Source of the DNA: Elusimicrobiaceae bacterium
GTDB taxonomy: Bacteria; Elusimicrobiota; Elusimicrobia; Elusimicrobiales; Elusimicrobiaceae
Length of the DNA: 64,000 bases
Reading direction: 5' to 3'
Assembly: GCA_016282685.1 (NCBI GenBank)
Contig: JAEELM010000025.1
Coordinates: 62,001 to 126,000 of the forward strand
The notes below the pieces were generated by a model that saw only the letters and a program-made list of their open reading frames with translations, was not told where the DNA came from and searched no databases. The translations under genes were made by a program, and so were the position numbers. Every line of letters starts with the position of its first letter. Within the stretch, counting starts at the first letter, position 1. Positions 1-64,000 of this stretch are shown in pieces.

Positions 1-1438
1 TTTAACCAACGGACTGGAGCAAAGTTATTTACCCTACTTAACCGGATTTACGGTGTTTTTCACACTACTGTTTGGAATTGTTTCATATAGACAGAAAAAC
101 ACCACGCTGTTTTTAAGTACCATGGGTATAACGTTATTATTTTTCCTGTTTTTAGTTCCTTTCCGCAATGAAATTTATTTAACATTACTAACAACTTTTT
201 TTACTCTGTTTTTTGGTAGTTTAAGTAGCAAAATGCAAGACACGCAACTTCAGTTGTTTTCCATTTTGTTAACGGCTCTTTGTACGCTGTTTGTTTGTGC
301 ATTAGGAAAATTAAACTTGCACTTCATTCTTGGATTTGCATTAGCCACAACTATTTTTTATGGCTATTTTGCTGTACGACAAAAAAACGGCGATATCTTC
401 TCTGCAGCGGCTGCCTCTTTGGCAATTCCATTTGCTATTTTGACTATTTATACTTTAATTCATAATCGGGGAGCTGAATTAATAGGATGGCTAATCGCAT
501 GGAATGTATTGGTAACATTAACACCCTTCCTATTCAAATCCCATTTTGAAAATGCGAAACTCCCTTGGATTACCGTAGCCAGTTGTAACCTGCTCGCAGG
601 AGCGCTATTGTTACTGATATGCCAAATAGAAAAGAGTGCCCTGCTAGGGGCCGGCGCCGTGTCTTTTATCCTGGCGTTTTTCTATGCCTTGATTTTCCTT
701 CAAGCAACCTATTGGCAAAAACTGGATGAAGGAAATCAAAAATTCCGTTTAAATTGCTTAATTTGGGCGCCTGTTGTTTTCTTAACGCTTGGGATTGCGC
801 TGCAGTTTACCAATCACTGGGAAACCATCGCTTTTGCGGCGGAAGCTTTCCTCTTGGTTTGGCTATGGCATTCTTTGCGGCTTAACGTATCGCAAAATAT
901 TGGACTGGGCATTTTCCTACTTGTAATGATCCGATTGGTGCTCAATCCATTTGTACTAGAGTATTTTGAAGACGCTGCTCCCTTCTTCAACGGTTATTTG
1001 TACACTTACGGTTTCTGTGCAACAATGCTGTTTGCCGCGGCTTATTTTTGGAGAGAAAACGGGAACAAATCTCCCATTTACTTGCTACGTATCGGAGGCG
1101 GTATACTTCTCTTCGTTTTGCTAAATATTGAAATTGCCAATTCTTTCTCCGAAGATGGAACCTTGTCTTTTAATTTCTGTGGAGGCGTGTCCGAAGCCGC
1201 CGCTTACACAATTGCCTGGGCCTTGAGCGGAGCGCTCTGTATGTTCTTGGCTCCTCGAAAGATGTCTTGGCTGGTAAAAGTGGGAATAGGCCTGGTAGGG
1301 CTGGCCGTTCTTAAATTGTTCCTGTCGGACATATGGGCACTCTCTGCCGGTTTGCGCATCACGGTCTTAATTGGGGTAGCCCTCATTATGTTGGGTATAT
1401 CGTTTATCTATCAAGAATTTAAGAAAACAACTCTTTAA
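1..1438 (+). CDS. DUF2339 family polytopic membrane protein (3' part)
   Basis: The reading frame is open from base 2 at the window edge, so this is the C-terminal part of a longer gene. A GTG at 53 could be mistaken for a start, but in-frame coding sequence continues upstream of it. The visible part is about 479 residues of almost continuous hydrophobic segments separated by short charged turns, which indicates many inner-membrane helices. The last 60 residues, with a VLKLFLSDIW-like motif followed by a hydrophobic helix and a short charged tail, match the usual end of DUF2339 proteins (family knowledge). These proteins have no established function. Transcription ends in a strong hairpin at 1454-1487 that also serves the opposing gene. 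Confidence 0.75.
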   Translation, partial: LTNGLEQSYLPYLTGFTVFFTLLFGIVSYRQKNTTLFLSTMGITLLFFLFLVPFRNEIYLTLLTTFFTLFFGSLSSKMQDTQLQLFSILLTALCTLFVCALGKLNLHFILGFALATTIFYGYFAVRQKNGDIFSAAAASLAIPFAILTIYTLIHNRGAELIGWLIAWNVLVTLTPFLFKSHFENAKLPWITVASCNLLAGALLLLICQIEKSALLGAGAVSFILAFFYALIFLQATYWQKLDEGNQKFRLNCLIWAPVVFLTLGIALQFTNHWETIAFAAEAFLLVWLWHSLRLNVSQNIGLGIFLLVMIRLVLNPFVLEYFEDAAPFFNGYLYTYGFCATMLFAAAYFWRENGNKSPIYLLRIGGGILLFVLLNIEIANSFSEDGTLSFNFCGGVSEAAAYTIAWALSGALCMFLAPRKMSWLVKVGIGLVGLAVLKLFLSDIWALSAGLRITVLIGVALIMLGISFIYQEFKKTTL

Positions 1439-1453
1439 CCGAAGTTACCCACT

Positions 1454-1487
1454 AAAATACCCCGCCTATAGGTGGGGTATTTTATTC
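1454..1487. terminator. bidirectional intrinsic terminator
   Basis: A 13-bp stem (one G-U pair) closes on a TATA loop: arm AAAATACCCCGCC at 1454-1466 and its partner at 1471-1483. It has T-rich ends on both strands. It lies between the convergent DUF2339 gene and the radical SAM gene and can terminate both. Confidence 0.9.
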
Positions 1488-1499
1488 TTAACGGAAACT

Positions 1500-2792
1500 T
1501 TAATGAATCTTCTGTACTATTACCGGATCTTCCATGCACAAATAAACGTACGCTTTCGGGAATGTTTTACGTAATAAAGGAATCAAGAAGCGGTACACTT
1601 CCAATCGTTGGATATCACTGTACCGCATTTTTCCATCGAAATCGAGCAAAAATTCCCCATTCAAAAGGGTGTTGTCAGGAAAACGGGTTTCCATCATTTT
1701 CTTTAATTCCCGGCTAAAACGCAAAGTACCCACACTGATCCAAGCAATTTTGTCCTGAGGCAACACATCTGCCATATGCTCCACCGTTCTAGCATAATCC
1801 TCCTGATAGCCTTCGTAAATAATCACAGGATCAAAATGGAAACCCAAACGATAACCCGCCTTGGCTACCTCACAAGCACTATGCAGGCGCGCTGCCAACG
1901 GAGGAGTAAAATGTTCCGCATTTTTCGTTATATATTCCGAATTAACTGACCAGGAAATTACGATATTTTTTTGTCCTCCTATTTTTAGTAATTCTTCCAC
2001 TTGGGTACTTTTGGTTTTAAATTCAAACTGTAAATGGGGCCTTTGACGAAAAAAGGGAACTAGCATCTCAGAATAATGAGTCAAATCGTCAAATACTAAT
2101 GAATCGGTAAATTCACCGCTTCCGATACGCGGGCGATCAAACGGTCCTTTCCGGAAAGCAACATGGTCTATTTTTTGTAAAAATTCTTCCACGTTGGCAG
2201 GTAATAAAACCGCATGTAAATTTTGATATTGTTGCAAAAAACAATACTCACATTCAAAACGGCAACCGAACCCCAAATTAATTAAATTATATCCACAACA
2301 GGCTGCCGCACAACTACAAGGGCACGGTTTGAGAAAATCATATTTTTCCCGATGAATTACCAAGGTTTCCAATCGACGTGAAAAATTTTTTTCACCCACC
2401 TGCATTTTGCCGTCCCATTCCAAAAAAGTTGCCTTGGGGAAACGTTGCCGCACCCGTTGGGTTAACGGCATTTGTTCCGCACCTGTTTCTATATATATCG
2501 TATGCGGATAAAAAGGGCGAGGTGTTAAATCAGCCTTTAAAGAAGGATCTAAATCTAATTTAGGCAAATAAAAACGGTCCCTGGCCGTAGTTTTAAAATT
2601 TACAGGGTAACGCTTTTGCAATAGCTGTTTTTTGGCTGTCTCAAACGAAAGATTTTTTTCAAATGGTAAAATTTCCGGCAGAGATATTCGGTCACGTTTT
2701 TGAATTTCATAAACAAGGCGTACCAATTCCCGCAACTTATTTACCCCTAATTTAGGCATACAAGAAAGAATATAGTTTTCTATCTGTTGCAT
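1500..2792 (-). CDS. radical SAM protein, spore photoproduct lyase family
   Basis: 430 residues. A radical SAM CxxxCxxC motif is visible as C177, C181 and C184 (GCRFECEYCF). It follows a cysteine-rich stretch with five Cys between 157 and 166. The arrangement and the IGSGEFTDSL and WSVN motifs downstream resemble the spore photoproduct lyase family (family knowledge). Those enzymes use a 4Fe-4S cluster and SAM to repair a UV thymine lesion in spore DNA, but relatives in non-spore-formers have no settled substrate. Its start overlaps the stop of the upstream aldo/keto reductase by one base (TAATG), so the two are probably translationally coupled. It is the last gene of the addB-addA-ybaB unit, so a DNA-related role is plausible but unproven. 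Confidence 0.75.
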   Translation of the reverse strand: MQQIENYILSCMPKLGVNKLRELVRLVYEIQKRDRISLPEILPFEKNLSFETAKKQLLQKRYPVNFKTTARDRFYLPKLDLDPSLKADLTPRPFYPHTIYIETGAEQMPLTQRVRQRFPKATFLEWDGKMQVGEKNFSRRLETLVIHREKYDFLKPCPCSCAAACCGYNLINLGFGCRFECEYCFLQQYQNLHAVLLPANVEEFLQKIDHVAFRKGPFDRPRIGSGEFTDSLVFDDLTHYSEMLVPFFRQRPHLQFEFKTKSTQVEELLKIGGQKNIVISWSVNSEYITKNAEHFTPPLAARLHSACEVAKAGYRLGFHFDPVIIYEGYQEDYARTVEHMADVLPQDKIAWISVGTLRFSRELKKMMETRFPDNTLLNGEFLLDFDGKMRYSDIQRLEVYRFLIPLLRKTFPKAYVYLCMEDPVIVQKIH

Positions 2793-3706
2793 TAAAGCCC
2801 CTCTAAATACGCTTTTTCTTCTTCATTTAAATGTACAACCGCACCTTGGGCATTTTGTAATACCTGGGCAGTTGTTTTGGCCCCAACCAAAACGCTACTT
2901 ACCCCCGGGTAAGACAATGCCCAGGCTACCGATAAACCGGCCATAGATGTTCGTTTTTGTTGCGCCAATTGAGATACACGAGCGAGCAACGGCTGGAGTT
3001 TGTCAAAAGACTCTCCGCGATAACATTTATAAAAATAATTGCGAGCATCCGCACGACGGAAATTAGGCTCTTGTTTGTATTTCCCGCTCAAAATACCTCC
3101 GCCCAACGTACCATACCCCAGGAATGCGATTTGTTTTTTTTGACAAGCATCCAGCAGCTTTTTTCCTTTTTGCGCATGAATAAGCGAAAATTCTTGCTGT
3201 ACGCTATCCACTTCCGCAGGGAGGGCAAGAAGCTGCTGCTCTGTTATGTTACACACCCCTATGGCACGTATTTTCCCTTGCTCCCGGAAACGAAATAAAA
3301 CCGCCAAAGCATCCTCCAGCGCAACAGTAGGATCCGGATAATGAATTTGATATAAATCGATAACGTCTGTACGTAAAGCGCGCAACGAATTTTCCAATTG
3401 TTTTTGCAGGGTAGCAGGATGCAAATCATGGTCGGTCCAGGCACCGTTTTTGACAAGGCCACATTTGGTGGCTAGCACAAACTGTTCACGACGCCCTTTA
3501 AGAGCTGCCCCCAGTCTTTTTTCACTCTCTTCGTAAATTGGGGCCGTATCTATCCAATTGATACCGCTCTCCCGGGCAGCCGATAAAACAGAAGCCACAT
3601 CCGGTGCATCTATATTACTCCAATCATAACCACTTGAAAAAGGCCATGCACCTAACCCCACAACCGAAAGGTGTAATCCTGTATTTTTCAAATGATAATA
3701 ATTCAT
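2792..3706 (-). CDS. aldo/keto reductase
   Basis: 304 residues, the normal length for the family. The TIM-barrel catalytic tetrad is complete: D53 and Y58 in IDTAPIYE, K81 in LATKCG and H122 in YQIHYPD. A typical C-terminal NADPH-binding segment (LVGAKTTAQVLQNA) follows. It reduces aldehydes or ketones with NADPH in the cytoplasm; the physiological substrate cannot be read from the sequence. It lies 49 bases downstream of ybaB and overlaps the radical SAM gene by one base. No clear ribosome-binding site precedes the ATG at 3706, yet the N-terminus aligns well with the family, so I keep this start. Confidence 0.9.
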   Translation of the reverse strand: MNYYHLKNTGLHLSVVGLGAWPFSSGYDWSNIDAPDVASVLSAARESGINWIDTAPIYEESEKRLGAALKGRREQFVLATKCGLVKNGAWTDHDLHPATLQKQLENSLRALRTDVIDLYQIHYPDPTVALEDALAVLFRFREQGKIRAIGVCNITEQQLLALPAEVDSVQQEFSLIHAQKGKKLLDACQKKQIAFLGYGTLGGGILSGKYKQEPNFRRADARNYFYKCYRGESFDKLQPLLARVSQLAQQKRTSMAGLSVAWALSYPGVSSVLVGAKTTAQVLQNAQGAVVHLNEEEKAYLEGL

Positions 3707-3755
3707 GTGTAACGTTTATTTGGTAACCAAAATGAAAATTTTAGTAGCAATTAAA

Positions 3756-4046
3756 TTATTGAGGCAGCCCAAAATTCCCCATGGCCTGTGCCGCCATTGC
3801 CTGGCTATCTCTTACCGCTTTATTGAATACGTTTTTAATATCTTCGGCTAAATCCCCTTCAGAGAAGTTCTTTGCCAGCGGGTCTACGCGTACTTCTTTT
3901 ACTTCTTGAGAACCGGAAATTGTAATCTCTACCAAATGGCGCGGACTATCCACCTTAATAACCATTCCATCCAATCGTTTTTTTATCTCTTCCATCTGGC
4001 TTTTCAATTTCCACAAATCTTTTAATTGTCCAAGTTTATCTAGCAT
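3756..4046 (-). CDS. ybaB: YbaB/EbfC family nucleoid-associated protein
   Basis: 96 residues with the usual family layout: a charged N-terminal helix (about 1-28), a beta segment with VEITISG and VKEVRVDP, and a C-terminal helix ending in a Met/Ala/Gly-rich tail. Family members are dimeric DNA-binding proteins of the nucleoid. The gene is usually next to dnaX and recR. Here it follows addA by 34 bases, with an AGGGAG ribosome-binding site, which keeps the recombination context but with different partners. Confidence 0.92.
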   Translation of the reverse strand: MLDKLGQLKDLWKLKSQMEEIKKRLDGMVIKVDSPRHLVEITISGSQEVKEVRVDPLAKNFSEGDLAEDIKNVFNKAVRDSQAMAAQAMGNFGLPQ

Positions 4047-4080
4047 ATTTCTCCCTCTTATTTTTATTATATTGTAACTT

Positions 4081-7000
4081 TTATAGTTTTACGTCTGCAA
4101 ATGTACGAATGAAGATTGCCGAAGCAGATACTTTTTTCCCCTGAAATAATTTTTGTATGGCCACTTGATAGGCTTGTAGTTGGTCGGCATATTTTTCCCG
4201 TAACAATTGATCTTCCTTCCCCGGCAAAACTTTGTCTGTCTTGTAGTCCACAATCCACAAAGAGCCATCCGGTTTTTCTAATAACACATCCACCACCCCG
4301 GAAGAAACATTCCCGTCACTTCGCAGGTAAGAAAACGGTAATTCACATGCCAATACTTTACATGCACTTATTTGTTTATAAAGAGGACTTTGAATAAACG
4401 ACTTGAGCAAACTGTGCGCTTGTTCAACAAAGGGGGAAGTATGCTGCTGCGTCGCCTTGGAAAGGCACTTGTCTAAAGTAAGTCCCGGCTGGCTTAATAA
4501 TAATTCCAAAGCATGATGGCAAAGCGTTCCCAGTGCTGCTCCTTCTTGTTGGGCTTTTGTAAGTAAGTTCAACTCATTCTGTTCACTGGGACTCATACGC
4601 GCCTGACGTTTTAAAAGCTCATAGCGTTCACAGCGTGCATGAAAACAATCCTTCCACTTAGAAATGTCGGTTATTAGTGATGTTGCCTTTTTCTCGGCTG
4701 ACTGACGATATCTAAAAGCATCAACTGCCATCCCTTCTTCATAGGTGATAGGAATAACTAAATCGCCGTCTTGTACAAAAGGTATTTTTTTCTCTCCATC
4801 CGGGAAAAGGCCCGCTTGCACGAACGGAGCGGCGGCTTTCCCCGCACGCAATCGTTCATCTCCTACTAAAAGAAGTTTTTCCCGTGCCCGTGTTAAGGAG
4901 ACATATAAAACACGAATTTCTTCGCATTTACTATGTTGTTTTTGCTCTTCTTCTAAAAAAGCTAAATTAATATCGCAAATATTCCCAACGCGTAAACCAT
5001 GCATATTATATTGCCAAGAAAAAATATGATGTGTAGGATCTGCACTTCCCGCAGAATCCTGACGTGTTAAATCTGCCAAAATAACAACGGGGAATTCCAA
5101 TCCCTTCGATTTGTGCACGGTTAAAATGGAAACAGCGTCCAACGCCTCATCTGCTTTTGAAACACTTAACAAATCAGGGCTTTCTTGCACTTCTTGTTGC
5201 AAACGTTCAAAGAAAGTAGCTGCGTCGGAAGTATCTTGTGCATGGTAGGATTCCACCAACTTAACCAATTGCTGTAAATAAGCTACACTGCGAGCGCCTT
5301 CATAAGCGGCAGCACAAATTTGGGGTAAAAAAGTATCCTCAAAAACACGCCTTACCAATTCGGCAGTTGAGACCCTGCCAGCCAAAAATACAAATTTACG
5401 AATCATTTCATAAGCACAATGTGCCTTGGGATCTTTGGTCGGGGAAGACAATGACAACTCCCCCCGTAAAGACAGCTGATACAATTCTTCATCTGTCATC
5501 CCCACTAGTGGGCTACGCAAGACACCTGCTAGAGCAATTTTATTAGAAGGGTTGGAAATAACCTGTAGAAAGTTGAGAAAATCGTTTATCTCTTGTTTGC
5601 GAAAAAAATCTTTATCCACTTCTACGTTAAACGAAATGCTATGACGTCGGAAAGCATCCGTATAAAAAGAAGTTTGAGTAGATGCACGCAATAAAAGCGC
5701 TATATCCCGGTAAGCCAATTTGCGGCCGTCTTTTAATGTCATCACTCCCACATTTTTCTTAATCCATCGGGCAATTTGTTCTGCTTGGTTTTGACGAAAA
5801 TCATCTGCGCTAAGATCCGTTTTCCCTGCATTAATAAATAACCATTGCACGCTTTGACAACGCTGGGTTTGAGGAGTATAAATGGGCACATAAGCCGGCT
5901 GAAAAGAGGTTTGTTGCACCATAGCCCGCGAACAAATACTATTGGCTGTATCAATAATTTCGGGAGTACTGCGAAAATTGCGTTGCAGAAAAAACTTTTT
6001 TCCACCTTGCTGTAAAATCAAATTGGTAAATAATTCATACGCTGTAATATCGGCTCCACGAAAACGATAAATAGATTGCTTGGGATCCCCAACGATAAAC
6101 AGTTTCCCGGGCAGTAACTTCACTTCTTGCCAACGTTCTGCAGCTTGTGGTTTTTCTTCTGCTAAAAAGAGTAGCAATTCTCCTTGTACGGGGTCTGTAT
6201 CCTGGAATTCATCAATAAACAAAACATCAAATTTCTCTTTTAACAGTCGCCGAACGTAGAAATTGCTACGTAATAAATTGCGCGTTTTAACAATTAAATC
6301 ATCAAAACTTAATAATCCAATTTCTCGATAATCTTGCCGTACCAGGGCAATCAACGGCGCTACCAACTGATATGCCACCAAAAAAATGCGTTGTTTTTCT
6401 GGCGTCACCTTTGCCGCAAATTGATAGATGGATAAGGCTTCTTCAAAAGCATCTTCCTCCCAATCTTTTGGACGGGAGGGTTTCGTAGTAGGGGCTTCCC
6501 ATTCATCAGGTAACACGGGATTATCGTTTAAAAAGGTCTCCGTGCGTGTTAGAGAAACCGTCGCCCATTGGAGGGCTTTTTCGATTGCACGCGGCTTATC
6601 CGGATTTTTTAAAAACTGTTCAATTAATTCCTGTGCGCGAGTAATTTTTTCCCGACAGATACCTATCATCATCTTTCGATATTGATAATAGTCATACTGT
6701 TCAATTTTTCCACTGCATAATTCACGGGCAAAAACTTTTAAATCATCCAAAGAAACTTCCGTTAATACCTGCTTCCATTGGGTCTTCCGCGCCGCACTTA
6801 AACCCAGCTCTTCATCTAAAAAATGATTCCATCGGGCCTCAAATAAATTGCTTCCCTGTGTTCCCTCGTCTATCTGCACATTAGGCGGAAGGCCAGCTTC
6901 TAACGGAAAAGCTTTTAAGATTTCAGCACAAAAGCCATGGATTGTCCCTATAGAGGCCCTGTCCAAGCGGGCTAATGCCTTTTCTGCACGGCTTATAATA

Positions 7001-7296
7001 TCTTGATCAGAAACATTAAAATTCGAACGCAGTAAAGAGAGCGTGCGATTTTCAGTGTGCTCACGAACCGCTTGCAACAATGCTTGTAATTTGAAAATAA
7101 AACGTGTCTTAATTTCGGCAGCAGCTTTTTCTGTAAAAGTGAGTGCAACTAATTTTTCCATAGGGGTTCCTTGTGCCAGAACAGATAAGCACAAGCGGTC
7201 AATGAGCAACGTTGTTTTCCCCGTACCCGCTCCTGCCTCCACCACTACATTTATCCCCAAAGAAGTTTGTAAAGCGGTGCGATCTTCTTGTATCAT
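4081..7296 (-). CDS. addA: AddA-like helicase-nuclease subunit (UvrD superfamily)
   Basis: 1071 residues. Superfamily 1 helicase motifs appear in order: Walker A AGAGTGKTT (residues 21-29), Walker B DEFQDTD (from D362), GDPKQSIYRFRG, TVHKSKGLEFP and LYVSLTRAREKLLL. The C-terminus carries a PD-(D/E)XK nuclease with a GTLCHHALELL helix and IVDYKTD core. That combination is the AddA (RexA) arrangement rather than plain UvrD. With AddB it would unwind and resect DNA ends to load RecA. The ATG at 7296 sits in a 4-base ATGA overlap with the upstream addB stop, so the two subunits are made together. Confidence 0.93.
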   Translation of the reverse strand: MIQEDRTALQTSLGINVVVEAGAGTGKTTLLIDRLCLSVLAQGTPMEKLVALTFTEKAAAEIKTRFIFKLQALLQAVREHTENRTLSLLRSNFNVSDQDIISRAEKALARLDRASIGTIHGFCAEILKAFPLEAGLPPNVQIDEGTQGSNLFEARWNHFLDEELGLSAARKTQWKQVLTEVSLDDLKVFARELCSGKIEQYDYYQYRKMMIGICREKITRAQELIEQFLKNPDKPRAIEKALQWATVSLTRTETFLNDNPVLPDEWEAPTTKPSRPKDWEEDAFEEALSIYQFAAKVTPEKQRIFLVAYQLVAPLIALVRQDYREIGLLSFDDLIVKTRNLLRSNFYVRRLLKEKFDVLFIDEFQDTDPVQGELLLFLAEEKPQAAERWQEVKLLPGKLFIVGDPKQSIYRFRGADITAYELFTNLILQQGGKKFFLQRNFRSTPEIIDTANSICSRAMVQQTSFQPAYVPIYTPQTQRCQSVQWLFINAGKTDLSADDFRQNQAEQIARWIKKNVGVMTLKDGRKLAYRDIALLLRASTQTSFYTDAFRRHSISFNVEVDKDFFRKQEINDFLNFLQVISNPSNKIALAGVLRSPLVGMTDEELYQLSLRGELSLSSPTKDPKAHCAYEMIRKFVFLAGRVSTAELVRRVFEDTFLPQICAAAYEGARSVAYLQQLVKLVESYHAQDTSDAATFFERLQQEVQESPDLLSVSKADEALDAVSILTVHKSKGLEFPVVILADLTRQDSAGSADPTHHIFSWQYNMHGLRVGNICDINLAFLEEEQKQHSKCEEIRVLYVSLTRAREKLLLVGDERLRAGKAAAPFVQAGLFPDGEKKIPFVQDGDLVIPITYEEGMAVDAFRYRQSAEKKATSLITDISKWKDCFHARCERYELLKRQARMSPSEQNELNLLTKAQQEGAALGTLCHHALELLLSQPGLTLDKCLSKATQQHTSPFVEQAHSLLKSFIQSPLYKQISACKVLACELPFSYLRSDGNVSSGVVDVLLEKPDGSLWIVDYKTDKVLPGKEDQLLREKYADQLQAYQVAIQKLFQGKKVSASAIFIRTFADVKL

Positions 7297-10200
7297 TTGC
7301 GGGCCTCCTCTAATAGCTTGCTGGCTTCACTTTTTCGTGCACGCAATAGAGAGAAAAAGTTGTCCCGGCGGCAAATAGTACTGTATGGACAATATTGACA
7401 TAAATCCGAGGGAAAAAGGAAAAAGACCCCTTGCTTAATCAAATCGGTAATTTGAGTAAAAAAGCGGCAAGCATGTTCCCGAACTGCCTGGAATGAATCA
7501 GCGGAAAGCGTACGCTTGTCATATTTGGGTTGTATGGATAATAAACACGAACCGGCAGACGTATAATCCTTTAATTCTTCTAAATGCAAGGCGATAAATA
7601 CATACAAAAAAGGTTGAAAAATTAAATGTGTAAATAAATCCGCCGCCAAATCTTTTGTTCCTTTACGAGAAGATTTATAATCTACTACAAAAAAAGTTTT
7701 CTCTTTTTCATTTATATCCAAACGATCTATAATTCCACGCAAGCGAATAGGCAATTCCATGGTTGGAGCCAAAGAAACCGGTTGTTCAAATTTACTGGGA
7801 ACAAAAGAACCTAATTGTTGTAAATCTTCTTGCACAAATGCGGTCAGTTTTTGGCGAATATTCTCCACAATCAGTTCCCATACTACGGGATAGATACCAA
7901 AAGCTTTATAAGAATTTGATTTGTAGTGTTTTTCAAATACCCGATTTAAATATTCATTCACTCCTGATGGAAATAAGGAATGTGTTAGATGTTTTTTATA
8001 AAGCATATCATAGAATTCGTGCAAAATTTCATGATAGGCATTCCCCTTTTGGTCTGCTGCTAATTCTTGGCGACTCAAAGGAGTATCAGGCTCCGACAAG
8101 CCAAGACCTTTATTAAAAAAATACTTCAAAGGACAAGAAGCCAATTCCTGTAAAGCAGAAGGAGAGAACCCTTTTCTATTTTGGGAATCAAATAATTCCT
8201 TCCCGCTCCTAATTATGCCGTCATAAGGGCCCAATTCCCCCCGATTATGCAATGCCGTTGCAGCCGTTAAGGAATTTTCTTTTTCTTGGTCAAGCAAGTC
8301 AGCTTGCCTCAACAGCTCGTTGGTGTTAGAAGAATCCAACACACATGCATAAGACATTTCTTTGGAAGTCCAAAGAGAAAGATCCGTATTTGCCAATTGT
8401 TCTTGCAAAGCCCCGCCTACTCTTATTGTGCCCTGCGATTGCAAATCAAGCTGACAGGCACGGGCTAATTCTGCTAAGTATACAGAAGGAACCGCTTCTT
8501 TTCCATCTTCTCCCCGCCGGTAATACGTAACATATATTTTTTCTTTAGCCGCAGTAAGAGCGACATAAAAAAGTAATTTCTCTTCGTCAAAACGTTCCAG
8601 ACTTTGATTAATCCAGTATCCCAATACATCTCGCAAAATATAACGATAGTAATCTTTTAAAATAGGATCTTCAGAAATTACCTGAGGAAAAGATCGGTCA
8701 TTAAGACCCAAAATAAAAACAAACTTACGTTGAATTCCACGGGCACGTAAGGCATCTGTAAATAGAACTCCGGTAGGAATACTTTCCGCTTCATTAAACG
8801 TTAGACTCGCTAAGGCATCCTCTATTTCCCGTAAGAATTCTCCCCGTTGACTAAAAGGACGCAACACGCCATATGTTTTCATTTTTTCAACCGTCTGGCA
8901 AATCTGTTGAAAAATTTCTTCATCTTTTCCTTGAAATGCTGTAGGGTCTACCAATTCTTGCAACAGCTGTAAAGCAAGAGATACACTTTCCTCCCATTTG
9001 GCAGGAGAAGCTAATTGTTCCAGTCGGGCTGCCAATTGCTCCAACCAATTTAGAAACGAAAGGCTTTCTTCCTCCTTTCTCGGTAACAAATCCCTCCATT
9101 GCGATAGGTCTCTGCTTACCAAACTCCGACGGATTAATTCGCGCCAGTTTCGCTTAGAAGAATGTTTAAAATAAGGAGAAGAAATCAATTGCAACATAGC
9201 ATTACGGGAAAAACCGTCCTTGCTCAAATGAAATAATCCCTTGCAAAACACTCCTAATGCATAATGAGACAATGAATAAGAAAACGAAGCGTTCAACGGG
9301 ATTTTATTAGTTTCAAAAACACGACGTATTTCTTCTTGATAAGGAGCTGATGTGCGGGCAATGATGGCAATTTCATCAAAATTACATTTTCCTTGCTCCA
9401 CTAATCGTAGAATTTCTTTTGCTGCAAAAAATACTTCTCCTTGCATATCTGCCGCGTTGACCAATTGTACATTTTCACAAGGCGTGCTCTTTTCTGACGA
9501 AAACAAACAAGCGGCACTTTCTTTCAATGCACCGGAAGTTTCCTCCGGTAAAGCTGTCGCTCCGGGAATGCTTAACCAGTTAGTTTCGAAGAACTTTCTT
9601 GCAAACTGGTAGGCAGGATGGCGATTATAAGCGGCAAACACCGTCAAGGGATATTTGCTTTTGATACGATCAAAAAATTCTAATTGACGACCTGAAAGTT
9701 CGTAGAATCCATACCAAATAATTTGTTGAAATTCTTTTAAATAAGTCCCCTTTTCCGCTTCCTTTAAAGCATGTTCAAAAGCATCTTGATAAGAACGGTA
9801 ACCCGGTATTTTGTTTTCCTGTTCCATATATCGGCGGTAAACACGATTGAGCCATAAAAGGCGATCTCCTTCTTGTTCCAATACACTATCGGGTAATGAA
9901 AGCGTATGCTCTTGTAATACGTCCGGATCTACCAAACTATCAGACATATCCCGCAAAGCACTCTTGACAGCTTGTACGAAACCATTAGAAACAGGATAAC
10001 GGTCCAGCCCAGGTTCGGTTAAAATTTCTTTTAAGAGAAAATCACGCAAATGATCTTGTGGGAAAAGGGGTAATTGGCTTTCTTCTTGTGCATCCAATTG
10101 GGAAATAAGCCCTCCCACTGTTATAAAATGAATGTTGGCCAATGCTCCCATTTCTCTGGCCAGACGAGTTCGCAGCTCCTGTGCCATGAAAGAAGAAGCG

Positions 10201-10301
10201 CATATCACCAACCATTTTTCCAACGGGTGATGCCGATTCTTACAAGTAAAGGCCAAGAATTCCTTTTCTAATGCGGGATAATTACCGTAAAATAACTGCA
10301 T
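7293..10301 (-). CDS. addB: AddB-like subunit, PD-(D/E)XK nuclease with Fe-S cluster
   Basis: About 1002 residues from the ATG at 10301. The frame is open 36 codons further upstream, but that part overlaps the divergent promoter region and has no homolog-like content, so I prefer 10301 (MQLFYGNYPALE). The C-terminal nuclease has a YHEILHEFYD helix, RGIIDRLD and VVDYKSS. A likely 4Fe-4S site is formed by C723 (ASCPLKYFF) and C968, C971 and C977 (CQYCPYSTIC), as in AddB and Cas4 (family knowledge). A classical Walker A is not visible at the N-terminus, unlike Firmicutes AddB; Bacteroidetes-type partners also diverge there. It is the first gene of the unit leading to addA, ybaB and two oxidoreductase-type genes. 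Confidence 0.87.
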   Translation of the reverse strand: MQLFYGNYPALEKEFLAFTCKNRHHPLEKWLVICASSFMAQELRTRLAREMGALANIHFITVGGLISQLDAQEESQLPLFPQDHLRDFLLKEILTEPGLDRYPVSNGFVQAVKSALRDMSDSLVDPDVLQEHTLSLPDSVLEQEGDRLLWLNRVYRRYMEQENKIPGYRSYQDAFEHALKEAEKGTYLKEFQQIIWYGFYELSGRQLEFFDRIKSKYPLTVFAAYNRHPAYQFARKFFETNWLSIPGATALPEETSGALKESAACLFSSEKSTPCENVQLVNAADMQGEVFFAAKEILRLVEQGKCNFDEIAIIARTSAPYQEEIRRVFETNKIPLNASFSYSLSHYALGVFCKGLFHLSKDGFSRNAMLQLISSPYFKHSSKRNWRELIRRSLVSRDLSQWRDLLPRKEEESLSFLNWLEQLAARLEQLASPAKWEESVSLALQLLQELVDPTAFQGKDEEIFQQICQTVEKMKTYGVLRPFSQRGEFLREIEDALASLTFNEAESIPTGVLFTDALRARGIQRKFVFILGLNDRSFPQVISEDPILKDYYRYILRDVLGYWINQSLERFDEEKLLFYVALTAAKEKIYVTYYRRGEDGKEAVPSVYLAELARACQLDLQSQGTIRVGGALQEQLANTDLSLWTSKEMSYACVLDSSNTNELLRQADLLDQEKENSLTAATALHNRGELGPYDGIIRSGKELFDSQNRKGFSPSALQELASCPLKYFFNKGLGLSEPDTPLSRQELAADQKGNAYHEILHEFYDMLYKKHLTHSLFPSGVNEYLNRVFEKHYKSNSYKAFGIYPVVWELIVENIRQKLTAFVQEDLQQLGSFVPSKFEQPVSLAPTMELPIRLRGIIDRLDINEKEKTFFVVDYKSSRKGTKDLAADLFTHLIFQPFLYVFIALHLEELKDYTSAGSCLLSIQPKYDKRTLSADSFQAVREHACRFFTQITDLIKQGVFFLFPSDLCQYCPYSTICRRDNFFSLLRARKSEASKLLEEARK

Positions 10302-10372
10302 AGGAAAACCTATAAATAGTAAAATAGGAGATACAAAGGTTATTATTACATTTTCAAAGAAACGAATCAAAC

Positions 10373-10378
10373 TATATT
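10373..10378 (+). promoter_or_regulatory. candidate -10 box of sixA
   Basis: TATATT ends four bases before the sixA ATG at 10383, and no Shine-Dalgarno sequence is present. The spacing is shorter than in the other leaderless-type promoters of this window, so this one is weaker. Confidence 0.35.
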
Positions 10379-10382
10379 GTAT

Positions 10383-10838
10383 ATGAAAAAATTGATACTG
10401 GTAAGGCACGCAAATGCCTTGTCCGCCTGGGAAGCAAAAGTAGAATCGGACCGTTTACGACCGCTATCCCCAGCGGGGCAAGAAAAGGCCCAACATACTG
10501 CCCAAGCTCTTGCAAAGCAGGGGATACACCCGGAAATTATTTTCACCAGTCCCTTGGTGAGAGCCACCCAAACAGCTGCCTTCTTGTCCAAAACATTAGA
10601 AGCACCCGTTCAACCGGAAAATATTTTAAATGGTTTCGCCAGTGATAACGAAGTTTGCGAGTTTTTAACTGCCCAATTTGATACATATCATACTGTACTG
10701 GCGGTGGGCCATAATCCCAACATAACCTATGTTGGGCACTTATTGTTTAGGGAAGTGCTTCCTTTTGCGCCAGGGGCTTTTGCTATTATCAATATGGATG
10801 ATGATTTGAAACCGCAATTGATGTTTTTTGGAGAATAG
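10383..10838 (+). CDS. sixA: SixA-like histidine phosphatase
   Basis: 151 residues from the ATG at 10383; an in-frame TTG six bases upstream is less likely. The histidine phosphatase signature LVRHANA gives R8 and catalytic H9, with R60 in SPLVRATQTA and the second His, H110, in AVGHNPN. The GHNP motif and small size match SixA, which removes phosphate from histidine-phosphorylated phosphotransfer or PTS proteins (family knowledge). Its true partner is unknown; a histidine kinase gene lies 3 kb away on the other strand. It is followed by uppP with one base between stop and start, and is transcribed divergently from addB. Confidence 0.85.
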   Translation: MKKLILVRHANALSAWEAKVESDRLRPLSPAGQEKAQHTAQALAKQGIHPEIIFTSPLVRATQTAAFLSKTLEAPVQPENILNGFASDNEVCEFLTAQFDTYHTVLAVGHNPNITYVGHLLFREVLPFAPGAFAIINMDDDLKPQLMFFGE

Positions 10839-10839
10839 A

Positions 10840-11619
10840 ATGACTATTTTTGATGCCGTTTTACTTGGATTAGTGCAGGCTTTGGGAGAATTCTTACCTA
10901 TTTCCAGCTCTGCGCACTTGGTGTTGGTCCCTTATTTCCGTGGACAAATTTATCAAGGTCTGGCTTTTGATGTTATGCTTCATGCCGCCACTTTGTTAGC
11001 GGTATTGCTATATTTCGCCAAAGATTGGGTAGTATTAATCAAAGACGGCCTGACGCGCCCAACGTCCTCCCAAGGAAAAATGATTTGGTATTTGGCAGCG
11101 GCCACGATACCGGCAGCTTTAGCAGGGCTGTTACTAAATGATTGGGCAGAAAATGCTTTTCGCAATCCTCTTTCAATCGCTTTGTGTTTGATTGTTTTTG
11201 CAGGATTTCTATTTTGGGCAGATCACAATGCAAAACAAGACAAAGAAGAGAAAATTTCCTTTAAAACTATCATGCTTATCGGATGCGCGCAAATGCTAGC
11301 TATTATGCCCGGTGTTTCCAGGAGTGGGATTACTATTACTGCTGCGTTGCTACTGGGACTCTCAAGGCCTACCAGCGCCCGCATATCGTTCCTACTCTCT
11401 ACGCCCATCATTGCCGGAGCAGCTTTGTTGGAAGCCACAAAACTCACGGCCAGCGATTTCAACCTTGTCCTTTTCTGGGGATTTCTAAGCGCATTTGTAG
11501 GTGCCTTGTTGGTAATTGGCTGGTTAATGAAGTATATCAAAACACATTCGTTTGATATCTTTGTATATTATCGATGGTTGCTGGGAGCAACCATTATAAT
11601 ATTTTACTTTTGCAGATAA
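10840..11619 (+). CDS. uppP: undecaprenyl-diphosphate phosphatase
   Basis: 259 residues, strongly hydrophobic with about eight membrane helices. Family motifs are present: EFLPISSSAHL near the N-terminus and PGVSRSG in the middle, which together line the active site of UppP (BacA). It converts undecaprenyl diphosphate to the monophosphate carrier used for peptidoglycan and other envelope polymers, and overexpression gives bacitracin resistance. The ATG at 10840 follows a GGAG site that lies inside the end of sixA; an upstream in-frame TTG would overlap sixA and is not needed. No convincing hairpin was found in the 38 bases before the convergent nuclease gene. Confidence 0.95.
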   Translation: MTIFDAVLLGLVQALGEFLPISSSAHLVLVPYFRGQIYQGLAFDVMLHAATLLAVLLYFAKDWVVLIKDGLTRPTSSQGKMIWYLAAATIPAALAGLLLNDWAENAFRNPLSIALCLIVFAGFLFWADHNAKQDKEEKISFKTIMLIGCAQMLAIMPGVSRSGITITAALLLGLSRPTSARISFLLSTPIIAGAALLEATKLTASDFNLVLFWGFLSAFVGALLVIGWLMKYIKTHSFDIFVYYRWLLGATIIIFYFCR

Positions 11620-11657
11620 ATCTTACACTGATAATGTGAAAACCTTGTGAGACGGAC

Positions 11658-12389
11658 TTATTCTCCTTCGATTTTTGCGTGTTCGCAACGATTATTGAAG
11701 GGGCACAAAGCACAATGTTTGTGATTCGGTTCAAAATCTCCCACTTCTATTTTCTTACCGATATCGATATAAGTAGCCAAGATTTTTTCCTCATCAAAAG
11801 CTTCGAAAGGGGCACTTTGTTTTGTATTAAATGCAGTAAAATAATAACTGGCGCGGCCTGTTTTCATATTCCAAGCACGCCGAGCACCAATTGCATAAAT
11901 ACCCAGTTGCAAAGATTCGGTAACAGGTATAGATAAATCTACGTCCGTACCGGTTTTATAATCAATTACTTCCCAAGAACCGTCGGGCCATTTATCCGTT
12001 CGATCAATTTTTCCGCGCAATGTCCAGGGGCCTTCCTGAAAAATAAATTCCCGTTCTGTACTGTCCACAATTGTTTTACGTTCATATTCTGCCTGGGCGT
12101 ACGTCTCCAGCATCTTTTTCCCCTTCAAATACCACTCCATTTGCTCCCCTGCACTAGAGTAGCCAGCTCCCAACCAACAATCATCATAATATGAGAGTAA
12201 TTCCGACGGATCGTTGCTATTGCGGTGGTATTCTTCAAGTGTGCGGTGAATGGAAACCCCCAGGGAAGAAGCCGGCACCAATCCCTCTCTTTTCCCTTCT
12301 ATGTATTTGTATTTGTAGAGAATAGGACATTCCAAATAAGTTTTGATTTTGGAAAAATTCAACTCGTAAACATTATGCTCCGGCTGCAT
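11658..12389 (-). CDS. PD-(D/E)XK nuclease with Cas4/AddB-type Fe-S site
   Basis: 243 residues. The RecB-type nuclease core is visible: H48 in GVSIHRTLEEY, GKIDRTD and EVIDYKTG, followed by a QLGIYAIGA helix. Four cysteines, C21 (LECPILY) and C226, C229 and C235 (CALCPFNNRC), fit the 4Fe-4S staple of Cas4 and AddB nucleases. No CRISPR array or cas gene is in the window, so I read it as a stand-alone DNA-processing exonuclease of the PF12705-like group rather than Cas4. Its ATG directly abuts the rsmD stop (TAAATG), with GGAGA upstream, so it is the last gene of the kinase-regulator-rsmD unit. Confidence 0.85.
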   Translation of the reverse strand: MQPEHNVYELNFSKIKTYLECPILYKYKYIEGKREGLVPASSLGVSIHRTLEEYHRNSNDPSELLSYYDDCWLGAGYSSAGEQMEWYLKGKKMLETYAQAEYERKTIVDSTEREFIFQEGPWTLRGKIDRTDKWPDGSWEVIDYKTGTDVDLSIPVTESLQLGIYAIGARRAWNMKTGRASYYFTAFNTKQSAPFEAFDEEKILATYIDIGKKIEVGDFEPNHKHCALCPFNNRCEHAKIEGE

Positions 12390-12983
12390 TTATTTCTCCG
12401 CTTTTAATTTAGGCTTCCGCAGAAAGCGCACTAAAGTATCTCCGTATTTTTCGACACGGAACACTTCAAGCGTGGCAGGAATAACAAATTGTTCCGTTTT
12501 GTGCGTTTGAATCACCAAAATCCCGCCCGGAGCCAACAATTGGGCTTGGGCCACGTTGTTCAAAGAAGGCTCGGAAAGTGACAACATTTTGTTATTAATA
12601 TCGCGGTAGGGAGGGCCCATAAAAATAATATCGTAGCCGTCATTATCACTATATGCCAACAACCAATCCAACGGTTTTAGCACATCGGCTTTCAAAACAG
12701 TCGCCCGCTCCGCAAACCCCAAATGAGCCAAATTGCGGTGAATATTTTTAATACAAGCCGGCTCTTTATCTACCATTACGGTATGCAGAGCTCCGCGGGA
12801 AAGAGCCTCCAACGAAACACTTCCCGTACCGGCAAACAAATCTAACATTTTGGCCCCCGGTATGCGAGGACGCAAAATATCAAACAGAGATTGTTTCATT
12901 CTGTCCGAAATCGGTTTCACAGGTAAATTTTTGGAAACGGAAAAAATTCGTCGGCCACGAGCTGTTCCTGCAATAATACGCAT
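12390..12983 (-). CDS. rsmD: 16S rRNA guanine(966)-N2 methyltransferase
   Basis: 197 residues with the RsmD layout: N-terminal RIIAGTARGRRI, then the conserved ISDRMKQSLFDIL, SAM-binding motif I MLDLFAGTGSVSLEA (from residue 46) and motif IV at 123-126. RsmD methylates G966 of 16S rRNA in the small subunit. Motif IV normally reads (N/D/S)PPY in N-methyltransferases, but here it reads GPPY: codons for M-G-P-P-Y are clear on the minus strand near 12615. This may alter activity or be a tolerated variant. A TAGGAG site precedes the ATG. It is downstream of the response regulator gene by 12 bases. Confidence 0.9.
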   Translation of the reverse strand: MRIIAGTARGRRIFSVSKNLPVKPISDRMKQSLFDILRPRIPGAKMLDLFAGTGSVSLEALSRGALHTVMVDKEPACIKNIHRNLAHLGFAERATVLKADVLKPLDWLLAYSDNDGYDIIFMGPPYRDINNKMLSLSEPSLNNVAQAQLLAPGGILVIQTHKTEQFVIPATLEVFRVEKYGDTLVRFLRKPKLKAEK

Positions 12984-12995
12984 AACAAAAAACTC

Positions 12996-13646
12996 CTACA
13001 ATTGAGCAATCCCTTCTTTCAATGCATAACGCACCAACTCTGCTTGCTTATGAATGTTCAGTTTTTTCATAATGTTGTTGCGGTGAACATGCACTGTGTT
13101 TAAAGATAAATTTAAGTCCCTTGCAATTTGCTTACTGCTATGTCCTTCCGCTATCAATTGCAAAATTTCTTTCTCTTTATGGGTTAAACCGGAAGCCCCG
13201 CGTTTACGCGGAGAGGATTTATCCAAATACCCTTGCACAATATATTTAGAAACACTTTTGGAAAGGTAAAAACGGCCGTTGAGCACTTCTGATATAGCTT
13301 CTAAAATTTCATCGGCAGCGGCTACCTTTACCACAAATCCTTTTGCACCTGCTTTAAGAGATTTTTCTACAGATACACGGTCATCATACATGCTTAACAT
13401 AATTACATTGGCTTTGGGGTTGTTTTTAGTAATATGTGCGGTGGCTTCCACCCCGTTTAATATAGGCATGGCGATATCTACGATAAAAACGCCTATCCCT
13501 TTGTTTTTATCAGCATAATCTACCAATTCTTTCCCATTGGAAAATTCTTCTACAACTTTCAAATCGGTACCAATATTTTCTAAAATAGCCCGCACGCCTC
13601 TGCGGACAATAGAATGATCATCAGCTAATACAATTTTCGTTGTCAT
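12996..13646 (-). CDS. NarL/LuxR-type response regulator
   Basis: 216 residues. The receiver domain (1-120) has acidic residues D9 and D10, phosphorylation site D57 in FIVDIAMP and a conserved lysine near 106. A LuxR-type helix-turn-helix occupies about 150-210, with LTHKEKEILQLIAEGHSS and VHVHRNNIMKKL. It should be a DNA-binding transcription regulator switched by the kinase encoded directly upstream; their genes share an ATGA overlap. Target genes cannot be told from the window. Confidence 0.93.
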   Translation of the reverse strand: MTTKIVLADDHSIVRRGVRAILENIGTDLKVVEEFSNGKELVDYADKNKGIGVFIVDIAMPILNGVEATAHITKNNPKANVIMLSMYDDRVSVEKSLKAGAKGFVVKVAAADEILEAISEVLNGRFYLSKSVSKYIVQGYLDKSSPRKRGASGLTHKEKEILQLIAEGHSSKQIARDLNLSLNTVHVHRNNIMKKLNIHKQAELVRYALKEGIAQL

Positions 13647-14686
13647 ATTTCTTCCTCATATACGGCACACGGGCAAACGACTTTAATACACGTTCCCTTT
13701 CCCAAAGTGCTTTTAATAGAAATGGTTCCTCCCAACGAGAGAACGCTTTCTTTCATTGCCAGCAGTCCCATGCTGCGGATGGAATGTTGGCTCTTTTTAC
13801 GAAAACCCACTCCATCATCTTGAATAGTTAAATAGAAGGAGGCTTCTTTTCGATGCAAAGAAACGTAGATATGTTTTGCTTTAGCATGCTTTACAATATT
13901 GTTAAGAGCTTCTTGCACAACACGATAAAGCGTAATTTTAACACTGTCCGAAACCCCTTGTTCTCCTGCATCCTTACAATCGAACGTAAAGGGAATGTTT
14001 GCATACCGGCTTACATTCTCTAAAAGTTCTCCGATAAAGCCACACAAAGCTCCTTCCTGTTCCAAACTGGGTGGACGTAGAGAAACTACTATATTCTTTA
14101 ACCGCCCAATACAATTTTTGATTTGCCCGTCTAATTCTTGCAATTGGGCAAGTGCTTTTTTCTTTTGGTTTTTTTCTATCTGCAAGCGCACCAGACTCAA
14201 CAAGGAAGTCAAAATAACGGCAGCAGACCCCAATTCATCATGCAAAGATTTAGAGATTTTGCGTTTCTCCTCCTCTCGGGCTAACAAAAGCAACTGAGCA
14301 ACAGTAAGTTGCTGTTCATTGGTTTCTCGCAAAAAAAGCGAATGTGCCGTAGGCACCTTTCCCAGTTTAATTTCCCGCACAGTCATCAGTACAAGCGGTT
14401 TTTTAGAGATAAACAACAGCGGCAGAAGCGTGGTCTGATAAAAAGCCGGCTTTGTATCCTCACTCCAACAGTATTGCTGTATATCCCCGGCAAAAGCCTT
14501 TTTTAACTTTTGTGCATGAAAATCTTTAACCAAATCTTTAGCAATAGCTTGTGACAAAGAATTCCAAACAATCTCCGGCTTCCCTTTGCGGGGAATATAC
14601 CCAATAAATTTCAGACTTGCCTGTTCAACAGACACTCTATCCAGCGAAGCGATCCCACGAGTAGCAAATCCTTTTTCCTTTACCAT
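13643..14686 (-). CDS. cytoplasmic NarX/DegS-type sensor histidine kinase
   Basis: 347 residues. There are no membrane segments, so it should be soluble. Residues 1-120 form a divergent PAS-like sensor region, followed by a HisKA_3 dimerisation helix with phosphorylation site H149 in KSLHDELGSA. The catalytic ATPase domain has N-box QEALNNIVKHA, the DDGVGF G1 box and a GLLAMKE G2 box. It is the presumed partner of the adjacent LuxR-type regulator. The input signal is unknown. It is transcribed divergently from the penicillin-binding protein gene, with 137 bases between the starts. Confidence 0.92.
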   Translation of the reverse strand: MVKEKGFATRGIASLDRVSVEQASLKFIGYIPRKGKPEIVWNSLSQAIAKDLVKDFHAQKLKKAFAGDIQQYCWSEDTKPAFYQTTLLPLLFISKKPLVLMTVREIKLGKVPTAHSLFLRETNEQQLTVAQLLLLAREEEKRKISKSLHDELGSAAVILTSLLSLVRLQIEKNQKKKALAQLQELDGQIKNCIGRLKNIVVSLRPPSLEQEGALCGFIGELLENVSRYANIPFTFDCKDAGEQGVSDSVKITLYRVVQEALNNIVKHAKAKHIYVSLHRKEASFYLTIQDDGVGFRKKSQHSIRSMGLLAMKESVLSLGGTISIKSTLGKGTCIKVVCPCAVYEEEI

Positions 14687-14808
14687 AGACCTAATCCACG
14701 AAGCAATATCTAGTAGTCTTATTTTACTATAGTTTTAGGTATTTTGCATTAGATTTGTACCTTAGTTCTATTTATTTTTACATATCCTCGGCAGGATAAA
14801 TGCGGATT

Positions 14809-14817
14809 TGATATAAT
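14809..14817 (+). promoter_or_regulatory. extended -10 promoter, leaderless type, for the PBP1A gene
   Basis: TGaTATAAT at 14809-14817 is a perfect extended -10. It ends six bases before the ATG at 14824. Normal start-site spacing would put the first transcribed base at or next to the A of the ATG. No Shine-Dalgarno sequence is present. Confidence 0.75.
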
Positions 14818-14823
14818 TAAATT

Positions 14824-16947
14824 ATGGGAAAACAGTTGAAAAAAGTTCTTATTGTTACGGGATTGGTAACGTTATTTGTAGGCATTTTGGCCGTTGCCGT
14901 GTTTATGCGATATATTTTTTCCGGCTTACCGCCCGTATATGAAATGGAAGAATATACCCCTGCCCTTACTACCAAAGTCTTTGATCGCAACAACTTACTT
15001 ATTCATGAGTTCTCCATTGAAAAACGTGCCATGGTGCCGCTGGAGGATATCCCAGTAGATTTGCAAAATGCTGTGGTAGCTATGGAAGATCGCAATTTTT
15101 TCAAGCATCCCGGCTTTTCTATTCGCGGTATTTTTCGCGCTTTGTTCAACGATTTAATCACAGGACATGCCAAACAAGGGGCTTCCACCCTTACCCAGCA
15201 ACTTTCCCGCGGTGTATTTTTAACACAAGAAAAAAAGCTAATCCGCAAAATCCGCGAAGTTATTTTGGCCATTCAAATAGAGCATCAATTTAGCAAACGT
15301 GAAATTTTGCAGTTATACCTCAATCAGATCTATTTGGGTAGAGGAGCCTATGGGGTAAAAGCGGCAGCTCGAAAATATTTCGATAAAGAGTTAAATGAAC
15401 TGACCATCGGGGAATCGGCCCTTCTGGTGGGGCTTATTCCGGCTCCTGAAAGATATAATCCGTTTGCCAATCCGGATCTTTCCCGCCAACGGAGAGATTT
15501 GGTATTGGAAGTAATGCACAACCAAAATTATATTTCCAAAGAAGAATTAGAACAGGCCAAGCAAGAGCCTATGCCCACCAAACCTTCCCAAGTGAAAGAA
15601 AACAAACCGGGTCGCTATTTTATTGAACATGTGCGTCGAATTTTGGAACCCAAATATGGAATGGACGTTTTATGGAAAGCCGGCCTCAACATTTATACGA
15701 CCATTGATATCAAAAAACAAGAGTTTGCTGAAAAAACCATGAATAAATGGTTGACACAATTTGATGAACAAGTAGCCAAAGGATTAGGAATTGAAATCGA
15801 TCCTAATGACGCCGAAGCTGATGTTGCCGGCCCTGAAGAAGAGGAAGAAGAAGCTCCGCGAGACCCCTCCAAAGAATATCCTCGCTTACAAGGCGCTTTC
15901 ATGGCCCGAGATGTGAAAACGGGTGCTGTGCGCGTAATGATAGGAGGACGGGAATTTGATGAAAGCAAATTTAACCGTGCTACCCAGGCTAAACGTCAAC
16001 CGGGGTCTTCTTTCAAACCCTACGTTTGGATGGCTGCCTTACAAAAAGGTTACACTCCAGCCACTTTAGTAAAAGATTTGGCCACTATGTTCTATTATGA
16101 CGGAAAAAATTGGCATGCTTTTGATGAAAATGCCGATTTATACTCGTTGGATTTAGCCAAACAATCTTTTATTGCCAGTAAAGACTTTAACGTATGGGTT
16201 CCACAAAACTACGGTGGAAAATCGGAAGGGTGGATTACCTTGCGTAAAGGTCTGGAAAAATCCAAAAACCTGGTGGCTGTTAATTTAATTGATGCAGTAG
16301 GGGTCATGAATGTAATCCAGGTGGCCCGCAAAGCAGGTATTACCGCTAATTTACCACGTGTGCCCGCTTTAGCTTTGGGAGTAAGCGTGGTGCAAATGGA
16401 TGAACATTTGGCTGCGCTGACAACCTTCGCTAACGGTGGCATCCATACTGACAATTACTTTATTGAACGCGTGGAAGATGCGAACGGTCGCATATTGGAA
16501 CAACATATCCCTATTGAACAGGCTGCTTTCTCTCCAAAAGAATCCTACTTGCTTATAAATATGATGAAAGGGGTAGTGCAACGTGGTAGCGGTACAGCTG
16601 CAGCACGTTTGGGCCGTTCTATCGCAGGGAAAACCGGCACCACACAAAGCCACCGTGATATGTGGTTCGTGGGAATGACACCCCGCACTTCTGCCGCTGC
16701 CTGGATGGGGTATGATGATGATACCTCACACGAAAAGGGAGCTCGTTTTACCGGTAGCACCACGGCCAAGTGGTGGACAGACATCATGGAAGAAGTATTG
16801 AAAGACGAACCTAACGAAGATTTTTCCGTACCAGAGGGAATTTCTTTGGCCTATATCAACCCCAACACCGGTAAACTGGCTACTCCTTCAGAGAAAAATA
16901 AATTTTTAGAAGCATTTATTACCGGCACGGAACCTCAAAGCTTTTAG
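14824..16947 (+). CDS. mrcA: class A penicillin-binding protein (PBP1A family)
   Basis: 707 residues. One N-terminal membrane anchor (about 8-32) is followed by the GT51 glycosyltransferase with catalytic E88 in AMEDRNFFKHPG and GASTLTQQLSR. The transpeptidase has nucleophile S395 in SSFK, S480-K481-N482, and the K603-T-G triad. It polymerises and crosslinks peptidoglycan at the periplasmic face. A Glu-rich insertion (about residues 336-347) lies between the two catalytic domains. The gene starts directly after an extended -10, with no leader. Mfd follows 17 bases after the stop. Confidence 0.94.
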   Translation: MGKQLKKVLIVTGLVTLFVGILAVAVFMRYIFSGLPPVYEMEEYTPALTTKVFDRNNLLIHEFSIEKRAMVPLEDIPVDLQNAVVAMEDRNFFKHPGFSIRGIFRALFNDLITGHAKQGASTLTQQLSRGVFLTQEKKLIRKIREVILAIQIEHQFSKREILQLYLNQIYLGRGAYGVKAAARKYFDKELNELTIGESALLVGLIPAPERYNPFANPDLSRQRRDLVLEVMHNQNYISKEELEQAKQEPMPTKPSQVKENKPGRYFIEHVRRILEPKYGMDVLWKAGLNIYTTIDIKKQEFAEKTMNKWLTQFDEQVAKGLGIEIDPNDAEADVAGPEEEEEEAPRDPSKEYPRLQGAFMARDVKTGAVRVMIGGREFDESKFNRATQAKRQPGSSFKPYVWMAALQKGYTPATLVKDLATMFYYDGKNWHAFDENADLYSLDLAKQSFIASKDFNVWVPQNYGGKSEGWITLRKGLEKSKNLVAVNLIDAVGVMNVIQVARKAGITANLPRVPALALGVSVVQMDEHLAALTTFANGGIHTDNYFIERVEDANGRILEQHIPIEQAAFSPKESYLLINMMKGVVQRGSGTAAARLGRSIAGKTGTTQSHRDMWFVGMTPRTSAAAWMGYDDDTSHEKGARFTGSTTAKWWTDIMEEVLKDEPNEDFSVPEGISLAYINPNTGKLATPSEKNKFLEAFITGTEPQSF

Positions 16948-16964
16948 GAACGTGCCCAGTTGGT

Positions 16965-19900
16965 ATGATTAAAAAATCTTCGTCAGCGATTCCCTATTAT
17001 TTCGGGTTGCCGGGCGGCACCGCGAAAGCGTATTTTGTTTGCCAAAAATACCTCAATTTTGACCAAAATGCCGTCTTTATTACACAAGAAGATACCGAAG
17101 ATTTTGACAACGGAGCTCTGGAATTTGCTCCCCGCGGTGCAGAAGTGCTCCACTTTCCGGAAACGGATACGGGGCGAATGCATACGCTGTTTACACTCTT
17201 ATCCCCGGCAAAAGGGACACGCATTATTAGTACCCATTACGATTCTTTACAGGCACCTTTACCTTCTCCCGAACAATTCAAACAAAAACTATTTATCCTA
17301 CATCGAGGAGATAACATCCGCCGCAATGAACTACTGGATAAGTTGGATGCTAACGGTTACTCGCGTGAAGATTATGCCGAAACTCCCGGCCAATATGCAG
17401 CTCGTGGCAGTGTAGTGGATATTTTTTGTTTAAATCGGCAAGAGCCGCTACGCCTCTATTTTTCCGGTAATCGCATAGACAGTATCAGCGCTTTTGATTT
17501 GGACACTCAAAATACTAAAGAACATGTGGAGCAAGCGGTTGTTCTTCCGCTCCATTTTGACCAATTTCCAGCCACACTTAAAGACTATTTGCAAGATTAT
17601 ACATATGTATTTGATGAACCGGACAAGCAAATTGATTTAGCCTCTTTTTCCCCTCGTGCTGTTATCAACTTATTGCCCAACACTCAAGGCACCAATTGCA
17701 ACCTGAAAGCTAACCTTTCTTTCGGAGCAAATATGGACTTGCTATCCCAGGAAATTCATTCCCTAAAACAACAGGGGATGCAAGTCACTATTTGTTGTCT
17801 TAATCGCGGGGAGCTGGACCGTTTAACCGAGTTGCTGTCCGGCCGGAAGGAACTGGCCCATGTAGAGTTTAAAATTTCTCCGCTTACAAAGGGTTTTATT
17901 CACCCGGAAGCTCACTTTGCGTTACTAACTTCCAACGAAATCCTGAACCGACGCTACACCACCTCTTCGGTGTTGAAACGATTTGATGTAGAAAACGCCA
18001 AACGCGTGCGGTTTAAAGAATTACAAGAAGGGGATTACGTAGTCCACCAAGAATACGGTATAGGCCGTTATTTAGGGTTGGAGGTAATGAACCGAACCGA
18101 AAAACCCACCGATTGCCTGGTTATAGAATATCGCCGCGGTAGCCGTTTGTATGTGCCTATGTACGATTTTAAAAAAGTACAAAAATATATCAACGCAGGG
18201 GGAAAGCGCCCCACCCTATCGGTATTGGGAGGAAACACCTGGAAAGAGGTTAAAAAGCGAGTAAAGGAAGAAGCCCAAAAAGCCGCAAAAGAAATTTTGA
18301 AGCTGGAAGCGCTGCGCCAAGCTACCCCAGCCCCTCAAATTACAGGAGATGAACGTATTGAGAAGGAATTTGCCGATTCCTTTCCTTATACACTTACCAG
18401 CGGTCAAGAACAGGCCATCAAAGAAACCCTGCACGATTTGGATCTTCCCAAACCAATGGATCGTGTATTGGTAGGAGACGTAGGTTTCGGGAAAACAGAA
18501 GTAGCCATGAGAGCAGCTTTGAAAGTAGTTTTATCAGGTAAACAAGTTATGGTGCTTGTACCTACAACTATATTGGCGGATCAGCATTACAAAACTTTTT
18601 CCAAACGATTGGCAGGATTTCCCGTACAAGTATGTATGCTTTGTCGTTTCCAAACTATCAAAGAACAAAAAGAAACCATCGAACAATTAAAAAATGGCAC
18701 TTGCGATATCATCATTGGTACCCATCGCTTAATGAGTAAAGACATTGGATTTAAAAATTTAGGACTTGTTATTATTGATGAAGAGCACCGTTTCGGAGTT
18801 AAACAAAAAGAAAAAATTCGCGCCATCAGCACGGGGGTACATGCATTAATGCTAAGCGCCACCCCCATTCCACGTACGCTTAACCAATCCCTTTCGTCAT
18901 TACGTGACATTTCCTTAATTGATACTCCCCCCCATGGTCGTACCCCTATCAAAACTGTTGTTACCGCTTGGAACGATCAGTTGGCTGCCGCGGCTATCCG
19001 GCAAGAATTGGCCAGAGGCGGCCAAGTGTATTACGTTTACAACAGTGTACAAAGCATGGAATCGCGATTGCTTCTCTTGCAGAAATTGGTTCCTGAAGCA
19101 AAAATTTGCATGGCCCATGGGCAAATGGATGAAAAACAATTAGAACAAACGTTGTGGGATTTTAATAAAGGGAAATATGATTTGCTGTTAGCTTCCACTA
19201 TCATAGAATCCGGTATTGACATTACCAACGCCAATACCCTAATTGTGGAAAATGCCCATCAATTTGGACTGGCACAACTTTATCAACTGCGTGGACGCAT
19301 CGGCCGTGGAAGCACCAAAGCTTATTGTTATTTATTTCACCCGGACTGGCTGTTTAAAAAACCGGAACAAGACGATAATAATTATGCCGATTTGGCTGCC
19401 GTCTATTTAAAAACAAAACCAGACAAAGACCCCTCCGAAGAAGCTCGTGAACGTCTATCCGCGTTAATGGAGTTCAGCGATTTAGGAAGTGGGTTCCGCT
19501 TGGCGTTGCGCGATATGGAAATTCGCGGGGCGGGTGAATTATTGGGAGTAAAACAACACGGATACGTCAATGAAGTGGGCCTTACCCTTTACTGTGATTT
19601 AGTAGCTGCTGAAGTAAAAAAATTGAAAGGTCAAACCCCGCAACGCAATTTACAGGCAAAAGTCAGCCTTCCGTTACCGGCTTTTATTCCACCGGACTAT
19701 CTACCGGATGATGCAGAACGGTTAAAATTTTACAAAGAGTTTTTATCCGCAGATACTAATAGAGTCCAACAACTCTTGGCTCGGTTGCAAGACCTGTGTG
19801 GCCCGGCCCCCGAAGAGGTGCGAAATTTATTAAAAATTATTAATATTTCCAGGAGAGCAGGATCTTTAGAAATTTACAATGTTGACTGGTTACAGGACCG

Positions 19901-20108
19901 ACTGGAACTATTGTTTACACGCCGTTTCAAATTACCGGAAAATGGCTTAAATCTCCTCATTAACCAATTTGGTTTAGATACATTAGAATTTGTTAAGTCC
20001 AAAAACGGCGATGGCCTGCGCATCAAACCGCGCGGGACCATAACACCCGTATTATTTACTCAGCAAGTACTATCCTTCTTAGAACACTTATTTTCTCCCC
20101 AAAAATGA
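16965..20108 (+). CDS. mfd: transcription-repair coupling factor
   Basis: 1047 residues, a little shorter than the E. coli protein (1148). Order of domains: UvrB-like N-terminal region, the RNA polymerase-interacting CarD-like domain with EGDYVVHQEYGIGRY (about 350-400), the RecG-like translocase with Walker A GDVGFGKTE (504-512) and DEEH (605-608), then the helicase C half with QLRGRIGRG and a C-terminal TRCF domain. It removes stalled RNA polymerase and recruits UvrA. The TGA stop overlaps the extended -10 of the next gene. Confidence 0.96.
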   Translation: MIKKSSSAIPYYFGLPGGTAKAYFVCQKYLNFDQNAVFITQEDTEDFDNGALEFAPRGAEVLHFPETDTGRMHTLFTLLSPAKGTRIISTHYDSLQAPLPSPEQFKQKLFILHRGDNIRRNELLDKLDANGYSREDYAETPGQYAARGSVVDIFCLNRQEPLRLYFSGNRIDSISAFDLDTQNTKEHVEQAVVLPLHFDQFPATLKDYLQDYTYVFDEPDKQIDLASFSPRAVINLLPNTQGTNCNLKANLSFGANMDLLSQEIHSLKQQGMQVTICCLNRGELDRLTELLSGRKELAHVEFKISPLTKGFIHPEAHFALLTSNEILNRRYTTSSVLKRFDVENAKRVRFKELQEGDYVVHQEYGIGRYLGLEVMNRTEKPTDCLVIEYRRGSRLYVPMYDFKKVQKYINAGGKRPTLSVLGGNTWKEVKKRVKEEAQKAAKEILKLEALRQATPAPQITGDERIEKEFADSFPYTLTSGQEQAIKETLHDLDLPKPMDRVLVGDVGFGKTEVAMRAALKVVLSGKQVMVLVPTTILADQHYKTFSKRLAGFPVQVCMLCRFQTIKEQKETIEQLKNGTCDIIIGTHRLMSKDIGFKNLGLVIIDEEHRFGVKQKEKIRAISTGVHALMLSATPIPRTLNQSLSSLRDISLIDTPPHGRTPIKTVVTAWNDQLAAAAIRQELARGGQVYYVYNSVQSMESRLLLLQKLVPEAKICMAHGQMDEKQLEQTLWDFNKGKYDLLLASTIIESGIDITNANTLIVENAHQFGLAQLYQLRGRIGRGSTKAYCYLFHPDWLFKKPEQDDNNYADLAAVYLKTKPDKDPSEEARERLSALMEFSDLGSGFRLALRDMEIRGAGELLGVKQHGYVNEVGLTLYCDLVAAEVKKLKGQTPQRNLQAKVSLPLPAFIPPDYLPDDAERLKFYKEFLSADTNRVQQLLARLQDLCGPAPEEVRNLLKIINISRRAGSLEIYNVDWLQDRLELLFTRRFKLPENGLNLLINQFGLDTLEFVKSKNGDGLRIKPRGTITPVLFTQQVLSFLEHLFSPQK

Positions 20109-20114
20109 TATAGT
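20106..20114 (+). promoter_or_regulatory. extended -10 promoter, leaderless type, overlapping the mfd stop codon
   Basis: TGaTATAGT ends six bases before the ATG at 20121. Its TGA is also the stop codon of mfd. The position argues for 20121 over the in-frame ATG at 20115 as the real start of the lipoprotein gene. Confidence 0.6.
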
Positions 20115-20120
20115 ATGAGT

Positions 20121-20945
20121 ATGCGCTACTGGATAATTTGTCTAACCGCCGGTTTATTGCTAACAGGTTGCCATAAATCTCCGTCTGAAACATCTTCGGC
20201 CGATATGGTGGCTGTGCGTGTTGGCAATGCGTTTATCACGCAAGAAGACATACAAACCCGGTTAAAACTGCTTTCTCCCCAAGATCAGGCTTTTGCTCAA
20301 ACTCCTATGGGGTATCAAAATTTATTACAGATTATTACACGCGAAAAACTGATAGAAGCAGATGCCAAACATTCTCAATTGTTTCAAGATCCTCAATATC
20401 AAGAAATGTTGGCTGCCAAACGTTCCGAATTGGATAAAATTTATAATGATTTTGCCTCCCAATTGCTAACGCAATTCTGGTATACTCATCAACAAACAGA
20501 TGGGCCCATCTCTGTTACGGACAAAGAAATAAAAGACTATTACAATAAATACCCTTATGAGATGACCATCAAGCAAATTATTGTGGACAATGCCCAAACA
20601 GCAGACCAAATACTCCGCTCCCTAAAAGGATCCCCCGGGAGCTGGAATTCTCTTTCGCATCAACACAATATTGCCCCCGATTCTCTCAAAACCCTGTCTT
20701 TTATGCCCGGAGAGTATTTAACCAATTTAGAAGCTGTAGCCGCCAACTCTTCTATCGGGAAAGTGCAAGGGTTCTTTAAAACTCCGCAAGGATTTCATAT
20801 AATAATGAAAACAGGTGAAAGACGGCTTTCGTTTGAAGAAGCGCAGCCACGCATTCGCCAAGTGTTGGAAAATCAGAAGTTGGACGAGCTGTTAGAGTCC
20901 TTAAAAACAAAATACGAGGTTATTATTTATGACAAAAATGAATAA
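20121..20945 (+). CDS. lipoprotein parvulin-type peptidyl-prolyl isomerase (SurA/PrsA-like)
   Basis: 274 residues from the ATG at 20121. A lipobox LLTGC puts the lipidated Cys at C17, so the mature protein is membrane-tethered in the periplasm. A SurA-N-like helical region (about 30-140) is followed by a degenerate parvulin domain with EMTIKQIIV, a FMPGEY turn and TPQGFHIIM. It probably helps fold exported or outer-membrane proteins. It overlaps the next parvulin gene by 17 bases, so the two likely act in one envelope-folding pathway. The upstream in-frame ATG at 20115 sits too close to the -10 box to be used. Confidence 0.82.
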   Translation: MRYWIICLTAGLLLTGCHKSPSETSSADMVAVRVGNAFITQEDIQTRLKLLSPQDQAFAQTPMGYQNLLQIITREKLIEADAKHSQLFQDPQYQEMLAAKRSELDKIYNDFASQLLTQFWYTHQQTDGPISVTDKEIKDYYNKYPYEMTIKQIIVDNAQTADQILRSLKGSPGSWNSLSHQHNIAPDSLKTLSFMPGEYLTNLEAVAANSSIGKVQGFFKTPQGFHIIMKTGERRLSFEEAQPRIRQVLENQKLDELLESLKTKYEVIIYDKNE

Positions 20946-22080
20946 ATTAGCCGCCGCTGTGTTAATTGCGGCTTTAGGGGTAAGTGCTCAAGCAAAAGTA
21001 ATTGAATCTTCCGTCGCTACCATAAACGGAGATCCCATTACCGCTACCGAATACAATAACTATGTGCAAAGCATCATTCAATACTACAAAGAGGAACGTC
21101 CCCAAGTGTTGGAACAACCGTATGCAGAAGATTTTATCGGGAAAGAAGTATTACAAAAGCTCCTCGCAAAGAAATTGGTTTCCCAAGCTGCAAAAGAGGC
21201 CAAAGTAACGGTTAAAGATTCGGAAATAGATAATGCTCTTAATACCATCAAAGCCAACTTCATTATTGACGAAAAAACCGGGAAAGAAGACCCCAAAGGA
21301 GCTGAAAAACGCTTTAACGCAGCATTGAAAAAAGAGGGAAAAACCTTGAATAGTTACAAAAAAGAGTTGACCGAAGAATTGCGTGCTCAAAATTTGCTGA
21401 AACAAAGAGTACAAGAAATAACAAAAGCCGTTGAAGAGAAAGATGTGAAAGATCTCTACGTCAACGTCGAAGCCTATTTGAAAAACAATACGAAAAAAAT
21501 TAAAGAAATTGAAAAAGACGAACGTAAAGCGGCTGAATCTAAAATGATTGCGGCCAAATTGAAACAATTAACGGCCGAGCAAGTTCGTATTGGGCACATC
21601 TATTTGGCCGTTACAAAAGATATGCCTGCCGCTGAAGTAAAAAAGAAAGAAGAATTAGCTAAAAAAATTAAAAAAGAGATTGACGGCGGAATGGACTTTT
21701 CTACCGCAGTAAAAACCTATAGTGAAGACAAGAATACAGACACAGACATGGTCTTGATTAAAGGAATTGCTCCAAAGGAAATTGATGCCAAAGCCTTCTC
21801 ATTGTCCGTAGGAAAGGTAAGTGATCCTATTAAAACCAACATAGGTTACCATATCATCAAAATCAAAGGCAAACAGGCAGAAAAACAAATTGGTTATGAT
21901 GATATTAAACAAGACTTATTCCACTACCTCGACCAATCCCGCGTACAGGAAGCTATTAATAAATATATCGGCGATTTGTGGGATAAAGCCGATATCAAAG
22001 TAACGAAAGAGTTTGAATTAGATAAAGCTATGGCTCAAGCTCAAGCCCAAGCCGAACAACAAACTCCTGCTGGAAAATAA
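20929..22080 (+). CDS. periplasmic peptidyl-prolyl isomerase, SurA-like
   Basis: 383 residues with a cleavable signal peptide (about 1-23, ending VSAQA). It has a SurA-type N-terminal chaperone helix bundle, a Lys/Glu-rich coiled region (about 140-215), and one parvulin domain with VRIGHIYLAV, FSTAVKTYSED and NIGYHIIKIKG. The C-terminal tail is Gln/Ala-rich. A GAGG site nine bases before 20929 supports this start. It should act as a periplasmic foldase for outer membrane proteins, matching the presence of bamA and skp further on. It ends at a strong terminator. Confidence 0.87.
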   Translation: MTKMNKLAAAVLIAALGVSAQAKVIESSVATINGDPITATEYNNYVQSIIQYYKEERPQVLEQPYAEDFIGKEVLQKLLAKKLVSQAAKEAKVTVKDSEIDNALNTIKANFIIDEKTGKEDPKGAEKRFNAALKKEGKTLNSYKKELTEELRAQNLLKQRVQEITKAVEEKDVKDLYVNVEAYLKNNTKKIKEIEKDERKAAESKMIAAKLKQLTAEQVRIGHIYLAVTKDMPAAEVKKKEELAKKIKKEIDGGMDFSTAVKTYSEDKNTDTDMVLIKGIAPKEIDAKAFSLSVGKVSDPIKTNIGYHIIKIKGKQAEKQIGYDDIKQDLFHYLDQSRVQEAINKYIGDLWDKADIKVTKEFELDKAMAQAQAQAEQQTPAGK

Positions 22081-22091
22081 ATTCTATCACT

Positions 22092-22121
22092 AAGCCCCTT
22101 GATATCAAGGGGCTTTTTTAT
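22092..22121 (+). terminator. intrinsic terminator directly before pdxA
   Basis: A perfect 24-base inverted repeat at 22092-22115 (AAGCCCCTTGAT and its complement) is followed by a run of Ts. The pdxA ATG comes seven bases after the repeat, which leaves no room for a separate ribosome-binding site. Confidence 0.92.
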
Positions 22122-23021
22122 ATGAAACCAACCCTCTTAATTACCGCCGGGGATCCCTTAGGAATTGGCCCGGAAATTACCGTAAAAGCACTGCAAAATC
22201 CAACAATACAACGGATTTGCACACCGGTTGTAATTGGAGAGGAAACTTCTTTAAAAAAAGCCGGATGGACTCCCCAGTTAAGCGCTTTAATCGCTTTAAG
22301 TGCTCCTCGATTACAAAAAACGCACGCTCCCTCAAAAGAAGGGGGCCTTGTCTCTTTTCAAGCCGTAGAAACCGGTATTAAATTGGCATCAAAAACGGAT
22401 GCTCCTCTTGTAACAGCTCCTATCTCTAAACAAAGTTGGACCTTGGCCCATATCCCCTTTACCGGACACACCGAACTTCTACGCGCACGTACAAAACAAA
22501 ACGGTCTTATGATGTTTGTAGGAGGCACATTGCGTTGCGGATTGGTAACGGAACATTTTGCCCTTACCCATTTACCTCTTACCCAACAAAAAATAGAATC
22601 TGCGGCTTTGCTTTTTCAACAAGCCCTTAAGCGTTTGGGTGCTACTCACCCCAAAATTGCTCTCTGTGCCGTCAATCCACACGCAGGGGACAATGGTAAA
22701 TTCGGGACAGAGGAGAAGCGATTGTTGCACCCAGCTTTAAAACATTTGCAACGCAAAGGATCTTTCCTGGGGCCGCTCCCATCCGATACAGCCTGGCTGG
22801 CACATAAAGCCGGGAAATATGATGGCCTATTATGCATGTATCACGATCAAGCTCTGCTAGGGTTAAAACTGGCCACGGAGGAACCTTTGGTTCATTTGAC
22901 AGCCGGCCTTCCTTTCCTGCGCACTTCACCTGCCCATGGCACAGCCTTTGATATAGCCGGAAAAAACCGTGCAAATCACAACAGCATGTTGGCTGCTATT
23001 TTGTTCGCTCTTTCACATTAA
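22122..23021 (+). CDS. pdxA: 4-hydroxythreonine-4-phosphate dehydrogenase
   Basis: 299 residues beginning MKPTLLITAGDPLGIGPEI, the standard PdxA start. Likely metal ligands are H145 (TEHFAL), H187 (NPHAGD) and H241 (YHDQAL), with the conserved AHGTAFDIAG near the end. It oxidises and decarboxylates 4-phosphohydroxy-threonine in the DXP-dependent vitamin B6 pathway. The partner pdxJ is not in the window. The start codon lies right behind a terminator hairpin with no visible ribosome-binding site or promoter, so how it is expressed is unclear. Confidence 0.93.
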   Translation: MKPTLLITAGDPLGIGPEITVKALQNPTIQRICTPVVIGEETSLKKAGWTPQLSALIALSAPRLQKTHAPSKEGGLVSFQAVETGIKLASKTDAPLVTAPISKQSWTLAHIPFTGHTELLRARTKQNGLMMFVGGTLRCGLVTEHFALTHLPLTQQKIESAALLFQQALKRLGATHPKIALCAVNPHAGDNGKFGTEEKRLLHPALKHLQRKGSFLGPLPSDTAWLAHKAGKYDGLLCMYHDQALLGLKLATEEPLVHLTAGLPFLRTSPAHGTAFDIAGKNRANHNSMLAAILFALSH

Positions 23022-23047
23022 TTTTTACGCCTTAGCGCCTCCAGATT

Positions 23048-23056
23048 TGATACAAT
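23048..23056 (+). promoter_or_regulatory. extended -10 promoter, leaderless type, for birA
   Basis: TGaTACAAT ends eight bases before the birA ATG at 23065, again without a Shine-Dalgarno sequence. Confidence 0.65.
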
Positions 23057-23064
23057 ATTAGTAT

Positions 23065-23769
23065 ATGGGAAAGTTGATACATTTTGCGGAATTAAATTCC
23101 ACTAATACCTATCTAAAAGAAAACTTCGCCGCATTAGCAGATAAAACTGTTGTTTCGGCCGACATTCAAACGGCTGGCAGAGGACGTTTTAATCGCCAAT
23201 GGATCTCCCAAAAAGGAGGGCTTTATTTTTCCATTCTTTTAAAACCGACTCAGACCGATTATATTGTGAATTTAACACAGCTGATGGCTCTTTCTATTTG
23301 CAAAGCCATAGAAGATTTAGGCGCAAAACCCACCATCAAATGGCCTAATGACGTACAACTCAACGGTAAAAAAATATGTGGTATTTTGAGTGAAACAATC
23401 ACTCAACAAAACGGCATTGCTTGCGTAATAGTAGGCGCGGGTGTAAACGTAGCACAAAGAGATGTTTCATACGTCGGTCAACCGGCCATTTCCTTGAGGG
23501 AAGCGGGTATTTTCATAGATCCGGATATTTTACTTCCTTCCATTTTGAATCATTTTTGGCAAAAGTATGACCAAGTCCTTTCGCAGGGTTTTGCTTCTTT
23601 GCGAGAGGAATATAAAAAACGATTTCCCTATTTAGGAAAAGTAATTTCCGTTAAAAACGGAACGGCGGATGCTACCGGAACTGTAACAGATATTTCCGCC
23701 AAAGGAACGTTGTTGTTAAATGCCGACAACGGCCTTGAAGAAATTTTAATAGGAGACTTAATTGTATGA
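23065..23769 (+). CDS. birA: biotin-[acetyl-CoA-carboxylase] ligase, no DNA-binding domain
   Basis: 234 residues. The catalytic core motifs are present: TAGRGRFNRQW (biotin and AMP site), KGGLYFSILLKP, and IKWPNDVQLNGKKICGIL. There is no N-terminal helix-turn-helix, so this is the short ligase-only type and not a repressor. It attaches biotin to a lysine; the next genes encode a biotin-dependent decarboxylase whose OadA subunit carries the acceptor motif, making it the obvious substrate. The stop overlaps the oadG start (ATGA). Confidence 0.93.
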   Translation: MGKLIHFAELNSTNTYLKENFAALADKTVVSADIQTAGRGRFNRQWISQKGGLYFSILLKPTQTDYIVNLTQLMALSICKAIEDLGAKPTIKWPNDVQLNGKKICGILSETITQQNGIACVIVGAGVNVAQRDVSYVGQPAISLREAGIFIDPDILLPSILNHFWQKYDQVLSQGFASLREEYKKRFPYLGKVISVKNGTADATGTVTDISAKGTLLLNADNGLEEILIGDLIV

Positions 23770-23984
23770 ATGCCGAAAGTTTATTCTTACAATCCATCAA
23801 TATTACCTTAATCGGTATGTCAGTGGTGTTCATTTTTTTGGTTCTTTTAGTAGGAATGATGAAAGTACTGGGTAAAACGGTACAAATAATGGAAGTGTAT
23901 TTCCCGCAAACTATTCCCGGGAGTGACGATACTTCCTTTATTGCCGTGGCTATCGCAGCTGCTAAAAAATTTCAAGGAAAATAA
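23766..23984 (+). CDS. oadG: OadG-like small subunit of the sodium-pumping decarboxylase
   Basis: 72 residues: one membrane helix near the N-terminus (about 12-36, GMSVVFIFLVLLVG) and a short cytoplasmic tail ending in AIAAAKKF. Size, helix position and location before oadA and oadB fit the gamma subunit, which holds the complex together. The tail lacks the long Pro/Ala linker seen in some family members. Confidence 0.87.
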   Translation: MNAESLFLQSINITLIGMSVVFIFLVLLVGMMKVLGKTVQIMEVYFPQTIPGSDDTSFIAVAIAAAKKFQGK

Positions 23985-24002
23985 GTAAGGGAGTAAAAGA
24001 TT

Positions 24003-25799
24003 ATGAAGAAAATTAATTTTATGTTAACAGCGTTTCGAGACGGCTTTCAGTCTGTTTATGGAGCGCGTGTACTAACGAAAGATTTTATGCCTGCCGTAGA
24101 GGCTGCCCGTCATGCGGGTATCAGCCATATGGAGTTTGGTGGAGGAGCGCGCTTTCAAGCTTTGTATTTCTACTGCAATGAAAACGCCTTTGATATGATG
24201 GATACCTTCCGCAAAACAGCCGGGCCGGATGCCAATTTACAAACGTTAGCACGTGGAGTAAACGTAGTAGGGTTGGATAGTCAATCCTCCGACGTTATTA
24301 AAGCACATGCACAATTGTTTAAAAAGCATGGCACCACAACCATCCGCAACTTTGATGCTCTCAATGATGTAAACAATTTAATTTATTCCGGGCAATGCAT
24401 TCATGATGCCGGACTTAAACATGAGATCTGTGTAACTATGATGTCTTTGGCACCGGGCTGGGATACAACGGGAAAAATTCACAATGAGATTTTCTATGAA
24501 AAAATCCTACGTGAAATTTTAAATTCCGGCGTTCCGTTTGATTCCTTATGTTTCAAAGATGCCTCTGGCACTTCTACTCCCACCACCGTAGGAAGAACCA
24601 TTGCCATGGCCCGCAGACTCTTACCCAAAGAAACCAAAATTGTATTTCATACACACGAAACGGCCGGTAATTCCATTGCTTGCTGTTTAGAAGCAATTAA
24701 AGCGGGAGTTGACAGCTTAGACCTCTCCATGCAACCCGTTTCCAGCGGCACTTGCCAGCCGGATATCTTAACCATGTGGCATGCTTTGCGCGGTACAGAT
24801 TATACGTTGGATATTGATCCGAAGAAAATCCAAGAAGCAGAAAATGTCTTCAAAGATTGCATGGCCAAATACTTCTTGCCGCCGGAAGCCACTTCCGTCA
24901 ATCCAATTATTCCTTTCTCTCCCTTGCCGGGAGGCGCATTGACTGCCAATACGCAAATGATGCGCGACAATGGCACGTTTAACAAATTCCCGGAAGTTGT
25001 TAAAGCAATGGGAGAATGCGTAAAATTAGGTGGATTCGGAACTTCCGTTACACCGGTTTCACAATTTTATTTCCAACAAGCTTATTCTAATGTAATGAAT
25101 GGACCTTGGAAAAAAATTACCCCCGGTTATGGAAAGATGGTGTTGGGATATTTCGGACGAACCCCGGTAGAACCGGACCCAATGGTCGTAAAAGCCGCCA
25201 GCGAGCAATTAGGCCTAGAACCCACCAAAAAGACACCGCTTGAAATCAATGATGCAGATCCTAAAAAAGGTTTAAAAGTGGCGGAAGCAAAACTCAAAGA
25301 AGCTAGCTTACCGGTAACTGAAGAAAATAAATTTATCGTGGCAACCTGTGCCGACAAAGGCATCTTGTTCCTCAAAGGGGAAGCAAAAGTAAATGGTATC
25401 CGTTGGGCTGCCGATCAAAAGAAAACGGCTTCCACCGATATGGACTCTGTAAAAGTAACTGTTAACGGCAAAGCCTATGAAGTAGTCTTTGCTTCTGATA
25501 CAGTGGCCACCGTAAACGGCAAACGCTACGATATCTCTACTGCTGCCGGTGATACTAAAAAACAAGCAGCGGCTCCTTCCACAGGTAGCGGAGCAACCGT
25601 AAAATCCCCTGTCCCCGGAGCAGTCCTGCGTTTTAGCGTCAAAGAGGCCGAGCAAGTAAGCGAAGGGCAAGAAATACTTGTGTTAGAAGCTATGAAAATG
25701 GAAACTCCTGTAGCTGCCCCCGCCAGTGGGGTCATTCACTTCAACGTTAAGCAAGGTGACCAAGTACAAACGGGGCACGTTCTGGCGGAGATTAAATAG
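24003..25799 (+). CDS. oadA: biotin-dependent decarboxylase alpha subunit (OadA / pyruvate carboxylase B type)
   Basis: 598 residues. An N-terminal carboxyltransferase TIM barrel has RDGFQS, K185 in FKDASG (the position of the carbamylated lysine) and metal-site H216 and H218 in FHTHETAG. A PYC_OADA domain follows, then a Ser/Ala/Gly linker and a biotinyl domain with K565 in EAMKMETP. It transfers carboxyl from oxaloacetate (or a related acid) to biotin. The metal-site motif differs slightly from textbook OadA (DGFQS for DxHQS), so a related substrate such as another beta-keto acid is possible. It is preceded by AAGGGAG. It works with OadB and OadG, and BirA is encoded in the same operon. Confidence 0.9.
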   Translation: MKKINFMLTAFRDGFQSVYGARVLTKDFMPAVEAARHAGISHMEFGGGARFQALYFYCNENAFDMMDTFRKTAGPDANLQTLARGVNVVGLDSQSSDVIKAHAQLFKKHGTTTIRNFDALNDVNNLIYSGQCIHDAGLKHEICVTMMSLAPGWDTTGKIHNEIFYEKILREILNSGVPFDSLCFKDASGTSTPTTVGRTIAMARRLLPKETKIVFHTHETAGNSIACCLEAIKAGVDSLDLSMQPVSSGTCQPDILTMWHALRGTDYTLDIDPKKIQEAENVFKDCMAKYFLPPEATSVNPIIPFSPLPGGALTANTQMMRDNGTFNKFPEVVKAMGECVKLGGFGTSVTPVSQFYFQQAYSNVMNGPWKKITPGYGKMVLGYFGRTPVEPDPMVVKAASEQLGLEPTKKTPLEINDADPKKGLKVAEAKLKEASLPVTEENKFIVATCADKGILFLKGEAKVNGIRWAADQKKTASTDMDSVKVTVNGKAYEVVFASDTVATVNGKRYDISTAAGDTKKQAAAPSTGSGATVKSPVPGAVLRFSVKEAEQVSEGQEILVLEAMKMETPVAAPASGVIHFNVKQGDQVQTGHVLAEIK

Positions 25800-25808
25800 G
25801 AGGCCGGT

Positions 25809-27023
25809 ATGGATTTCACACAAGCGTTTATTCAAATCTGGCACACTACCGGACTATACAACATGGCATGGCAACAAGGCGTGATGATTGCGGTGTGCTG
25901 TTTCTTGCTATGGTTAGGTATCAAAAAACAATTTGAGCCGCTTTTGCTGGTTCCTATTGCTTTCGGTGGCATCTTAGCCAACATTCCTATGCCTCCGGGA
26001 GAAATGATTGCCAGCTTATCTACCACTATGGTAGATCCCTCTACGGGTGAAGTGATGACTACCTTCGGCGGCTTTTTAGGAATTATTTTCCATGCCGGTA
26101 TTGACACGGGATTATTCCCGCTATTCATCTTCATGGCTGTTGGTGCCATGACAGATTTTGGGCCTTTAATTGCCAACCCTAAAATGGCCTTATTGGGGGG
26201 AGCTGCCCAGTTTGGTATCTTTGCTACACTCATTGGTGCTGTAGCTTTGTCTTACATTTACATAGGGGACAAACAACTCTTTGCTTTCGGATTAAAGGAA
26301 GCTGCTTCTATTGGAATTATCGGTGGCGCAGATGGCCCGACATCCATTTACCTTACAACGCGCCTTGCCCCGCAATTGCTGGGTTCTATTGCCGTGGCAG
26401 CTTATTCTTATATGGCGTTGGTCCCCGTAATTCAACCCCCTATTATGAAGTTGCTTACTACGGATGCCGAACGCAAAATCCGCATGACACAACTTCGCCC
26501 CGTTTCCAAACGTGAAAAAATCTTATTTCCACTGGTTATTTTGATCTTATGTGCTCTCTTGTTGCCTTCTGCGGCTCCGTTAATTGGCTGTTTAACATTC
26601 GGCAATTTAGTCAAAGAATCCGGAGTGGCGGAACGATTGTCTAAAACATTGCAAAATGAATTTTGCAATATCGTAACCATCTTACTTGGGTTATCGGTAG
26701 GATCCAAGTTACAGTACGACCATTTCCTGACCACCGAAACACTGGGGATTTTAGTGTTAGGTGTTATTGCCTTCTCTGTAGCCACCGCTTCAGGGGTATT
26801 ATTGGCAAAATTCATGAACGTATTGAGCAAAGAAAAAATCAACCCACTCATTGGATCGGCAGGTGTATCCGCTGTTCCTATGGCGGCCCGCGTTTCCAAC
26901 AAAGTAGGTTTGGAATATGATAAACAGAACTACCTGTTGATGCACGCCATGGGGCCCAACGTGGCCGGAGTTATTGGAAGTGCTGTAGCGGCAGGTGTGT
27001 TACTGGCACTCTTAGGAAAATAA
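25809..27023 (+). CDS. oadB: sodium-translocating decarboxylase beta subunit
   Basis: 404 residues, polytopic, with the family hallmark [17 protein letters not shown] (D175 is the ion-site aspartate) and [17 protein letters not shown]. It decarboxylates carboxybiotin and exports sodium ions, so the cell can build a sodium gradient from fermentation. AGGAGG lies just before the ATG. The unit ends at a strong hairpin at 27034-27072. Confidence 0.95.
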
Positions 27024-27033
27024 TAATTTCCAT

Positions 27034-27072
27034 TAAAGAGGGGGAAGAATCAATTATTCTTCCCCCTCTTTA
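27034..27072. terminator. bidirectional intrinsic terminator
   Basis: A 17-bp perfect stem (AAAGAGGGGGAAGAAT and its complement, plus one outer pair) has a five-base CAATT loop and lies between the convergent oadB and nth genes. Confidence 0.95.
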
Positions 27073-27081
27073 TTTATGAAA

Positions 27082-27723
27082 TTAACTACTTGTCGTAACC
27101 CCTTTTCGAGGACACAATTTAGCTAAACCGCAACAAGAGCATGCTGGTTTGCGCGCATTGCATATTTGCCGGCCATGTAAGATAAGCGCAATTGCCAACC
27201 AGCCCCAATATTCGTAAGGGATTATTTTGGTAAGATCTTTCTCCACTTTTACCGGATCAGTTTGTTGGGTGAGTCCCAGACGTTTAGCCAAACGTTTTAC
27301 ATGTGTATCTACTACTATTCCGGCAGGCTTTTTGAAATAATCGCCCAACATTACATTAGCTGTTTTACGAGCTACTCCGCGCAATGTGAGTAAATCGTCC
27401 ATATTCTGCGGCACTTCCCCACCGTATGTAGAACAAATCCGTTTGGACATTTCAATTAAAGAAACGGCCTTGCTATGGTAGAAACCGGCCGAGTGAATAA
27501 TTTTTTCCACATCACTTAGTTTGGCTTTTGCTAAATCTTGTACAGTAGAATATTTTGCAAATAAATGAGGAGTAATCGTATTTACACGAGCATCTGTACA
27601 CTGGGCAGACAAAATTACGGCACACAACAGTTCCCACGCATTGTGGTGGTGCAGGGGAATAACGTGTTTGGGATATAATTTTTTAAGGGCCTTGAGCAAG
27701 GCCATAACTTGCGTTTTAGTCAT
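27082..27723 (-). CDS. nth: endonuclease III
   Basis: 213 residues from the ATG at 27723; an in-frame ATG ten codons earlier lies deeper in znuB and adds nothing family-like. The helix-hairpin-helix-GPD core has catalytic K120 in RGVARKTAN and D139 in VVDTHVKR. A C-terminal 4Fe-4S loop has the spacing C-x6-C-x2-C-x5-C. It removes oxidised pyrimidines in base excision repair. It overlaps the 3' end of znuB by eight bases, so it travels with the metal transport genes, an arrangement without obvious functional meaning. Confidence 0.95.
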   Translation of the reverse strand: MTKTQVMALLKALKKLYPKHVIPLHHHNAWELLCAVILSAQCTDARVNTITPHLFAKYSTVQDLAKAKLSDVEKIIHSAGFYHSKAVSLIEMSKRICSTYGGEVPQNMDDLLTLRGVARKTANVMLGDYFKKPAGIVVDTHVKRLAKRLGLTQQTDPVKVEKDLTKIIPYEYWGWLAIALILHGRQICNARKPACSCCGLAKLCPRKGVTTSS

Positions 27724-28531
27724 GTGATTTTTTTCCAAATTTGCTGAACACATAACTGCCGGATAGAAACAATAAATTTATTAAAATAATGGAGGCCCCT
27801 GAAGGAATATCCCATAAAAAAGATATATAAATGCCTACCCATACGCTGATTACACCAAAACATACCGCCCATCCAAGCACCTGTCTAAACGTACGAGAAA
27901 CAAGCAAGGCCGCTACTGGGGGAATTATCAACAAAGCAGAAATTAAGAAAATTCCCACTACCTTAAAAGCAAGCACCACCGCTATCGAGGTTACCATGAT
28001 TAATCCCGTGTTTAATAAGGATACATTAATACCACGCGTTTTGGCAAAGGGCTCATCAAAACAAGCTGACGTAAAATCTCTATAAAATAGACGAAGCAAT
28101 ACCAATATAACCAGTAACAACAAACCACATAAAACAGCTTCCGCAGCGGAAACGGTAAGAATGCTTCCAAACAGATAACTCAATAAATCGGTATTAAATC
28201 CTCCGGCCAGGGCCGTAATAAGCAGCCCCACCGATAAACCTGCGGCACTCACTATTCCAATAGCTGCATCTCCGTAGATACGAACTTTTTGAACCAATTT
28301 CATGATACCCAAAGAAGAAAGAAGGACAACCGGAACAGACATATAAACAGGTTGGGTAGAAGTAACCAAGGCAAGGGCAACCCCTGTTAGACACACATGG
28401 CTCATTCCATCGCCAATAAGAGAAAGCCTCTTTAATACCAAAAATACACCTAATAGTGCGCAAGCAGCTGCTACCAACGTACCGGCTACCAAACCTTTTT
28501 GTACAAAACCATAACTCAAAAATTCTATCAT
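27716..28531 (-). CDS. znuB: zinc/manganese ABC transporter permease
   Basis: 271 residues with about eight membrane helices, typical of the ABC-3 family (GDGMSHVCLTGVALAL near 45-60; DFTSACFDEPFAKTRGI in the middle). The start at 28531 is set by an ATGA overlap with znuC and an AGGAG site eight bases upstream; the open frame further upstream is znuC sequence in another phase. It forms the inner-membrane channel for the ion delivered by ZnuA. Confidence 0.92.
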   Translation of the reverse strand: MIEFLSYGFVQKGLVAGTLVAAACALLGVFLVLKRLSLIGDGMSHVCLTGVALALVTSTQPVYMSVPVVLLSSLGIMKLVQKVRIYGDAAIGIVSAAGLSVGLLITALAGGFNTDLLSYLFGSILTVSAAEAVLCGLLLLVILVLLRLFYRDFTSACFDEPFAKTRGINVSLLNTGLIMVTSIAVVLAFKVVGIFLISALLIIPPVAALLVSRTFRQVLGWAVCFGVISVWVGIYISFLWDIPSGASIILINLLFLSGSYVFSKFGKKSHD

Positions 28532-29319
28532 TTGCCACACTCCTGGCACGTTCCTCCCAACGGGCAATGCCCGTGTTGATTGTGCAGATGGTCAATAGTA
28601 TGCTGGGCAAAAGCGCCTAATTTTTCAGCTACTGCCTTGGAATGGCAGAATTCCTCTTTTGTTCCAAAAAAGACAACTGTTTTATCCACGTACATAAATT
28701 TAGAAATATATTTTCCCACTTCACCGGTATCGTGTGTAATAAGCAGAATTGTTGTATGATATTTTTGGTTAAGTTGGGCAAGTAAATCAAAAAACATTTC
28801 CCGGCTAGTACCATCCAAAGCCGTAGAAGGCTCATCTAAAATCAATACCTCCGGTTGGCTTACCAATGCCCGAGCGAGCAAAACACGTTGTTGTTGGCCG
28901 ATTGATAAATCATGAAATATTTTACCGGCGTATTGCCGTGTATTGGTTTGTTGCATAGCCGCATATACCTGCTTCAGTTCCCCTACTGACACACCGCTAC
29001 CGTGATGGTCCGTTAGCCCCATTAGTACTACTTCTTGGGCCGAAACAGGGAAACGAGCTTGGGATACCGGACTTTTTTGAGCCAAATACCCTATTTTATG
29101 CCATGCATTAAATTGCTTCAAAGGGGTACCAAATAGTTCAATTTTTCCCCTTCCTCTTTCCAAACCTAACATCACTTTAAGTAAAGTGGTTTTCCCGCCG
29201 CCGTTGGGGCCAATAATGCCCACGTAATCTCCACTCTGCACGTCAAACGACACATTTTCCAGCACCGGCACCCGTGTATAAGCAAAGCTTACTTTTTCTG
29301 CTTTTAAAACGCTGGACAT
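28528..29319 (-). CDS. znuC: zinc/manganese ABC transporter ATPase with His/Cys-rich tail
   Basis: 263 residues. Walker A GPNGGGKTT, signature LSIGQQQR, Walker B VLILDEP and the ITHD switch are intact. The last 24 residues hold five His and three Cys (for example HLHNQHGHC and CQEC), a likely metal-binding tail that is typical of transporters for zinc or a similar metal. It overlaps znuA by 16 bases and znuB by four. The tail is encoded just before the znuB start. Confidence 0.93.
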   Translation of the reverse strand: MSSVLKAEKVSFAYTRVPVLENVSFDVQSGDYVGIIGPNGGGKTTLLKVMLGLERGRGKIELFGTPLKQFNAWHKIGYLAQKSPVSQARFPVSAQEVVLMGLTDHHGSGVSVGELKQVYAAMQQTNTRQYAGKIFHDLSIGQQQRVLLARALVSQPEVLILDEPSTALDGTSREMFFDLLAQLNQKYHTTILLITHDTGEVGKYISKFMYVDKTVVFFGTKEEFCHSKAVAEKLGAFAQHTIDHLHNQHGHCPLGGTCQECGK

Positions 29320-30218
29320 TGCAGCCCCCTCTTCAAGCTATCCAAATTACGACGCATCAGTTCCACATAGGTCACATTATTTTCAAAATCTTGTTTAGAA
29401 ATATGTTCAATAGGATACAAAGGCAGAATAGTTACGTCTGTTTCCCGTGCCACCACTTCGGCCAATCGGCCAGAAACCATATTTTCCGTAAAAATAGCTT
29501 TCAATCCTTGACGTTTTATATCTCGAGTCAAGCCAATCAATTTTTTAACAGAATGTTCCCCTTCGTGCGAAGTGCCGGACAAAGTGGTTAACTGTAATCC
29601 ATACGGAATAAGTAAATTTTCAAAGGCCAAATGCCCAATATGTACTACCTTTCGATAACGACAATGTTTTAGTGAAGTAGCAAAATCTTGCTGCAAGCGG
29701 TAAATATCACTCTTAAAACGGTTTAAATTTTGCGTGTAATTTTTCGCAAATTGCGGGCAAATTTCTTTCAAAAATTCTGTTATATTTTCTGCCAAAATCG
29801 GCATATTTTCCAAACGCATCCAAATATGAGGATCTGGCGTTTGCTCTACTGAATCCGCTAAACGTAGCAAACGGGTATTTTCCCCCGCATTTTTTGCTAG
29901 ATCCAAAGCCCAAGGTTCCAAATCATCTGAAATATAAATAAATCCATTAGTCTGCTTTAAAGCTACTAGCGTTCCGGGTGTCGGTTCAAAAGAATGTGGT
30001 TCCGCACCAGGTGGTAAAATCATTTCCACTGATACTGTATTCCCAGATAATTGCCGCACTAATGTATAAGGCACATACCCAGAAACAATAATCTTTGCCT
30101 GTGCTTTTTGAGCATGCGAATTTTGTTGTGTCCGGTAGGAATGAATTAAAACCAAACACATAAATAACCCAATCAATAACATAAAACCAGCACAAATCCA
30201 GGCAATTTTCTTTTTCAT
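29304..30218 (-). CDS. znuA: zinc/manganese-binding periplasmic protein
   Basis: 304 residues. An N-terminal hydrophobic segment (about 5-26) acts as signal or anchor; no good lipobox is seen. Cluster A-I fold residues H75 (PHSFEP), H131 (DPHIWM) and H193/H196 (HIGHLAF), with an acidic residue near 265, form the expected metal site. The His-rich loop common in zinc-specific members is absent, so manganese remains possible. The gene begins after a -10 box with no leader, divergent from the EamA gene. Confidence 0.88.
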   Translation of the reverse strand: MKKKIAWICAGFMLLIGLFMCLVLIHSYRTQQNSHAQKAQAKIIVSGYVPYTLVRQLSGNTVSVEMILPPGAEPHSFEPTPGTLVALKQTNGFIYISDDLEPWALDLAKNAGENTRLLRLADSVEQTPDPHIWMRLENMPILAENITEFLKEICPQFAKNYTQNLNRFKSDIYRLQQDFATSLKHCRYRKVVHIGHLAFENLLIPYGLQLTTLSGTSHEGEHSVKKLIGLTRDIKRQGLKAIFTENMVSGRLAEVVARETDVTILPLYPIEHISKQDFENNVTYVELMRRNLDSLKRGLQCPAF

Positions 30219-30224
30219 AATTAT

Positions 30225-30230
30225 ATTATA
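30225..30230 (-). promoter_or_regulatory. -10 box, leaderless type, for znuA
   Basis: On the minus strand TATAAT ends exactly six bases before the znuA ATG. There is no extended TG and no Shine-Dalgarno sequence. I could not recognise a clear Zur or MntR operator around it. Confidence 0.6.
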
Positions 30231-30291
30231 CGATTTTCAAACCTTTCAGGAAATTGACAAAATTTATATAATACAAATAGGAGGAAAAATT

Positions 30292-31185
30292 ATGGCTTAT
30301 TTTTTAGCTTTTTGTTTAGCATTATGTTGGGGAACTGCCTTTTTAGCTTCTAAAAATATCGTAGAAGTTTTACCCCCCTATTGGGGTACTTTTTATCGCG
30401 TGCTTGCAGGGCTTTTATTTTTTGCTATCTTATATGGAATAAGAAGAAAAAATTTAAAATGTCCGCTCAAAGAATTGTGGCGTCCCTGGGCCATTGGTCT
30501 ATTGCTCATCTTGATCCCCTTTGCGGCAATGTCTTGGGGCCAACGTTTTGTAGCACCTACTATCGGCGGTATTTTTAACGGAACCGTACCCATATGGAGT
30601 TTCATAATGGGAGCCATCTTACTAAAAGGAGTAGACCGCTTTACCTGGCGACGCGCAGCCGGAGTTACGATAGGTTTGTTAGGATTATTGATTATCATGT
30701 ACCCGGTAATTAGCGGTATCTCTTTGGAAAGCGGAAAAATGGCTATTTACGGTTGCTTAGCTTTGCTACTCATGGCATGGTCGTACAGTTTAGGCAATGT
30801 GCTCACCAAAAAAATTATGGTGGATAGCAATGCGGTAGGATTAGAGGCTAATACCTTCCATCAATACTTGTTTTCAACCATTGTGCTACTGTTAATTTCA
30901 CTTTGCATGGAGCCAACCCCTGCGTGGAGTGCGTTTAATACCAAAGTGACTCTCTCCATTATAAGTGCGGGTGTATTTTCCTCTGCAGTGGCCTTCTTAT
31001 TGATGGTAGAACTTATCAAACGTTGGGGTGCTACACGCATGGCATCCGTTACTTATTTTACTCCGGTAATTGCCATGTTTAGCGATATGATTGTCCGAGG
31101 AAGAATGCCCAATCGCTTTGAATTAATCGGCTTATGCTTTATTTTTGTCAGCTTATGGCTTATCCAGAAAAAAGTAGAAGCTTAA
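30292..31185 (+). CDS. EamA (drug/metabolite) family transporter
   Basis: 297 residues, about ten membrane helices in two EamA repeats, with the typical GTAFLASK start and a second-half GVFSSAVAFLLMVELIKRWGATRMA motif. The substrate cannot be predicted. AGGAGG lies nine bases before the ATG, so it has an ordinary leader. It is followed by a hairpin at 31214-31243. Confidence 0.9.
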   Translation: MAYFLAFCLALCWGTAFLASKNIVEVLPPYWGTFYRVLAGLLFFAILYGIRRKNLKCPLKELWRPWAIGLLLILIPFAAMSWGQRFVAPTIGGIFNGTVPIWSFIMGAILLKGVDRFTWRRAAGVTIGLLGLLIIMYPVISGISLESGKMAIYGCLALLLMAWSYSLGNVLTKKIMVDSNAVGLEANTFHQYLFSTIVLLLISLCMEPTPAWSAFNTKVTLSIISAGVFSSAVAFLLMVELIKRWGATRMASVTYFTPVIAMFSDMIVRGRMPNRFELIGLCFIFVSLWLIQKKVEA

Positions 31186-31213
31186 AGAATTTTCAGCAGC
31201 ATAGCAAAAGTGT

Positions 31214-31243
31214 CTCCCCCAAAAAATTTTGGGGGAGTTTGTT
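31214..31243 (+). terminator. probable intrinsic terminator
   Basis: An 11-bp stem, CTCCCCCAAAA and its complement, closes on two As. It is followed by a short TTTGTT tract, so efficiency may be moderate. Confidence 0.75.
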
Positions 31244-31445
31244 AAGATAGCACTCCTAATTTCTGCGGTTCAATCCAACGCTTACAAAAGACCAAAATCA
31301 GCTCCTTTTAATGGCCAAGAAAGACTCTTTTCCATCGAAATAACGAATTACAAACAAACAAAACCTGCTCTCGCTACCAAAAAATGGTAAAATGTAGGGG
31401 TATAAAATGACTAATTAGAAAATGTAAACAGGGTGAGGTTTTAAT
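31244..31445. other. intergenic region upstream of the DUF4912-GH57 pair
   Basis: About 200 bases without a gene. A TATAAA at 31401-31406 could be a -10 with a leader of about 35 bases, and GTGAGG at 31433-31438 is the ribosome-binding site of the next gene. A small inverted repeat (TACC...GGTA) lies near 31376-31390. Nothing else was recognised. Confidence 0.45.
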
Positions 31446-32318
31446 ATGGAACAAAATTTATCGTCAGCGACTTTGGTTAGACCCATTGTCAAAGACCCGC
31501 AGGCCGAAATGGACGTTCCTACCGGCTATGGTAAAACGGAGAGTTACTTACTTCCAAAAGATCCGGCATGGATGTTTCTTTTTTGGGAAATTACCCAAGG
31601 AACGTTTGATTATTTAAGAAGCCAATACGGAGAAGAAACCCTAAAGCAAGCCCGTACCATCATCCGCTTGCATGACGTAACCGGGGTTCCTTTTTTCAAT
31701 GGAAACAATTCCGTAGAATACTACGATATGCCCGTTATTTTTGAAGCACGCAGCTGGTATATTAATGTGCCGAAAACGGGGCGTTCCTACATTGCAGATT
31801 TAGGTTATTTAACAGCGGACGGACATTTTATTTTAGTATCACGTAGCAACCTAACTTCCGTACCGCCCGGTCACATTTCCGATATAATTGATGACAAATG
31901 GATGATTGTGGAAGGCGATTTCCAAAAATTGTTAAAACTTTCGGGTGCTGATTATATCGGTTTGGGCTCCAGCGAACGAATGCAGGTAGTCAGCCAGCAT
32001 TGGAAATTGACAGAGCTTACTTCTTCCGGCTCTTCCACTTCCTGGTCTTCCTTTGCTCTGCACTTAGATAAAGTGCAAGAAGAGGAGGAAGATATTTGGC
32101 TGGAAGCTGATTGTGAGATTATCATCTATGGTTCTGCCTCCAAAAACGCCATCGTATCTATTAATGGGAAAGACATTGAACTAAAAGATGGGAAATTTTC
32201 TATTCGCCAACACTTATCCGCTGGCAGCGTGGTAGATTTGCCTATTCGCGCGCGTAACGCTAAAGGCGATAAAACGCGTCAAATTATGATTAAGGCTCTG
32301 CGCGAGCAAGGAAAATAA
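31446..32318 (+). CDS. DUF4912 domain protein paired with GH57 enzyme
   Basis: 290 residues. The DUF4912 domain (about 20-150) has DPAWMFLFWEIT near its start and the RSWYINVPKTGRSYIADLGY motif. The C-terminal 70 residues look like a small beta-sandwich (DCEIIIYGSA, VSINGKDIEL). DUF4912 genes are known to sit next to GH57 (DUF1957) genes in several phyla, which suggests a role in alpha-glucan metabolism, but no activity is assigned. It ends one base before the GH57 start. Confidence 0.8.
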   Translation: MEQNLSSATLVRPIVKDPQAEMDVPTGYGKTESYLLPKDPAWMFLFWEITQGTFDYLRSQYGEETLKQARTIIRLHDVTGVPFFNGNNSVEYYDMPVIFEARSWYINVPKTGRSYIADLGYLTADGHFILVSRSNLTSVPPGHISDIIDDKWMIVEGDFQKLLKLSGADYIGLGSSERMQVVSQHWKLTELTSSGSSTSWSSFALHLDKVQEEEEDIWLEADCEIIIYGSASKNAIVSINGKDIELKDGKFSIRQHLSAGSVVDLPIRARNAKGDKTRQIMIKALREQGK

Positions 32319-32319
32319 T

Positions 32320-33942
32320 ATGGGGAATGAAAAGGGTTATTTAGCACTGGTATTGCACGCACACTTGCCGTTTATCAAACATCCGGAATACCCGGATTTC
32401 TTGGAAGAAGATTGGTTTTATGAGGACATGGTAGAAACGTACATTCCTCTGCTAAATGTATTTGAAAACTTAACAGAGGAAGGCGTTGATTTTCGCTTAA
32501 CCATGTCTCTCACGCCTCCATTGTGCAACATGATGGCGGACCCATTGTTGACGAACCGTTTCTCTCGTTATTTGAATCAACGGGTTGAATTATCCGAAAA
32601 AGAATTACACCGTACAGCCGGAACGGAATTTGAAGCTGTGGCACGGATGTATTTTGACAAATTCCGCCGCTATAAAGATTTATTTGAAAACCGCTATCAC
32701 CGCAATGTTTTGGAAGGATTTAAAAAATTTCAAGACATGGGCAAATTGGAAATTATTACCTGTTGCGCTACTCATGGATACTTGCCCTTAATGGTACACA
32801 AAGAAAGCGTCAATGCCCAAATTAAAATTGCCGCACAAGATTATCGCAGTCGCTTTGGGCGCAACCCTCGCGGAATTTGGCTGGCAGAATGCGCCTATAA
32901 CCCCGGTGACGATAAATTCCTGCGTGATGAAGGAATCCGTTTCTTCTTCACGGAATCTCACGGGATTTTACACGGAACTCCCCGCCCTAAATATGGTATT
33001 TATGCTCCGGTTTATTGTCCCAATACAGGGGTGGCTGCTTTTGCACGCGATATGGAATCAGCCCAACAAGTTTGGAGTGCCGAATCAGGTTATCCCGGTG
33101 ATGCCCGCTACCGAGAATTTTACCGCGATTTAGGGTATGATTTGGACTACGACTATATTAAACCCTATTTACATTCTGATGGTGTCCGTCGCAATATCGG
33201 AATGAAATACCACAAAATTACCGGGAAAGTCTCCCTTAACCAAAAACGGGCTTATAATCCCGCAGAAGCACGGGAAGTGGCTGCCCAACATGCAGGCAAC
33301 TTCATGTTCAACCGCCAAAAACAAATTGAATATCTCAGCACAATTATTGACCGTAAACCGTTAGTAGTTTCCATGTATGATGCGGAACTTTACGGCCACT
33401 GGTGGTATGAAGGAATTGATTTCCTGGAATATTTATTTAAGAAAATTTACTACGACCAAGATGAAATCAAACTCATTACTCCTATGGAGTACTTGTCCAT
33501 ATACCCGGAAAACCAGATTGTACAACCGTCTATGTCTTCCTGGGGGGATAAAGGATATCATGAAGTTTGGCTCAATAGTGGCAACGACTGGATTTATCGT
33601 CACCTAATTAAATCGGCTGAACGCATGATGGAATTGGCTAACCGCTTCCCCAATGCACAGGGGCTTTTGCGTCGTGCGTTGAACCAGTTGGCACGTGAAT
33701 TGGTATTAATGCAATCTTCGGATTGGGCTTTCTTAATGACAACCGGAACGGCTAAGGAGTATTCCACCAAACGTACCAAAGACCACGTAAAGCGTTTTAA
33801 TGAGCTTTATGAACAAATACAAGGCAATCGCATCAACGAGGCCTATGTGTACGAGTTAGAATTGAAAGATTCCATTTTTCAACAAATAGATTATAATGTC
33901 TATTCCAGCGCGGCTAAAGAAGCCGTTTTGGCTAAGTATTAA
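32320..33942 (+). CDS. GH57 family 1,4-alpha-glucan branching enzyme
   Basis: 540 residues. The GH57 barrel starts with LVLHAHLPFIKHPE; nucleophile E190 is in GIWLAECAYNPG and acid/base D354 is in SMYDAELYGHWW. The C-terminal DUF1957-type helical region matches GH57 branching enzymes, which create alpha-1,6 branches in glycogen-like polymers (family knowledge). Alternative: an alpha-amylase of the same family. There is no signal peptide, so it acts in the cytoplasm. CAAGGAAA precedes the ATG, and a terminator follows. Confidence 0.88.
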   Translation: MGNEKGYLALVLHAHLPFIKHPEYPDFLEEDWFYEDMVETYIPLLNVFENLTEEGVDFRLTMSLTPPLCNMMADPLLTNRFSRYLNQRVELSEKELHRTAGTEFEAVARMYFDKFRRYKDLFENRYHRNVLEGFKKFQDMGKLEIITCCATHGYLPLMVHKESVNAQIKIAAQDYRSRFGRNPRGIWLAECAYNPGDDKFLRDEGIRFFFTESHGILHGTPRPKYGIYAPVYCPNTGVAAFARDMESAQQVWSAESGYPGDARYREFYRDLGYDLDYDYIKPYLHSDGVRRNIGMKYHKITGKVSLNQKRAYNPAEAREVAAQHAGNFMFNRQKQIEYLSTIIDRKPLVVSMYDAELYGHWWYEGIDFLEYLFKKIYYDQDEIKLITPMEYLSIYPENQIVQPSMSSWGDKGYHEVWLNSGNDWIYRHLIKSAERMMELANRFPNAQGLLRRALNQLARELVLMQSSDWAFLMTTGTAKEYSTKRTKDHVKRFNELYEQIQGNRINEAYVYELELKDSIFQQIDYNVYSSAAKEAVLAKY

Positions 33943-33959
33943 TCTTTCATTATAACTCA

Positions 33960-33990
33960 CCCGCTCCCCTCTTACGGGAGCGGGTTTTTT
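33960..33990 (+). terminator. intrinsic terminator after the GH57 gene
   Basis: A 9-bp stem CCCGCTCCC/GGGAGCGGG with a seven-base loop is followed by six Ts. Confidence 0.95.
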
Positions 33991-34016
33991 ATACCCTAAA
34001 GGCCTATTTTCTTTCT

Positions 34017-34031
34017 AGGGCTAAAAGCCCT
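34017..34031 (+). other. small hairpin in the leader of the secreted unknown
   Basis: AGGGCT-AAA-AGCCCT forms a 6-bp stem about 48 bases before the ATG at 34079. It has no T-run. It may stabilise the leader or be a chance structure. Confidence 0.35.
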
Positions 34032-34078
34032 TGCTCTTACCAAAGAGAAAATTTAAAATAAGAAAAGGGAGGAGATTT

Positions 34079-34840
34079 ATGAAAAATTTACATCTATTAA
34101 AATCTATTTTTTTAACCGCAACAGTATTTTTGATAATGAATACCCCCATCGAAGCTCAGGTGATAAGAGGAGTCACTGAAAAAATATTAGGAGCAGGCCC
34201 GGAAGAATTGGCAGAAAATGTTACCCGTGCACTCCCACCCACAATAGCCTCTCGCGCCTGGTTAGCAGATACTCGAGCCACTCTACAAACCTCTTTTTTT
34301 ATAAAAGATATTTTAAGAAATAATATCCCCAAGGAAGTTTATACTCCCCAAATTCAACAAGCCAAAAGCGTTTACGCCCAAATAGCTGATTGGCAAAAAA
34401 ATCCGCCTGCCATCTCTCAGCTACAACAACAAATTCAATCTCTATCTTCCGTACAGGAAACGACCCGATATGTATGGCTGGGGATTTTAAAAAATCGATG
34501 GATTCCACAAGAAAAATATACCTATCTTCTTGAAAGAATGAAAAAATATTTTGATTTTGATACAGCCAATGATGCCGAAACAATTATCCTTACCGATAAA
34601 TTACTGGACAATCAACGCATCCAACTGCTTCGTACCACATACAATAGCTTTACAGACCGTTTAGAAAGGTTTTCAAAAGAACACCACCGCTTGCCTACTT
34701 CTTTATCCTTTGCAACTGCGGAAGAAAGAAGATTGTCTTCTGAATTGGACACATTTAGATTTTTCTTAGAAAAAGACAATTTTTATCCAATAAATATGTA
34801 TATAAAACGGATAAAAAATGTAATAGAAACATATCAATAA
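34079..34840 (+). CDS. secreted protein of unknown function
   Basis: 253 residues from the ATG at 34079, supported by a strong AGGGAGGAG site. The frame is open 16 codons upstream, but that stretch is basic and lies before the signal. The signal peptide is about 1-26 (LTATVFLIMN...IEA). The rest is mainly helical and hydrophilic with Gln-rich repeats, and includes HHRLPTSLSF and a final helical pair. I do not recognise a family. It stands alone between two terminators, so it is a single-gene unit that is probably well translated. Confidence 0.65.
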   Translation: MKNLHLLKSIFLTATVFLIMNTPIEAQVIRGVTEKILGAGPEELAENVTRALPPTIASRAWLADTRATLQTSFFIKDILRNNIPKEVYTPQIQQAKSVYAQIADWQKNPPAISQLQQQIQSLSSVQETTRYVWLGILKNRWIPQEKYTYLLERMKKYFDFDTANDAETIILTDKLLDNQRIQLLRTTYNSFTDRLERFSKEHHRLPTSLSFATAEERRLSSELDTFRFFLEKDNFYPINMYIKRIKNVIETYQ

Positions 34841-34864
34841 ATACAAAATATTTTACCTATAACA

Positions 34865-34890
34865 AAAACCCCGGCAAAAGCCGGGGTTTT
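34865..34890. terminator. bidirectional intrinsic terminator
   Basis: An 11-bp stem AAAACCCCGGC and its complement around an AAAA tetraloop lies between the plus-strand secreted unknown and greA on the minus strand. Confidence 0.95.
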
Positions 34891-34905
34891 GAATGGTTTT
34901 TCACT

Positions 34906-35379
34906 CTACTTATATTCTAATTTTATCAATTTGTATTTCTTGGGGCCGCGTGGCAAAATGGCTTCAAAAGTTTCCCCTTCTTTTTTACCAAGAACACCGT
35001 TGGCCAAAGGCGATTTCACAGACAAAAGCCCTTTATCTGGGTTAGATTCCATAGATCCAACCAACGTGTAAGTAAATTCGATATCAGCATCTAAATCTTT
35101 AATCGTAACCGTCGCACCAATACGTGCCTCACTATGGTCCACTGTTAGATCATCTGTGATTTCAGCATTGCGCAATTTGGTCTCTAACTCTTGGATTCGA
35201 ATGAGTGTTTCCGCTTGCTTCTCTTTTGCTGCATGATATTCAGCATTCTCTTTCAGATCCCCTTGAGCGGCGGCCTCTCCGATTTCGTTGGATAAAGAAG
35301 CTTTCAAATCTTTTAAATTTTTTAATTCGTTCACAAGAGCTTCATATTTCTTGCGACTTACATAATATACTTCTGCCAT
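34906..35379 (-). CDS. greA: transcription elongation factor GreA
   Basis: 157 residues, the normal length. The N-terminal coiled coil carries the tip residues D41 and E44 in QGDLKENAEYHA, which reach into the RNA polymerase secondary channel to stimulate transcript cleavage. The C-terminal FKBP-like domain has GSMESNPDKG and SPLANGVLGKKEG. AAGGAG precedes the ATG. It is a single-gene unit divergent from the S1C protease. Confidence 0.96.
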   Translation of the reverse strand: MAEVYYVSRKKYEALVNELKNLKDLKASLSNEIGEAAAQGDLKENAEYHAAKEKQAETLIRIQELETKLRNAEITDDLTVDHSEARIGATVTIKDLDADIEFTYTLVGSMESNPDKGLLSVKSPLANGVLGKKEGETFEAILPRGPKKYKLIKLEYK

Positions 35380-35455
35380 ATTGAACTCCTTTTCAAGTTA
35401 CCCTTAAGTGTACTATTTTAGCGCATAGATTTCAATTCCCGCCCCTTTTTATTAT

Positions 35456-35464
35456 TGGTATAAT
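35456..35464 (+). promoter_or_regulatory. extended -10 promoter, leaderless type, for the S1C protease gene
   Basis: TGgTATAAT ends six bases before the ATG at 35471. There is no Shine-Dalgarno sequence. Confidence 0.72.
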
Positions 35465-35470
35465 ACAAGT

Positions 35471-36229
35471 ATGCGTATACTGCTATTGATTACAATCGGC
35501 TTAAATATTGTTTTCCCCTGTTGGGGGCAAAACGACCATGTACGCATTGCCAAACAAAATACCCCCGCCGTAGTGGCCATTAATGTTCTTAAAAAGGACG
35601 GCTCTACCTTTACGGGGACGGGATTCATTGTTACCCCAGACGGATTAATCGCCACCAATAAGCATGTTATACAAGATGCTCTTTTTATCAATATAACATT
35701 TAATACGGGAGTTGTATCGGGAGAAGCGCATCCGTTGTCTGTATCTTCCAATGTAGATTTAGCTTTATTAAAAATAGATGCCGTTTTTTTGCCCTATGTC
35801 ATATTGGGAGATTCTGATACTGTTCTTCCGGGGCAAACGATTACCGTTATAGGTAACCCGAGACGTCTGCAAAATACCATTTCTTCCGGCCTTATCAGCC
35901 AAGTTCGCCAAAAAGCCGACGGCACCCTTTGGCATCAAATCAGCGCTCCCATTTCACATAGTTCCAGCGGAAGCCCTGTATTTAATAGTGAGGGGAAAGT
36001 AATTTCCATTGCTTTTGCCAGTTATGTAGGAGAAGGAGACCAAAACCTCAATTTTTCTGTACCCGTTAATTATCTTAAACAATTGATAGAAAATGCGGGT
36101 TATTCGCTGCCAGAGAACTTCTCCTCTGCGACTTCAGCAGATAATTCTCCGCAGACAAATCTCATTTGGGCACATCTTAAAAAATCTTGGTCTATTTTAA
36201 TGAGGTTATTGCGAATAAAAAAATCTTGA
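35471..36229 (+). CDS. exported trypsin-like serine protease (DegP/HtrA-like, no PDZ)
   Basis: 252 residues. A short N-terminal hydrophobic signal (1-20) precedes a trypsin-like domain with a complete triad: H65 in ATNKHVI, D96 in SNVDLALLK and S166 in SSSGSPVF. It lacks the PDZ domains of DegP and is about the length of a bare S1C domain with a 30-residue basic tail. It probably degrades or processes envelope proteins. The gene after it encodes a large exported protein with no terminator between them, so that protein might be a substrate or partner (inference). Confidence 0.87.
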   Translation: MRILLLITIGLNIVFPCWGQNDHVRIAKQNTPAVVAINVLKKDGSTFTGTGFIVTPDGLIATNKHVIQDALFINITFNTGVVSGEAHPLSVSSNVDLALLKIDAVFLPYVILGDSDTVLPGQTITVIGNPRRLQNTISSGLISQVRQKADGTLWHQISAPISHSSSGSPVFNSEGKVISIAFASYVGEGDQNLNFSVPVNYLKQLIENAGYSLPENFSSATSADNSPQTNLIWAHLKKSWSILMRLLRIKKS

Positions 36230-36281
36230 AAATCAAAAAAGAAACAGGTACACTAAAAGGACGGAGAAAGTAGGAGTATTT

Positions 36282-38357
36282 ATGAAAAAAACAATTTTCA
36301 AAACGACTTTATTTATTGTCTGTATAGGTATCATTTTATTTTTGTTGTTACCTTTCTTAGAAACTTCCACTCCTTCCCAAGAAGGAATTAATGCAAAAGC
36401 GGAACCTCAAATATTTACTTCCAACCCCTTAACCGCTTTGTTACAGAAGTTATCTCCTTTTTTCCGCTTGCGAGCACACCAGGAAAAGAAAGCTACGCTC
36501 AATCCTCGCCAAATAGATGAAATGTTTGGCAAACCAAAAGACGGGGCATTGGCATCTGCTAAGCCATTGTCACAAAATGCTTCTGCAGGGAAAGAAGCCG
36601 ATGACTCTGTTCAAAAGACAGATGCGAACGCTCCTGTTTCCAATGGAAATGATAACACGGTCTCCTCCAACTCAAAAGGAAATGAGGATTGGGTACTTAT
36701 CCGACAAACCAATCCTACCGCCAGTAAACTTGGGATGCATGAAATCAATGTAAAAGACAACCCTTATGAATCCTATATCCGTCAGCAGAAGAATGCCGCC
36801 CATATACCGGACACCACTCCAACCGCTTTTACACTAAATACACCTGCCACGTCAACTCCTTCCCGTTTTCAGAAATTAATCGATCCTGTAAAACGTTTCT
36901 TCGGATTCGGAGATGCTCAACAATTGCAGGCAGCTTCTTTCGGAGCAACAAAATCTAGTGGTGAAGGTGCCGCCCAATTAGCTTCCGTCAAAGGACTTAA
37001 TAATGGATTAATACAGGCTGGATCATCTTCCATCCGCGGCCCTATCGACCCGTCTTTGCCTTCCTTCAATCCCACTATCTCTAGCAGCGAGGAAATTGCT
37101 CCCCATGATGTGATGCAAGATATGCGGGAAGTATACTATCGTCTTCACCCTGAATCTCTCATTGAGAGTGCGGTCCAAGCATTAGCCGACGCCAAATTCC
37201 CGGGGGAACTCAGCGAAAAACAACAAGAGGAGAAAGACCAATTCATCCATGAAAATGCATCTGCTCTTTGGGCCCAATTACAAGACTTTCAGAAAAAGAG
37301 GATGGACATTTATTATGATGACATGCCCCTCCATGAAAAATTCCAAGAAGCTTGCAAGAATGAATCACTGCCTCTGTCAAATAGCTGTGAATTTCCTCCT
37401 CTGCCTAGAAAAGAAAAGCCCGAATCCTCCGTTTCTCAGGAAGAATTAAAAGCCGTCCAACAAATAAATCAGGCAAAATTTGAAAGCATCACTCAATTGC
37501 CTCTCCCACAGGTCCCTTTAACCCCTGTGTTAAGCCGCGCTTCTTCCGCTATCCAAATTTCGCCTGACAGTGAGGAAAGCCGCACAAGTCCTTTCCTTCC
37601 AGAAGCCGTTAAAGTAAATCCTATTCAGAACGCTCGAAGAGAAATTCAAATTGTTAACGATCTTTACAATTGGATGTTTGATGAAGCCAATTGTGCGGAA
37701 GAAGGAAGCGAATGTTATTATGTGGCTAACAGTGCTCAACCGGACTCCACTCTAAAAGATGTTTTCCATATGATGACAAGCTCTTTCGTGGGCGATCCTA
37801 ACAACCTCTATCCAAAAGGAGAAGCTGCTTACATTCAACATCGTTTGGATAAATTAGGGGAAAATGCATCAGAAGAAGCTCGTAAGAAAGAAGAAGAAAA
37901 AGCAAGAAGTGATTACCAAAAATACGCTCCCCCCTATTTGATTTACAACAAAGAAAACATGCAACAACACTACCAACAATTGGGGCAGGTGGTACGCTCG
38001 GGTGTCCGCGCAGATAATACTTCCTTCTTCTTTATGATGAACGGCACCCAGGCTTCTTCTTTGTCCGATACGCTAAACGGCACCGGTTTTTTGTATGATA
38101 CCGACCCGATTTTACTCCAGGAAAAAAGCAAAACCCCCGCTGAGGTCAGTAATCACTTTGTGACAAGTTCCGCGGAATTAATGCGTGACTCTTGGAACGC
38201 CGCCGCCGAAGTAATTGCTCCTTTAGCTTCCGAAGCCACTAAAATTCGCATCGGTGACGCTATTACTGAATACAATAATTTGTTAGAAGACAATGGCAAT
38301 GATGCCCTGGGAGCCTTCTTTCAAATATTGCAAAAACAAAAAGGTGACCAAAAATAA
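36282..38357 (+). CDS. large membrane-anchored protein of unknown function
   Basis: 691 residues. One N-terminal hydrophobic helix (about 5-25) should anchor or export it. Residues 30-270 are Ser/Thr/Asn/Pro-rich and look disordered; 280-350 and 460-691 are more helical and probably folded. Cysteine pairs (near 364 and 375, and near 471 and 477) could form disulfides outside the cytoplasm. No family was recognised. It has an AGGAG site and lies 52 bases after the S1C protease gene. Codon use looks like that of the neighbours. Confidence 0.7.
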   Translation: MKKTIFKTTLFIVCIGIILFLLLPFLETSTPSQEGINAKAEPQIFTSNPLTALLQKLSPFFRLRAHQEKKATLNPRQIDEMFGKPKDGALASAKPLSQNASAGKEADDSVQKTDANAPVSNGNDNTVSSNSKGNEDWVLIRQTNPTASKLGMHEINVKDNPYESYIRQQKNAAHIPDTTPTAFTLNTPATSTPSRFQKLIDPVKRFFGFGDAQQLQAASFGATKSSGEGAAQLASVKGLNNGLIQAGSSSIRGPIDPSLPSFNPTISSSEEIAPHDVMQDMREVYYRLHPESLIESAVQALADAKFPGELSEKQQEEKDQFIHENASALWAQLQDFQKKRMDIYYDDMPLHEKFQEACKNESLPLSNSCEFPPLPRKEKPESSVSQEELKAVQQINQAKFESITQLPLPQVPLTPVLSRASSAIQISPDSEESRTSPFLPEAVKVNPIQNARREIQIVNDLYNWMFDEANCAEEGSECYYVANSAQPDSTLKDVFHMMTSSFVGDPNNLYPKGEAAYIQHRLDKLGENASEEARKKEEEKARSDYQKYAPPYLIYNKENMQQHYQQLGQVVRSGVRADNTSFFFMMNGTQASSLSDTLNGTGFLYDTDPILLQEKSKTPAEVSNHFVTSSAELMRDSWNAAAEVIAPLASEATKIRIGDAITEYNNLLEDNGNDALGAFFQILQKQKGDQK

Positions 38358-38388
38358 GTTTTAATTCAATTGTAAAATGGGTATAATG

Positions 38389-38424
38389 ATAGATGGGGAG
38401 TTGTGCTTTTCCCATCTATTTTTC
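38389..38424 (+). terminator. hairpin with T-run before the lipoprotein gene
   Basis: A 9-bp stem ATAGATGGG/CCCATCTAT with a 13-base loop is followed by a T-run. It starts 31 bases after the stop of the 691-residue protein. A TATAAT lies directly before it at 38382-38387, and AGGAG of the next gene directly after it, so partial readthrough or attenuation is possible. Confidence 0.75.
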
Positions 38425-38436
38425 TAGGAGTTTTGT

Positions 38437-38979
38437 ATGAAAAAATTTGCCTATCTATTAGGTTTCTTTTTATTAATAGCTGCTGCCTGTCAAACTACTC
38501 CCTACGAGAGGGAAGATCCACATCAAGAATATGAAAAATATATCAATTCTCATATTTTTGCCGCCTGCAATAATGATGGAAAAGCCTACGCCACCTATTC
38601 TTTGGCTTATTTAAACAAACGTCCTTCCGAACGAGACCCTTATTACAAGGTAACGTTCGTTGACGGACCTTGTAAAGGAAGTTCCCGTTGGACAAAAGAC
38701 GTGATTCTTAAAACGGAACCGGCCGAAGATGGTTTTTTGGAACTAGGGCAGGTGGTTTTGCGAAATTACGAAAATCCCGCTTCCCGGGATGATAAAAGCC
38801 AAACTTCCCGCTGGCACAAAGGGGTAGTCTCCAACATTTCACGCCAAAACAAAGGCATTGTCACGCTTACTTTCCCACGGGATAGCCAAGACTTTAACGC
38901 CGCACGGGAAAGTGTATATACACATAACGTGCGCTTTATTATCGAGCCGCGCGTAAAAGATGTTCGTACGTTTTTATAA
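38437..38979 (+). CDS. lipoprotein of unknown function
   Basis: 180 residues. The signal with lipobox IAAAC gives lipidated C18. The mature part contains two further Cys that could pair and a beta-rich C-terminal half (GVVSNISRQNKGIVTLTFP). No family was recognised. An AGGAG site precedes the ATG. Eight bases separate it from the beta-barrel gene, which suggests a joint envelope function. Confidence 0.7.
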   Translation: MKKFAYLLGFFLLIAAACQTTPYEREDPHQEYEKYINSHIFAACNNDGKAYATYSLAYLNKRPSERDPYYKVTFVDGPCKGSSRWTKDVILKTEPAEDGFLELGQVVLRNYENPASRDDKSQTSRWHKGVVSNISRQNKGIVTLTFPRDSQDFNAARESVYTHNVRFIIEPRVKDVRTFL

Positions 38980-38987
38980 GGGGAAAT

Positions 38988-39743
38988 ATGAAAAAAATAT
39001 ATATAGCTAAATGGATGTTTTTATTTTTGCTGGCCATTTGCCCGGCTGTTGCTACGGCCGCCAACGGAGACCCTGTCAAAGGGGATCCTATCAATTCGGA
39101 AACGTTAATTTTAGACGTTCCGACCTCCGAAACACTGGATCGTTATCAAGCTTCTTTTCTAACACGTGCCTACGACCATGGCACAGTCATGGAAACGATT
39201 GATTTTGGTATTTATCCGCGGATTAATCTGGGGGTTAGTGTGGCCGCTCACGAATTGTTGGGCTCCTCCGATTCGGTACGGATACTCAACCCGGATTTCC
39301 AGGCCAAATGGAAAGTGTATGATGGGAACCTCTATCTGCCGGCCATTTCTATCGGTTATGACGGACGCCGATATGGTTACGGGTATAATGAACAACGCCA
39401 TTATACACGTTCTAAAAAATACTTGGACAATCGCCGCGGCGGATACGTGTCTTTTTCGCGGGAAGTTTTCATTCCGGGATTACAAATGTCAGCCGGAGCT
39501 AATTTTTCCGATTTTGAATGGAAAGAATTTTACATGTTTACCGGGGTATATTATAAAATTGCGGGACAAGCTTCCCTCTTAGCTGAATGGGACAATATCC
39601 GCAATATCCGCGACTCACGCTTTAACGCAGGAGTACGCTTTTACCTGCATCCCTCTTTGGCTTTAGACGGGGCAGTACGTCGCATTGGCCGCGGAGATGA
39701 AAGCGAACGTATTTTGCAAATTCGTTATGTAACTAATTTCTAG
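38988..39743 (+). CDS. predicted outer membrane beta-barrel protein (YjbH-like)
   Basis: 251 residues. After a signal peptide (about 1-25, ending ATAA) the sequence alternates hydrophobic and polar residues in short strands with aromatic and glycine turns (GYDGRRYGYGYNE, SAGANFSDFEW, AGVRFYLHPSLALDG) and ends in F. This is the pattern of a small outer membrane barrel. Resemblance to YjbH/YbjH exopolysaccharide-related barrels is suggestive only. It is the second gene of the lipoprotein-barrel-HAMP-tolC unit. Confidence 0.65.
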   Translation: MKKIYIAKWMFLFLLAICPAVATAANGDPVKGDPINSETLILDVPTSETLDRYQASFLTRAYDHGTVMETIDFGIYPRINLGVSVAAHELLGSSDSVRILNPDFQAKWKVYDGNLYLPAISIGYDGRRYGYGYNEQRHYTRSKKYLDNRRGGYVSFSREVFIPGLQMSAGANFSDFEWKEFYMFTGVYYKIAGQASLLAEWDNIRNIRDSRFNAGVRFYLHPSLALDGAVRRIGRGDESERILQIRYVTNF

Positions 39744-39750
39744 AGGAATT

Positions 39751-40209
39751 ATGGAAAAAACTCCACAAAAATCTTTTCAAAGAAGAACTATTTTCATTAA
39801 GAAAAAGCTACAGATACGCTACATGTTGCTTATCTGCTTGAGTGTCTTGTGTGGATTAACTATCATGACAATGGAGCTTACTCTAACCTTCAACGAACTG
39901 TTTGACAGTTATCCTATTTTGATGCAACCGCTCTACGACGCTTTCCTGCCTATCTTGTCTAATTTCTTCTATAAAATTGCAATTTATATACTATTTGTAA
40001 TTTTAATTTCTGCCATTTTGTCACATAAAATGGCAGGGCCTATTTACCGTTTTGAACAAACGTGCAAAGCTATCGCTAAAGGAGATTTTTCACAACGTGT
40101 CCACTTGCGTAAAGGAGACCAATTTGTAGAATTACAAGAGGAATTCAATAAAATGATGGACCGGGTGGAAGCTGAATTAAAAGCAAAACAAGGGGAAACA
40201 ACCAAATGA
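39751..40209 (+). CDS. stand-alone HAMP domain membrane protein
   Basis: 152 residues. Two membrane helices (about 23-45 and 70-90) with a short periplasmic loop are followed by a HAMP domain (about 90-145) with HKMAGPIYRFE and the coiled second helix. No kinase, cyclase or chemotaxis output domain follows. HAMP-only proteins are known but not understood; it may pass a signal to a separate partner. It overlaps the tolC start by ATGA. Confidence 0.78.
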   Translation: MEKTPQKSFQRRTIFIKKKLQIRYMLLICLSVLCGLTIMTMELTLTFNELFDSYPILMQPLYDAFLPILSNFFYKIAIYILFVILISAILSHKMAGPIYRFEQTCKAIAKGDFSQRVHLRKGDQFVELQEEFNKMMDRVEAELKAKQGETTK

Positions 40210-41504
40210 AGAAATCGTTGTTACTTGTTCTGGGGATTCTGTGCCTAGCCTTGCCGTCACTGGCACAAAAAGAGTATGGATTAAAATTTTCCAGCTTGGT
40301 TAGTGATAACCTTACCTTGGAAAATGCAATTCGCTTAGGGCTGGAAAACAATTCGGATTTCCTTACTGCTCAACAAGAAATCATTATTGCCGAACAAAAG
40401 GTTAACGAGGCGAAATTCCGCTATCTTCCCCAGTTCGCTTTACAGGGAACAGCCACTTGGTTTGATCTGGATTATCCTATGGTTTTGTCTGATTCTGTAG
40501 CCAACCGATTTCTTCCCGGTAAAATGCTCAATGATGATAACCGTTTCTATGCCGTGGGAGTTACAGCGACCCAATATCTATATTCCGGAGGGCGCATCCA
40601 TGGTACACTCAAGGCAGCCCGGGCTAATTTGAAGCAAGTACAAACACGTTACGAAACTGTTAAAAATCAGGTTGTCTTAACCATCAAACAAGCTTTTGCA
40701 CAATTGTTGTATGCGCAAGAAAATGCTGCATTGACCGAAGATATTTATCAAAAAGCAATTTCGTGGAATAAAAACAATACAGACGTATGGACACAAATTC
40801 AAAACCGTTCTGCTTTGGCTCAATTAGAGAATGCTTCTTCTATTGCTAAAAACGAGTTAACAAAAGCGCGCTTGGCCATGTTGGTCAGTTTGAATAAAGA
40901 ATTAAACTCGCCGTTGTCTATATCGGGCACTTTTTCCCCCACCACCCTGGAAGGGGATTTGGCTCGTTACAACTTGTGGGCTACTGAATTTAGACCCGAA
41001 TTAAAATCGGCCATCTACGAGCTGGAACTGGATAATATCTCTATCGACTTGGCTCTCTCCAAACGTTATCCGGATATCATTTTGAATGCTTCTTATGAAA
41101 AATTGGGAACGCAAAATTTGGAAGATGTAAATAAACAAATTTCTTTGGCAGTCCGCTTACCTATCCCTTATAATTTTTCTGAACAAATCACTCAAAAACG
41201 GGCAGAGCAGAAAAAAAGCGAACTTAAACGCGCCTTAATGGAAGATAACATCCGTACGCAAGTGGCCCTGAGTTTTGAAAATATGACTTTTTGGCAACAG
41301 GAAGCACTCAACCGGCAGCAAACTTACCAAGATCTGACTTCTCTGTTCGAAAAAGCTTCTAAAAATGCTTCCAAATCTGGAACAGCCCCTCTTCAAGCGG
41401 CCCTGGCTTATTTACATGCCGCCCAGGATTATTTAGTAGCTGTAAAAGAAAATCATATCGCCAAAGCGCAATTAGAGTGGGCTATTGGCAAGGATATAGA
41501 ATGA
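40206..41504 (+). CDS. tolC: TolC family outer membrane protein
   Basis: 432 residues. A signal peptide ending SLAQ is followed by the paired helical-hairpin repeats of outer membrane efflux proteins (LTLENAIRLGLENNSDFLTAQQEI near 36-60; a second repeat after about 240). It should form a periplasm-spanning exit duct. No membrane-fusion or inner-membrane pump gene lies beside it, so the partner is elsewhere or unusual. It overlaps the patatin start by ATGA. Confidence 0.88.
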   Translation: MKKSLLLVLGILCLALPSLAQKEYGLKFSSLVSDNLTLENAIRLGLENNSDFLTAQQEIIIAEQKVNEAKFRYLPQFALQGTATWFDLDYPMVLSDSVANRFLPGKMLNDDNRFYAVGVTATQYLYSGGRIHGTLKAARANLKQVQTRYETVKNQVVLTIKQAFAQLLYAQENAALTEDIYQKAISWNKNNTDVWTQIQNRSALAQLENASSIAKNELTKARLAMLVSLNKELNSPLSISGTFSPTTLEGDLARYNLWATEFRPELKSAIYELELDNISIDLALSKRYPDIILNASYEKLGTQNLEDVNKQISLAVRLPIPYNFSEQITQKRAEQKKSELKRALMEDNIRTQVALSFENMTFWQQEALNRQQTYQDLTSLFEKASKNASKSGTAPLQAALAYLHAAQDYLVAVKENHIAKAQLEWAIGKDIE

Positions 41505-42460
41505 AAATTTTTCGTCACCTGCTTTGGGCAGCCTTCTTGCTGGGACAATGCTATTTGCCAAGCAATGCAGTTTCGGCCCAAACAGATGATGCTATCTTGC
41601 GTAATTTTTTGTGGGATCGCTTTGTTTCATTACCTAAAGAAGCACGCCCGAAGGTGGGATTGGCTCTGTCGGCGGGTGGTGTACGCGGATTTGCCCATGT
41701 GGGTGTATTGGAAGTATTAAATAATGCGGCTGTGCCTATCGATATGGTAGCCGGAACTTCAATGGGATCTGTTGTCGGCGGGTTATATGCAGCCGGGCTT
41801 CCCACTCAAAAATTGTGGGAAATCAGCGAGCATATCACACTAAAAAATATTACTCCTGACCTAAATGTAATGGGACTATTCCGTTTTTTGTTTTCTAAAA
41901 AATTGCCCACCTCTGCTAATTTGGCTGATTTCTTTCAAGAACAATTAGGGGATATCCAATTTGAACAGATGCCCATTCCTTTTTCTTGCTCGGCAATGGA
42001 TGTAAAAACCGGGGAGCGTGTATTATTTAACTCCGGCCCCTTAGCCATAGCCGTTCGGGCCAGTATGAATTTGCCCGGCGTATTTGAACCTGTTCAGTAC
42101 CGCCACCGAGCCTTGGTAGATGGAGCTGTTGTAGATTATTTACCTGTAGACACGGTGCGAAAAATGGGGGCTGATTACATTATTGCTTCTGTAACCCCGC
42201 CGGATTTTTATTCTAAAACCCCACAAACCGTAGCGGCCTACCTACTGCGTGTAGGGGATGTGCGCGGGGCTGCCATGATTGAGGAGGCTTCTCAAAAGGC
42301 CAACTTCGTTATTACCAACCGCGTATTAGATACGGGGACTTTGGAATTGACCCGTTTGCATCAAGCGGGAGAGGTCGGGGTAAAAGAAACAAATTCACAT
42401 TTAGGAGAATTGCAGGAAGATCTCTTGCTTTTTGCATTGCCTTATGTACTGGAAAAATAA
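41501..42460 (+). CDS. exported patatin-like phospholipase
   Basis: 319 residues from the ATG at 41501, which overlaps the tolC stop (ATGA); the in-frame region upstream is tolC sequence. A signal peptide (about 1-27, ending VSA) sends it to the periplasm. The patatin fold shows the oxyanion motif SAGGVRG, nucleophile S87 in GTSMG and partner D207 in VDGAVVDY. It should hydrolyse phospholipids or acyl esters in the envelope. Its place between tolC and a TPR lipoprotein suggests a shared envelope task. Confidence 0.88.
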   Translation: MKIFRHLLWAAFLLGQCYLPSNAVSAQTDDAILRNFLWDRFVSLPKEARPKVGLALSAGGVRGFAHVGVLEVLNNAAVPIDMVAGTSMGSVVGGLYAAGLPTQKLWEISEHITLKNITPDLNVMGLFRFLFSKKLPTSANLADFFQEQLGDIQFEQMPIPFSCSAMDVKTGERVLFNSGPLAIAVRASMNLPGVFEPVQYRHRALVDGAVVDYLPVDTVRKMGADYIIASVTPPDFYSKTPQTVAAYLLRVGDVRGAAMIEEASQKANFVITNRVLDTGTLELTRLHQAGEVGVKETNSHLGELQEDLLLFALPYVLEK

Positions 42461-43418
42461 ATTAATAACAGTGCTGGCTTTATCCTTCATTACCGGAGGC
42501 TGTTCTTCCTTTCAAAATGGTTTCCTGGGGTTTGCCCCTGTTGGTGACAAAAAGGCTTATCTGCAAGCGCGCGAAGCCTATAGCCAGGGAAATTATCAAC
42601 AAGCCATTGAAGCCTTGACCACGTACGTTTACAAAACCCACAATGTGCGACGACGAGAAGAAAGAGCCTATCGTTTAATCGGAAGCAGTTACGAAAAATT
42701 GGGGAATTTAGACAAAGCACTGGAAATCTATTTAGAAGCCCTGGAATTTCATCCACAAAACGTTCCCCTTCTCATTGCCGCTGCTGATTTGTATCAACGC
42801 ACGGAATTGTTGGATCGTTCCCAACAATTGTATGAAAGAGCATTGAAAGAAGATGGAAATAACTTACAAGCCCTTTCCGGCTTAGCCTACAACTACTATT
42901 TGACCGGCTTTGATTCAAAAGCACGGGAATTTTATGATCGTTTCTTTGCCGTTTCACCAAATGCTTCCCCCCTTCACAGAGCGCGCTACGCACAAACATT
43001 TTTACGTCAACGCAACTATGAAAATTCTTTCATTCATATTACCCAAGCCCTGACGGAAGATAACGAAAACGCTGCCTTTTGGTTAGTAAGTGCCCGCTCT
43101 TTGCACGGATTGGGAAAAACGCAGGAAGCATTGGAACACCTTGAAACAGCTTTGCTTCTTCTGCCAGAGAATCAAGAATTTTTAGCCACAAAAGCGTTAT
43201 GGTTATATGAAGACCAACAATATGAACAGGCTTATCAAACTGCCCAACAAATTTTAGATAGTATTCCCCAAAATCAATTAGCGCAGTTGGTACAAGCCCT
43301 TTGCTTGTATAAAAAGGGAAATAAAAAAACAGCAATCGATCGCTTGAAACAAACGGAACAATTGGCTCCTACCTCGTTCGTAGGAAAAGTTGCCCATGGA
43401 ATTGTTTCGCAATTATAA
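42444..43418 (+). CDS. TPR repeat lipoprotein
   Basis: 324 residues from the ATG at 42444. Lipobox ITGGC gives lipidated C20. The rest is a run of tetratricopeptide-like helix pairs (AYSQGNYQQAIEALTTYV, EKLGNLDKALEIYLEAL, ALSGLAYNYYLTGFDSKA and others), a protein-protein scaffold. It overlaps the patatin gene by 17 bases and is the last gene of the unit, which closes at a bidirectional terminator. The binding partner is unknown. Confidence 0.83.
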   Translation: MYWKNKLITVLALSFITGGCSSFQNGFLGFAPVGDKKAYLQAREAYSQGNYQQAIEALTTYVYKTHNVRRREERAYRLIGSSYEKLGNLDKALEIYLEALEFHPQNVPLLIAAADLYQRTELLDRSQQLYERALKEDGNNLQALSGLAYNYYLTGFDSKAREFYDRFFAVSPNASPLHRARYAQTFLRQRNYENSFIHITQALTEDNENAAFWLVSARSLHGLGKTQEALEHLETALLLLPENQEFLATKALWLYEDQQYEQAYQTAQQILDSIPQNQLAQLVQALCLYKKGNKKTAIDRLKQTEQLAPTSFVGKVAHGIVSQL

Positions 43419-43443
43419 TCTTAAGCGTTTTGATTTGTCACAA

Positions 43444-43477
43444 AAAACCGCCCCAACAGATTGTATAGGGCGGTTTT
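43444..43477. terminator. bidirectional intrinsic terminator
   Basis: A 10-bp stem AAAACCGCCC/GGGCGGTTTT with a 14-base loop lies between the TPR lipoprotein gene and the TldE-like gene. Confidence 0.9.
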
Positions 43478-43492
43478 AGTTTCATTTATTAA

Positions 43493-45097
43493 TTAAGGCT
43501 TTGGAACAAAAGATTTCCGATCGGGTTTTCTGTCACTTTCTTTTAACTCCATTTCCTCCAGCAGTAAAGCAGGGGTAATAATAGATTGTGTCCAATCAAT
43601 ATTTCGAACTATTTTTTCCGTTCCCGCAGCGCGAATATCTCTTAAAGAACGGTTACTAAGCCCGGATTCAAGCTGTAACCCGGTAACCATTTCTTTATGT
43701 CCGTCTTCGGTGTAAATTCGCTCCCAGGCCCCTTCACTATCCGGATTTAGAGAGTGAATAATATAGCAATACTCCAAATCAACGGCACGACACTCTTGAC
43801 GTAATTGCTGTTCCAATTGTTCCATGGAAAGCGGATGGCGCGCTTCCACCACTATATTGGTCAAATGCTCTTGCAATGCCCCTTTTAGGAAACGTCCGTG
43901 CCCATTACTTTTAGCCCCTTTCTTGAAGGGTCGAGAAGAAAGCGGAATTTCGCGTAGAAACCCATCTTCCACCAATGTTAATTCTTGCGTAGCAACACCT
44001 TCATCATCTATAGGAAGAAAACCAAAAAGTACTTGCCCTTGGTATGTTTTAAGTCGAGGACGATCATACACATTTACAACGTTGGAAAGCACACGTTTCC
44101 CGACTTTATTTTTGAAACTCCCGCTAATTTCTTCCTTCCCATCCACAGTAATCAATGTGCCAAAATTGGACGCATTATTCATAAATACATCTTTCCACAA
44201 ATCGGCGGCAGCAGAGGGCATCAGCAACACGGGGCCTAAAAAAGAACTCCCTTTCGGCGCGTTGTACTCTTGTTTGATTCGTTGAAGCAATTCATCTACT
44301 CTTTTTTCGGCCAATTCTTCCCAATTGTCGGCATCAGCGGAGAAATAAACCGAATCTTGAAATTTCCATTTAAACCCTGCTTTCGTACGGAAAGAAACTT
44401 CCCAATCTATATCAATATATTGCACATTATACTGAGCAAAACTTCCTAAGTTATTTAAAAGATAATGATTGACAGAAAACTTTGTGAGAGAAACGGAAAA
44501 ATCTTCCATTCCAGGAACTTCTTTCCCTTTGGCAGACAGCCGCATAACAAGTTCCTGGGCTTTTTCCTGAGAAATAGGTGTAAAAACCGGCAATTCTTCC
44601 TGATAAGTTCCCTGTTTTTGTGGCACTAAATGCGGCAAATCCGTTTCTGCGCCTTTTTGGCGTTTGTAGGATTGCTTTTTCTCATAAAAATCACTAGCCT
44701 GTAAATAAGCTTGATTCGTCAATCCCCAAAGAGACGTACGAATCCCCTCATAACTTTTGCTGGTCGTTCCCTGAATATTTTCTTCATTTTCCTTAACACC
44801 AAAACTATCATCCCGGTCGTCACCGGATGCTAATAACACCGAAGCATTTAACCATGGAGACCACTCTTGGTGGGATTGATACAAAGTTCCCAAAGAAGCA
44901 CTGGCCCCAAAATCATACTGTCTTTCTTCTAAATGATAAAGAATGTAGTACGGATTTGGACTCCCCTTCAAATGCAGCTTCTTCATGGAACGTTGCATTT
45001 CATCATGCATGGCCTTAAAATATACATTATCCGGTAATTTGGCCGCCCAAGCGAAAGAAGTTAAAAAAGCACAAAAAAGTAAAAATGTTCTCTTCAT
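43493..45097 (-). CDS. exported TldE/PmbA-like protease partner
   Basis: 534 residues. A signal peptide (about 1-18, ending AWA) is followed by a TldD/TldE type fold; the C-terminal third has the LVEDGFLREIPLSSRPF and KSNGHGR motifs of the family. The zinc-binding HExxxH is absent, which is the TldE (PmbA) pattern. In E. coli TldD and TldE form a cytosolic heterodimeric protease; here both partners appear to be exported. It overlaps the TldD-like gene upstream (ATGA). Confidence 0.78.
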   Translation of the reverse strand: MKRTFLLFCAFLTSFAWAAKLPDNVYFKAMHDEMQRSMKKLHLKGSPNPYYILYHLEERQYDFGASASLGTLYQSHQEWSPWLNASVLLASGDDRDDSFGVKENEENIQGTTSKSYEGIRTSLWGLTNQAYLQASDFYEKKQSYKRQKGAETDLPHLVPQKQGTYQEELPVFTPISQEKAQELVMRLSAKGKEVPGMEDFSVSLTKFSVNHYLLNNLGSFAQYNVQYIDIDWEVSFRTKAGFKWKFQDSVYFSADADNWEELAEKRVDELLQRIKQEYNAPKGSSFLGPVLLMPSAAADLWKDVFMNNASNFGTLITVDGKEEISGSFKNKVGKRVLSNVVNVYDRPRLKTYQGQVLFGFLPIDDEGVATQELTLVEDGFLREIPLSSRPFKKGAKSNGHGRFLKGALQEHLTNIVVEARHPLSMEQLEQQLRQECRAVDLEYCYIIHSLNPDSEGAWERIYTEDGHKEMVTGLQLESGLSNRSLRDIRAAGTEKIVRNIDWTQSIITPALLLEEMELKESDRKPDRKSFVPKP

Positions 45098-46782
45098 TTT
45101 GTTACCTCCGACATAGGGGGTGGCAAGATAGGCAATTTTTTATTTGTCTTTTGCGTTTTCTCTAATTCAAGCGAACGTAACAGCACACTGGGAGCGATAC
45201 TGGATACCGGTACCCAACCCGATTCTGCGCCACAAGTACCGTTAAATACAGCATCATCATCGGCAGCCGCTATTATTTCCTTAAAACTAACCAGCGGCGT
45301 ACCTACCATATCCACCCCTCTCACCAATTCTTTACGTCCATCCGGATAAAGACGCATGATGTATGTAGGCTCTAACTTGAATGATTGAGGAGCCAGTGTA
45401 TCGGTAATAGTAAAACCGCCGGAGAGATCTTCAATAATTACCCCATAAGGCTTACCTTGTTTTTTTATTTCTTCTAATAGCTTTTTCTCTAATTCTTCAT
45501 ACGATATGGTTTGCGAAGCAATTACACGTGTATTCCCCATACGCGCCACCGGACGCTTCTCAAATTCAGCTCGTCCATGTCCGTTGGATTGGGCAAACCC
45601 TTTAATGGGGCTGCTGCTCATTAAAAAGTTTTTCAATATTCCGTTTTCTACCAATGTAACCGGGCGAGCTTTGACTCCTTCACTATCATATTCGTAAAAT
45701 CCACGTAGAGGCTCTCCTTTGAAAGAAGGTAACGTGGCATCATCCACGATAGTAATCAAGGGGGATGTAATCATCTGCCCTACTTTATCTGTAAATGTTT
45801 TACCAAAGGAATCCTCTTTTTGGCGGTGACCTTCCACCCGATGTCCCAATACTTCATGGACAAAAACCGCCATGGCTTTGTTTTTCAAAATAGCCGGCAC
45901 AGTAGCAGGTTCGGCCTCAGGTGCCTTGATTTGTTGTTCTAGCTCTTCAAGGGCTTGCTTCACATCTTCGGCCAGTTGTTCTTCCGTAGGGAGTTTTTCT
46001 TCCTCCAGCACATCATAAATCCGACCACGGCTAAGGCTCAACCCTTCCGGTGTTCTTCCGGATACTTTAAACGACAAGCGAACATATTGAAAAGGAGTTT
46101 TCAAACGTGTACCCACGGAATCTACAAAATAATAATGCCCATACTCCTGGGAAAGGCTAAACGAACTGGATAGCACGTAAGCTTTCCCTTTCGTAAGCGC
46201 AGAAACTTTTATTAACATATCTTTGATGCGTTGAATATTAAAATCGGTAAATTGCTGCGTGTGACAATAGGTTTCTTTTGGCGGGAAAACAAAATCATGC
46301 GAATCATCCCCCCTTTTAGAAGCTGTTTGCACGTCGGTTTGCACTTCCCCGTACATTCTTTGGGCTTGTTCTGCCGCTTGTTGGGTAGCGTCCCACACTT
46401 TCAAGGTGAAGGCTTTCCCATCCGAAGTTGCTTGTGGCATATCTTGAATAGATACAGCAAAATCAGATTGCTTTTTCTTTAGCGTGCGCGTATTGTCTAA
46501 TTGGGGGCTCCCCGCACGCGCCATCACTTTTAAGTCAGAAAATTCTTGAATGTAACTAGCTCTTTCCCCTTGGTTAGAAATATAAATAGAATTTTCTTTC
46601 CCGTTTTTTAATGTATAAGATAAATAATAAATGGGCGGTTTTTGTTTTTTAAGCAGAGGGAACCCTCGTCTCATTTCAGCTGACAAAAGTTGAATGGGTT
46701 TTTCATCAGAAATAGAACAATTTGATTGTGCTATCAGATACAGCGGAGACAAAAGAAAAGTAAATAAAAGTATTTTTTTCAT
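45094..46782 (-). CDS. exported TldD-like metalloprotease
   Basis: 562 residues. A signal peptide (about 1-20) is followed by an N-terminal region unlike cytosolic TldD, then the family core with the metal-site motif H309-E310-x3-H314 (VHEVLGHRVEG). Downstream conserved stretches include LVENGILKNFLMSSSP and SNGHGR. It should be the catalytic zinc subunit of a TldD/TldE heterodimer. The signal peptide implies periplasmic or surface peptide cleavage. It starts just after an extended -10 with no leader. Confidence 0.82.
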   Translation of the reverse strand: MKKILLFTFLLSPLYLIAQSNCSISDEKPIQLLSAEMRRGFPLLKKQKPPIYYLSYTLKNGKENSIYISNQGERASYIQEFSDLKVMARAGSPQLDNTRTLKKKQSDFAVSIQDMPQATSDGKAFTLKVWDATQQAAEQAQRMYGEVQTDVQTASKRGDDSHDFVFPPKETYCHTQQFTDFNIQRIKDMLIKVSALTKGKAYVLSSSFSLSQEYGHYYFVDSVGTRLKTPFQYVRLSFKVSGRTPEGLSLSRGRIYDVLEEEKLPTEEQLAEDVKQALEELEQQIKAPEAEPATVPAILKNKAMAVFVHEVLGHRVEGHRQKEDSFGKTFTDKVGQMITSPLITIVDDATLPSFKGEPLRGFYEYDSEGVKARPVTLVENGILKNFLMSSSPIKGFAQSNGHGRAEFEKRPVARMGNTRVIASQTISYEELEKKLLEEIKKQGKPYGVIIEDLSGGFTITDTLAPQSFKLEPTYIMRLYPDGRKELVRGVDMVGTPLVSFKEIIAAADDDAVFNGTCGAESGWVPVSSIAPSVLLRSLELEKTQKTNKKLPILPPPMSEVTK

Positions 46783-46790
46783 ACATTATA

Positions 46791-46799
46791 AGTATAGCA
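46791..46799 (-). promoter_or_regulatory. extended -10 promoter, leaderless type, for the tldD-like gene
   Basis: On the minus strand TGcTATACT ends eight bases before the ATG at 46782. A second TATAAT lies only two bases before the ATG and is too close to function. Confidence 0.6.
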
Positions 46800-46830
46800 A
46801 AATAATAAAATAGATTTAGAAGGCAAAAAA

Positions 46831-46839
46831 TGGTAGAAT
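46831..46839 (+). promoter_or_regulatory. extended -10 promoter of the tRNA-Thr gene
   Basis: TGgTAGAAT lies 21 bases before the mature tRNA 5' end, giving a short 5' leader of about 15 bases for RNase P to remove. Confidence 0.55.
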
Positions 46840-46860
46840 AATAAAAAAGGCGTATCAAAT

Positions 46861-46933
46861 GCCGAGGTAGCTCAACTGGCAGAGCAACGGTTTTGTAAAC
46901 CGTAGGTTGTGGGTTCGACTCCCATCCTCGGCT
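46861..46933 (+). tRNA. tRNA-Thr (anticodon UGU)
   Basis: A complete cloverleaf: acceptor GCCGAGG pairs with CCTCGGC, D arm GCTC/GAGC, anticodon arm ACGGT/ACCGT with loop TTTGTAA (anticodon TGT at 46894-46896), and T arm with TTCGACT. The discriminator base is T and the CCA end is not encoded. A terminator follows at 46944. Confidence 0.97.
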
Positions 46934-46943
46934 AAATTAGAAG

Positions 46944-46965
46944 CCACCCAACGGGTGGATTTTTT
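46944..46965 (+). terminator. intrinsic terminator of the tRNA-Thr gene
   Basis: CCACCC-AAC-GGGTGG, a 6-bp stem with a three-base loop, is followed by six Ts. Confidence 0.9.
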
Positions 46966-47008
46966 ATGTAAACACTTTTACTCCTTTTTAATTTCGCCGC
47001 TTGCAAAT

Positions 47009-47017
47009 TGATATAAT
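47009..47017 (+). promoter_or_regulatory. extended -10 promoter of the terC gene
   Basis: TGaTATAAT lies 20 bases before the ATG. Unlike the leaderless genes, an AGGAG site (47027-47031) fits in between, so this gene has a short ordinary leader. Confidence 0.65.
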
Positions 47018-47037
47018 TAAACAAACAGGAGAAAACA

Positions 47038-47979
47038 ATGGAACCAGTTACTACATCTGTTTCAATTGCTATGTGGGCAGCTTTTTGGATTATCGTCATA
47101 CTTGCCCTTTTTATCGATTTAACCGTTCTAAATAAACATCATGGAAAAGTATCTATGAAGGAAGCCGGATTAATGGTGTGCGCGTGGGTATCCCTGGCTT
47201 TATTATTCGGTGGGGCAATTTGGCTTTTTGAAGGGCCTCGGCATGCTCTGGAATTTTATACCGGTTACGTGCTGGAATATTCTCTCTCCATTGACAACAT
47301 GTTTGTATTTATTATGATCTTCGGTTATTTTGCAATTCCGCATGAATTGCAACCCAAGGCTCTTTTGTGGGGAATTTTGGGAGCGGTGGTACTACGTTTT
47401 GCATTTATCTTTGCGGGGGTGCAATTAATTTCTCTTTTCTCTTGGACCATCTATGTTTTTGGAGCACTTTTGCTTTTCACAGCTGTTCGAATGCTTTTGC
47501 AAAAAGAAGATGAGAATTTTGATCCCAGTCAATCATTTATCCTAAAACTGTTGCGTAAATTTATGTCCATAAAAACAGATTACCATGGGGAAAACTTCTT
47601 TGTAAAAGACAATGCACATTGGTTTGCTACCCCTCTTTTTGCAGCCGTATTGGTAATTGAAATGAGCGACCTCATTTTTGCGGTAGATTCTATTCCGGCT
47701 GTTTTATCCATTACCCAAGATACTTTTTTGGTATATTCTTCCAATATTTTTGCAATTATCGGGCTACGCTCCTTATACTTTTTACTTTCCGGAATGGCAG
47801 GGAAGTTTCCTTATCTCAAATATGGGATTTCTGTCATTTTGTTCTTTGTAGGTGTAAAAATGCTGCTATCACACATGGTAAAAGTCCCCATTTCCGTATC
47901 ACTGGGAATAATCGTAGGTATTTTGGCATTGTCTATAGCGGCCAGTAAACTTTTCCCTCCCCAAAGCGTAAGGGACTAG
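47038..47979 (+). CDS. terC: TerC family integral membrane protein
   Basis: 313 residues, about nine membrane helices. Conserved acidic residues in helices are visible: E80 and D86 (LEYSLSIDNMFVF), and E208 and D217 (EMSDLIFAVDSIPA). TerC/Alx relatives are implicated in manganese export and in metal loading of exported proteins (family knowledge). A metal efflux role would complement the ZnuABC-type importer in this window, but that is inference. AGGAG precedes the ATG. Confidence 0.93.
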   Translation: MEPVTTSVSIAMWAAFWIIVILALFIDLTVLNKHHGKVSMKEAGLMVCAWVSLALLFGGAIWLFEGPRHALEFYTGYVLEYSLSIDNMFVFIMIFGYFAIPHELQPKALLWGILGAVVLRFAFIFAGVQLISLFSWTIYVFGALLLFTAVRMLLQKEDENFDPSQSFILKLLRKFMSIKTDYHGENFFVKDNAHWFATPLFAAVLVIEMSDLIFAVDSIPAVLSITQDTFLVYSSNIFAIIGLRSLYFLLSGMAGKFPYLKYGISVILFFVGVKMLLSHMVKVPISVSLGIIVGILALSIAASKLFPPQSVRD

Positions 47980-48045
47980 ACATTTTCCCGCAAAATTTAC
48001 TAGAATATAAAAAACTAAATTTATTTCATTATAAGGAAGAAAACT

Positions 48046-48240
48046 ATGGCGTATAAATGTGCAGTATGTGGCAAAGCATCCGTCTCAGGCGGTTCTTACA
48101 GCCACTCCAACCTGAAAACAAAAAGAACGTTTAAACCGAACCTTCAAAAACAAAAAGTTGTTTTGAACGGAAAAACCCAAACTGCTTATGTATGCACGGG
48201 TTGTATTAAAAGCGGTTTAGCAAAAAGACCAGCCAAATAA
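48046..48240 (+). CDS. rpmB: 50S ribosomal protein L28
   Basis: 64 residues, a normal length. CxxC pairs C5/C8 and C50/C53 form the zinc-binding (C+) version of L28. It has the usual GGSYSHSN and TKRTFKPN motifs. AAGGAAG precedes the ATG, and TAGAAT at 48001-48006 may be its -10. It ends at a terminator that lies directly before bamA. Confidence 0.96.
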   Translation: MAYKCAVCGKASVSGGSYSHSNLKTKRTFKPNLQKQKVVLNGKTQTAYVCTGCIKSGLAKRPAK

Positions 48241-48261
48241 GTGTCGCTTTTTGGACAAATT

Positions 48262-48292
48262 AGCCCGTGCTATGTGTAGTGCGGGCTTTTTT
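48262..48292 (+). terminator. intrinsic terminator after rpmB
   Basis: AGCCCG/CGGGCT, a stem extended by wobble pairs, has a loop of about 14 bases and six Ts. It lies between rpmB and the bamA ribosome-binding site. Confidence 0.88.
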
Positions 48293-48307
48293 ATTAAGGA
48301 GACTCCT

Positions 48308-50680
48308 GTGAATATAATTCGTCGTTTTAGTTTGGTAGCATCCCTTTTGATTTTTGTTTTTTCGTACGCGCGCGCGGAAGAGGAAACGCTCCTCCCCGAA
48401 CCCGACCCAAATGGGCCTTGGATGATTTGCAGTATTGATGTATCGGGGTTAAAAAACATACGCAAACGCACCGTTACTAAAGCCGCCCATTCCAAAAAAG
48501 GCACTCTCTACGAACGCACAACCGTCACAGAAGACGTGCAAGACATCTCCGCTTTAGGGGCTTTCAATAGCGTGGAGGTAGACGTTTCCTCCATGGAAGG
48601 AACACGCAAAGACAAAGATACAGATGAAGTATATCCGTGTAACCGCCTAACCTATATCGTAGAAGAAAAACCTATTTTTGATCGACTCACTTATCAAGGA
48701 AGAAAACATCTGGGCAAAGGCTCCATTACGCAGGCCATGACCCTCAAACTTAAAGATCCTTTTAACGAAATAAAATTACAAGCCGATTTGGAAAAAATCA
48801 AAGCCAAATATGCCGAAAAAGGGTACGTAAACGCACAAGTTTCCTACGAATTGGAAAAAAATGAAAATTTAAGAGTTGTGTACGTAAAACTTATCATTGA
48901 TGAAGGAAACCGCATGCGCGTGCAAGATGTGACCCTGGAAAGTGAAGGGGAAGTAGAACTTCCCACGGAAAAAATCATCAAAAAATCTTCCAACCGCGCC
49001 GGCAAGGTATTCAAACCGCAAAATTTGCAAAAAGATTGGACCAAAATGATGCTCTACGGCCGTAACAAAGGCTATAGCGAATTTAATTTATCCACCCCCA
49101 AAGTTTCATTTAACGAAGAGAAAACACTGGCACAAATTTCTTATCAACTTACCGAGGGGCCACAAGTCGATTTCGGTACCGTTTCCTTTGAAGGAAACAA
49201 TGTTTTCACGAAAGAAGAATTAGATGAGCAAGTGTTTTTCCGGGAAGGGAAGCGTTATAACCAAAAAGATTTTGATGAAACCATTATGGCTATCCAAGAG
49301 CAATATGCGGACAAAGGTTATTTGCAGGCCCGCGTGGAGCCAATTAAAAACATCGAAGATGGAAAATTAAATTTAACGTTCGATATTTCGGAAGGACATA
49401 TTTTTTACATTGACCATGTAGATGTTACCGGCTACAAAGACACTAAAAAATATGTATTTACCCGTGAACTCTCCATCCAACCCGGAGATTTATATGATAA
49501 CCGAAAAATCAAACGCAGCCAAACCAAAATCTTAAACCTGGGATTTATCAACGACGTACAAATTGGGTTGCAACCCACGGCAGATCCCAATAAAGTAGAT
49601 TTGGATTTCAATGTTGTGGAAGGACGTCCCGGAATGTTCACCGCCGGTTTAGCCATGAGCTCTATGGACGGCTTATATGGGGAAGTTTCCGTCAACCATC
49701 TCAATCTCTTTGGACGTGCCCAACGGCTTTCTGCCCGTACCTTATTCGGGAAAGAGATCTTGGATTATACCGTCAGTTGGTCCACTCCTTGGATTTACGA
49801 TAAGCCCACTTCTTTGGGAGTAGACTTATTCAATACCCGCCGTTACCGTTCTTTCTATACGGATAACCAGGCTTATACAGAGAAACGGCTTGGAGGACGG
49901 TTAAAAGTAGGTCCTCGTTTTAACGACGATATTTATCAGCTTTCTTTTGGCTATTCTTTTGAAAATATCCGACTTTATGATATTGATGAGGAATTTCAAT
50001 GCCCGCCTGGTACGGAAGGTCCGGAATGTTTAGCGGAAGGGCGTACCAATTTATCAACCATCAGTGCGGATTTTGCTATTGATACACGCGACAATATGTG
50101 GGATCCAACGTCTGGGTGGCGCAATTCTATTGGCTTAGCCCTTGCCGGTGGACCGATTGGCGGCGATTTGGATTTGTGGTATTTAAATGCCCGTTCTATT
50201 TTCAACTATACCGTGCTTAATGTGGGCGGGAATTACCCCATTGTATTTGTACTTTCTAATAAAATCGGTTCTGTCCGCGCATATGGCCGTACAGACATGG
50301 TCCCCGCATTCGAAAAGTTTTATTTGGGCGGTGCTGATACAATCCGCGGATATGAACGCGCCGGTGAAATTGGCCCCAAATACGGTGGAGACATGTATTA
50401 CGTCATGAATGCGGAATTGCGTTTCCCGTTAGCACGTGAAGGACGGCGTAATATGGCGCAATTTGCTTTCTTCTTTGATCTGGGTAATTCATGGAATCAT
50501 TTTGATGATTTAGACTTTTCGTTAGGCCCCAATGAAAATCAATTTAAAGCCGGCGTAGGGGTTGGATTGCGCTTTACAACACCTTCTCTCCCTATCCGTA
50601 TTGATTGGGGGTATGGTTTGAATCATGCCGCAGGGCAAGACCGTTCCCATTTTTACTTCAACATCTCCAACATGATGTAG
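48308..50680 (+). CDS. bamA: outer membrane protein assembly factor BamA
   Basis: 790 residues from the GTG at 48308, chosen because AAGGAG lies at proper distance and a signal peptide (NIIRRFSLVASLLIFVFSYARA, slightly abridged) begins there. Longer in-frame starts would fall inside the rpmB terminator. About five POTRA domains fill residues 35-430 and a 16-strand barrel follows, with the lid-loop motif DTIRGYERAGEIGP that is diagnostic of the family. It inserts beta-barrel proteins into the outer membrane. It leads the skp-lpx block. Confidence 0.95.
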   Translation: MNIIRRFSLVASLLIFVFSYARAEEETLLPEPDPNGPWMICSIDVSGLKNIRKRTVTKAAHSKKGTLYERTTVTEDVQDISALGAFNSVEVDVSSMEGTRKDKDTDEVYPCNRLTYIVEEKPIFDRLTYQGRKHLGKGSITQAMTLKLKDPFNEIKLQADLEKIKAKYAEKGYVNAQVSYELEKNENLRVVYVKLIIDEGNRMRVQDVTLESEGEVELPTEKIIKKSSNRAGKVFKPQNLQKDWTKMMLYGRNKGYSEFNLSTPKVSFNEEKTLAQISYQLTEGPQVDFGTVSFEGNNVFTKEELDEQVFFREGKRYNQKDFDETIMAIQEQYADKGYLQARVEPIKNIEDGKLNLTFDISEGHIFYIDHVDVTGYKDTKKYVFTRELSIQPGDLYDNRKIKRSQTKILNLGFINDVQIGLQPTADPNKVDLDFNVVEGRPGMFTAGLAMSSMDGLYGEVSVNHLNLFGRAQRLSARTLFGKEILDYTVSWSTPWIYDKPTSLGVDLFNTRRYRSFYTDNQAYTEKRLGGRLKVGPRFNDDIYQLSFGYSFENIRLYDIDEEFQCPPGTEGPECLAEGRTNLSTISADFAIDTRDNMWDPTSGWRNSIGLALAGGPIGGDLDLWYLNARSIFNYTVLNVGGNYPIVFVLSNKIGSVRAYGRTDMVPAFEKFYLGGADTIRGYERAGEIGPKYGGDMYYVMNAELRFPLAREGRRNMAQFAFFFDLGNSWNHFDDLDFSLGPNENQFKAGVGVGLRFTTPSLPIRIDWGYGLNHAAGQDRSHFYFNISNMM

Positions 50681-50687
50681 AGGAGCT

Positions 50688-51563
50688 ATGAGAAAAACGT
50701 GGTTGGTTGGATGTGTGCTTCTGAGTGCGTTGGTAACTTTTGCAGAAACGATAGATCCTTCTACTCTTTCGCAAGAAGAATCCGCTGCTGTGGCTGCCAT
50801 TTTGGCCAACGCCCAAAAAGAAGCTGCCCTCCCTGCTAAGGAAGCCGAGAAATCCTCCGTATCGGAAAAACAATCTACAGCCACGCAAATTCCCGAACCA
50901 GAGGTATCCTCATCCGTTCCCCAACAATGCCTTACCGTAGCCTTTGTAGATATTGATGAAGCCTTCAATGCCCACCCAAGAACGGTAGCCGTAAAAGAGC
51001 AAATACGTTTAAAAATCCTTGCCAAAGAAGAGGAAGTCCGTGGGGCCAAACAACTTATCCAAATCCTTACCATGGAAAACAACCAATTGGCTTCGCAACT
51101 CAACGAAATAAAACCTTTTTACGAACGGGTAGTGGTAGAGCCACAAAAATTACAACCGCTTCCCACAGAAACACAAGATACACTCTCTTTTGATAATTTA
51201 ATTAATCGCCTTACTTTCGCCGGAGCTTTGCCCGTCACCACCAGCCCGTTAAACACCCCGGCACGAGAAGATGAATTAACATCTCGCATTGCCGCCAACA
51301 AACAAATCATTCAAGAACGTGAATTTTTCGTTGATAATTACCGTTATCAAACACGAGAAGAAATTTTGCAATTGGAAAAAAAAGAAGTAAATGAAATTCT
51401 GCAGGATATTTATAGCGAAATTAAATCTTTCGCCAAAAAGCGCAACATTGGTGCTATTGTACGCAAAGATGAAGTGCTCTATGGTGAAAAACCGGTTAAT
51501 GTAACCCAAGATTTCATCAACCGGTTAAAAAAATCTAAAAAATACAATAAACGTGGAAAATAG
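50688..51563 (+). CDS. skp: Skp/OmpH-like periplasmic chaperone
   Basis: 291 residues, longer than the usual 160. A signal peptide (1-20) precedes an Ala/Glu/Ser-rich linker (20-80). The Skp-like part has VAFVDIDEAFNAHPRTVAVKE followed by coiled coil, a Pro/Leu-rich interruption (about 145-200), and a second helix ending in basic residues. Skp holds unfolded outer membrane proteins for BamA. It starts seven bases after bamA; a small AGGAG overlaps the bamA stop. Confidence 0.83.
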   Translation: MRKTWLVGCVLLSALVTFAETIDPSTLSQEESAAVAAILANAQKEAALPAKEAEKSSVSEKQSTATQIPEPEVSSSVPQQCLTVAFVDIDEAFNAHPRTVAVKEQIRLKILAKEEEVRGAKQLIQILTMENNQLASQLNEIKPFYERVVVEPQKLQPLPTETQDTLSFDNLINRLTFAGALPVTTSPLNTPAREDELTSRIAANKQIIQEREFFVDNYRYQTREEILQLEKKEVNEILQDIYSEIKSFAKKRNIGAIVRKDEVLYGEKPVNVTQDFINRLKKSKKYNKRGK

Positions 51564-51570
51564 AGGAACT

Positions 51571-52647
51571 ATGCTTCACTTAACATTACCGGAATTAGCA
51601 AAAATTACCCAAACGCAACTTAACAAAGACACGGGCGCCGTTGTTACGCGGCTTTGCTCATTAGAAGATGCACAGGAAGGTGGCGTCTGCTATATCAATA
51701 ACGCTGAAAAACTGGAACAATTAACTCAACTCCAGGCTTCTGCCATCATTGTACCGGAAAATGCCAAAGAAAAGGAAAACTTTTTCAACGGGGCTCTTCT
51801 TTATGCTAAAAATCCGGAATGGGCTTTCATTTTATTATTAAAGTATGTGGATAATTTACAACAAAAACATACCTCGGGTATCCACCCTACCGCTGTCATC
51901 AGTTCCAGCGCTAAATTGGGGGCTAACGTGTCGGTAGGAGCATATAGCGTTATTGAAGACAATGTAACCATAGGAGATAACACCGTCATTTTCCCACAAT
52001 GTTATATCGGCAAAAATGTGACCGTAGGTAAAAACTGTTATATCTATCCGCAAGTTGTCATCCGGGAACATTGTGTGTTGAAAGATAATGTTATACTGCA
52101 AGCGGGCGCAAAAATTGGCTCTGACGGATTCGGTTTTACATTTCATGAAGGGCGCCACCAGAAAATCCCCCAGGTGGGAAATGTTATTTTAGGAAATGAT
52201 GTCGAAGTGCAGTCTAATTCTTGTATTGATCGCGCTAAAATTTCCAGCACAATTATCGGCGATAACACCAAAATTGACAACCTTGTACAAGTAGGGCATA
52301 ACGTCAGAACGGGAATGAGCGATATTTTCTGTGCACAAGTGGGAATTGCCGGCACAACCGATATCGGTAACGGGGTTATTCTGGCCGGGCAAGTAGGATT
52401 GGCCGGGCATATGACCATTGGAGACAGGGTGCAAGTGGGAGCCCAATCGGGAGTAATTACTTCTGTTCCCGCAGGAGCCACCTATTTCGGCTATCCTGCC
52501 ATGCCAAAAATGGAAGCCTTCAAGCAGCAGGCTATCTTGCGCAAAATGCCGGAAATGTATAAAGAGTTCCGCGCTATGCAAAAACAGGCACAAGAATTTA
52601 AAAATAAGTCATTTTTGCAAAAACTCAAAAAATTTGTAGGATTTTAA
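51571..52647 (+). CDS. lpxD: UDP-3-O-acylglucosamine N-acyltransferase
   Basis: 358 residues from the ATG at 51571, which has GAGGA upstream; earlier in-frame codons overlap skp. An N-terminal uridine-binding domain precedes a left-handed beta-helix of hexapeptide repeats (about 105-300) with catalytic H243 in VQVGHNV and a C-terminal helix. It adds the N-linked acyl chain in the third step of lipid A synthesis. Confidence 0.95.
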   Translation: MLHLTLPELAKITQTQLNKDTGAVVTRLCSLEDAQEGGVCYINNAEKLEQLTQLQASAIIVPENAKEKENFFNGALLYAKNPEWAFILLLKYVDNLQQKHTSGIHPTAVISSSAKLGANVSVGAYSVIEDNVTIGDNTVIFPQCYIGKNVTVGKNCYIYPQVVIREHCVLKDNVILQAGAKIGSDGFGFTFHEGRHQKIPQVGNVILGNDVEVQSNSCIDRAKISSTIIGDNTKIDNLVQVGHNVRTGMSDIFCAQVGIAGTTDIGNGVILAGQVGLAGHMTIGDRVQVGAQSGVITSVPAGATYFGYPAMPKMEAFKQQAILRKMPEMYKEFRAMQKQAQEFKNKSFLQKLKKFVGF

Positions 52648-52648
52648 T

Positions 52649-53473
52649 ATGAGAAAAACGTTAGCAAAAGAAACGGTGGTAAAGGGAATTGGCTTACACA
52701 CGGGTGTTCCTTCCACGATGACGTTCAAACCCGCAAACAACGGAATTACTTTTTTACGTACTGATTTACCGAACGCAACCCCTATTGTGGCCCATGTTTC
52801 CAGCGTAGGGTCCACTTTGCGCGGTACCAACTTAAAAAATGAAACAGCCGAAGTATGGACTGTAGAACACGTACTCTCTGCCCTTCATGCGGCAGCCATT
52901 ACAGATGTGGCTATCGAAATGGACGGCCCCGAACCTCCCGTTACTGACGGCGCCAGTGATGTCTATTTGGACACATTCTTAAAAGCGGGATTTCAAGAGT
53001 TGGAACAGGAACAACCTGTTTTAAATTTAAAACAAAAAATAACCTATTCATGCGGTCCCATTTCTTACAGTGCAGAACCCGCTGATACGTTAACCTTTAC
53101 TTTTATTTACCGCCATAAAAATCCGTTGGTAGCTTATCAAGAGTATACACTGGAATTTAACCTGGAAAATTACCGAAAGCAAATTGCTCGGGCACGTACT
53201 TTCGGTTTTGAAGAAGAATTAGAATTTTTGAAGGCACATGGGCTTGCAAAAGGCGGCAATTTAGAAAATGCAGTTATTATTGGCAAGGACAAATTTATAA
53301 ATGAGCTGCGTTTCCCGGAAGAACCGGTCCGTCATAAACTGCTGGATTTAATCGGGGATATCAGCTTAACAGGCAAAAAGCTCCCCCCTCTTAAAATTAT
53401 TTGCCAAGGCGGGGGCCATAAACACAACGTGCTTTTTGCTTCTCTGCTCCTAGCCAATTCGGAGACGAAATGA
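52649..53473 (+). CDS. lpxC: UDP-3-O-acyl-N-acetylglucosamine deacetylase
   Basis: 274 residues. Zinc ligands H74 (TVEHVLSAL), H229 and D233 (RHKLLDLIGD), general base E73 and H257 (GGGHKH) are all present. It catalyses the committed deacetylation of lipid A synthesis. It begins two bases after lpxD and overlaps fabZ (ATGA). Confidence 0.96.
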   Translation: MRKTLAKETVVKGIGLHTGVPSTMTFKPANNGITFLRTDLPNATPIVAHVSSVGSTLRGTNLKNETAEVWTVEHVLSALHAAAITDVAIEMDGPEPPVTDGASDVYLDTFLKAGFQELEQEQPVLNLKQKITYSCGPISYSAEPADTLTFTFIYRHKNPLVAYQEYTLEFNLENYRKQIARARTFGFEEELEFLKAHGLAKGGNLENAVIIGKDKFINELRFPEEPVRHKLLDLIGDISLTGKKLPPLKIICQGGGHKHNVLFASLLLANSETK

Positions 53474-53955
53474 AAGAAAAAAACAATTTAAAAGATTTTC
53501 TAACATTACCCGTAGTAACTTCTTACGGGACAGAAGAAATTAAAAGGAACATTCCTCACAGGGAGCCTTTTCTGTTGGTAGATGAGATACGTGTTTTGGA
53601 GGAAAATAAAAAATATGTAGGTGTTCATCATGTTCGGGAAGATGAATATTATTTCAAAGGACATTTTCCCAATAGTCCGGTAATGCCAGGGGTGCTTGTA
53701 ATAGAAAGCATGTCCCAAGCTTTTGGAGGGGCCGCTATGGCCGGTGTCAATAAAGGCGAAGGGATCCCTCTGTTTTTAAGTATCGAAGATGCAAAATTCC
53801 GAGGCATAGTTCGCCCAAACGACACCATTCTCATGCCGCTTGAGATAATTCGTTTGGGAAAAATTTCAAAAATCTATGCGGAGGCCTATGTAAACGGCAA
53901 ACTGTGTGCTCAAGCTACACTCAATTTTATTCTAGGAGAATCCATCCATGTCTAA
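53470..53955 (+). CDS. fabZ: 3-hydroxyacyl-ACP dehydratase
   Basis: 161 residues. A hot-dog fold has NIPHREPFLLVDE, catalytic H65 in FKGHFPNSPVMPG and E79 in VIESMSQ. It dehydrates 3-hydroxyacyl-ACP in fatty acid synthesis and competes with LpxA/LpxD for the same acyl pool, which explains its place here. It overlaps lpxA by eight bases. Confidence 0.95.
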   Translation: MKEKNNLKDFLTLPVVTSYGTEEIKRNIPHREPFLLVDEIRVLEENKKYVGVHHVREDEYYFKGHFPNSPVMPGVLVIESMSQAFGGAAMAGVNKGEGIPLFLSIEDAKFRGIVRPNDTILMPLEIIRLGKISKIYAEAYVNGKLCAQATLNFILGESIHV

Positions 53956-54748
53956 CATCCATTCCACCGCTGTCATTGATCCATCGGCTAAAATTGACCC
54001 TTCCACCGTTGTAGGCCCATTTACCGTTATTGGTGCAGATGTACAAATCGGAAAAAATAATCATATCGGCCCCCATTGTGTAATCGAAAACACCACCATG
54101 GGAGACAATAACGAATTAATCGCCAGTTGTTTTATTGGTGTAAAACCGCAAGATTTATCATATAAAGATGAACACACCCGCGTAGTTATTGGCAACGGAA
54201 ACAAAATCCGCGAATGCGTTACCATTCACCGCTCTACTTTTGTAGATAAACCCACCACGTTGGGTAATAATTGCTTGCTAATGGCGAACGCTCACTTAGC
54301 ACATGATGTACAGTTGGGGAATAATATCATTGTAGCCAATTGCACGGGTATTGCCGGGCATGTAATTGTAGAAGACAGAGTGGTTATCTCCGGCCTGGTA
54401 GGGGTGCACCAATTTGCCCGTATCGGCACAATGGCTATGGTATCCGGCGGCAGCATGGTTCCGTTAGATATTCCGCCTTATTGTATCGCTCAGGGAGATC
54501 GCGCTAAAACAGTGGGTATTAACATTATTGGTATGCGACGGGCCGGCTTAGACCGAACCGTCATCAGTGATGTACGGCGTGCCTATAAAATTCTTTTTCG
54601 CAGCGACAAACGCATAGAAGAAGCCTGTGCAGAATTAGAAGCCGGTAACCCTTGCGCAGAAGTAAAACATATGATTGATTTTTGCCGTGCTTCTCAACGC
54701 GGATTAACTCCTGCCAAACGTAAAATGAGTGAAAATGATGAACAATAA
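53948..54748 (+). CDS. lpxA: UDP-N-acetylglucosamine acyltransferase
   Basis: 266 residues. The hexapeptide beta-helix starts at HSTAVIDPSAKID; catalytic H119 lies in ANAHLAHD, and a C-terminal helical domain (about 195-266) completes the LpxA form. It transfers the first O-acyl chain in lipid A synthesis. It overlaps both fabZ and lpxI. Confidence 0.96.
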   Translation: MSNIHSTAVIDPSAKIDPSTVVGPFTVIGADVQIGKNNHIGPHCVIENTTMGDNNELIASCFIGVKPQDLSYKDEHTRVVIGNGNKIRECVTIHRSTFVDKPTTLGNNCLLMANAHLAHDVQLGNNIIVANCTGIAGHVIVEDRVVISGLVGVHQFARIGTMAMVSGGSMVPLDIPPYCIAQGDRAKTVGINIIGMRRAGLDRTVISDVRRAYKILFRSDKRIEEACAELEAGNPCAEVKHMIDFCRASQRGLTPAKRKMSENDEQ

Positions 54749-55562
54749 ATTAGGACTTATTGCCGGCGAAGGTAAAATGCCTCTTGCCATTGCTCAAAAA
54801 GCCAAGGAACAAAATTATGAAGTATTTGTTTTAGGCATTAAAGGCAATGCCCGAGAAGAAGATTATAAAAATTGCGCTACTCGTTTCAAATACATTCGCT
54901 TGGGCCAATTGGGGGCAGGCATTGAATTTTTTAAATCGTGTGGAGTAACGCGTTTTGTAATGGCAGGCCGCGTGCAACATGTTTCCGTGTTTACTAACAT
55001 GATGCCGGATGTAAGAGGAGCAAAATTTTTGGCTTCTTTAAAAAGCATGCAAACCAAATATCTCCTTTCACGCTTGATAGAAGAAGTACAAAAAGAAGGA
55101 CTTACGTGCGATAATTCAGCTTTATTTTTGGAAGATTTCTTTCCCCAAAAAGGAGTTCTCTCCCAACGCCACCCTACGCAGCAAGAACAACTAACCATTG
55201 ACTATGGCTACCATATTGCCAAAGAAATAGCACGCATGGATATTGGCCTGACCTGCGTGGTAAGCCGACAAACAGTTATTGCCGTGGAAGGTATGGAAGG
55301 AACGGACCGTTGTATTTTGCGGGCAGGTGAGCTTTATAAAACGAATGAAGACAAAAATGCTCCGGCCGCTGTTGTAAAAGTAGCACGCCCTAATCAAGAT
55401 AACCGCTACGATTTGCCCGTTATAGGAACCGGAACGTTGCGGACCATGCACAAAGCCGGTTTCGGTGTATTGGCTTTTGAAGCCGAGAAAACGCTGGTCA
55501 TGGAATTAGACGAAGTAGTCGCCCTGGCAAACAAATACCAAATGTGTTTGATAGCTATCTAA
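54738..55562 (+). CDS. lpxI: UDP-2,3-diacylglucosamine diphosphatase, LpxI type
   Basis: 274 residues from the ATG at 54738; an adjacent ATG at 54735 is equally possible. Family (DUF1009) motifs include the N-terminal KLGLIAGEGKMPL, the VAGRVQHV-like MAGRVQHVS, and the C-terminal PVIGTGTL and EAEKTLVMELDE. It cleaves UDP-diacylglucosamine to lipid X, replacing LpxH. It overlaps lpxA by 11 bases and ends at a terminator. Confidence 0.93.
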   Translation: MNNKLGLIAGEGKMPLAIAQKAKEQNYEVFVLGIKGNAREEDYKNCATRFKYIRLGQLGAGIEFFKSCGVTRFVMAGRVQHVSVFTNMMPDVRGAKFLASLKSMQTKYLLSRLIEEVQKEGLTCDNSALFLEDFFPQKGVLSQRHPTQQEQLTIDYGYHIAKEIARMDIGLTCVVSRQTVIAVEGMEGTDRCILRAGELYKTNEDKNAPAAVVKVARPNQDNRYDLPVIGTGTLRTMHKAGFGVLAFEAEKTLVMELDEVVALANKYQMCLIAI

Positions 55563-55587
55563 AAAATTAACCAAAAATGCTTTGTTT

Positions 55588-55615
55588 CCCAGCCGTTAAG
55601 GCTGGGTTTTGTTTT
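55588..55615 (+). terminator. intrinsic terminator of the bamA-lpxI unit
   Basis: CCCAGCC-GTTAA-GGCTGGG, a 7-bp stem, is followed by a T-rich run. Confidence 0.93.
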
Positions 55616-55703
55616 ATTTTAGCTTCTCTAAAAAGTTCTACTCCTTTTTTACAATATTGCTTTTCATTTTGCTTTCTTTATGATAACATTATAGTAGGAA
55701 GTT

Positions 55704-55718
55704 TCCCGTAGTACGGGA
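55704..55718 (+). promoter_or_regulatory. palindrome in the tpiA leader
   Basis: TCCCGTA-G-TACGGGA is a perfect 7+7 inverted repeat around one base. It lies 36 bases before the tpiA ATG, just after a TATAGT at about 55690. It could be a repressor operator or a leader hairpin; it has no T-run. Confidence 0.45.
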
Positions 55719-55753
55719 CGCGCCATCACTTTATATATATAAGGGGATTTATT

Positions 55754-56512
55754 ATGACAAGCAGAACACCTATCATTGCCGGAAATTGGAAAATGCATAA
55801 CACAATTGCACAAGCGGCCGAATTGGTAACCGCTTTAGCAAAAGTAGAAAATAAAAATAACGCAGAAATTATTGTCGCTCCGTCGTATCCTTCGCTCAAT
55901 ATTGCTACCCGTTTACTCAAAGATACACCTATCCAAGTAGCCGCTCAAGACGTTCACTGGGAAGACAAAGGGGCCTTTACTAGCGCTGTCTCTGCAGGGC
56001 AAGCCAAAGATGCCGGAGCTACGTTGACTTTAATCGGCCACAGTGAACGCCGCAGCGTATTTGGGGATACAGACGAAATCTTAAACAAAAAAGTAGCTGC
56101 CGCATTACGCCACGGCTTGAAAGTCATTTTCTGCGTCGGGGAAACATTGCAAGAACGCGAAGCCAATAAAACATTAGAAGTAGTGGAAGGCCAACTTAAA
56201 AACGGTTTGGCAGGTTTTACCGCCGAGCAATTAAACGGCATTATCATTGCTTATGAACCGGTTTGGGCCATTGGAACAGGTAAAACTGCTACACCGGATC
56301 AAGCCCAAGAAGTACATGCAGCCATTCGATCATACTTAACAAAAACCTATGGGGCTGCTTTTGGGGCTGCTACCCGCATTCTTTACGGTGGTAGCGTAAA
56401 AGACACCAACGTCGATGAAATTATGGCAAAAGAAGATGTAGACGGTGCCTTGGTTGGCGGCCAATCTTTGATTGCGGAAAAGTTCGCCCGAATCATTAAT
56501 TTTAATAAATAG
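55754..56512 (+). CDS. tpiA: triosephosphate isomerase
   Basis: 252 residues with all active-site motifs: N11 and K13 in GNWKMH, H96 in GHSERR, E168 in [10 protein letters not shown], and YGGSV near the end. It interconverts the two triose phosphates in glycolysis. AAGGGG lies before the ATG. It is followed by deoC after eight bases; deoC yields glyceraldehyde 3-phosphate, so the pair feeds one pool. Confidence 0.97.
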
Positions 56513-56520
56513 GAGCTTTT

Positions 56521-57162
56521 ATGGAACGCGCCAAATTGATTGACCATACTTTATTGAAACCCATTGCTACAAAAAGTGATATAGCTCATTTGTGCCAAGA
56601 GGCACGTACGCATCATTTTTGCAGCGTATGTGTCAATCCGTTTTGGGTATCTTTTGCCAAAGAACAATTGGCGGGTTCGGATGTAAAAGTTTGCACAGTA
56701 ATTGGTTTTCCCCTCGGGGCCAACACTACTGCGGTAAAGGTTTTTGAAACAGAAAACGCTATTAAAAACGGAGCCGACGAAATTGACATGGTTATCAATA
56801 ACGGGGCTTTGAAAGCTCAGGATTACCAAACTGTGTTAGAAGATATCCGCTCCGTACGCCAAGCCTGCCTGGGACATGTGCTAAAAGTGATTATTGAAAC
56901 TTCGCAATTGTCTAACGAAGAAAAAGTAAAAGCCTGTGAACTTTCTGCTCAGGCAGATGCTGATTTTGTAAAAACATCTACGGGATTTATCGGAACAGGA
57001 GCCACGGCAGAAGATGTTGCTTTGATGCGCAAATCTATTCCTATTCACATGGAAGTAAAAGCCTCAGGAGGGGTGCGCACTCGGGAAGACTTTGATAAAA
57101 TGGTTGCAGCAGGAGCCACCCGTATCGGGGCTAGCAGCGGGGTTAAGATTGTAGAAGGGTAA
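56521..57162 (+). CDS. deoC: deoxyribose-phosphate aldolase
   Basis: 213 residues. The Schiff-base lysine K151 is in VKTSTGF, the second lysine K180 is in [10 protein letters not shown], and D90 is in EIDMVIN. It splits deoxyribose 5-phosphate into acetaldehyde and glyceraldehyde 3-phosphate during deoxynucleoside use. An AGGAG site precedes the ATG. Confidence 0.96.
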
Positions 57163-57170
57163 GTTGCTTA

Positions 57171-60164
57171 ATGATTACAAATTGGGACCTAGTCTCACAC
57201 ATGGATGAAGAAACGGGAAACATGGTGTTTTCCCTAGTTATAGACGGTACCGAGAATGATGCCCGTTTAATTGCTAAAAAATTAAAGGGCTTTGCTAAAG
57301 AACCGGGACCGGCAGATCCTCCTTTTGTCTATGCGTTTGCATTACCTGATAACTTGGATGAAAGCATCCAAGAAAAGATTCGTACCGCTACTCGCGAAGG
57401 TGTAGATGCCGCCAACAAAGTAAGCCAGTTTGTACCGGGTGGAGTATTGGGAGACCCTTTATTTAACTCTGATCCTTCCGATGCCGGCAATATGGAAACT
57501 TTCCTTGCCAATGCTGCGCTCCCCTTTAACCAATCGGCCGGTGGCTTGCAATCTATCAATTTGGATGAAGGAGAAGGACTATCCTTAAAAACCGATCCGA
57601 AAAAGGACCCTCCGAAAGAGGAAGAAAAAAAAGATGCTGTCTCGTTACCAGAAATGGTTTTGCCTGCGCATGATCCTGTAGCACCCACTTTCACTTCTTA
57701 CATCCCAGCAACAGAGATCATTGATGAACATCAACGCACAAGAACGATAGACGATTTGCCAGAAATGGTTTTACCTGCGCATCAAGAAGGAGAAAAGACA
57801 TTTACTTCTTTCATTCCGGCTACCCAAGTGGGAGATACTTTCGGTGCTGATTTGCCGAAGGAAAAAGAGGCTGAAGAGAAAGAGGAAGAAGCTGTTTTAG
57901 ACGAAAATAAAATTGCCCCTACTTCTGCGGAAGAAGTGTTTGCCGATCCGTATGACAAGTCAGTCTCTTCCCCGAAAAGCGAATCTTCCGCCAACAAAAA
58001 TACGCAAAATGCCGCAACCTCGCCTTCCCAATCATCTGAAGCGGCCGAAGTAGCCATGCCACTAGATGACAAAGATATGTTGATTAAAGACATGGAGGGA
58101 ACTGTCTTAAATCACATGCCTATTGAAGATATTTTTGCGGCAGAAACCAAGTATGATATGTTCGTAGATGTGGAAGACAAAGAAAAATCGAAAGAAACGC
58201 AGCAACAACGAGAAGATAAATTACAGCAAGCTACCGTTGAATCTACCAAAAGTGGTTGGGAAACCTCCATTTTTACCAAAAATTTAAAAGAACAAACCGA
58301 TTTTATTGATATAAATGAAGTAAAAACCCCTGCTACCGCGCAAGAGGAGCAGGTTTCTCCTTCCGCCGATAATACTTCGCAGAAGAAGAACGATACAGTT
58401 GCGGATGCGCAACCCCAATCAGCTGACGTTTCCGTTGAAAGCGCCCTTAAACAAGAAGAGAAAGACCCTGCTTTACACACGGTCCGGTCTTCTACGCCTA
58501 TCAGTGAAGATTTGCCAGCTATTACATTGCGGATGACTCCGTATCAAAATGATTTAAAGGAACCGCAGCCTACAGAGGAAACTCCTGCTCAAGACACAAA
58601 AGAAGTTGCCCCTGTTGCAGAGGAAAGAAAAACGGACGTTTCTTCCCCTGAAAAACCGAAGGAAACTCCTAAAAAGGGTCCTTCTGCCAAAGCTGCACCT
58701 AAGTTACGAAGGAAAGAATCTATGGACGAAAATACACAAAAAACTTTTTTTAGAATCAAACTGAAGAAACCTTCAGCCAAATCCCCGGTTCCGCCCAGCG
58801 CGCCGAAACCGGCTGCACCTAATTCCAGCAACACCATACCGCCAAAACCTATAGTTCCGCCGGTAAAAGCACCTGTTACCTCTCAGGCGAACAAATCCAG
58901 CAAAGCAGGGGAAAAAACAAAAACCATAGATCACTCTATTCAAGTCTCTCTTTCGGAACTCAAGAAACACAATTGGCCATTAGAGGTGCCTTTGGTTCCC
59001 ACGTATACGCTCAGCAATATGGTAATGTCCGTAAACCGTTTTGCCCATGCCACAGCTATTTCTGTAATTGAATCTCCCGGCAAATTGTATAACCCTCTGG
59101 TTTTGCATGGCGCCACCGGCACAGGCAAAAGCCATTTTCTCAACGCCATGGCGTATGCTTTTAGCCAAAAATTCGGGCAAGCCAACATCTTTATGACTAA
59201 CGGGGTACGTTTGTCACGAGGAATTCAACGCTATATTACCGAAGGAAATATTGAGAAATTCGATCAATTTATGTCCACGGTTAAAGTGTTGCTAATCGAC
59301 GATATTCACTTGTTAGCCATCAACGAACAGAACCGTGCTTATATTTCCAAATTATTAAACACATTCCTCAAAGAACAAAAACAAATCGTTATTACTTCCA
59401 AATATCCACCGGAAAGTTTGGAAAAATTGGAAGAACTAATTAAATTCCGATTGGATTCCGGTTGGATTAGTGAATTAAAATCTCCTACGGGACAAGTCCA
59501 ATTTAAAATTGCGAAGAAAATGTTAGTGGACAATCACGTGGATTTGACGGACAATCAAATAACAGAATTTTTCAGCGCAGATAATATGACGTTGGGAACC
59601 GTACAACGCAGTGTCCGACGCATGAAAGTGCTGGAAAATTTGCTTCCTCAGAGCCTTAGCCCGCAACAACGCTCGGCCGCTGCCATTTTGGAACGTTTAT
59701 TGGCACCACAAGGGGAAGATGAAAGAAGCCGAATATTGACAACGGACCCAGAAGAAATAAGCGCCATTACCCCTATCGGAAATGGCGAATGGGGCCGTAT
59801 CGGATTCTTCTACCCGGCCAATTGCTCCGATAAGATGAATTGGATGGTTTATTCCCTGCAAGAACGTGCCCGAGAACTGGGAATTGAAGGAGGCCCGGAA
59901 ATTGTTGTCCGTTCTTCTTACGCAACGGAAAATATTATTTCCTCTGCGTTTAAAATTGCCAACCTTTGCGATAACAAGAAACTCAAAGGAGCGGTTATTT
60001 TGGGGCCTAGCCACCAAGAATGTGACCTCTCTATAAGAGAGAACTTCTATGATATTTTGACTCACATGTTAGAAGTTATGCTTATCCGCTGCGGTATTAT
60101 CAATTTTGAAAGTCTCCGACAGCCTAGCATGTACGTGAAAGTTTTGGCAGAACTGTTGAGGTAA
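57171..60164 (+). CDS. large protein with a DnaA/Hda-like AAA+ ATPase domain
   Basis: 997 residues. Residues 1-100 form a small folded domain of unknown type. Residues 130-600 are acidic, Pro/Lys/Ser-rich and probably disordered, with a tandem repeat (LPEMVLPAH at 159-167 and 196-204, each followed by FTS(Y/F)IPAT). Residues 610-830 are a DnaA-type AAA+ domain with Walker A GATGTGKS (647-654), Walker B LLIDDIH (D710, D711) and a ...TSKYPPESL sensor region, resembling DnaA domain III or Hda but without the DnaA DNA-binding domain. The last 150 residues are an unrecognised alpha/beta domain. Two lipoprotein genes follow at once. Function unknown; replication control is only one option. Confidence 0.75.
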   Translation: MITNWDLVSHMDEETGNMVFSLVIDGTENDARLIAKKLKGFAKEPGPADPPFVYAFALPDNLDESIQEKIRTATREGVDAANKVSQFVPGGVLGDPLFNSDPSDAGNMETFLANAALPFNQSAGGLQSINLDEGEGLSLKTDPKKDPPKEEEKKDAVSLPEMVLPAHDPVAPTFTSYIPATEIIDEHQRTRTIDDLPEMVLPAHQEGEKTFTSFIPATQVGDTFGADLPKEKEAEEKEEEAVLDENKIAPTSAEEVFADPYDKSVSSPKSESSANKNTQNAATSPSQSSEAAEVAMPLDDKDMLIKDMEGTVLNHMPIEDIFAAETKYDMFVDVEDKEKSKETQQQREDKLQQATVESTKSGWETSIFTKNLKEQTDFIDINEVKTPATAQEEQVSPSADNTSQKKNDTVADAQPQSADVSVESALKQEEKDPALHTVRSSTPISEDLPAITLRMTPYQNDLKEPQPTEETPAQDTKEVAPVAEERKTDVSSPEKPKETPKKGPSAKAAPKLRRKESMDENTQKTFFRIKLKKPSAKSPVPPSAPKPAAPNSSNTIPPKPIVPPVKAPVTSQANKSSKAGEKTKTIDHSIQVSLSELKKHNWPLEVPLVPTYTLSNMVMSVNRFAHATAISVIESPGKLYNPLVLHGATGTGKSHFLNAMAYAFSQKFGQANIFMTNGVRLSRGIQRYITEGNIEKFDQFMSTVKVLLIDDIHLLAINEQNRAYISKLLNTFLKEQKQIVITSKYPPESLEKLEELIKFRLDSGWISELKSPTGQVQFKIAKKMLVDNHVDLTDNQITEFFSADNMTLGTVQRSVRRMKVLENLLPQSLSPQQRSAAAILERLLAPQGEDERSRILTTDPEEISAITPIGNGEWGRIGFFYPANCSDKMNWMVYSLQERARELGIEGGPEIVVRSSYATENIISSAFKIANLCDNKKLKGAVILGPSHQECDLSIRENFYDILTHMLEVMLIRCGIINFESLRQPSMYVKVLAELLR
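57648..57782 (+). repeat. coding tandem repeat in the DnaA-like gene
   Basis: Bases 57648-57671 and 57759-57782 match at 23 of 24 positions, 111 bases apart, and encode PEMVLPAH twice. The following 14 residues are also related (FTSYIPAT and FTSFIPAT). Confidence 0.85.
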
Positions 60165-60166
60165 AC

Positions 60167-60616
60167 ATGAAAAAACTGTTTCCGTTGTTAGTAGCCATTT
60201 TAGCCTTAGGGGCTTGCTCCCACTCGTTAAAAAGCGCCGTAAAGGAAGGGGCCTTAGCTCCGGCTTTTAATGACACACTGCTTACCGGAGACTATCTATG
60301 GGTACGTGGATTTGGAGCAGCCAATCCCAACCATACTTCCGATTCTCAACGAAGAATTATGAGCCGTGAAGCTGCTATTGCCCATGCTTATCAACGAGCC
60401 AGCGAAGTGTTGTACGGCGCTCAAGTAGAAGCCAATGTACAAGTAGTGGATGCTGTTTCTTATGACAGCTCCATTGACTCTTCCACCCAAGGGACCATTC
60501 AAAACATGGAACTTGTATCTACCGAATATCTGGAAGACGGCGGATGTAGCGTTATTATGCGTCTAAACCGTTCTTACTTGAAAAAAGCAGGCATTGATCC
60601 GGAGATGAAAAAATGA
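60167..60616 (+). CDS. LPP20-like lipoprotein
   Basis: 149 residues. Lipobox LGAC gives lipidated C17. The mature part (WVRGFGAANPN, SREAAIAHAYQRASEVLYG) resembles the LPP20 family, in which a repeated SHS2-like fold binds other envelope proteins (family knowledge). The start is 3 bases after the ATPase stop, with GAGG inside the end of that gene. It overlaps the next lipoprotein (ATGA). Confidence 0.78.
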   Translation: MKKLFPLLVAILALGACSHSLKSAVKEGALAPAFNDTLLTGDYLWVRGFGAANPNHTSDSQRRIMSREAAIAHAYQRASEVLYGAQVEANVQVVDAVSYDSSIDSSTQGTIQNMELVSTEYLEDGGCSVIMRLNRSYLKKAGIDPEMKK

Positions 60617-61722
60617 AGAAAATTTCACCTATATTTCTTGCCGTTATTCTGTTTCTCAGTGCATGTGGCACGTTCCATATCGGCCCGAAAGGAGAAGGAG
60701 AATTTGTAGAAGCAGAATCACTTGTTCCTTATGATGAAAACAATATTCGTCAAATGAAAAAAGATGGTATCCTGGCAGCTCAAAAAAGCGCAGTGGAAAA
60801 AGTAGCCGGAGTTTTTATTTCTTCTGCCACTACCGTTGACCAAGCACAATTAGTAGAAGATAAAATTACATCTAAAACTGCCGGTTTTATCCGCAAATCT
60901 CACGTTACTAAAAGTTATCGCAAAGGGGATGAATTCTACACGAAAATTAAAGCCATGGTATTGGTAAAAGATATCGGGGAAATCATTAAGCAATCAGATG
61001 AAGATGCTTTCGCTAAAAAAACCAATATTGTGGTGGCTTCTCGGGAGCAAATCGGCGAGAATTTATCTTTAACGCAAGATTGCAAACAAGCTATCTACCG
61101 GGCGCTGAAAAACCAACCCTATGCTTTGGTAAACGGAGACAATTTAAGCAAAAACAATTTGGACAATCCCAATCCTGCCATTGATAAAGCCCGCACGGAA
61201 GGAGCACGGTTTGTGATTATGGCTGATGTAGAAGCAAACCCTTTAACAGCCTTGCCAGGGGGGATGCCCTCTCCTTTCAAATCGTATAGGGCACGCGCCA
61301 ATATACGCACTTACTCTACCAACAATTATGCCATTGTGGCCGAAGGAGCCCAACAACAAAGCGGGCTGGACCCGTTAGATGAAATCGCCGCACAAAAATC
61401 TATCTCCACTGCCTGCGAAGCCGCCGCCAAGCAATTGATAGAGCCTATCAATGATGCAATTAACTCTGCAAAAGTTTTTTCTGTTACTGTTAAGAACGTT
61501 AATACCATTGAACGGTTAAAACAATTGCAGGAAGTATTGCGCACGCTACGAGAGATTGAAGATTTTAACTTAGTCCGCTACGCTAATTCAGCGGCACAGT
61601 TTGATGTATCAGCCAATATTTCCACTCCGGAGGAACTAACGGCTAAAATCATCCGTAAATATAATATTTATTTTACGGTACTGAACATTACCCCAACAAC
61701 AATTATCCTCAATTTTAATTAG
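60613..61722 (+). CDS. FlgT/LPP20-related lipoprotein
   Basis: 369 residues. Lipobox LSAC gives C18. Residues 35-125 (AQKSAVEKVAGVFISSATTV ... GDEFYTKIKAMVLV) resemble the N-terminal domain of FlgT and LPP20 relatives; the rest includes a second alpha/beta domain (KARTEGARFVIMADVEAN) and a C-terminal FDVSANISTPEELTAKI. No flagellar genes are in the window, so a flagellar role is not implied. It probably forms a pair with the preceding lipoprotein. Confidence 0.7.
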   Translation: MKKISPIFLAVILFLSACGTFHIGPKGEGEFVEAESLVPYDENNIRQMKKDGILAAQKSAVEKVAGVFISSATTVDQAQLVEDKITSKTAGFIRKSHVTKSYRKGDEFYTKIKAMVLVKDIGEIIKQSDEDAFAKKTNIVVASREQIGENLSLTQDCKQAIYRALKNQPYALVNGDNLSKNNLDNPNPAIDKARTEGARFVIMADVEANPLTALPGGMPSPFKSYRARANIRTYSTNNYAIVAEGAQQQSGLDPLDEIAAQKSISTACEAAAKQLIEPINDAINSAKVFSVTVKNVNTIERLKQLQEVLRTLREIEDFNLVRYANSAAQFDVSANISTPEELTAKIIRKYNIYFTVLNITPTTIILNFN

Positions 61723-61724
61723 TT

Positions 61725-63263
61725 ATGTTAGCCAATATCTGTACGGGAGCCATTAAAGGGATCGAGGGATTTGCGGTATCGGTAGAAGTAGATATCGCGC
61801 CGGGAATGCCTACCCTTGCCGTAGTAGGGCTTCCTGATGCAGAAGTAAAAGAAAGCAAAGACCGCGTGATAGCCGCTATTCGAAATAGCGGTTTCGATTT
61901 TCCGTTAAAACGTATTACCGTTAACTTGAGCCCCGCCGAATTACGAAAAAGCGGTACTCATTTTGATTTACCCATTGCACTAGGAATTTTGGCCGCCAGC
62001 GAACAGCTTTCTCCTTCCGCGGTTGGTAAAATAAAAGATCTTCTCGTTATGGGAGAAGTCGCGTTAGACGGATCTCTCAGGCCCTGTGCCGGAGTGTTAC
62101 CCATGTTAATTTCTTGCCAGAAATTGGGCAAAACTGCCGTCATTCCTCCTGCCAACGTTTTGGAAGGGCATGTATCCGGCTCACCCTTTATTTCACCTCA
62201 TACCTTAAAAGAACTGGCTGATTATTTAGAAGAAAAAATTTCACTAGAGAACGTAACCGTTTCCTATTTGCCGCCGGAAGAGGAAGAAATAGCCAGCGAA
62301 TTGGATTTTTCAGATGTAAAAGGGCAGGCCCTAGCCAAACGTGCATTAGAAATTGCTGCCGCCGGAGGACATAATGTGCTCATGATTGGTCTGCCTGGTA
62401 CGGGCAAAAGCATGCTAGCCAAACGTTTTGCCAGCATTCTACCCCCTCTTACGCAAGAAGAAGCCCTGGAAATTACCAAAATTTATTCTATTTGCAACTT
62501 ACTAGGGAAAAGCAAACTTTTTACACGCCGTCCCTTCCGTGATCCCCACCATACCATTTCAGATGTGGCTCTAATCGGGGGAGGAACAACCCCCCGCCCG
62601 GGAGAAGTGTCATTGGCACATAATGGCGTGTTATTCCTTGATGAATTTGCGGAATTTTCCCGTTCTTCTTTAGAGGTTTTACGCGAACCTTTGGAAAACG
62701 GGCAAGTAACCATTTCACGGGCTAAAGAAACCGTTTCTTATCCGGCAAGATTTACGCTATTGGCTGCTATGAATCCGTGCCCTTGCGGAAATTTGGGGAA
62801 TCCCTTAAAACCTTGCACTTGTACTCCCATGCAAGTAAATCGTTATAAATCACGCATCTCCGGCCCGCTCTTGGACCGTATCGATCTAACTGTTACTTTG
62901 AATCCCGTTAAATATACCGATTGGAACAAACCCAGCGAAGGGGAAACCTCTGCTCAAATCCGGGAACGAGTACTCAAGGCGCGTGCCATTCAAAAAGAAC
63001 GTTTTGCGCATTCCTCTACAACGGCCAATGCCTTTATGACACCTAAGGAAATCAAAACTTTTTGTCCCCTACCTCCGGAGGCTGATACCGTTTTGGAAGC
63101 TGCCATGCGCAAGTTCGGTTTAAGTGCACGCAGTTTGGATAAAATTTTAAAAACAGCACGGACTATTGCTGATTTAGATGGGGCTAAAAACATTGAAACC
63201 AAACATTTAATTGAAGTCATGCAATACCGCCCGTTAGACCGTAAAGGAGTGGCAGATTTATGA
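61725..63263 (+). CDS. comM: YifB/ComM family Mg-chelatase-like AAA+ ATPase
   Basis: 512 residues. An N-terminal Lon-like domain (MPTLAVVGLPDAEVKESKDRV) is followed by the AAA+ core with Walker A GLPGTGKS (222-229) and Walker B VLFLDEF (D306). Four Cys (C352, C354, C364, C366) form a probable zinc site, and a C-terminal helical domain with LSARSLDKILKTARTIADL follows. ComM drives branch migration of incoming DNA in natural transformation. It overlaps dprA by ATGA, so the two competence-linked genes form one unit. Confidence 0.95.
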   Translation: MLANICTGAIKGIEGFAVSVEVDIAPGMPTLAVVGLPDAEVKESKDRVIAAIRNSGFDFPLKRITVNLSPAELRKSGTHFDLPIALGILAASEQLSPSAVGKIKDLLVMGEVALDGSLRPCAGVLPMLISCQKLGKTAVIPPANVLEGHVSGSPFISPHTLKELADYLEEKISLENVTVSYLPPEEEEIASELDFSDVKGQALAKRALEIAAAGGHNVLMIGLPGTGKSMLAKRFASILPPLTQEEALEITKIYSICNLLGKSKLFTRRPFRDPHHTISDVALIGGGTTPRPGEVSLAHNGVLFLDEFAEFSRSSLEVLREPLENGQVTISRAKETVSYPARFTLLAAMNPCPCGNLGNPLKPCTCTPMQVNRYKSRISGPLLDRIDLTVTLNPVKYTDWNKPSEGETSAQIRERVLKARAIQKERFAHSSTTANAFMTPKEIKTFCPLPPEADTVLEAAMRKFGLSARSLDKILKTARTIADLDGAKNIETKHLIEVMQYRPLDRKGVADL

Positions 63264-64000
63264 ACAATGCCATTTCCGCACAAGAACGCCTGGCCCGTAT
63301 CCAACTCAATGCTTTCTTGTATTTTCGGGCCGATTGGTTGCAACGCCTTATTGAAATTTTTGGCTCTGCCCAAGAAATTTTAAAACAAGATGCGGCCACT
63401 TTGGCTAATGAGGCCAATTTAAATCCTCAAACAGCTGCCCACTTATTGCAAGAAGCATATGCTATTCACCCACAAGAAGAATGGGAAAAAACCGAAAAAT
63501 TAGGGGGACATATCTATGTATTGGAAGATGAGGAATATCCCCAGTCGCTACGCAATTGCAAGGAAGCCCCTATAGCTCTTTATGTGTTGGGACAACTCCC
63601 GGCCGAAAATGCAGCTTGTGTAGCCATGGTAGGAACGCGCAAAATCACGCCGTACGGCCGACGAGTGGCCCACAAACTATCCACAGAACTGGCCCAATGC
63701 GGAGTAACGGTAGTAAGCGGTTTAGCCCGCGGTATTGACAGCGTTTGTCACACTGCAGCCGTAGAATTAAAAAAGCCTACATTAGCTGTTATCGGTACGG
63801 GAATCGGACGTTGTTACCCCCCCGAAAATCGCAATCTGGAAAAAGCCATTTTACAATACGGCGGAGCGGTCATTTCGGAGCTTCCGTTTGATCGTCCCCC
63901 GAATGCTTTCCATTTCCCACGGCGCAACCGCTTAATTGCTGCTTTATCTCAACCAATTGTAGTGATAGAAGGAGAAGTTAAGTCCGGTGCTCTTATTACA
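63260..64000 (+). CDS. dprA: DNA processing protein DprA (5' part)
   Basis: 247 codons are visible and the frame is open at the window edge, so the C-terminus is missing. An N-terminal helix-hairpin-helix region is followed by the Rossmann core: VAMVGTRKITPYG, VVSGLARGID, VIGTGIGRCYPPENRNL and FPRRNRLIAALS. DprA loads RecA on incoming single-stranded DNA. The start is fixed by an ATGA overlap with comM. Confidence 0.95.
   Translation, partial: MNNAISAQERLARIQLNAFLYFRADWLQRLIEIFGSAQEILKQDAATLANEANLNPQTAAHLLQEAYAIHPQEEWEKTEKLGGHIYVLEDEEYPQSLRNCKEAPIALYVLGQLPAENAACVAMVGTRKITPYGRRVAHKLSTELAQCGVTVVSGLARGIDSVCHTAAVELKKPTLAVIGTGIGRCYPPENRNLEKAILQYGGAVISELPFDRPPNAFHFPRRNRLIAALSQPIVVIEGEVKSGALIT

What the first reader, a model, noticed from the sequence alone, without database searches (positions are those of the whole stretch)
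38437..43418. Envelope operon with orphan TolC, stand-alone HAMP, patatin and TPR lipoprotein
Six same-strand, tightly coupled genes encode a lipoprotein, an outer membrane barrel, a HAMP-only membrane protein, TolC, an exported patatin lipase and a TPR lipoprotein. No fusion protein or inner-membrane pump is present. The combination is not a standard type I or RND system and may be a lipid- or polymer-handling machine spanning the envelope.
Basis: partly seen in the sequence, partly recalled or inferred. Interest (0 to 1): 0.55.

Follow-up and report, generated by a model that had tools for sequence, protein, structure and literature searches.

The report
Pumpless TolC channel with a phospholipase
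A bacterial outer-membrane channel of the TolC type appears to have lost the tip that docks it to a drug pump and instead travels, across a whole phylum, with a predicted periplasmic lipid-cutting enzyme and a helical-repeat protein, which suggests an unrecognised way of managing outer-membrane lipids.

Summary
The six genes are real, co-directional and overlapping or nearly so. They are not one ancestral six-gene machine. The deep unit is three genes, TolC-patatin-TPR: contiguous in 19 of 20 loci from other classes of the phylum, with two extra ORFs before the TPR gene in the other. TolC and patatin are kept or lost together: 151 of 198 genomes have both, 8 patatin only, 0 TolC only, 39 neither. 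The barrel gene (12-stranded model) sits elsewhere in most other lineages and is kept in 29 genomes without the patatin match. The HAMP gene is missing in one whole family sampled, and the first lipoprotein was found only in the window's own family. The TolC is pumpless: the genome's three other TolCs each have a fusion protein and a pump, and all 54 aligned family members lack the hairpin-tip glycines of those three and have shortened hairpins. The patatin's nearest solved structure is the PlpD patatin domain, reported as periplasmic and as acting in outer-membrane lipid homeostasis (PMC11116518, passages). Best reading, inferred: a periplasmic phospholipase held at a repurposed TolC channel. 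Not demonstrated.

The parts
38437..38979 (+). gene 1, putative lipoprotein of 180 aa, no known family; peripheral member, found only in family f1
   Evidence: ORF; no Pfam/NCBIfam match; in 20 of 20 f1 loci and 0 of 40 others; lipobox AAAC read by eye
38988..39743 (+). gene 2, exported 12-stranded outer-membrane barrel; single-copy in most genomes of the phylum but usually not beside TolC outside the merged lineages
   Evidence: 183 of 198 phylum genomes; AlphaFold pLDDT 84.6; VIA Z 18.0 to FapF, 17.9 to KdgM, 16.9 to a COG4313 channel; separate locus in other classes
39751..40209 (+). gene 3, membrane protein with two hydrophobic stretches (read by eye) and a HAMP domain only
   Evidence: Pfam HAMP 3.8e-07; 111 of 117 class genomes, 0 of 4 in family f4; alignment A2
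40206..41504 (+). gene 4, TolC-family channel (core member) with shortened hairpins and no canonical tip
   Evidence: Pfam OEP 2.9e-29; TolC fold Z 24-29; tip glycine lost in 54 of 54 relatives aligned; 151 of 198 phylum genomes at E<=1e-30
41501..42460 (+). gene 5, patatin-like phospholipase with N-terminal signal sequence (core member); GTSMG Ser and DGA Asp present
   Evidence: Pfam 4.4e-31; active-site columns S87 and D207 invariant in 28 of 28; nearest PDB PlpD E 2.7e-60
42444..43418 (+). gene 6, exported TPR protein (core member), lipobox TGGC in this genome
   Evidence: Pfam TPR matches; downstream of patatin in 20 of 20 loci of other classes (19 directly)
38374..38387 (+). promoter-like element AAAATGGGTATAAT (TATAAT at 38382-38387) upstream of gene 1
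   Evidence: GGGTATAAT, mostly as AAAACGGGTATAAT, recurs by eye upstream of gene 1 in many same-genus loci; inferred, no expression data; not on the list of the consensus scan
43444..43477 (.). inverted repeat AAAACCGCCC / GGGCGGTTTT after gene 6, terminator-like between convergent genes
   Evidence: read by eye; its loop is longer than the scan allows

Best explanation
The functional unit is TolC-patatin-TPR, an old module of this phylum. A TolC-type trimer sits in the outer membrane but no longer docks to a fusion protein. The patatin is exported to the periplasm and cleaves phospholipids or lysophospholipids that reach it from the outer membrane. The TPR protein holds the lipase at the periplasmic mouth of the channel, and the channel serves as an anchor and probably as the exit for released lipid products, giving a lipid-turnover station for the outer membrane. 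The barrel, HAMP and lipoprotein genes are later neighbours in this lineage. Shown by computation: gene content, deep synteny, joint retention and loss, absence of pump partners beside it, loss of the tip, intact patatin dyad. Inferred: periplasmic place, binding of the three proteins, substrate, direction of transport.
For: Triad order in 20 of 20 patatin-centred loci of other classes (TPR directly next in 19), TolC-patatin in 6 of 6 loci of families f4, f6-f8, f13 (TPR in 5) and in 54 of 60 HAMP-centred loci. Presence: 151 both, 8 patatin only, 0 TolC only, 39 neither of 198. In this genome the three other OEPs each have a fusion protein and a pump and no spare fusion protein was recognised. 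54 of 54 family TolCs lack the tip glycine of hairpin 1 and none has a glycine at the hairpin 2 tip; hairpins are 76-98 and 68-98 residues against 102 and 98-101 in the three canonical OEPs. Fusion proteins bind the TolC tip (PMC3391258, passages). Patatin is closest to the PlpD domain, reported periplasmic with altered membrane lipids on deletion (PMC11116518, abstract and passages). MlaA in 1 of 99 and PldA in 3 of 99 genomes.
Against: No enzyme, lipid or binding assay. Gene order can be kept for expression reasons: the triad sits among amino-acid genes in other classes. Lack of MlaA and PldA is weak, since only 2 of 14 control genomes have MlaA. Co-loss counts are not phylogenetically independent and many losses are in reduced or incomplete genomes. 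The 8 patatin-only genomes may be missed TolCs or real uncoupling. Hairpin lengths rest on one alignment and three canonical sequences. Some genomes (e.g. G050, G224) lack both TolC and patatin, so the module is dispensable. No complex was modelled.
Confidence: 0.42

Rival explanations
1. The triad is an outer-membrane exit for a secreted polymer or glycolipid, like the TPR-plus-channel exits of alginate, Pel or PNAG export: TPR scaffold, TolC as channel, patatin as the periplasmic trimming hydrolase.
For: TPR scaffold, channel and hydrolase occur as neighbours; weak generic matches of the TPR protein to PrsT and PgaA models.
Against: No synthase or glycosyltransferase gene among the neighbours identified (ArgG, ArgH, LysA, DapF); the TPR matches are far below curated cut-offs; a lipase is an unusual polymer trimmer.
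Confidence: 0.15
2. The TolC is an ordinary shared outer-membrane factor, like E. coli TolC whose gene is also away from its pumps; patatin and TPR are only neighbours.
For: Orphan tolC genes are normal in E. coli (recalled); the predicted fold is a full TolC fold, Z 24-29.
Against: Each other OEP found in this genome is already paired with a fusion protein and pump; no spare fusion protein recognised by Biotin_lipoyl_2; tip signature lost in 54 of 54 relatives; phylum-wide adjacency and joint loss with patatin.
Confidence: 0.13
3. TolC and TPR export the patatin itself to the cell surface after Sec transport, as a two-step secretion system.
For: Patatin has a signal sequence and overlaps the TolC gene; joint presence.
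Against: A folded enzyme of about 300 aa would have to enter a TolC tunnel with no energised partner; PlpD-type patatin domains stay periplasmic (PMC11116518).
Confidence: 0.1
4. One reading: all six products form one machine across the envelope.
For: Genes 2-6 together in 54 of 60 HAMP-centred loci and one likely promoter before gene 1 in the genus.
Against: Genes 1, 2 and 3 have other distributions: gene 2 is present without patatin in 29 genomes and absent with patatin in 5 of 198; HAMP absent in family f4; gene 1 only in f1.
Confidence: 0.1

Closest known systems
TolC / outer-membrane factor family (PF02321), E. coli TolC and CusC/OprM
   Same: Two OEP repeats, signal peptide, full predicted fold: Z 27.4, rmsd 3.9 over 377 residues to 1ek9
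   Different: No fusion protein or pump partner beside it; the canonical hairpin tip is missing and hairpins are shorter
PlpD / FplA, patatin-Omp85 proteins (type Vd)
   Same: Patatin domain with Ser-Asp dyad, E 2.7e-60 to PlpD; an outer-membrane partner for a periplasmic patatin
   Different: Patatin is a separate exported protein of 319 aa without POTRA or barrel; the outer-membrane partner would be a TolC-type channel
Alginate, Pel and PNAG export modules (recalled: AlgK-AlgE, PelB, PgaA)
   Same: TPR protein with an outer-membrane channel and a periplasmic hydrolase
   Different: No synthase recognised nearby; channel is TolC-type; hydrolase is a lipase
TolC-YbjP of E. coli (PMC13082787, abstract and passages)
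   Same: A TolC with a dedicated outer-membrane lipoprotein partner; gene 1 or gene 6 could play that part
   Different: YbjP-bound TolC still works with AcrAB and MacAB; homology of gene 1 or 6 to YbjP was not tested

Membership tests
TolC / outer-membrane factor family | OEP domain repeats above the curated cut-off | tested here: met
   Pfam OEP 102.7 bits against cut-off 22
TolC / outer-membrane factor family | TolC fold | tested here: met
   AlphaFold pLDDT 86.4; VIA Z 24.3-29.1 to the first 26 entries listed, all OMF proteins
Tripartite efflux or type I secretion system | Fusion protein and inner-membrane transporter encoded with the channel | tested here: not met
   None in the cluster; other three OEPs of the genome have them
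Tripartite efflux or type I secretion system | Canonical hairpin tips that dock the fusion protein | tested here: not met
   Tip glycine in 3 of 3 canonical, 0 of 54 family members at both hairpins
Tripartite efflux or type I secretion system | An unpaired fusion protein elsewhere that could be shared | tested here: inconclusive
   Of 5 Biotin_lipoyl_2 matches 3 are the paired fusion proteins, the other 2 (open frames of 174 and 600 aa) were not identified; assembly 91% complete; other fusion-protein models not run genome-wide
PlpD-type patatin (type Vd) | Patatin domain with catalytic Ser and Asp | tested here: met
PlpD-type patatin (type Vd) | POTRA and 16-stranded barrel in the same protein | tested here: not met
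   Protein is 319 aa from ATG 41501; Pfam shows only Patatin
Synthase-dependent polysaccharide export | Polymerising synthase encoded with TPR and channel | tested here: inconclusive
   Identified neighbours are amino-acid and central-metabolism genes; not every neighbouring ORF was annotated
Outer-membrane lipid homeostasis enzymes | Phospholipase activity and effect on membrane lipids | not testable with these tools
   Needs bench work

The most novel reading that the evidence does not exclude
A TolC-family channel that has left efflux altogether: across one phylum it lost the pump-docking tip and became the outer-membrane anchor and exit of a periplasmic phospholipase, with a TPR adaptor in place of the fusion protein.
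Probability: 0.35. Interest if true: 0.75.

Novelty: new variant of a known kind. Interest (0 to 1): 0.55.

Why it matters
TolC proteins are known as the exit ducts of pumps and type I secretion. A phylum-wide lineage that keeps the channel, drops the docking tip and keeps a lipase instead would show that the fold can be reused without a pump. It would also offer one answer to how bacteria that mostly lack recognisable MlaA and PldA deal with surplus outer-membrane phospholipid, and it gives three named genes to delete and assay.

Tried and rejected
Six-gene machine as the ancestral unit: rejected by gene order in other families and classes and by differing presence patterns. HAMP as a dedicated partner of TolC: rejected as general, since HAMP-only relatives lie elsewhere in several families and a motif of the family also matches genomes of many other phyla (the pattern is short, some of the matches may be chance, and the ORFs were not checked). 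Gene 2 as a known channel: the model matches 12-stranded barrels of several functions (FapF, KdgM, COG4313, NanC), so no function is assigned.

Is the triad found outside the phylum? 50 genomes reached through the loci (50 of the 80 loci listed there) were searched with the patatin profile: 23 of 50 matched at E<=1e-30, and none of the 28 loci had a TolC-profile match within about 1.5 kb. Small, non-random sample; absence elsewhere is not shown.

LptD: Pfam model seen in 3 of 60 genomes, 2 over the cut-off. Too divergent or absent; not used in the argument, though PMC11257099 (passage) reports LptD absent from Endomicrobiaceae. Fisher tests ignore phylogeny and are not relied on. Literature: searches listed no paper whose title or shown abstract describes a TolC-patatin-TPR module; only PMC open-licence papers are held, and the listed papers were not read for it.

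Full report
Observation. Pfam names HAMP, OEP, Patatin and TPR; genes 1 and 2 match nothing in Pfam or NCBIfam. The window lies in a 1.42-Mb draft genome of 49 contigs, 91% complete. Family labels f1, f2 and so on are the tool's own.

Synteny inside the class. The HAMP protein has relatives in 111 of 117 genomes of the class. Eighteen-kilobase stretches (shorter at contig ends) were fetched around 60 of these hits. Genes 2-6 all occur there, on one strand, in 54 of 60 loci; the six exceptions are L063, L069, L084, L085, L092 and L093. In L073 and L087 the TolC ORF as called starts upstream of HAMP, which I read as an over-long ORF. Gene 1 was found in the 20 loci of family f1 and in none of the other 40. 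Outside f1 the usual order is DnaE, a response regulator, gene 2, one or two ORFs including phosphofructokinase, HAMP, TolC, patatin, TPR, often then DapF (names read from sequence, Pfam for some).

Synteny outside it. In families f4, f6, f7, f8 and f13, patatin-centred loci show ArgG-ArgH-TolC-patatin-TPR-LysA-DapF or parts of it: TolC-patatin 6 of 6, TPR 5 of 6 (the ArgG, ArgH and LysA names come from one locus, L133, so in the other five the upstream ORFs were not named). In 20 loci from other classes TolC precedes patatin in 20 of 20 and TPR follows in 20 of 20, in L149 after two extra ORFs. In 26 loci centred on gene 2 outside the merged lineages (L107-L118, L120-L130, L138-L140) the triad is not beside gene 2; one has only a weak TolC-like match of 31 bits on the other strand. 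Two f1 genomes (G031, G099) lack gene 2 but keep gene 1, HAMP and the triad. The six-gene cluster is thus best read as a merger of two old neighbourhoods plus one local gene.

Joint retention. Over 198 genomes of the phylum, gene 2 is found in 183 (E<=0.001), the patatin in 159 (E<=1e-50) and the TolC in 151 (E<=1e-30). TolC and patatin: 151 both, 8 patatin only, 0 TolC only, 39 neither. Gene 2 and patatin: 154 both, 29 gene 2 only, 5 patatin only, 10 neither. The thresholds differ and were chosen to favour orthologues; genomes are related and some incomplete, so these are descriptive counts. Losses of the pair include several genomes of 0.6-1.1 Mb in family f16, where gene 2 remains.

A TolC without a pump. 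Besides this TolC the genome has three OEP proteins, each directly beside a HlyD-type fusion protein and a pump: a MacB-type set, an AcrB-type set and an ABC set, of which the ATPase was named. Biotin_lipoyl_2 finds those three fusion proteins and two other proteins that were not identified. The predicted structure is a complete TolC fold (pLDDT 86.4; TM by query length 0.64-0.76 for rows 1-38; Z 27.4 to 1ek9). But in an alignment of 54 family members with the three canonical OEPs, the glycine at the tip of hairpin 1 is a gap in 54 of 54, and at hairpin 2 it is a gap in 51 and another residue in 3. Hairpin 1 spans 93-96 residues in the 28 class sequences, 94-97 in the six of families f4-f13 and 76-98 in the 20 of other classes, against 102; hairpin 2 spans 93-95, 90-96 and 68-98, against 98-101, with L151 at 98 touching the canonical range. 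That fusion proteins bind TolC at this tip is from PMC3391258 (passages). I take this as loss of pump docking; it is an inference from sequence.

The lipase. The patatin keeps the GTSMG serine and the DG(A/G) aspartate in all 28 aligned proteins. Its nearest solved relative is the PlpD patatin domain (E 2.7e-60). PlpD's domain is reported to lie in the periplasm, and plpD deletion to alter membrane lipids (PMC11116518, abstract and passages). A second, longer patatin ORF of roughly 650-900 aa occurs in many genomes of families f3-f15, but the 34 f1 genomes have one match each (E<=1e-20), so in f1 the triad member is the only close one. MlaA was found in 1 of 99 and PldA in 3 of 99 genomes; this is compatible with, not proof of, an alternative lipid route.

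The other members. Gene 2 is modelled as a 12-stranded barrel and is close to universal in the phylum. Its nearest folds (FapF, KdgM, COG4313) have different functions, so I assign none. HAMP-only relatives occur widely in the class; gene 1 is local.

Mechanism. I propose that the triad is a lipid-turnover station of the outer membrane, with patatin as the enzyme, TPR as adaptor and TolC as anchor and probable exit (confidence 0.42). The nearest rival is a polymer or glycolipid exit in the manner of alginate or PNAG export. Outside the phylum, 28 patatin loci from 23 of 50 genomes had no TolC neighbour, a small sample. Paper searches listed no description of such a module in titles or shown abstracts.

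Noticed in passing
window 43493-46782 (- strand): Two adjacent TldD/PmbA-like proteins that both start with signal-like sequences; the 562-aa one keeps an HExxxH motif (HEVLGH), the 534-aa one does not. Relatives of TldD/PmbA are usually cytoplasmic (recalled), so an exported pair is odd. It lies beside the cluster in most same-genus loci.
   Followed up: no
window 36282-38357: A 691-aa protein without any Pfam or NCBIfam match just upstream, poorly conserved even within the genus.
   Followed up: no
window 38360-38436 and same-genus loci: A recurrent GGGTATAAT (often AAAACGGGTATAAT) upstream of gene 1 in many same-genus loci, a likely promoter. In the window it is followed by a hairpin with a T-rich tail just before the gene.
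   Followed up: partly
families f3-f15, e.g. L077, L078, L081, L082: A second, longer patatin ORF (665-870 aa in these loci), divergent from DnaE, possibly PlpD-type; no second patatin match in the f1 genomes.
   Followed up: no
L170-L249: The motif of stand-alone HAMP proteins matches DNA from Omnitrophota, Nitrospira, Bdellovibrio, Deltaproteobacteria, Spirochaetes and others; this may be a wide, undescribed family.
   Followed up: no
L069, L084, L085, L092, L093: In families without the merged cluster, HAMP-only relatives lie beside other genes; in L084 a ComEC-like ORF of 677 aa (named from sequence by eye).
   Followed up: no
L147, L150, L161, L162 (family f16): In family f16, reduced genomes included, the TolC hairpins are shortened by up to about 26 (hairpin 1) and 30 (hairpin 2) residues, an extreme form of the tip loss.
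   Followed up: partly

What the first reader, a model, noticed from the sequence alone, without database searches (positions are those of the whole stretch)
57171..60164. 997-residue DnaA/Hda-like ATPase with long disordered front and unknown end domains
An intact DnaA-type AAA+ module (Walker A 647-654, DD at 710-711) lacks the DnaA DNA-binding domain. It sits behind about 500 acidic/proline-rich residues and before an unrecognised 150-residue alpha/beta domain. It is followed immediately by two lipoprotein genes. I know no described family with this layout; it could link replication or localisation to the envelope.
Basis: partly seen in the sequence, partly recalled or inferred. Interest (0 to 1): 0.62.

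Follow-up and report, generated by a model that had tools for sequence, protein, structure and literature searches.

The report
Repurposed DnaA paralogue in pilus-linked operon
This bacterium, an uncultured gut or rumen relative of Elusimicrobium, carries a second, rebuilt copy of the ATP-binding core of the DNA-replication starter DnaA, which has lost its DNA-binding end, is placed between two new domains, and in most of the phylum travels with a signalling kinase, a partner protein and often a pilus-retraction motor, so it has probably been recruited to a job other than starting replication.

Summary
In detail: window 57171-60164 encodes 997 aa, with a DnaA-type AAA+ domain between a ~500-residue disordered linker and an unrecognised alpha/beta domain, followed by two lipoprotein genes. 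The module is not fully 'intact': Walker A/B are kept, but sensor I Asp, one box VII Arg and sensor II Arg are gone. It is not an orphan. The C-terminal domain occurs, nearly always once, in 245 of 341 Elusimicrobiota genomes; a true DnaA was present too in every genome checked. A tree puts all sampled copies on one side of a branch against real DnaA (99/92): one old paralogue. Deep families keep every DnaA ATPase residue and even pass NCBI's DnaA cut-off, although DNA-binding domain IV is missing. The end domains also occur together, without AAA+, in a neighbouring protein (U). Outside the window's own family the usual order is pilT - U - this gene - histidine kinase, often with overlapping ends. 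The lipoproteins are a lineage-specific neighbour; U, kinase and that pilT are not beside the gene in the window's family. Best reading: a phylum-specific, DnaA-derived nucleotide switch/scaffold, probably for type IV pilus control. Ancestry and architecture are shown; function is inferred from gene order only.

The parts
57171..60164 (+). 997-aa DnaA-paralogue gene
   Evidence: ORF and translation; orthologues phylum-wide
57171..57425 (+). N-terminal small alpha/beta domain (residues 1-85), also found at the start of protein U in some families
   Evidence: A3 alignment, model pTM 0.58 with pLDDT above 80 over residues 1-80; same domain on U in f7, f8, f29
57426..58961 (+). disordered acidic/proline-rich linker (residues 86-597), length differs greatly between relatives
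   Evidence: composition, per-block conservation
58065..58178 (+). conserved linear motif inside the linker (residues 299-336, (D/E)KDMLIKDMExxxL...), in 28 of 28 relatives scanned in the same family
58992..59636 (+). DnaA-type AAA+ domain (residues 608-822)
   Evidence: Bac_DnaA 5.7e-30; DnaA structures 8bv3, 1l8q; tree
59109..59132 (+). Walker A GATGTGKS (residues 647-654)
59298..59303 (+). Walker B DD (residues 710-711)
59688..60161 (+). C-terminal Rossmann-like domain (residues 840-997), homologous to the C-terminal domain of U
   Evidence: AF2 model pTM 0.76, four strands alternating with helices; hhalign to U 95.8%, E 7.6e-9
60167..60616 (+). Lip1, small lipoprotein with weak FlgT N-terminal similarity
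   Evidence: lipobox LGAC; FlgT_N E 0.0024, below cut-off; adjacent in 29 of 35 loci of the own family
60613..61722 (+). Lip2, lipoprotein; a sister-family homologue has weak FlgT N-terminal similarity
   Evidence: lipobox LSAC; FlgT_N 6e-4 for the homologue in L040, below cut-off; conserved downstream
56521..57162 (+). deoC, upstream neighbour, 8 bp before the gene
   Evidence: deoC upstream in 50 of 81 loci
61725..63263 (+). comM, downstream neighbour
   Evidence: comM downstream in 54 of 81 loci

Best explanation
The gene is an old paralogue of dnaA, specific as far as I could see to Elusimicrobiota. It lacks DnaA's domain I and its DNA-binding domain IV, and carries its AAA+ core between an N-terminal and a C-terminal domain. 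The same two end domains form a partner protein, U, without AAA+. SHOWN by sequence: the ancestry, the architecture, the shared domains and the recurrent order pilT - U - this gene - histidine kinase. INFERRED: U and this protein assemble through their shared end domains, the AAA+ core works as an ATP/ADP-controlled switch or scaffold rather than an origin-melting filament, the kinase feeds a signal into it, and the original output is type IV pilus action. In the window's family the pilT, the kinase and U are not beside the gene (U was not found anywhere in the 11 genomes searched), and the ATP-sensing residues have decayed. There I expect a nucleotide-binding scaffold with little ATPase cycling; its partners there are unknown and may involve the two lipoproteins only indirectly.
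For: One origin: 24 copies on one side of a branch against 32 DnaA, 99/92. A separate true dnaA in every genome checked. Domain IV and domain I models not hit. End domains shared with U: hhalign 95.8%, E 7.6e-9; direct BLAST E 9.9e-5; the U profile also finds this protein's C-domain in two genomes. N-domain on U instead of, or as well as, on this protein in f8, f7 and f29, a domain exchange that suggests joint action. Operon: kinase adjacent in 18 of 20 sister-family loci and in 9 other families; 4-base overlaps U/gene and gene/kinase. PilT upstream in 15 loci of 9 families; all three tested copies pass the NCBIfam PilT/PilU cut-off. All 52 PilT-less genomes of the phylum lack the gene. Loss of sensor I, R281 and mostly sensor II in the class clade versus full retention in the deep clade.
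Against: No experiment. The PilT-less genomes all belong to one family (f21), so that correlation may be one event. 25 genomes of f21 have PilT but no clear copy. The particular PilT beside the gene was not found in the sampled genomes of the window's and sister families, although the gene stays, so that motor is not required. No phospho-acceptor Asp of a receiver is recognisable in the C-domain, so the kinase link is by operon only. Neither end-domain model has a convincing structural relative.
Confidence: 0.4

Rival explanations
1. Replication regulator or loader: a free DnaA AAA+ that, like Hda, acts on DnaA, or that loads the helicase like DnaC/DnaI/IstB.
For: The domain is derived from DnaA and Hda, DnaI and IstB models score. 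Deep-clade copies keep all the ATPase and inter-subunit residues.
Against: Hda score 46 against a cut-off of 194.8. By eye, the Q at the place of a possible clamp-binding motif before the AAA+ (IQVSL, residues 588-592) is E in most relatives. No replication gene was recognised next to it in the loci read; Elusimicrobia have the helicase operator DciA (PMC5109545). The class clade, window included, has lost sensor I and mostly sensor II residues.
Confidence: 0.15
2. DNA-uptake factor: an AAA+ protein that handles incoming single strands between the pilus motor (PilT) and ComM/DprA.
For: comM is downstream in 54 of 81 loci and dprA in 39. PilT lies upstream in 9 families. The DnaA core can bind single-stranded DNA (general knowledge).
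Against: In the other classes examined the gene is beside PilT and/or the kinase without comM/dprA within the distances scored. Published Endomicrobium genomes keep comEC, comM, dprA and recA, yet lack a complete type IV pilus DNA-uptake system (PMC8809381); the family I take to be Endomicrobiaceae (f21) lacks this gene apart from one marginal hit. The DnaA single-strand residues V211/R245 are not conserved, though they vary in real DnaA too.
Confidence: 0.15
3. Envelope or polarity scaffold together with the lipoproteins.
For: Lip2 follows in 32 of 35 loci of the own family and 16 of 20 of the sister family; intergenic gaps are 2 bp or overlapping in the window. The long disordered linker suits a tether.
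Against: Lip1/Lip2 were not found beside the gene in the other classes. A cytoplasmic AAA+ protein and exported lipoproteins cannot touch directly.
Confidence: 0.12
4. A pseudo-enzyme remnant: conserved structure, ATPase function lost, no link to pili any more in the window's lineage.
For: Sensor I, R281 and sensor II residues lost; U, kinase and pilT not beside the gene in the own family.
Against: AAA+ blocks from residue 601 to 780 stay 71-91% identical between members of the own family, and Walker A Lys and Walker B DD are invariant in the f1 and f2 copies aligned, so it seems under selection to bind nucleotide.
Confidence: 0.12

Closest known systems
DnaA, chromosomal replication initiator (TIGR00362, Pfam Bac_DnaA)
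   Same: AAA+ domain III; a deep-clade copy is 52-55% identical to bona fide DnaA over about 240 residues, and ten deep-clade genomes' copies pass the TIGR00362 cut-off
   Different: No domain I, no DNA-binding domain IV, two new end domains, a separate real dnaA in the genome; ATP-sensing residues lost in the class clade that includes the window
Hda / HdaA, DnaA regulatory inactivator
   Same: A DnaA AAA+ module without domain IV
   Different: Score far below cut-off, no conserved clamp motif seen, four times longer, different neighbours
DnaC / DnaI / IstB helicase-loader type ATPases
   Same: Related AAA+ core, weak hits
   Different: No helicase-binding domain recognised; much closer to DnaA; phylum has DciA
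PilT/PilU type IV pilus ATPase operons (TIGR01420)
   Same: pilT is the usual upstream gene in 9 families; kinase downstream
   Different: No such operon with a DnaA-type AAA+ came up in the papers searched; AAA+ here is DnaA-type, not the NtrC-type of PilR (recalled, not tested)
FlgT/GNA1162/CsgG-type lipoproteins
   Same: Lip2-like, GNA1162-like and CsgG-like genes follow in the sister family (CsgG by eye, no library hit at the threshold used)
   Different: Neighbours only; not found beside the gene in other classes

Membership tests
DnaA initiator | AAA+ domain III with Walker A/B | tested here: met
   Bac_DnaA 105 bits; K653, DD 710-711
DnaA initiator | Sensor I Asp (D269), box VII Arg (R281, R285), sensor II Arg (R334) | tested here: not met
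   Window has K, L, R, G at these sites; deep-clade copies have all four, 11 of 11
DnaA initiator | C-terminal DNA-binding domain IV | tested here: not met
   No DnaA C-terminal model hit in window or deep copies
DnaA initiator | N-terminal domain I | tested here: not met
   No DnaA N-terminal model hit; N-domain model shows a different order of elements
DnaA initiator | Is the genome's only dnaA | tested here: not met
   Separate full-length DnaA at G000:C16, 439.7 bits
Hda | Family score above curated cut-off | tested here: not met
   46.3 against 194.8
Hda | Clamp-binding motif before the AAA+ | tested here: inconclusive
   IQVSL at residues 588-592, Q mostly E in relatives, read from the alignment; no binding test possible
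Helicase loader (DnaC/DnaI/IstB) | Best match among AAA+ families | tested here: not met
   DnaA models score far higher
Type IV pilus control protein | Genetic linkage to a pilus motor | tested here: met
   PilT upstream in 15 loci, 9 families, but not in the own or sister family
Type IV pilus control protein | Effect on pili or twitching | not testable with these tools
   Needs a mutant

The most novel reading that the evidence does not exclude
A replication initiator's AAA+ core was captured between the two domains of a two-domain partner protein and turned into an ATP-dependent controller of type IV pili, with its own histidine kinase, early in the history of a whole phylum; in gut lineages it then decayed into a nucleotide-locked scaffold.
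Probability: 0.3. Interest if true: 0.75.

Novelty: new variant of a known kind. Interest (0 to 1): 0.55.

Why it matters
DnaA AAA+ domains are known as initiators or as regulators of initiation; an old, nearly phylum-wide paralogue that lost DNA binding and sits in a kinase/pilus operon would be a new use of that machine. It also warns annotators: in ten deep-branching genomes the protein passes NCBI's DnaA cut-off, so it would be named dnaA although it has no domain IV with which to bind an origin. The deep clade (all ATPase residues kept) and the class clade (residues lost) give a natural comparison for testing what DnaA-type ATP switching is for outside replication.

Tried and rejected
PDB sequence profiles of the N-domain, C-domain and U: nothing below E 0.07. 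Foldseek of the C-domain model: only generic Rossmann-like folds (Argonaute, lumazine synthase, B12-binding, LivJ), none of the listed ones above TM 0.51; of the N-domain: nothing below E 0.035. First hhalign of C-domain against U with the narrow set failed and became strong only with deep families. U with the narrow profile and with the deeper one: not found in the own family, the deep one with positive controls. Resemblance of the linker motif DMLIKDMEGT..MP to U's N-terminus DEILSDLNGLLNKMP: hhalign 3.4%, E 0.013 over 13 columns, not accepted. Plasmid and viral collections: only real DnaA for the AAA+ part, nothing for the C-domain. Papers: no description found of this architecture or of a DnaA-type AAA+ with PilT.

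Full report
WHAT IS THERE. The ORF 57171-60164 (+) encodes 997 residues. It lies 8 bp after deoC, 2 bp before a small lipoprotein gene and two genes before comM. A terminator-like hairpin at 55588-55606, one of 20 pattern matches against 10.5 expected in shuffles, precedes tpiA, so tpiA-deoC-gene-Lip1-Lip2-comM may be one unit. The genome is Elusimicrobiaceae-like from gut or rumen, judged from named relatives.

DOMAINS. Bac_DnaA is the best model (5.7e-30, residues 610-766); DnaA N- and C-terminal domain models are not hit. PDB matches are DnaA AAA+ domains. The linker 101-590 is disordered by composition and poorly conserved except for residues 299-336, where (D/E)KDMLIKDMExxxL occurs in all 28 scanned relatives of the family. 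AlphaFold gives a four-stranded, helix-alternating C-domain (pTM 0.76) and a small alpha/beta N-domain (pTM 0.58, residues 1-80 above pLDDT 80); neither has a convincing structural relative in the PDB.

DISTRIBUTION. Of 61 genomes searched first, every one has a match. With a C-domain profile from the class, 206 of 341 genomes of the phylum match; with a deeper profile 245 of 341, nearly always one copy. At least one genome scored as absent does have the AAA+ gene beside pilT and U (G172).

ANCESTRY. All 26 genomes tested for DnaA have a real DnaA as well. A tree of 56 AAA+ domains puts 24 copies of this gene on one side of a branch against 32 DnaA (99/92). Two groups appear: a deep group close to DnaA and a long-branched class clade with the window's gene. 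The deep group keeps sensor I Asp, both box VII Arg and sensor II Arg in 11 of 11; in the class clade sample sensor I Asp and R281 are gone in all 14, sensor II Arg in 13 of 14. The window has K, L, R and G at D269, R281, R285 and R334. DnaA's sensor I Asp has been reported as needed for its tight nucleotide binding (title of a reference cited in PMC5835720), so weaker binding is a prediction, not a result. In ten deep-branching genomes the copy exceeds the TIGR00362 cut-off and would be named DnaA.

A PARTNER WITH THE SAME ENDS. In the sister family the gene before it, U, has a conserved N-terminal segment, a long linker and a C-terminal domain, and is adjacent in 20 of 20 loci. Profile comparison of the two C-domains gives 95.8%, E 7.6e-9 over 113 columns; a direct BLAST hit links deep U and deep copies. 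In f8, f7 and f29, U begins with the N-domain of this gene, and in f29 two U-type proteins and the AAA+ protein all begin with it. So the layout N-domain, linker, C-domain exists with and without AAA+.

GENE ORDER. Over 81 loci: kinase adjacent downstream in 32, U adjacent upstream in 29, PilT upstream in 15 (9 families), Lip2 in 52, comM in 54. The 81 loci are those I fetched, 55 of them from the own and sister families, and some end at contig edges; they are not a random sample. U counts are lower bounds, since diverged U escaped BLAST in some loci where a reading by eye shows it (L234, L235). Many junctions overlap by 4 bases. The PilT beside the gene is a distinct copy: 52-62% identical among these loci against 36-49% for the other PilT-family copies, and undetected in the sampled own and sister family genomes. 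The genes of the sister family's downstream string include GNA1162-like and CsgG-like lipoproteins.

PILUS LINK, HOW STRONG. All 52 genomes without a PilT-family ATPase lack this gene, but all are in f21, so this may be one event. Published Endomicrobium genomes keep comEC, comM, dprA and recA while lacking a complete type IV pilus uptake system (PMC8809381), which, if f21 is that family, speaks for a pilus link over a DNA-processing one. This is gene-order evidence, not function.

MECHANISM. My best estimate is a nucleotide-controlled switch or scaffold that pairs with U through shared end domains and is coupled to a kinase, with type IV pili as the original output. In the window's family the partners are gone from the locus and the ATP-sensing residues have decayed, so a nucleotide-bound scaffold is more likely than a cycling ATPase.

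LIMITS. Nothing outside the phylum was searched by profile; outside it only plasmid and viral collections were searched, with single sequences. The single genome-contig scan used a close query and returned only Elusimicrobiota-type records, plus several labelled 'uncultured bacterium'. Family codes are unnamed. Functional claims are untested.

Noticed in passing
L141, L143 and others in classes outside the window's class: In ten deep-branching genomes the paralogue scores 351-370 bits against TIGR00362 (cut-off 343.9), so automatic annotation would call it DnaA although domain IV is absent.
   Followed up: yes
L229:9995-14869: A 1624-residue version of the protein in genus g15 of the same family; where the extra length lies was not aligned.
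   Followed up: no
L139:10341-11024 and 8983-10329: N-domain and AAA+/C-domain are on two separate neighbouring ORFs in f28; real gene split or sequencing error not tested.
   Followed up: no
L072:8001-11208: The gene is split into two overlapping ORFs in this record, probably a frameshift or assembly error.
   Followed up: no
L216 (G203:C1:3598326-3599626): The true dnaA of this genome is matched in two pieces in different frames, probably a frameshift in the assembly.
   Followed up: no
L168, G061: PilT followed by a U-like protein with no DnaA-type paralogue detected: the partner can exist without it.
   Followed up: partly
window 57687-57827: Two linker repeats around TFTS(F/Y)IPAT (at residues 173 and 210); among the relatives scanned only L048 has this motif, once.
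   Followed up: partly
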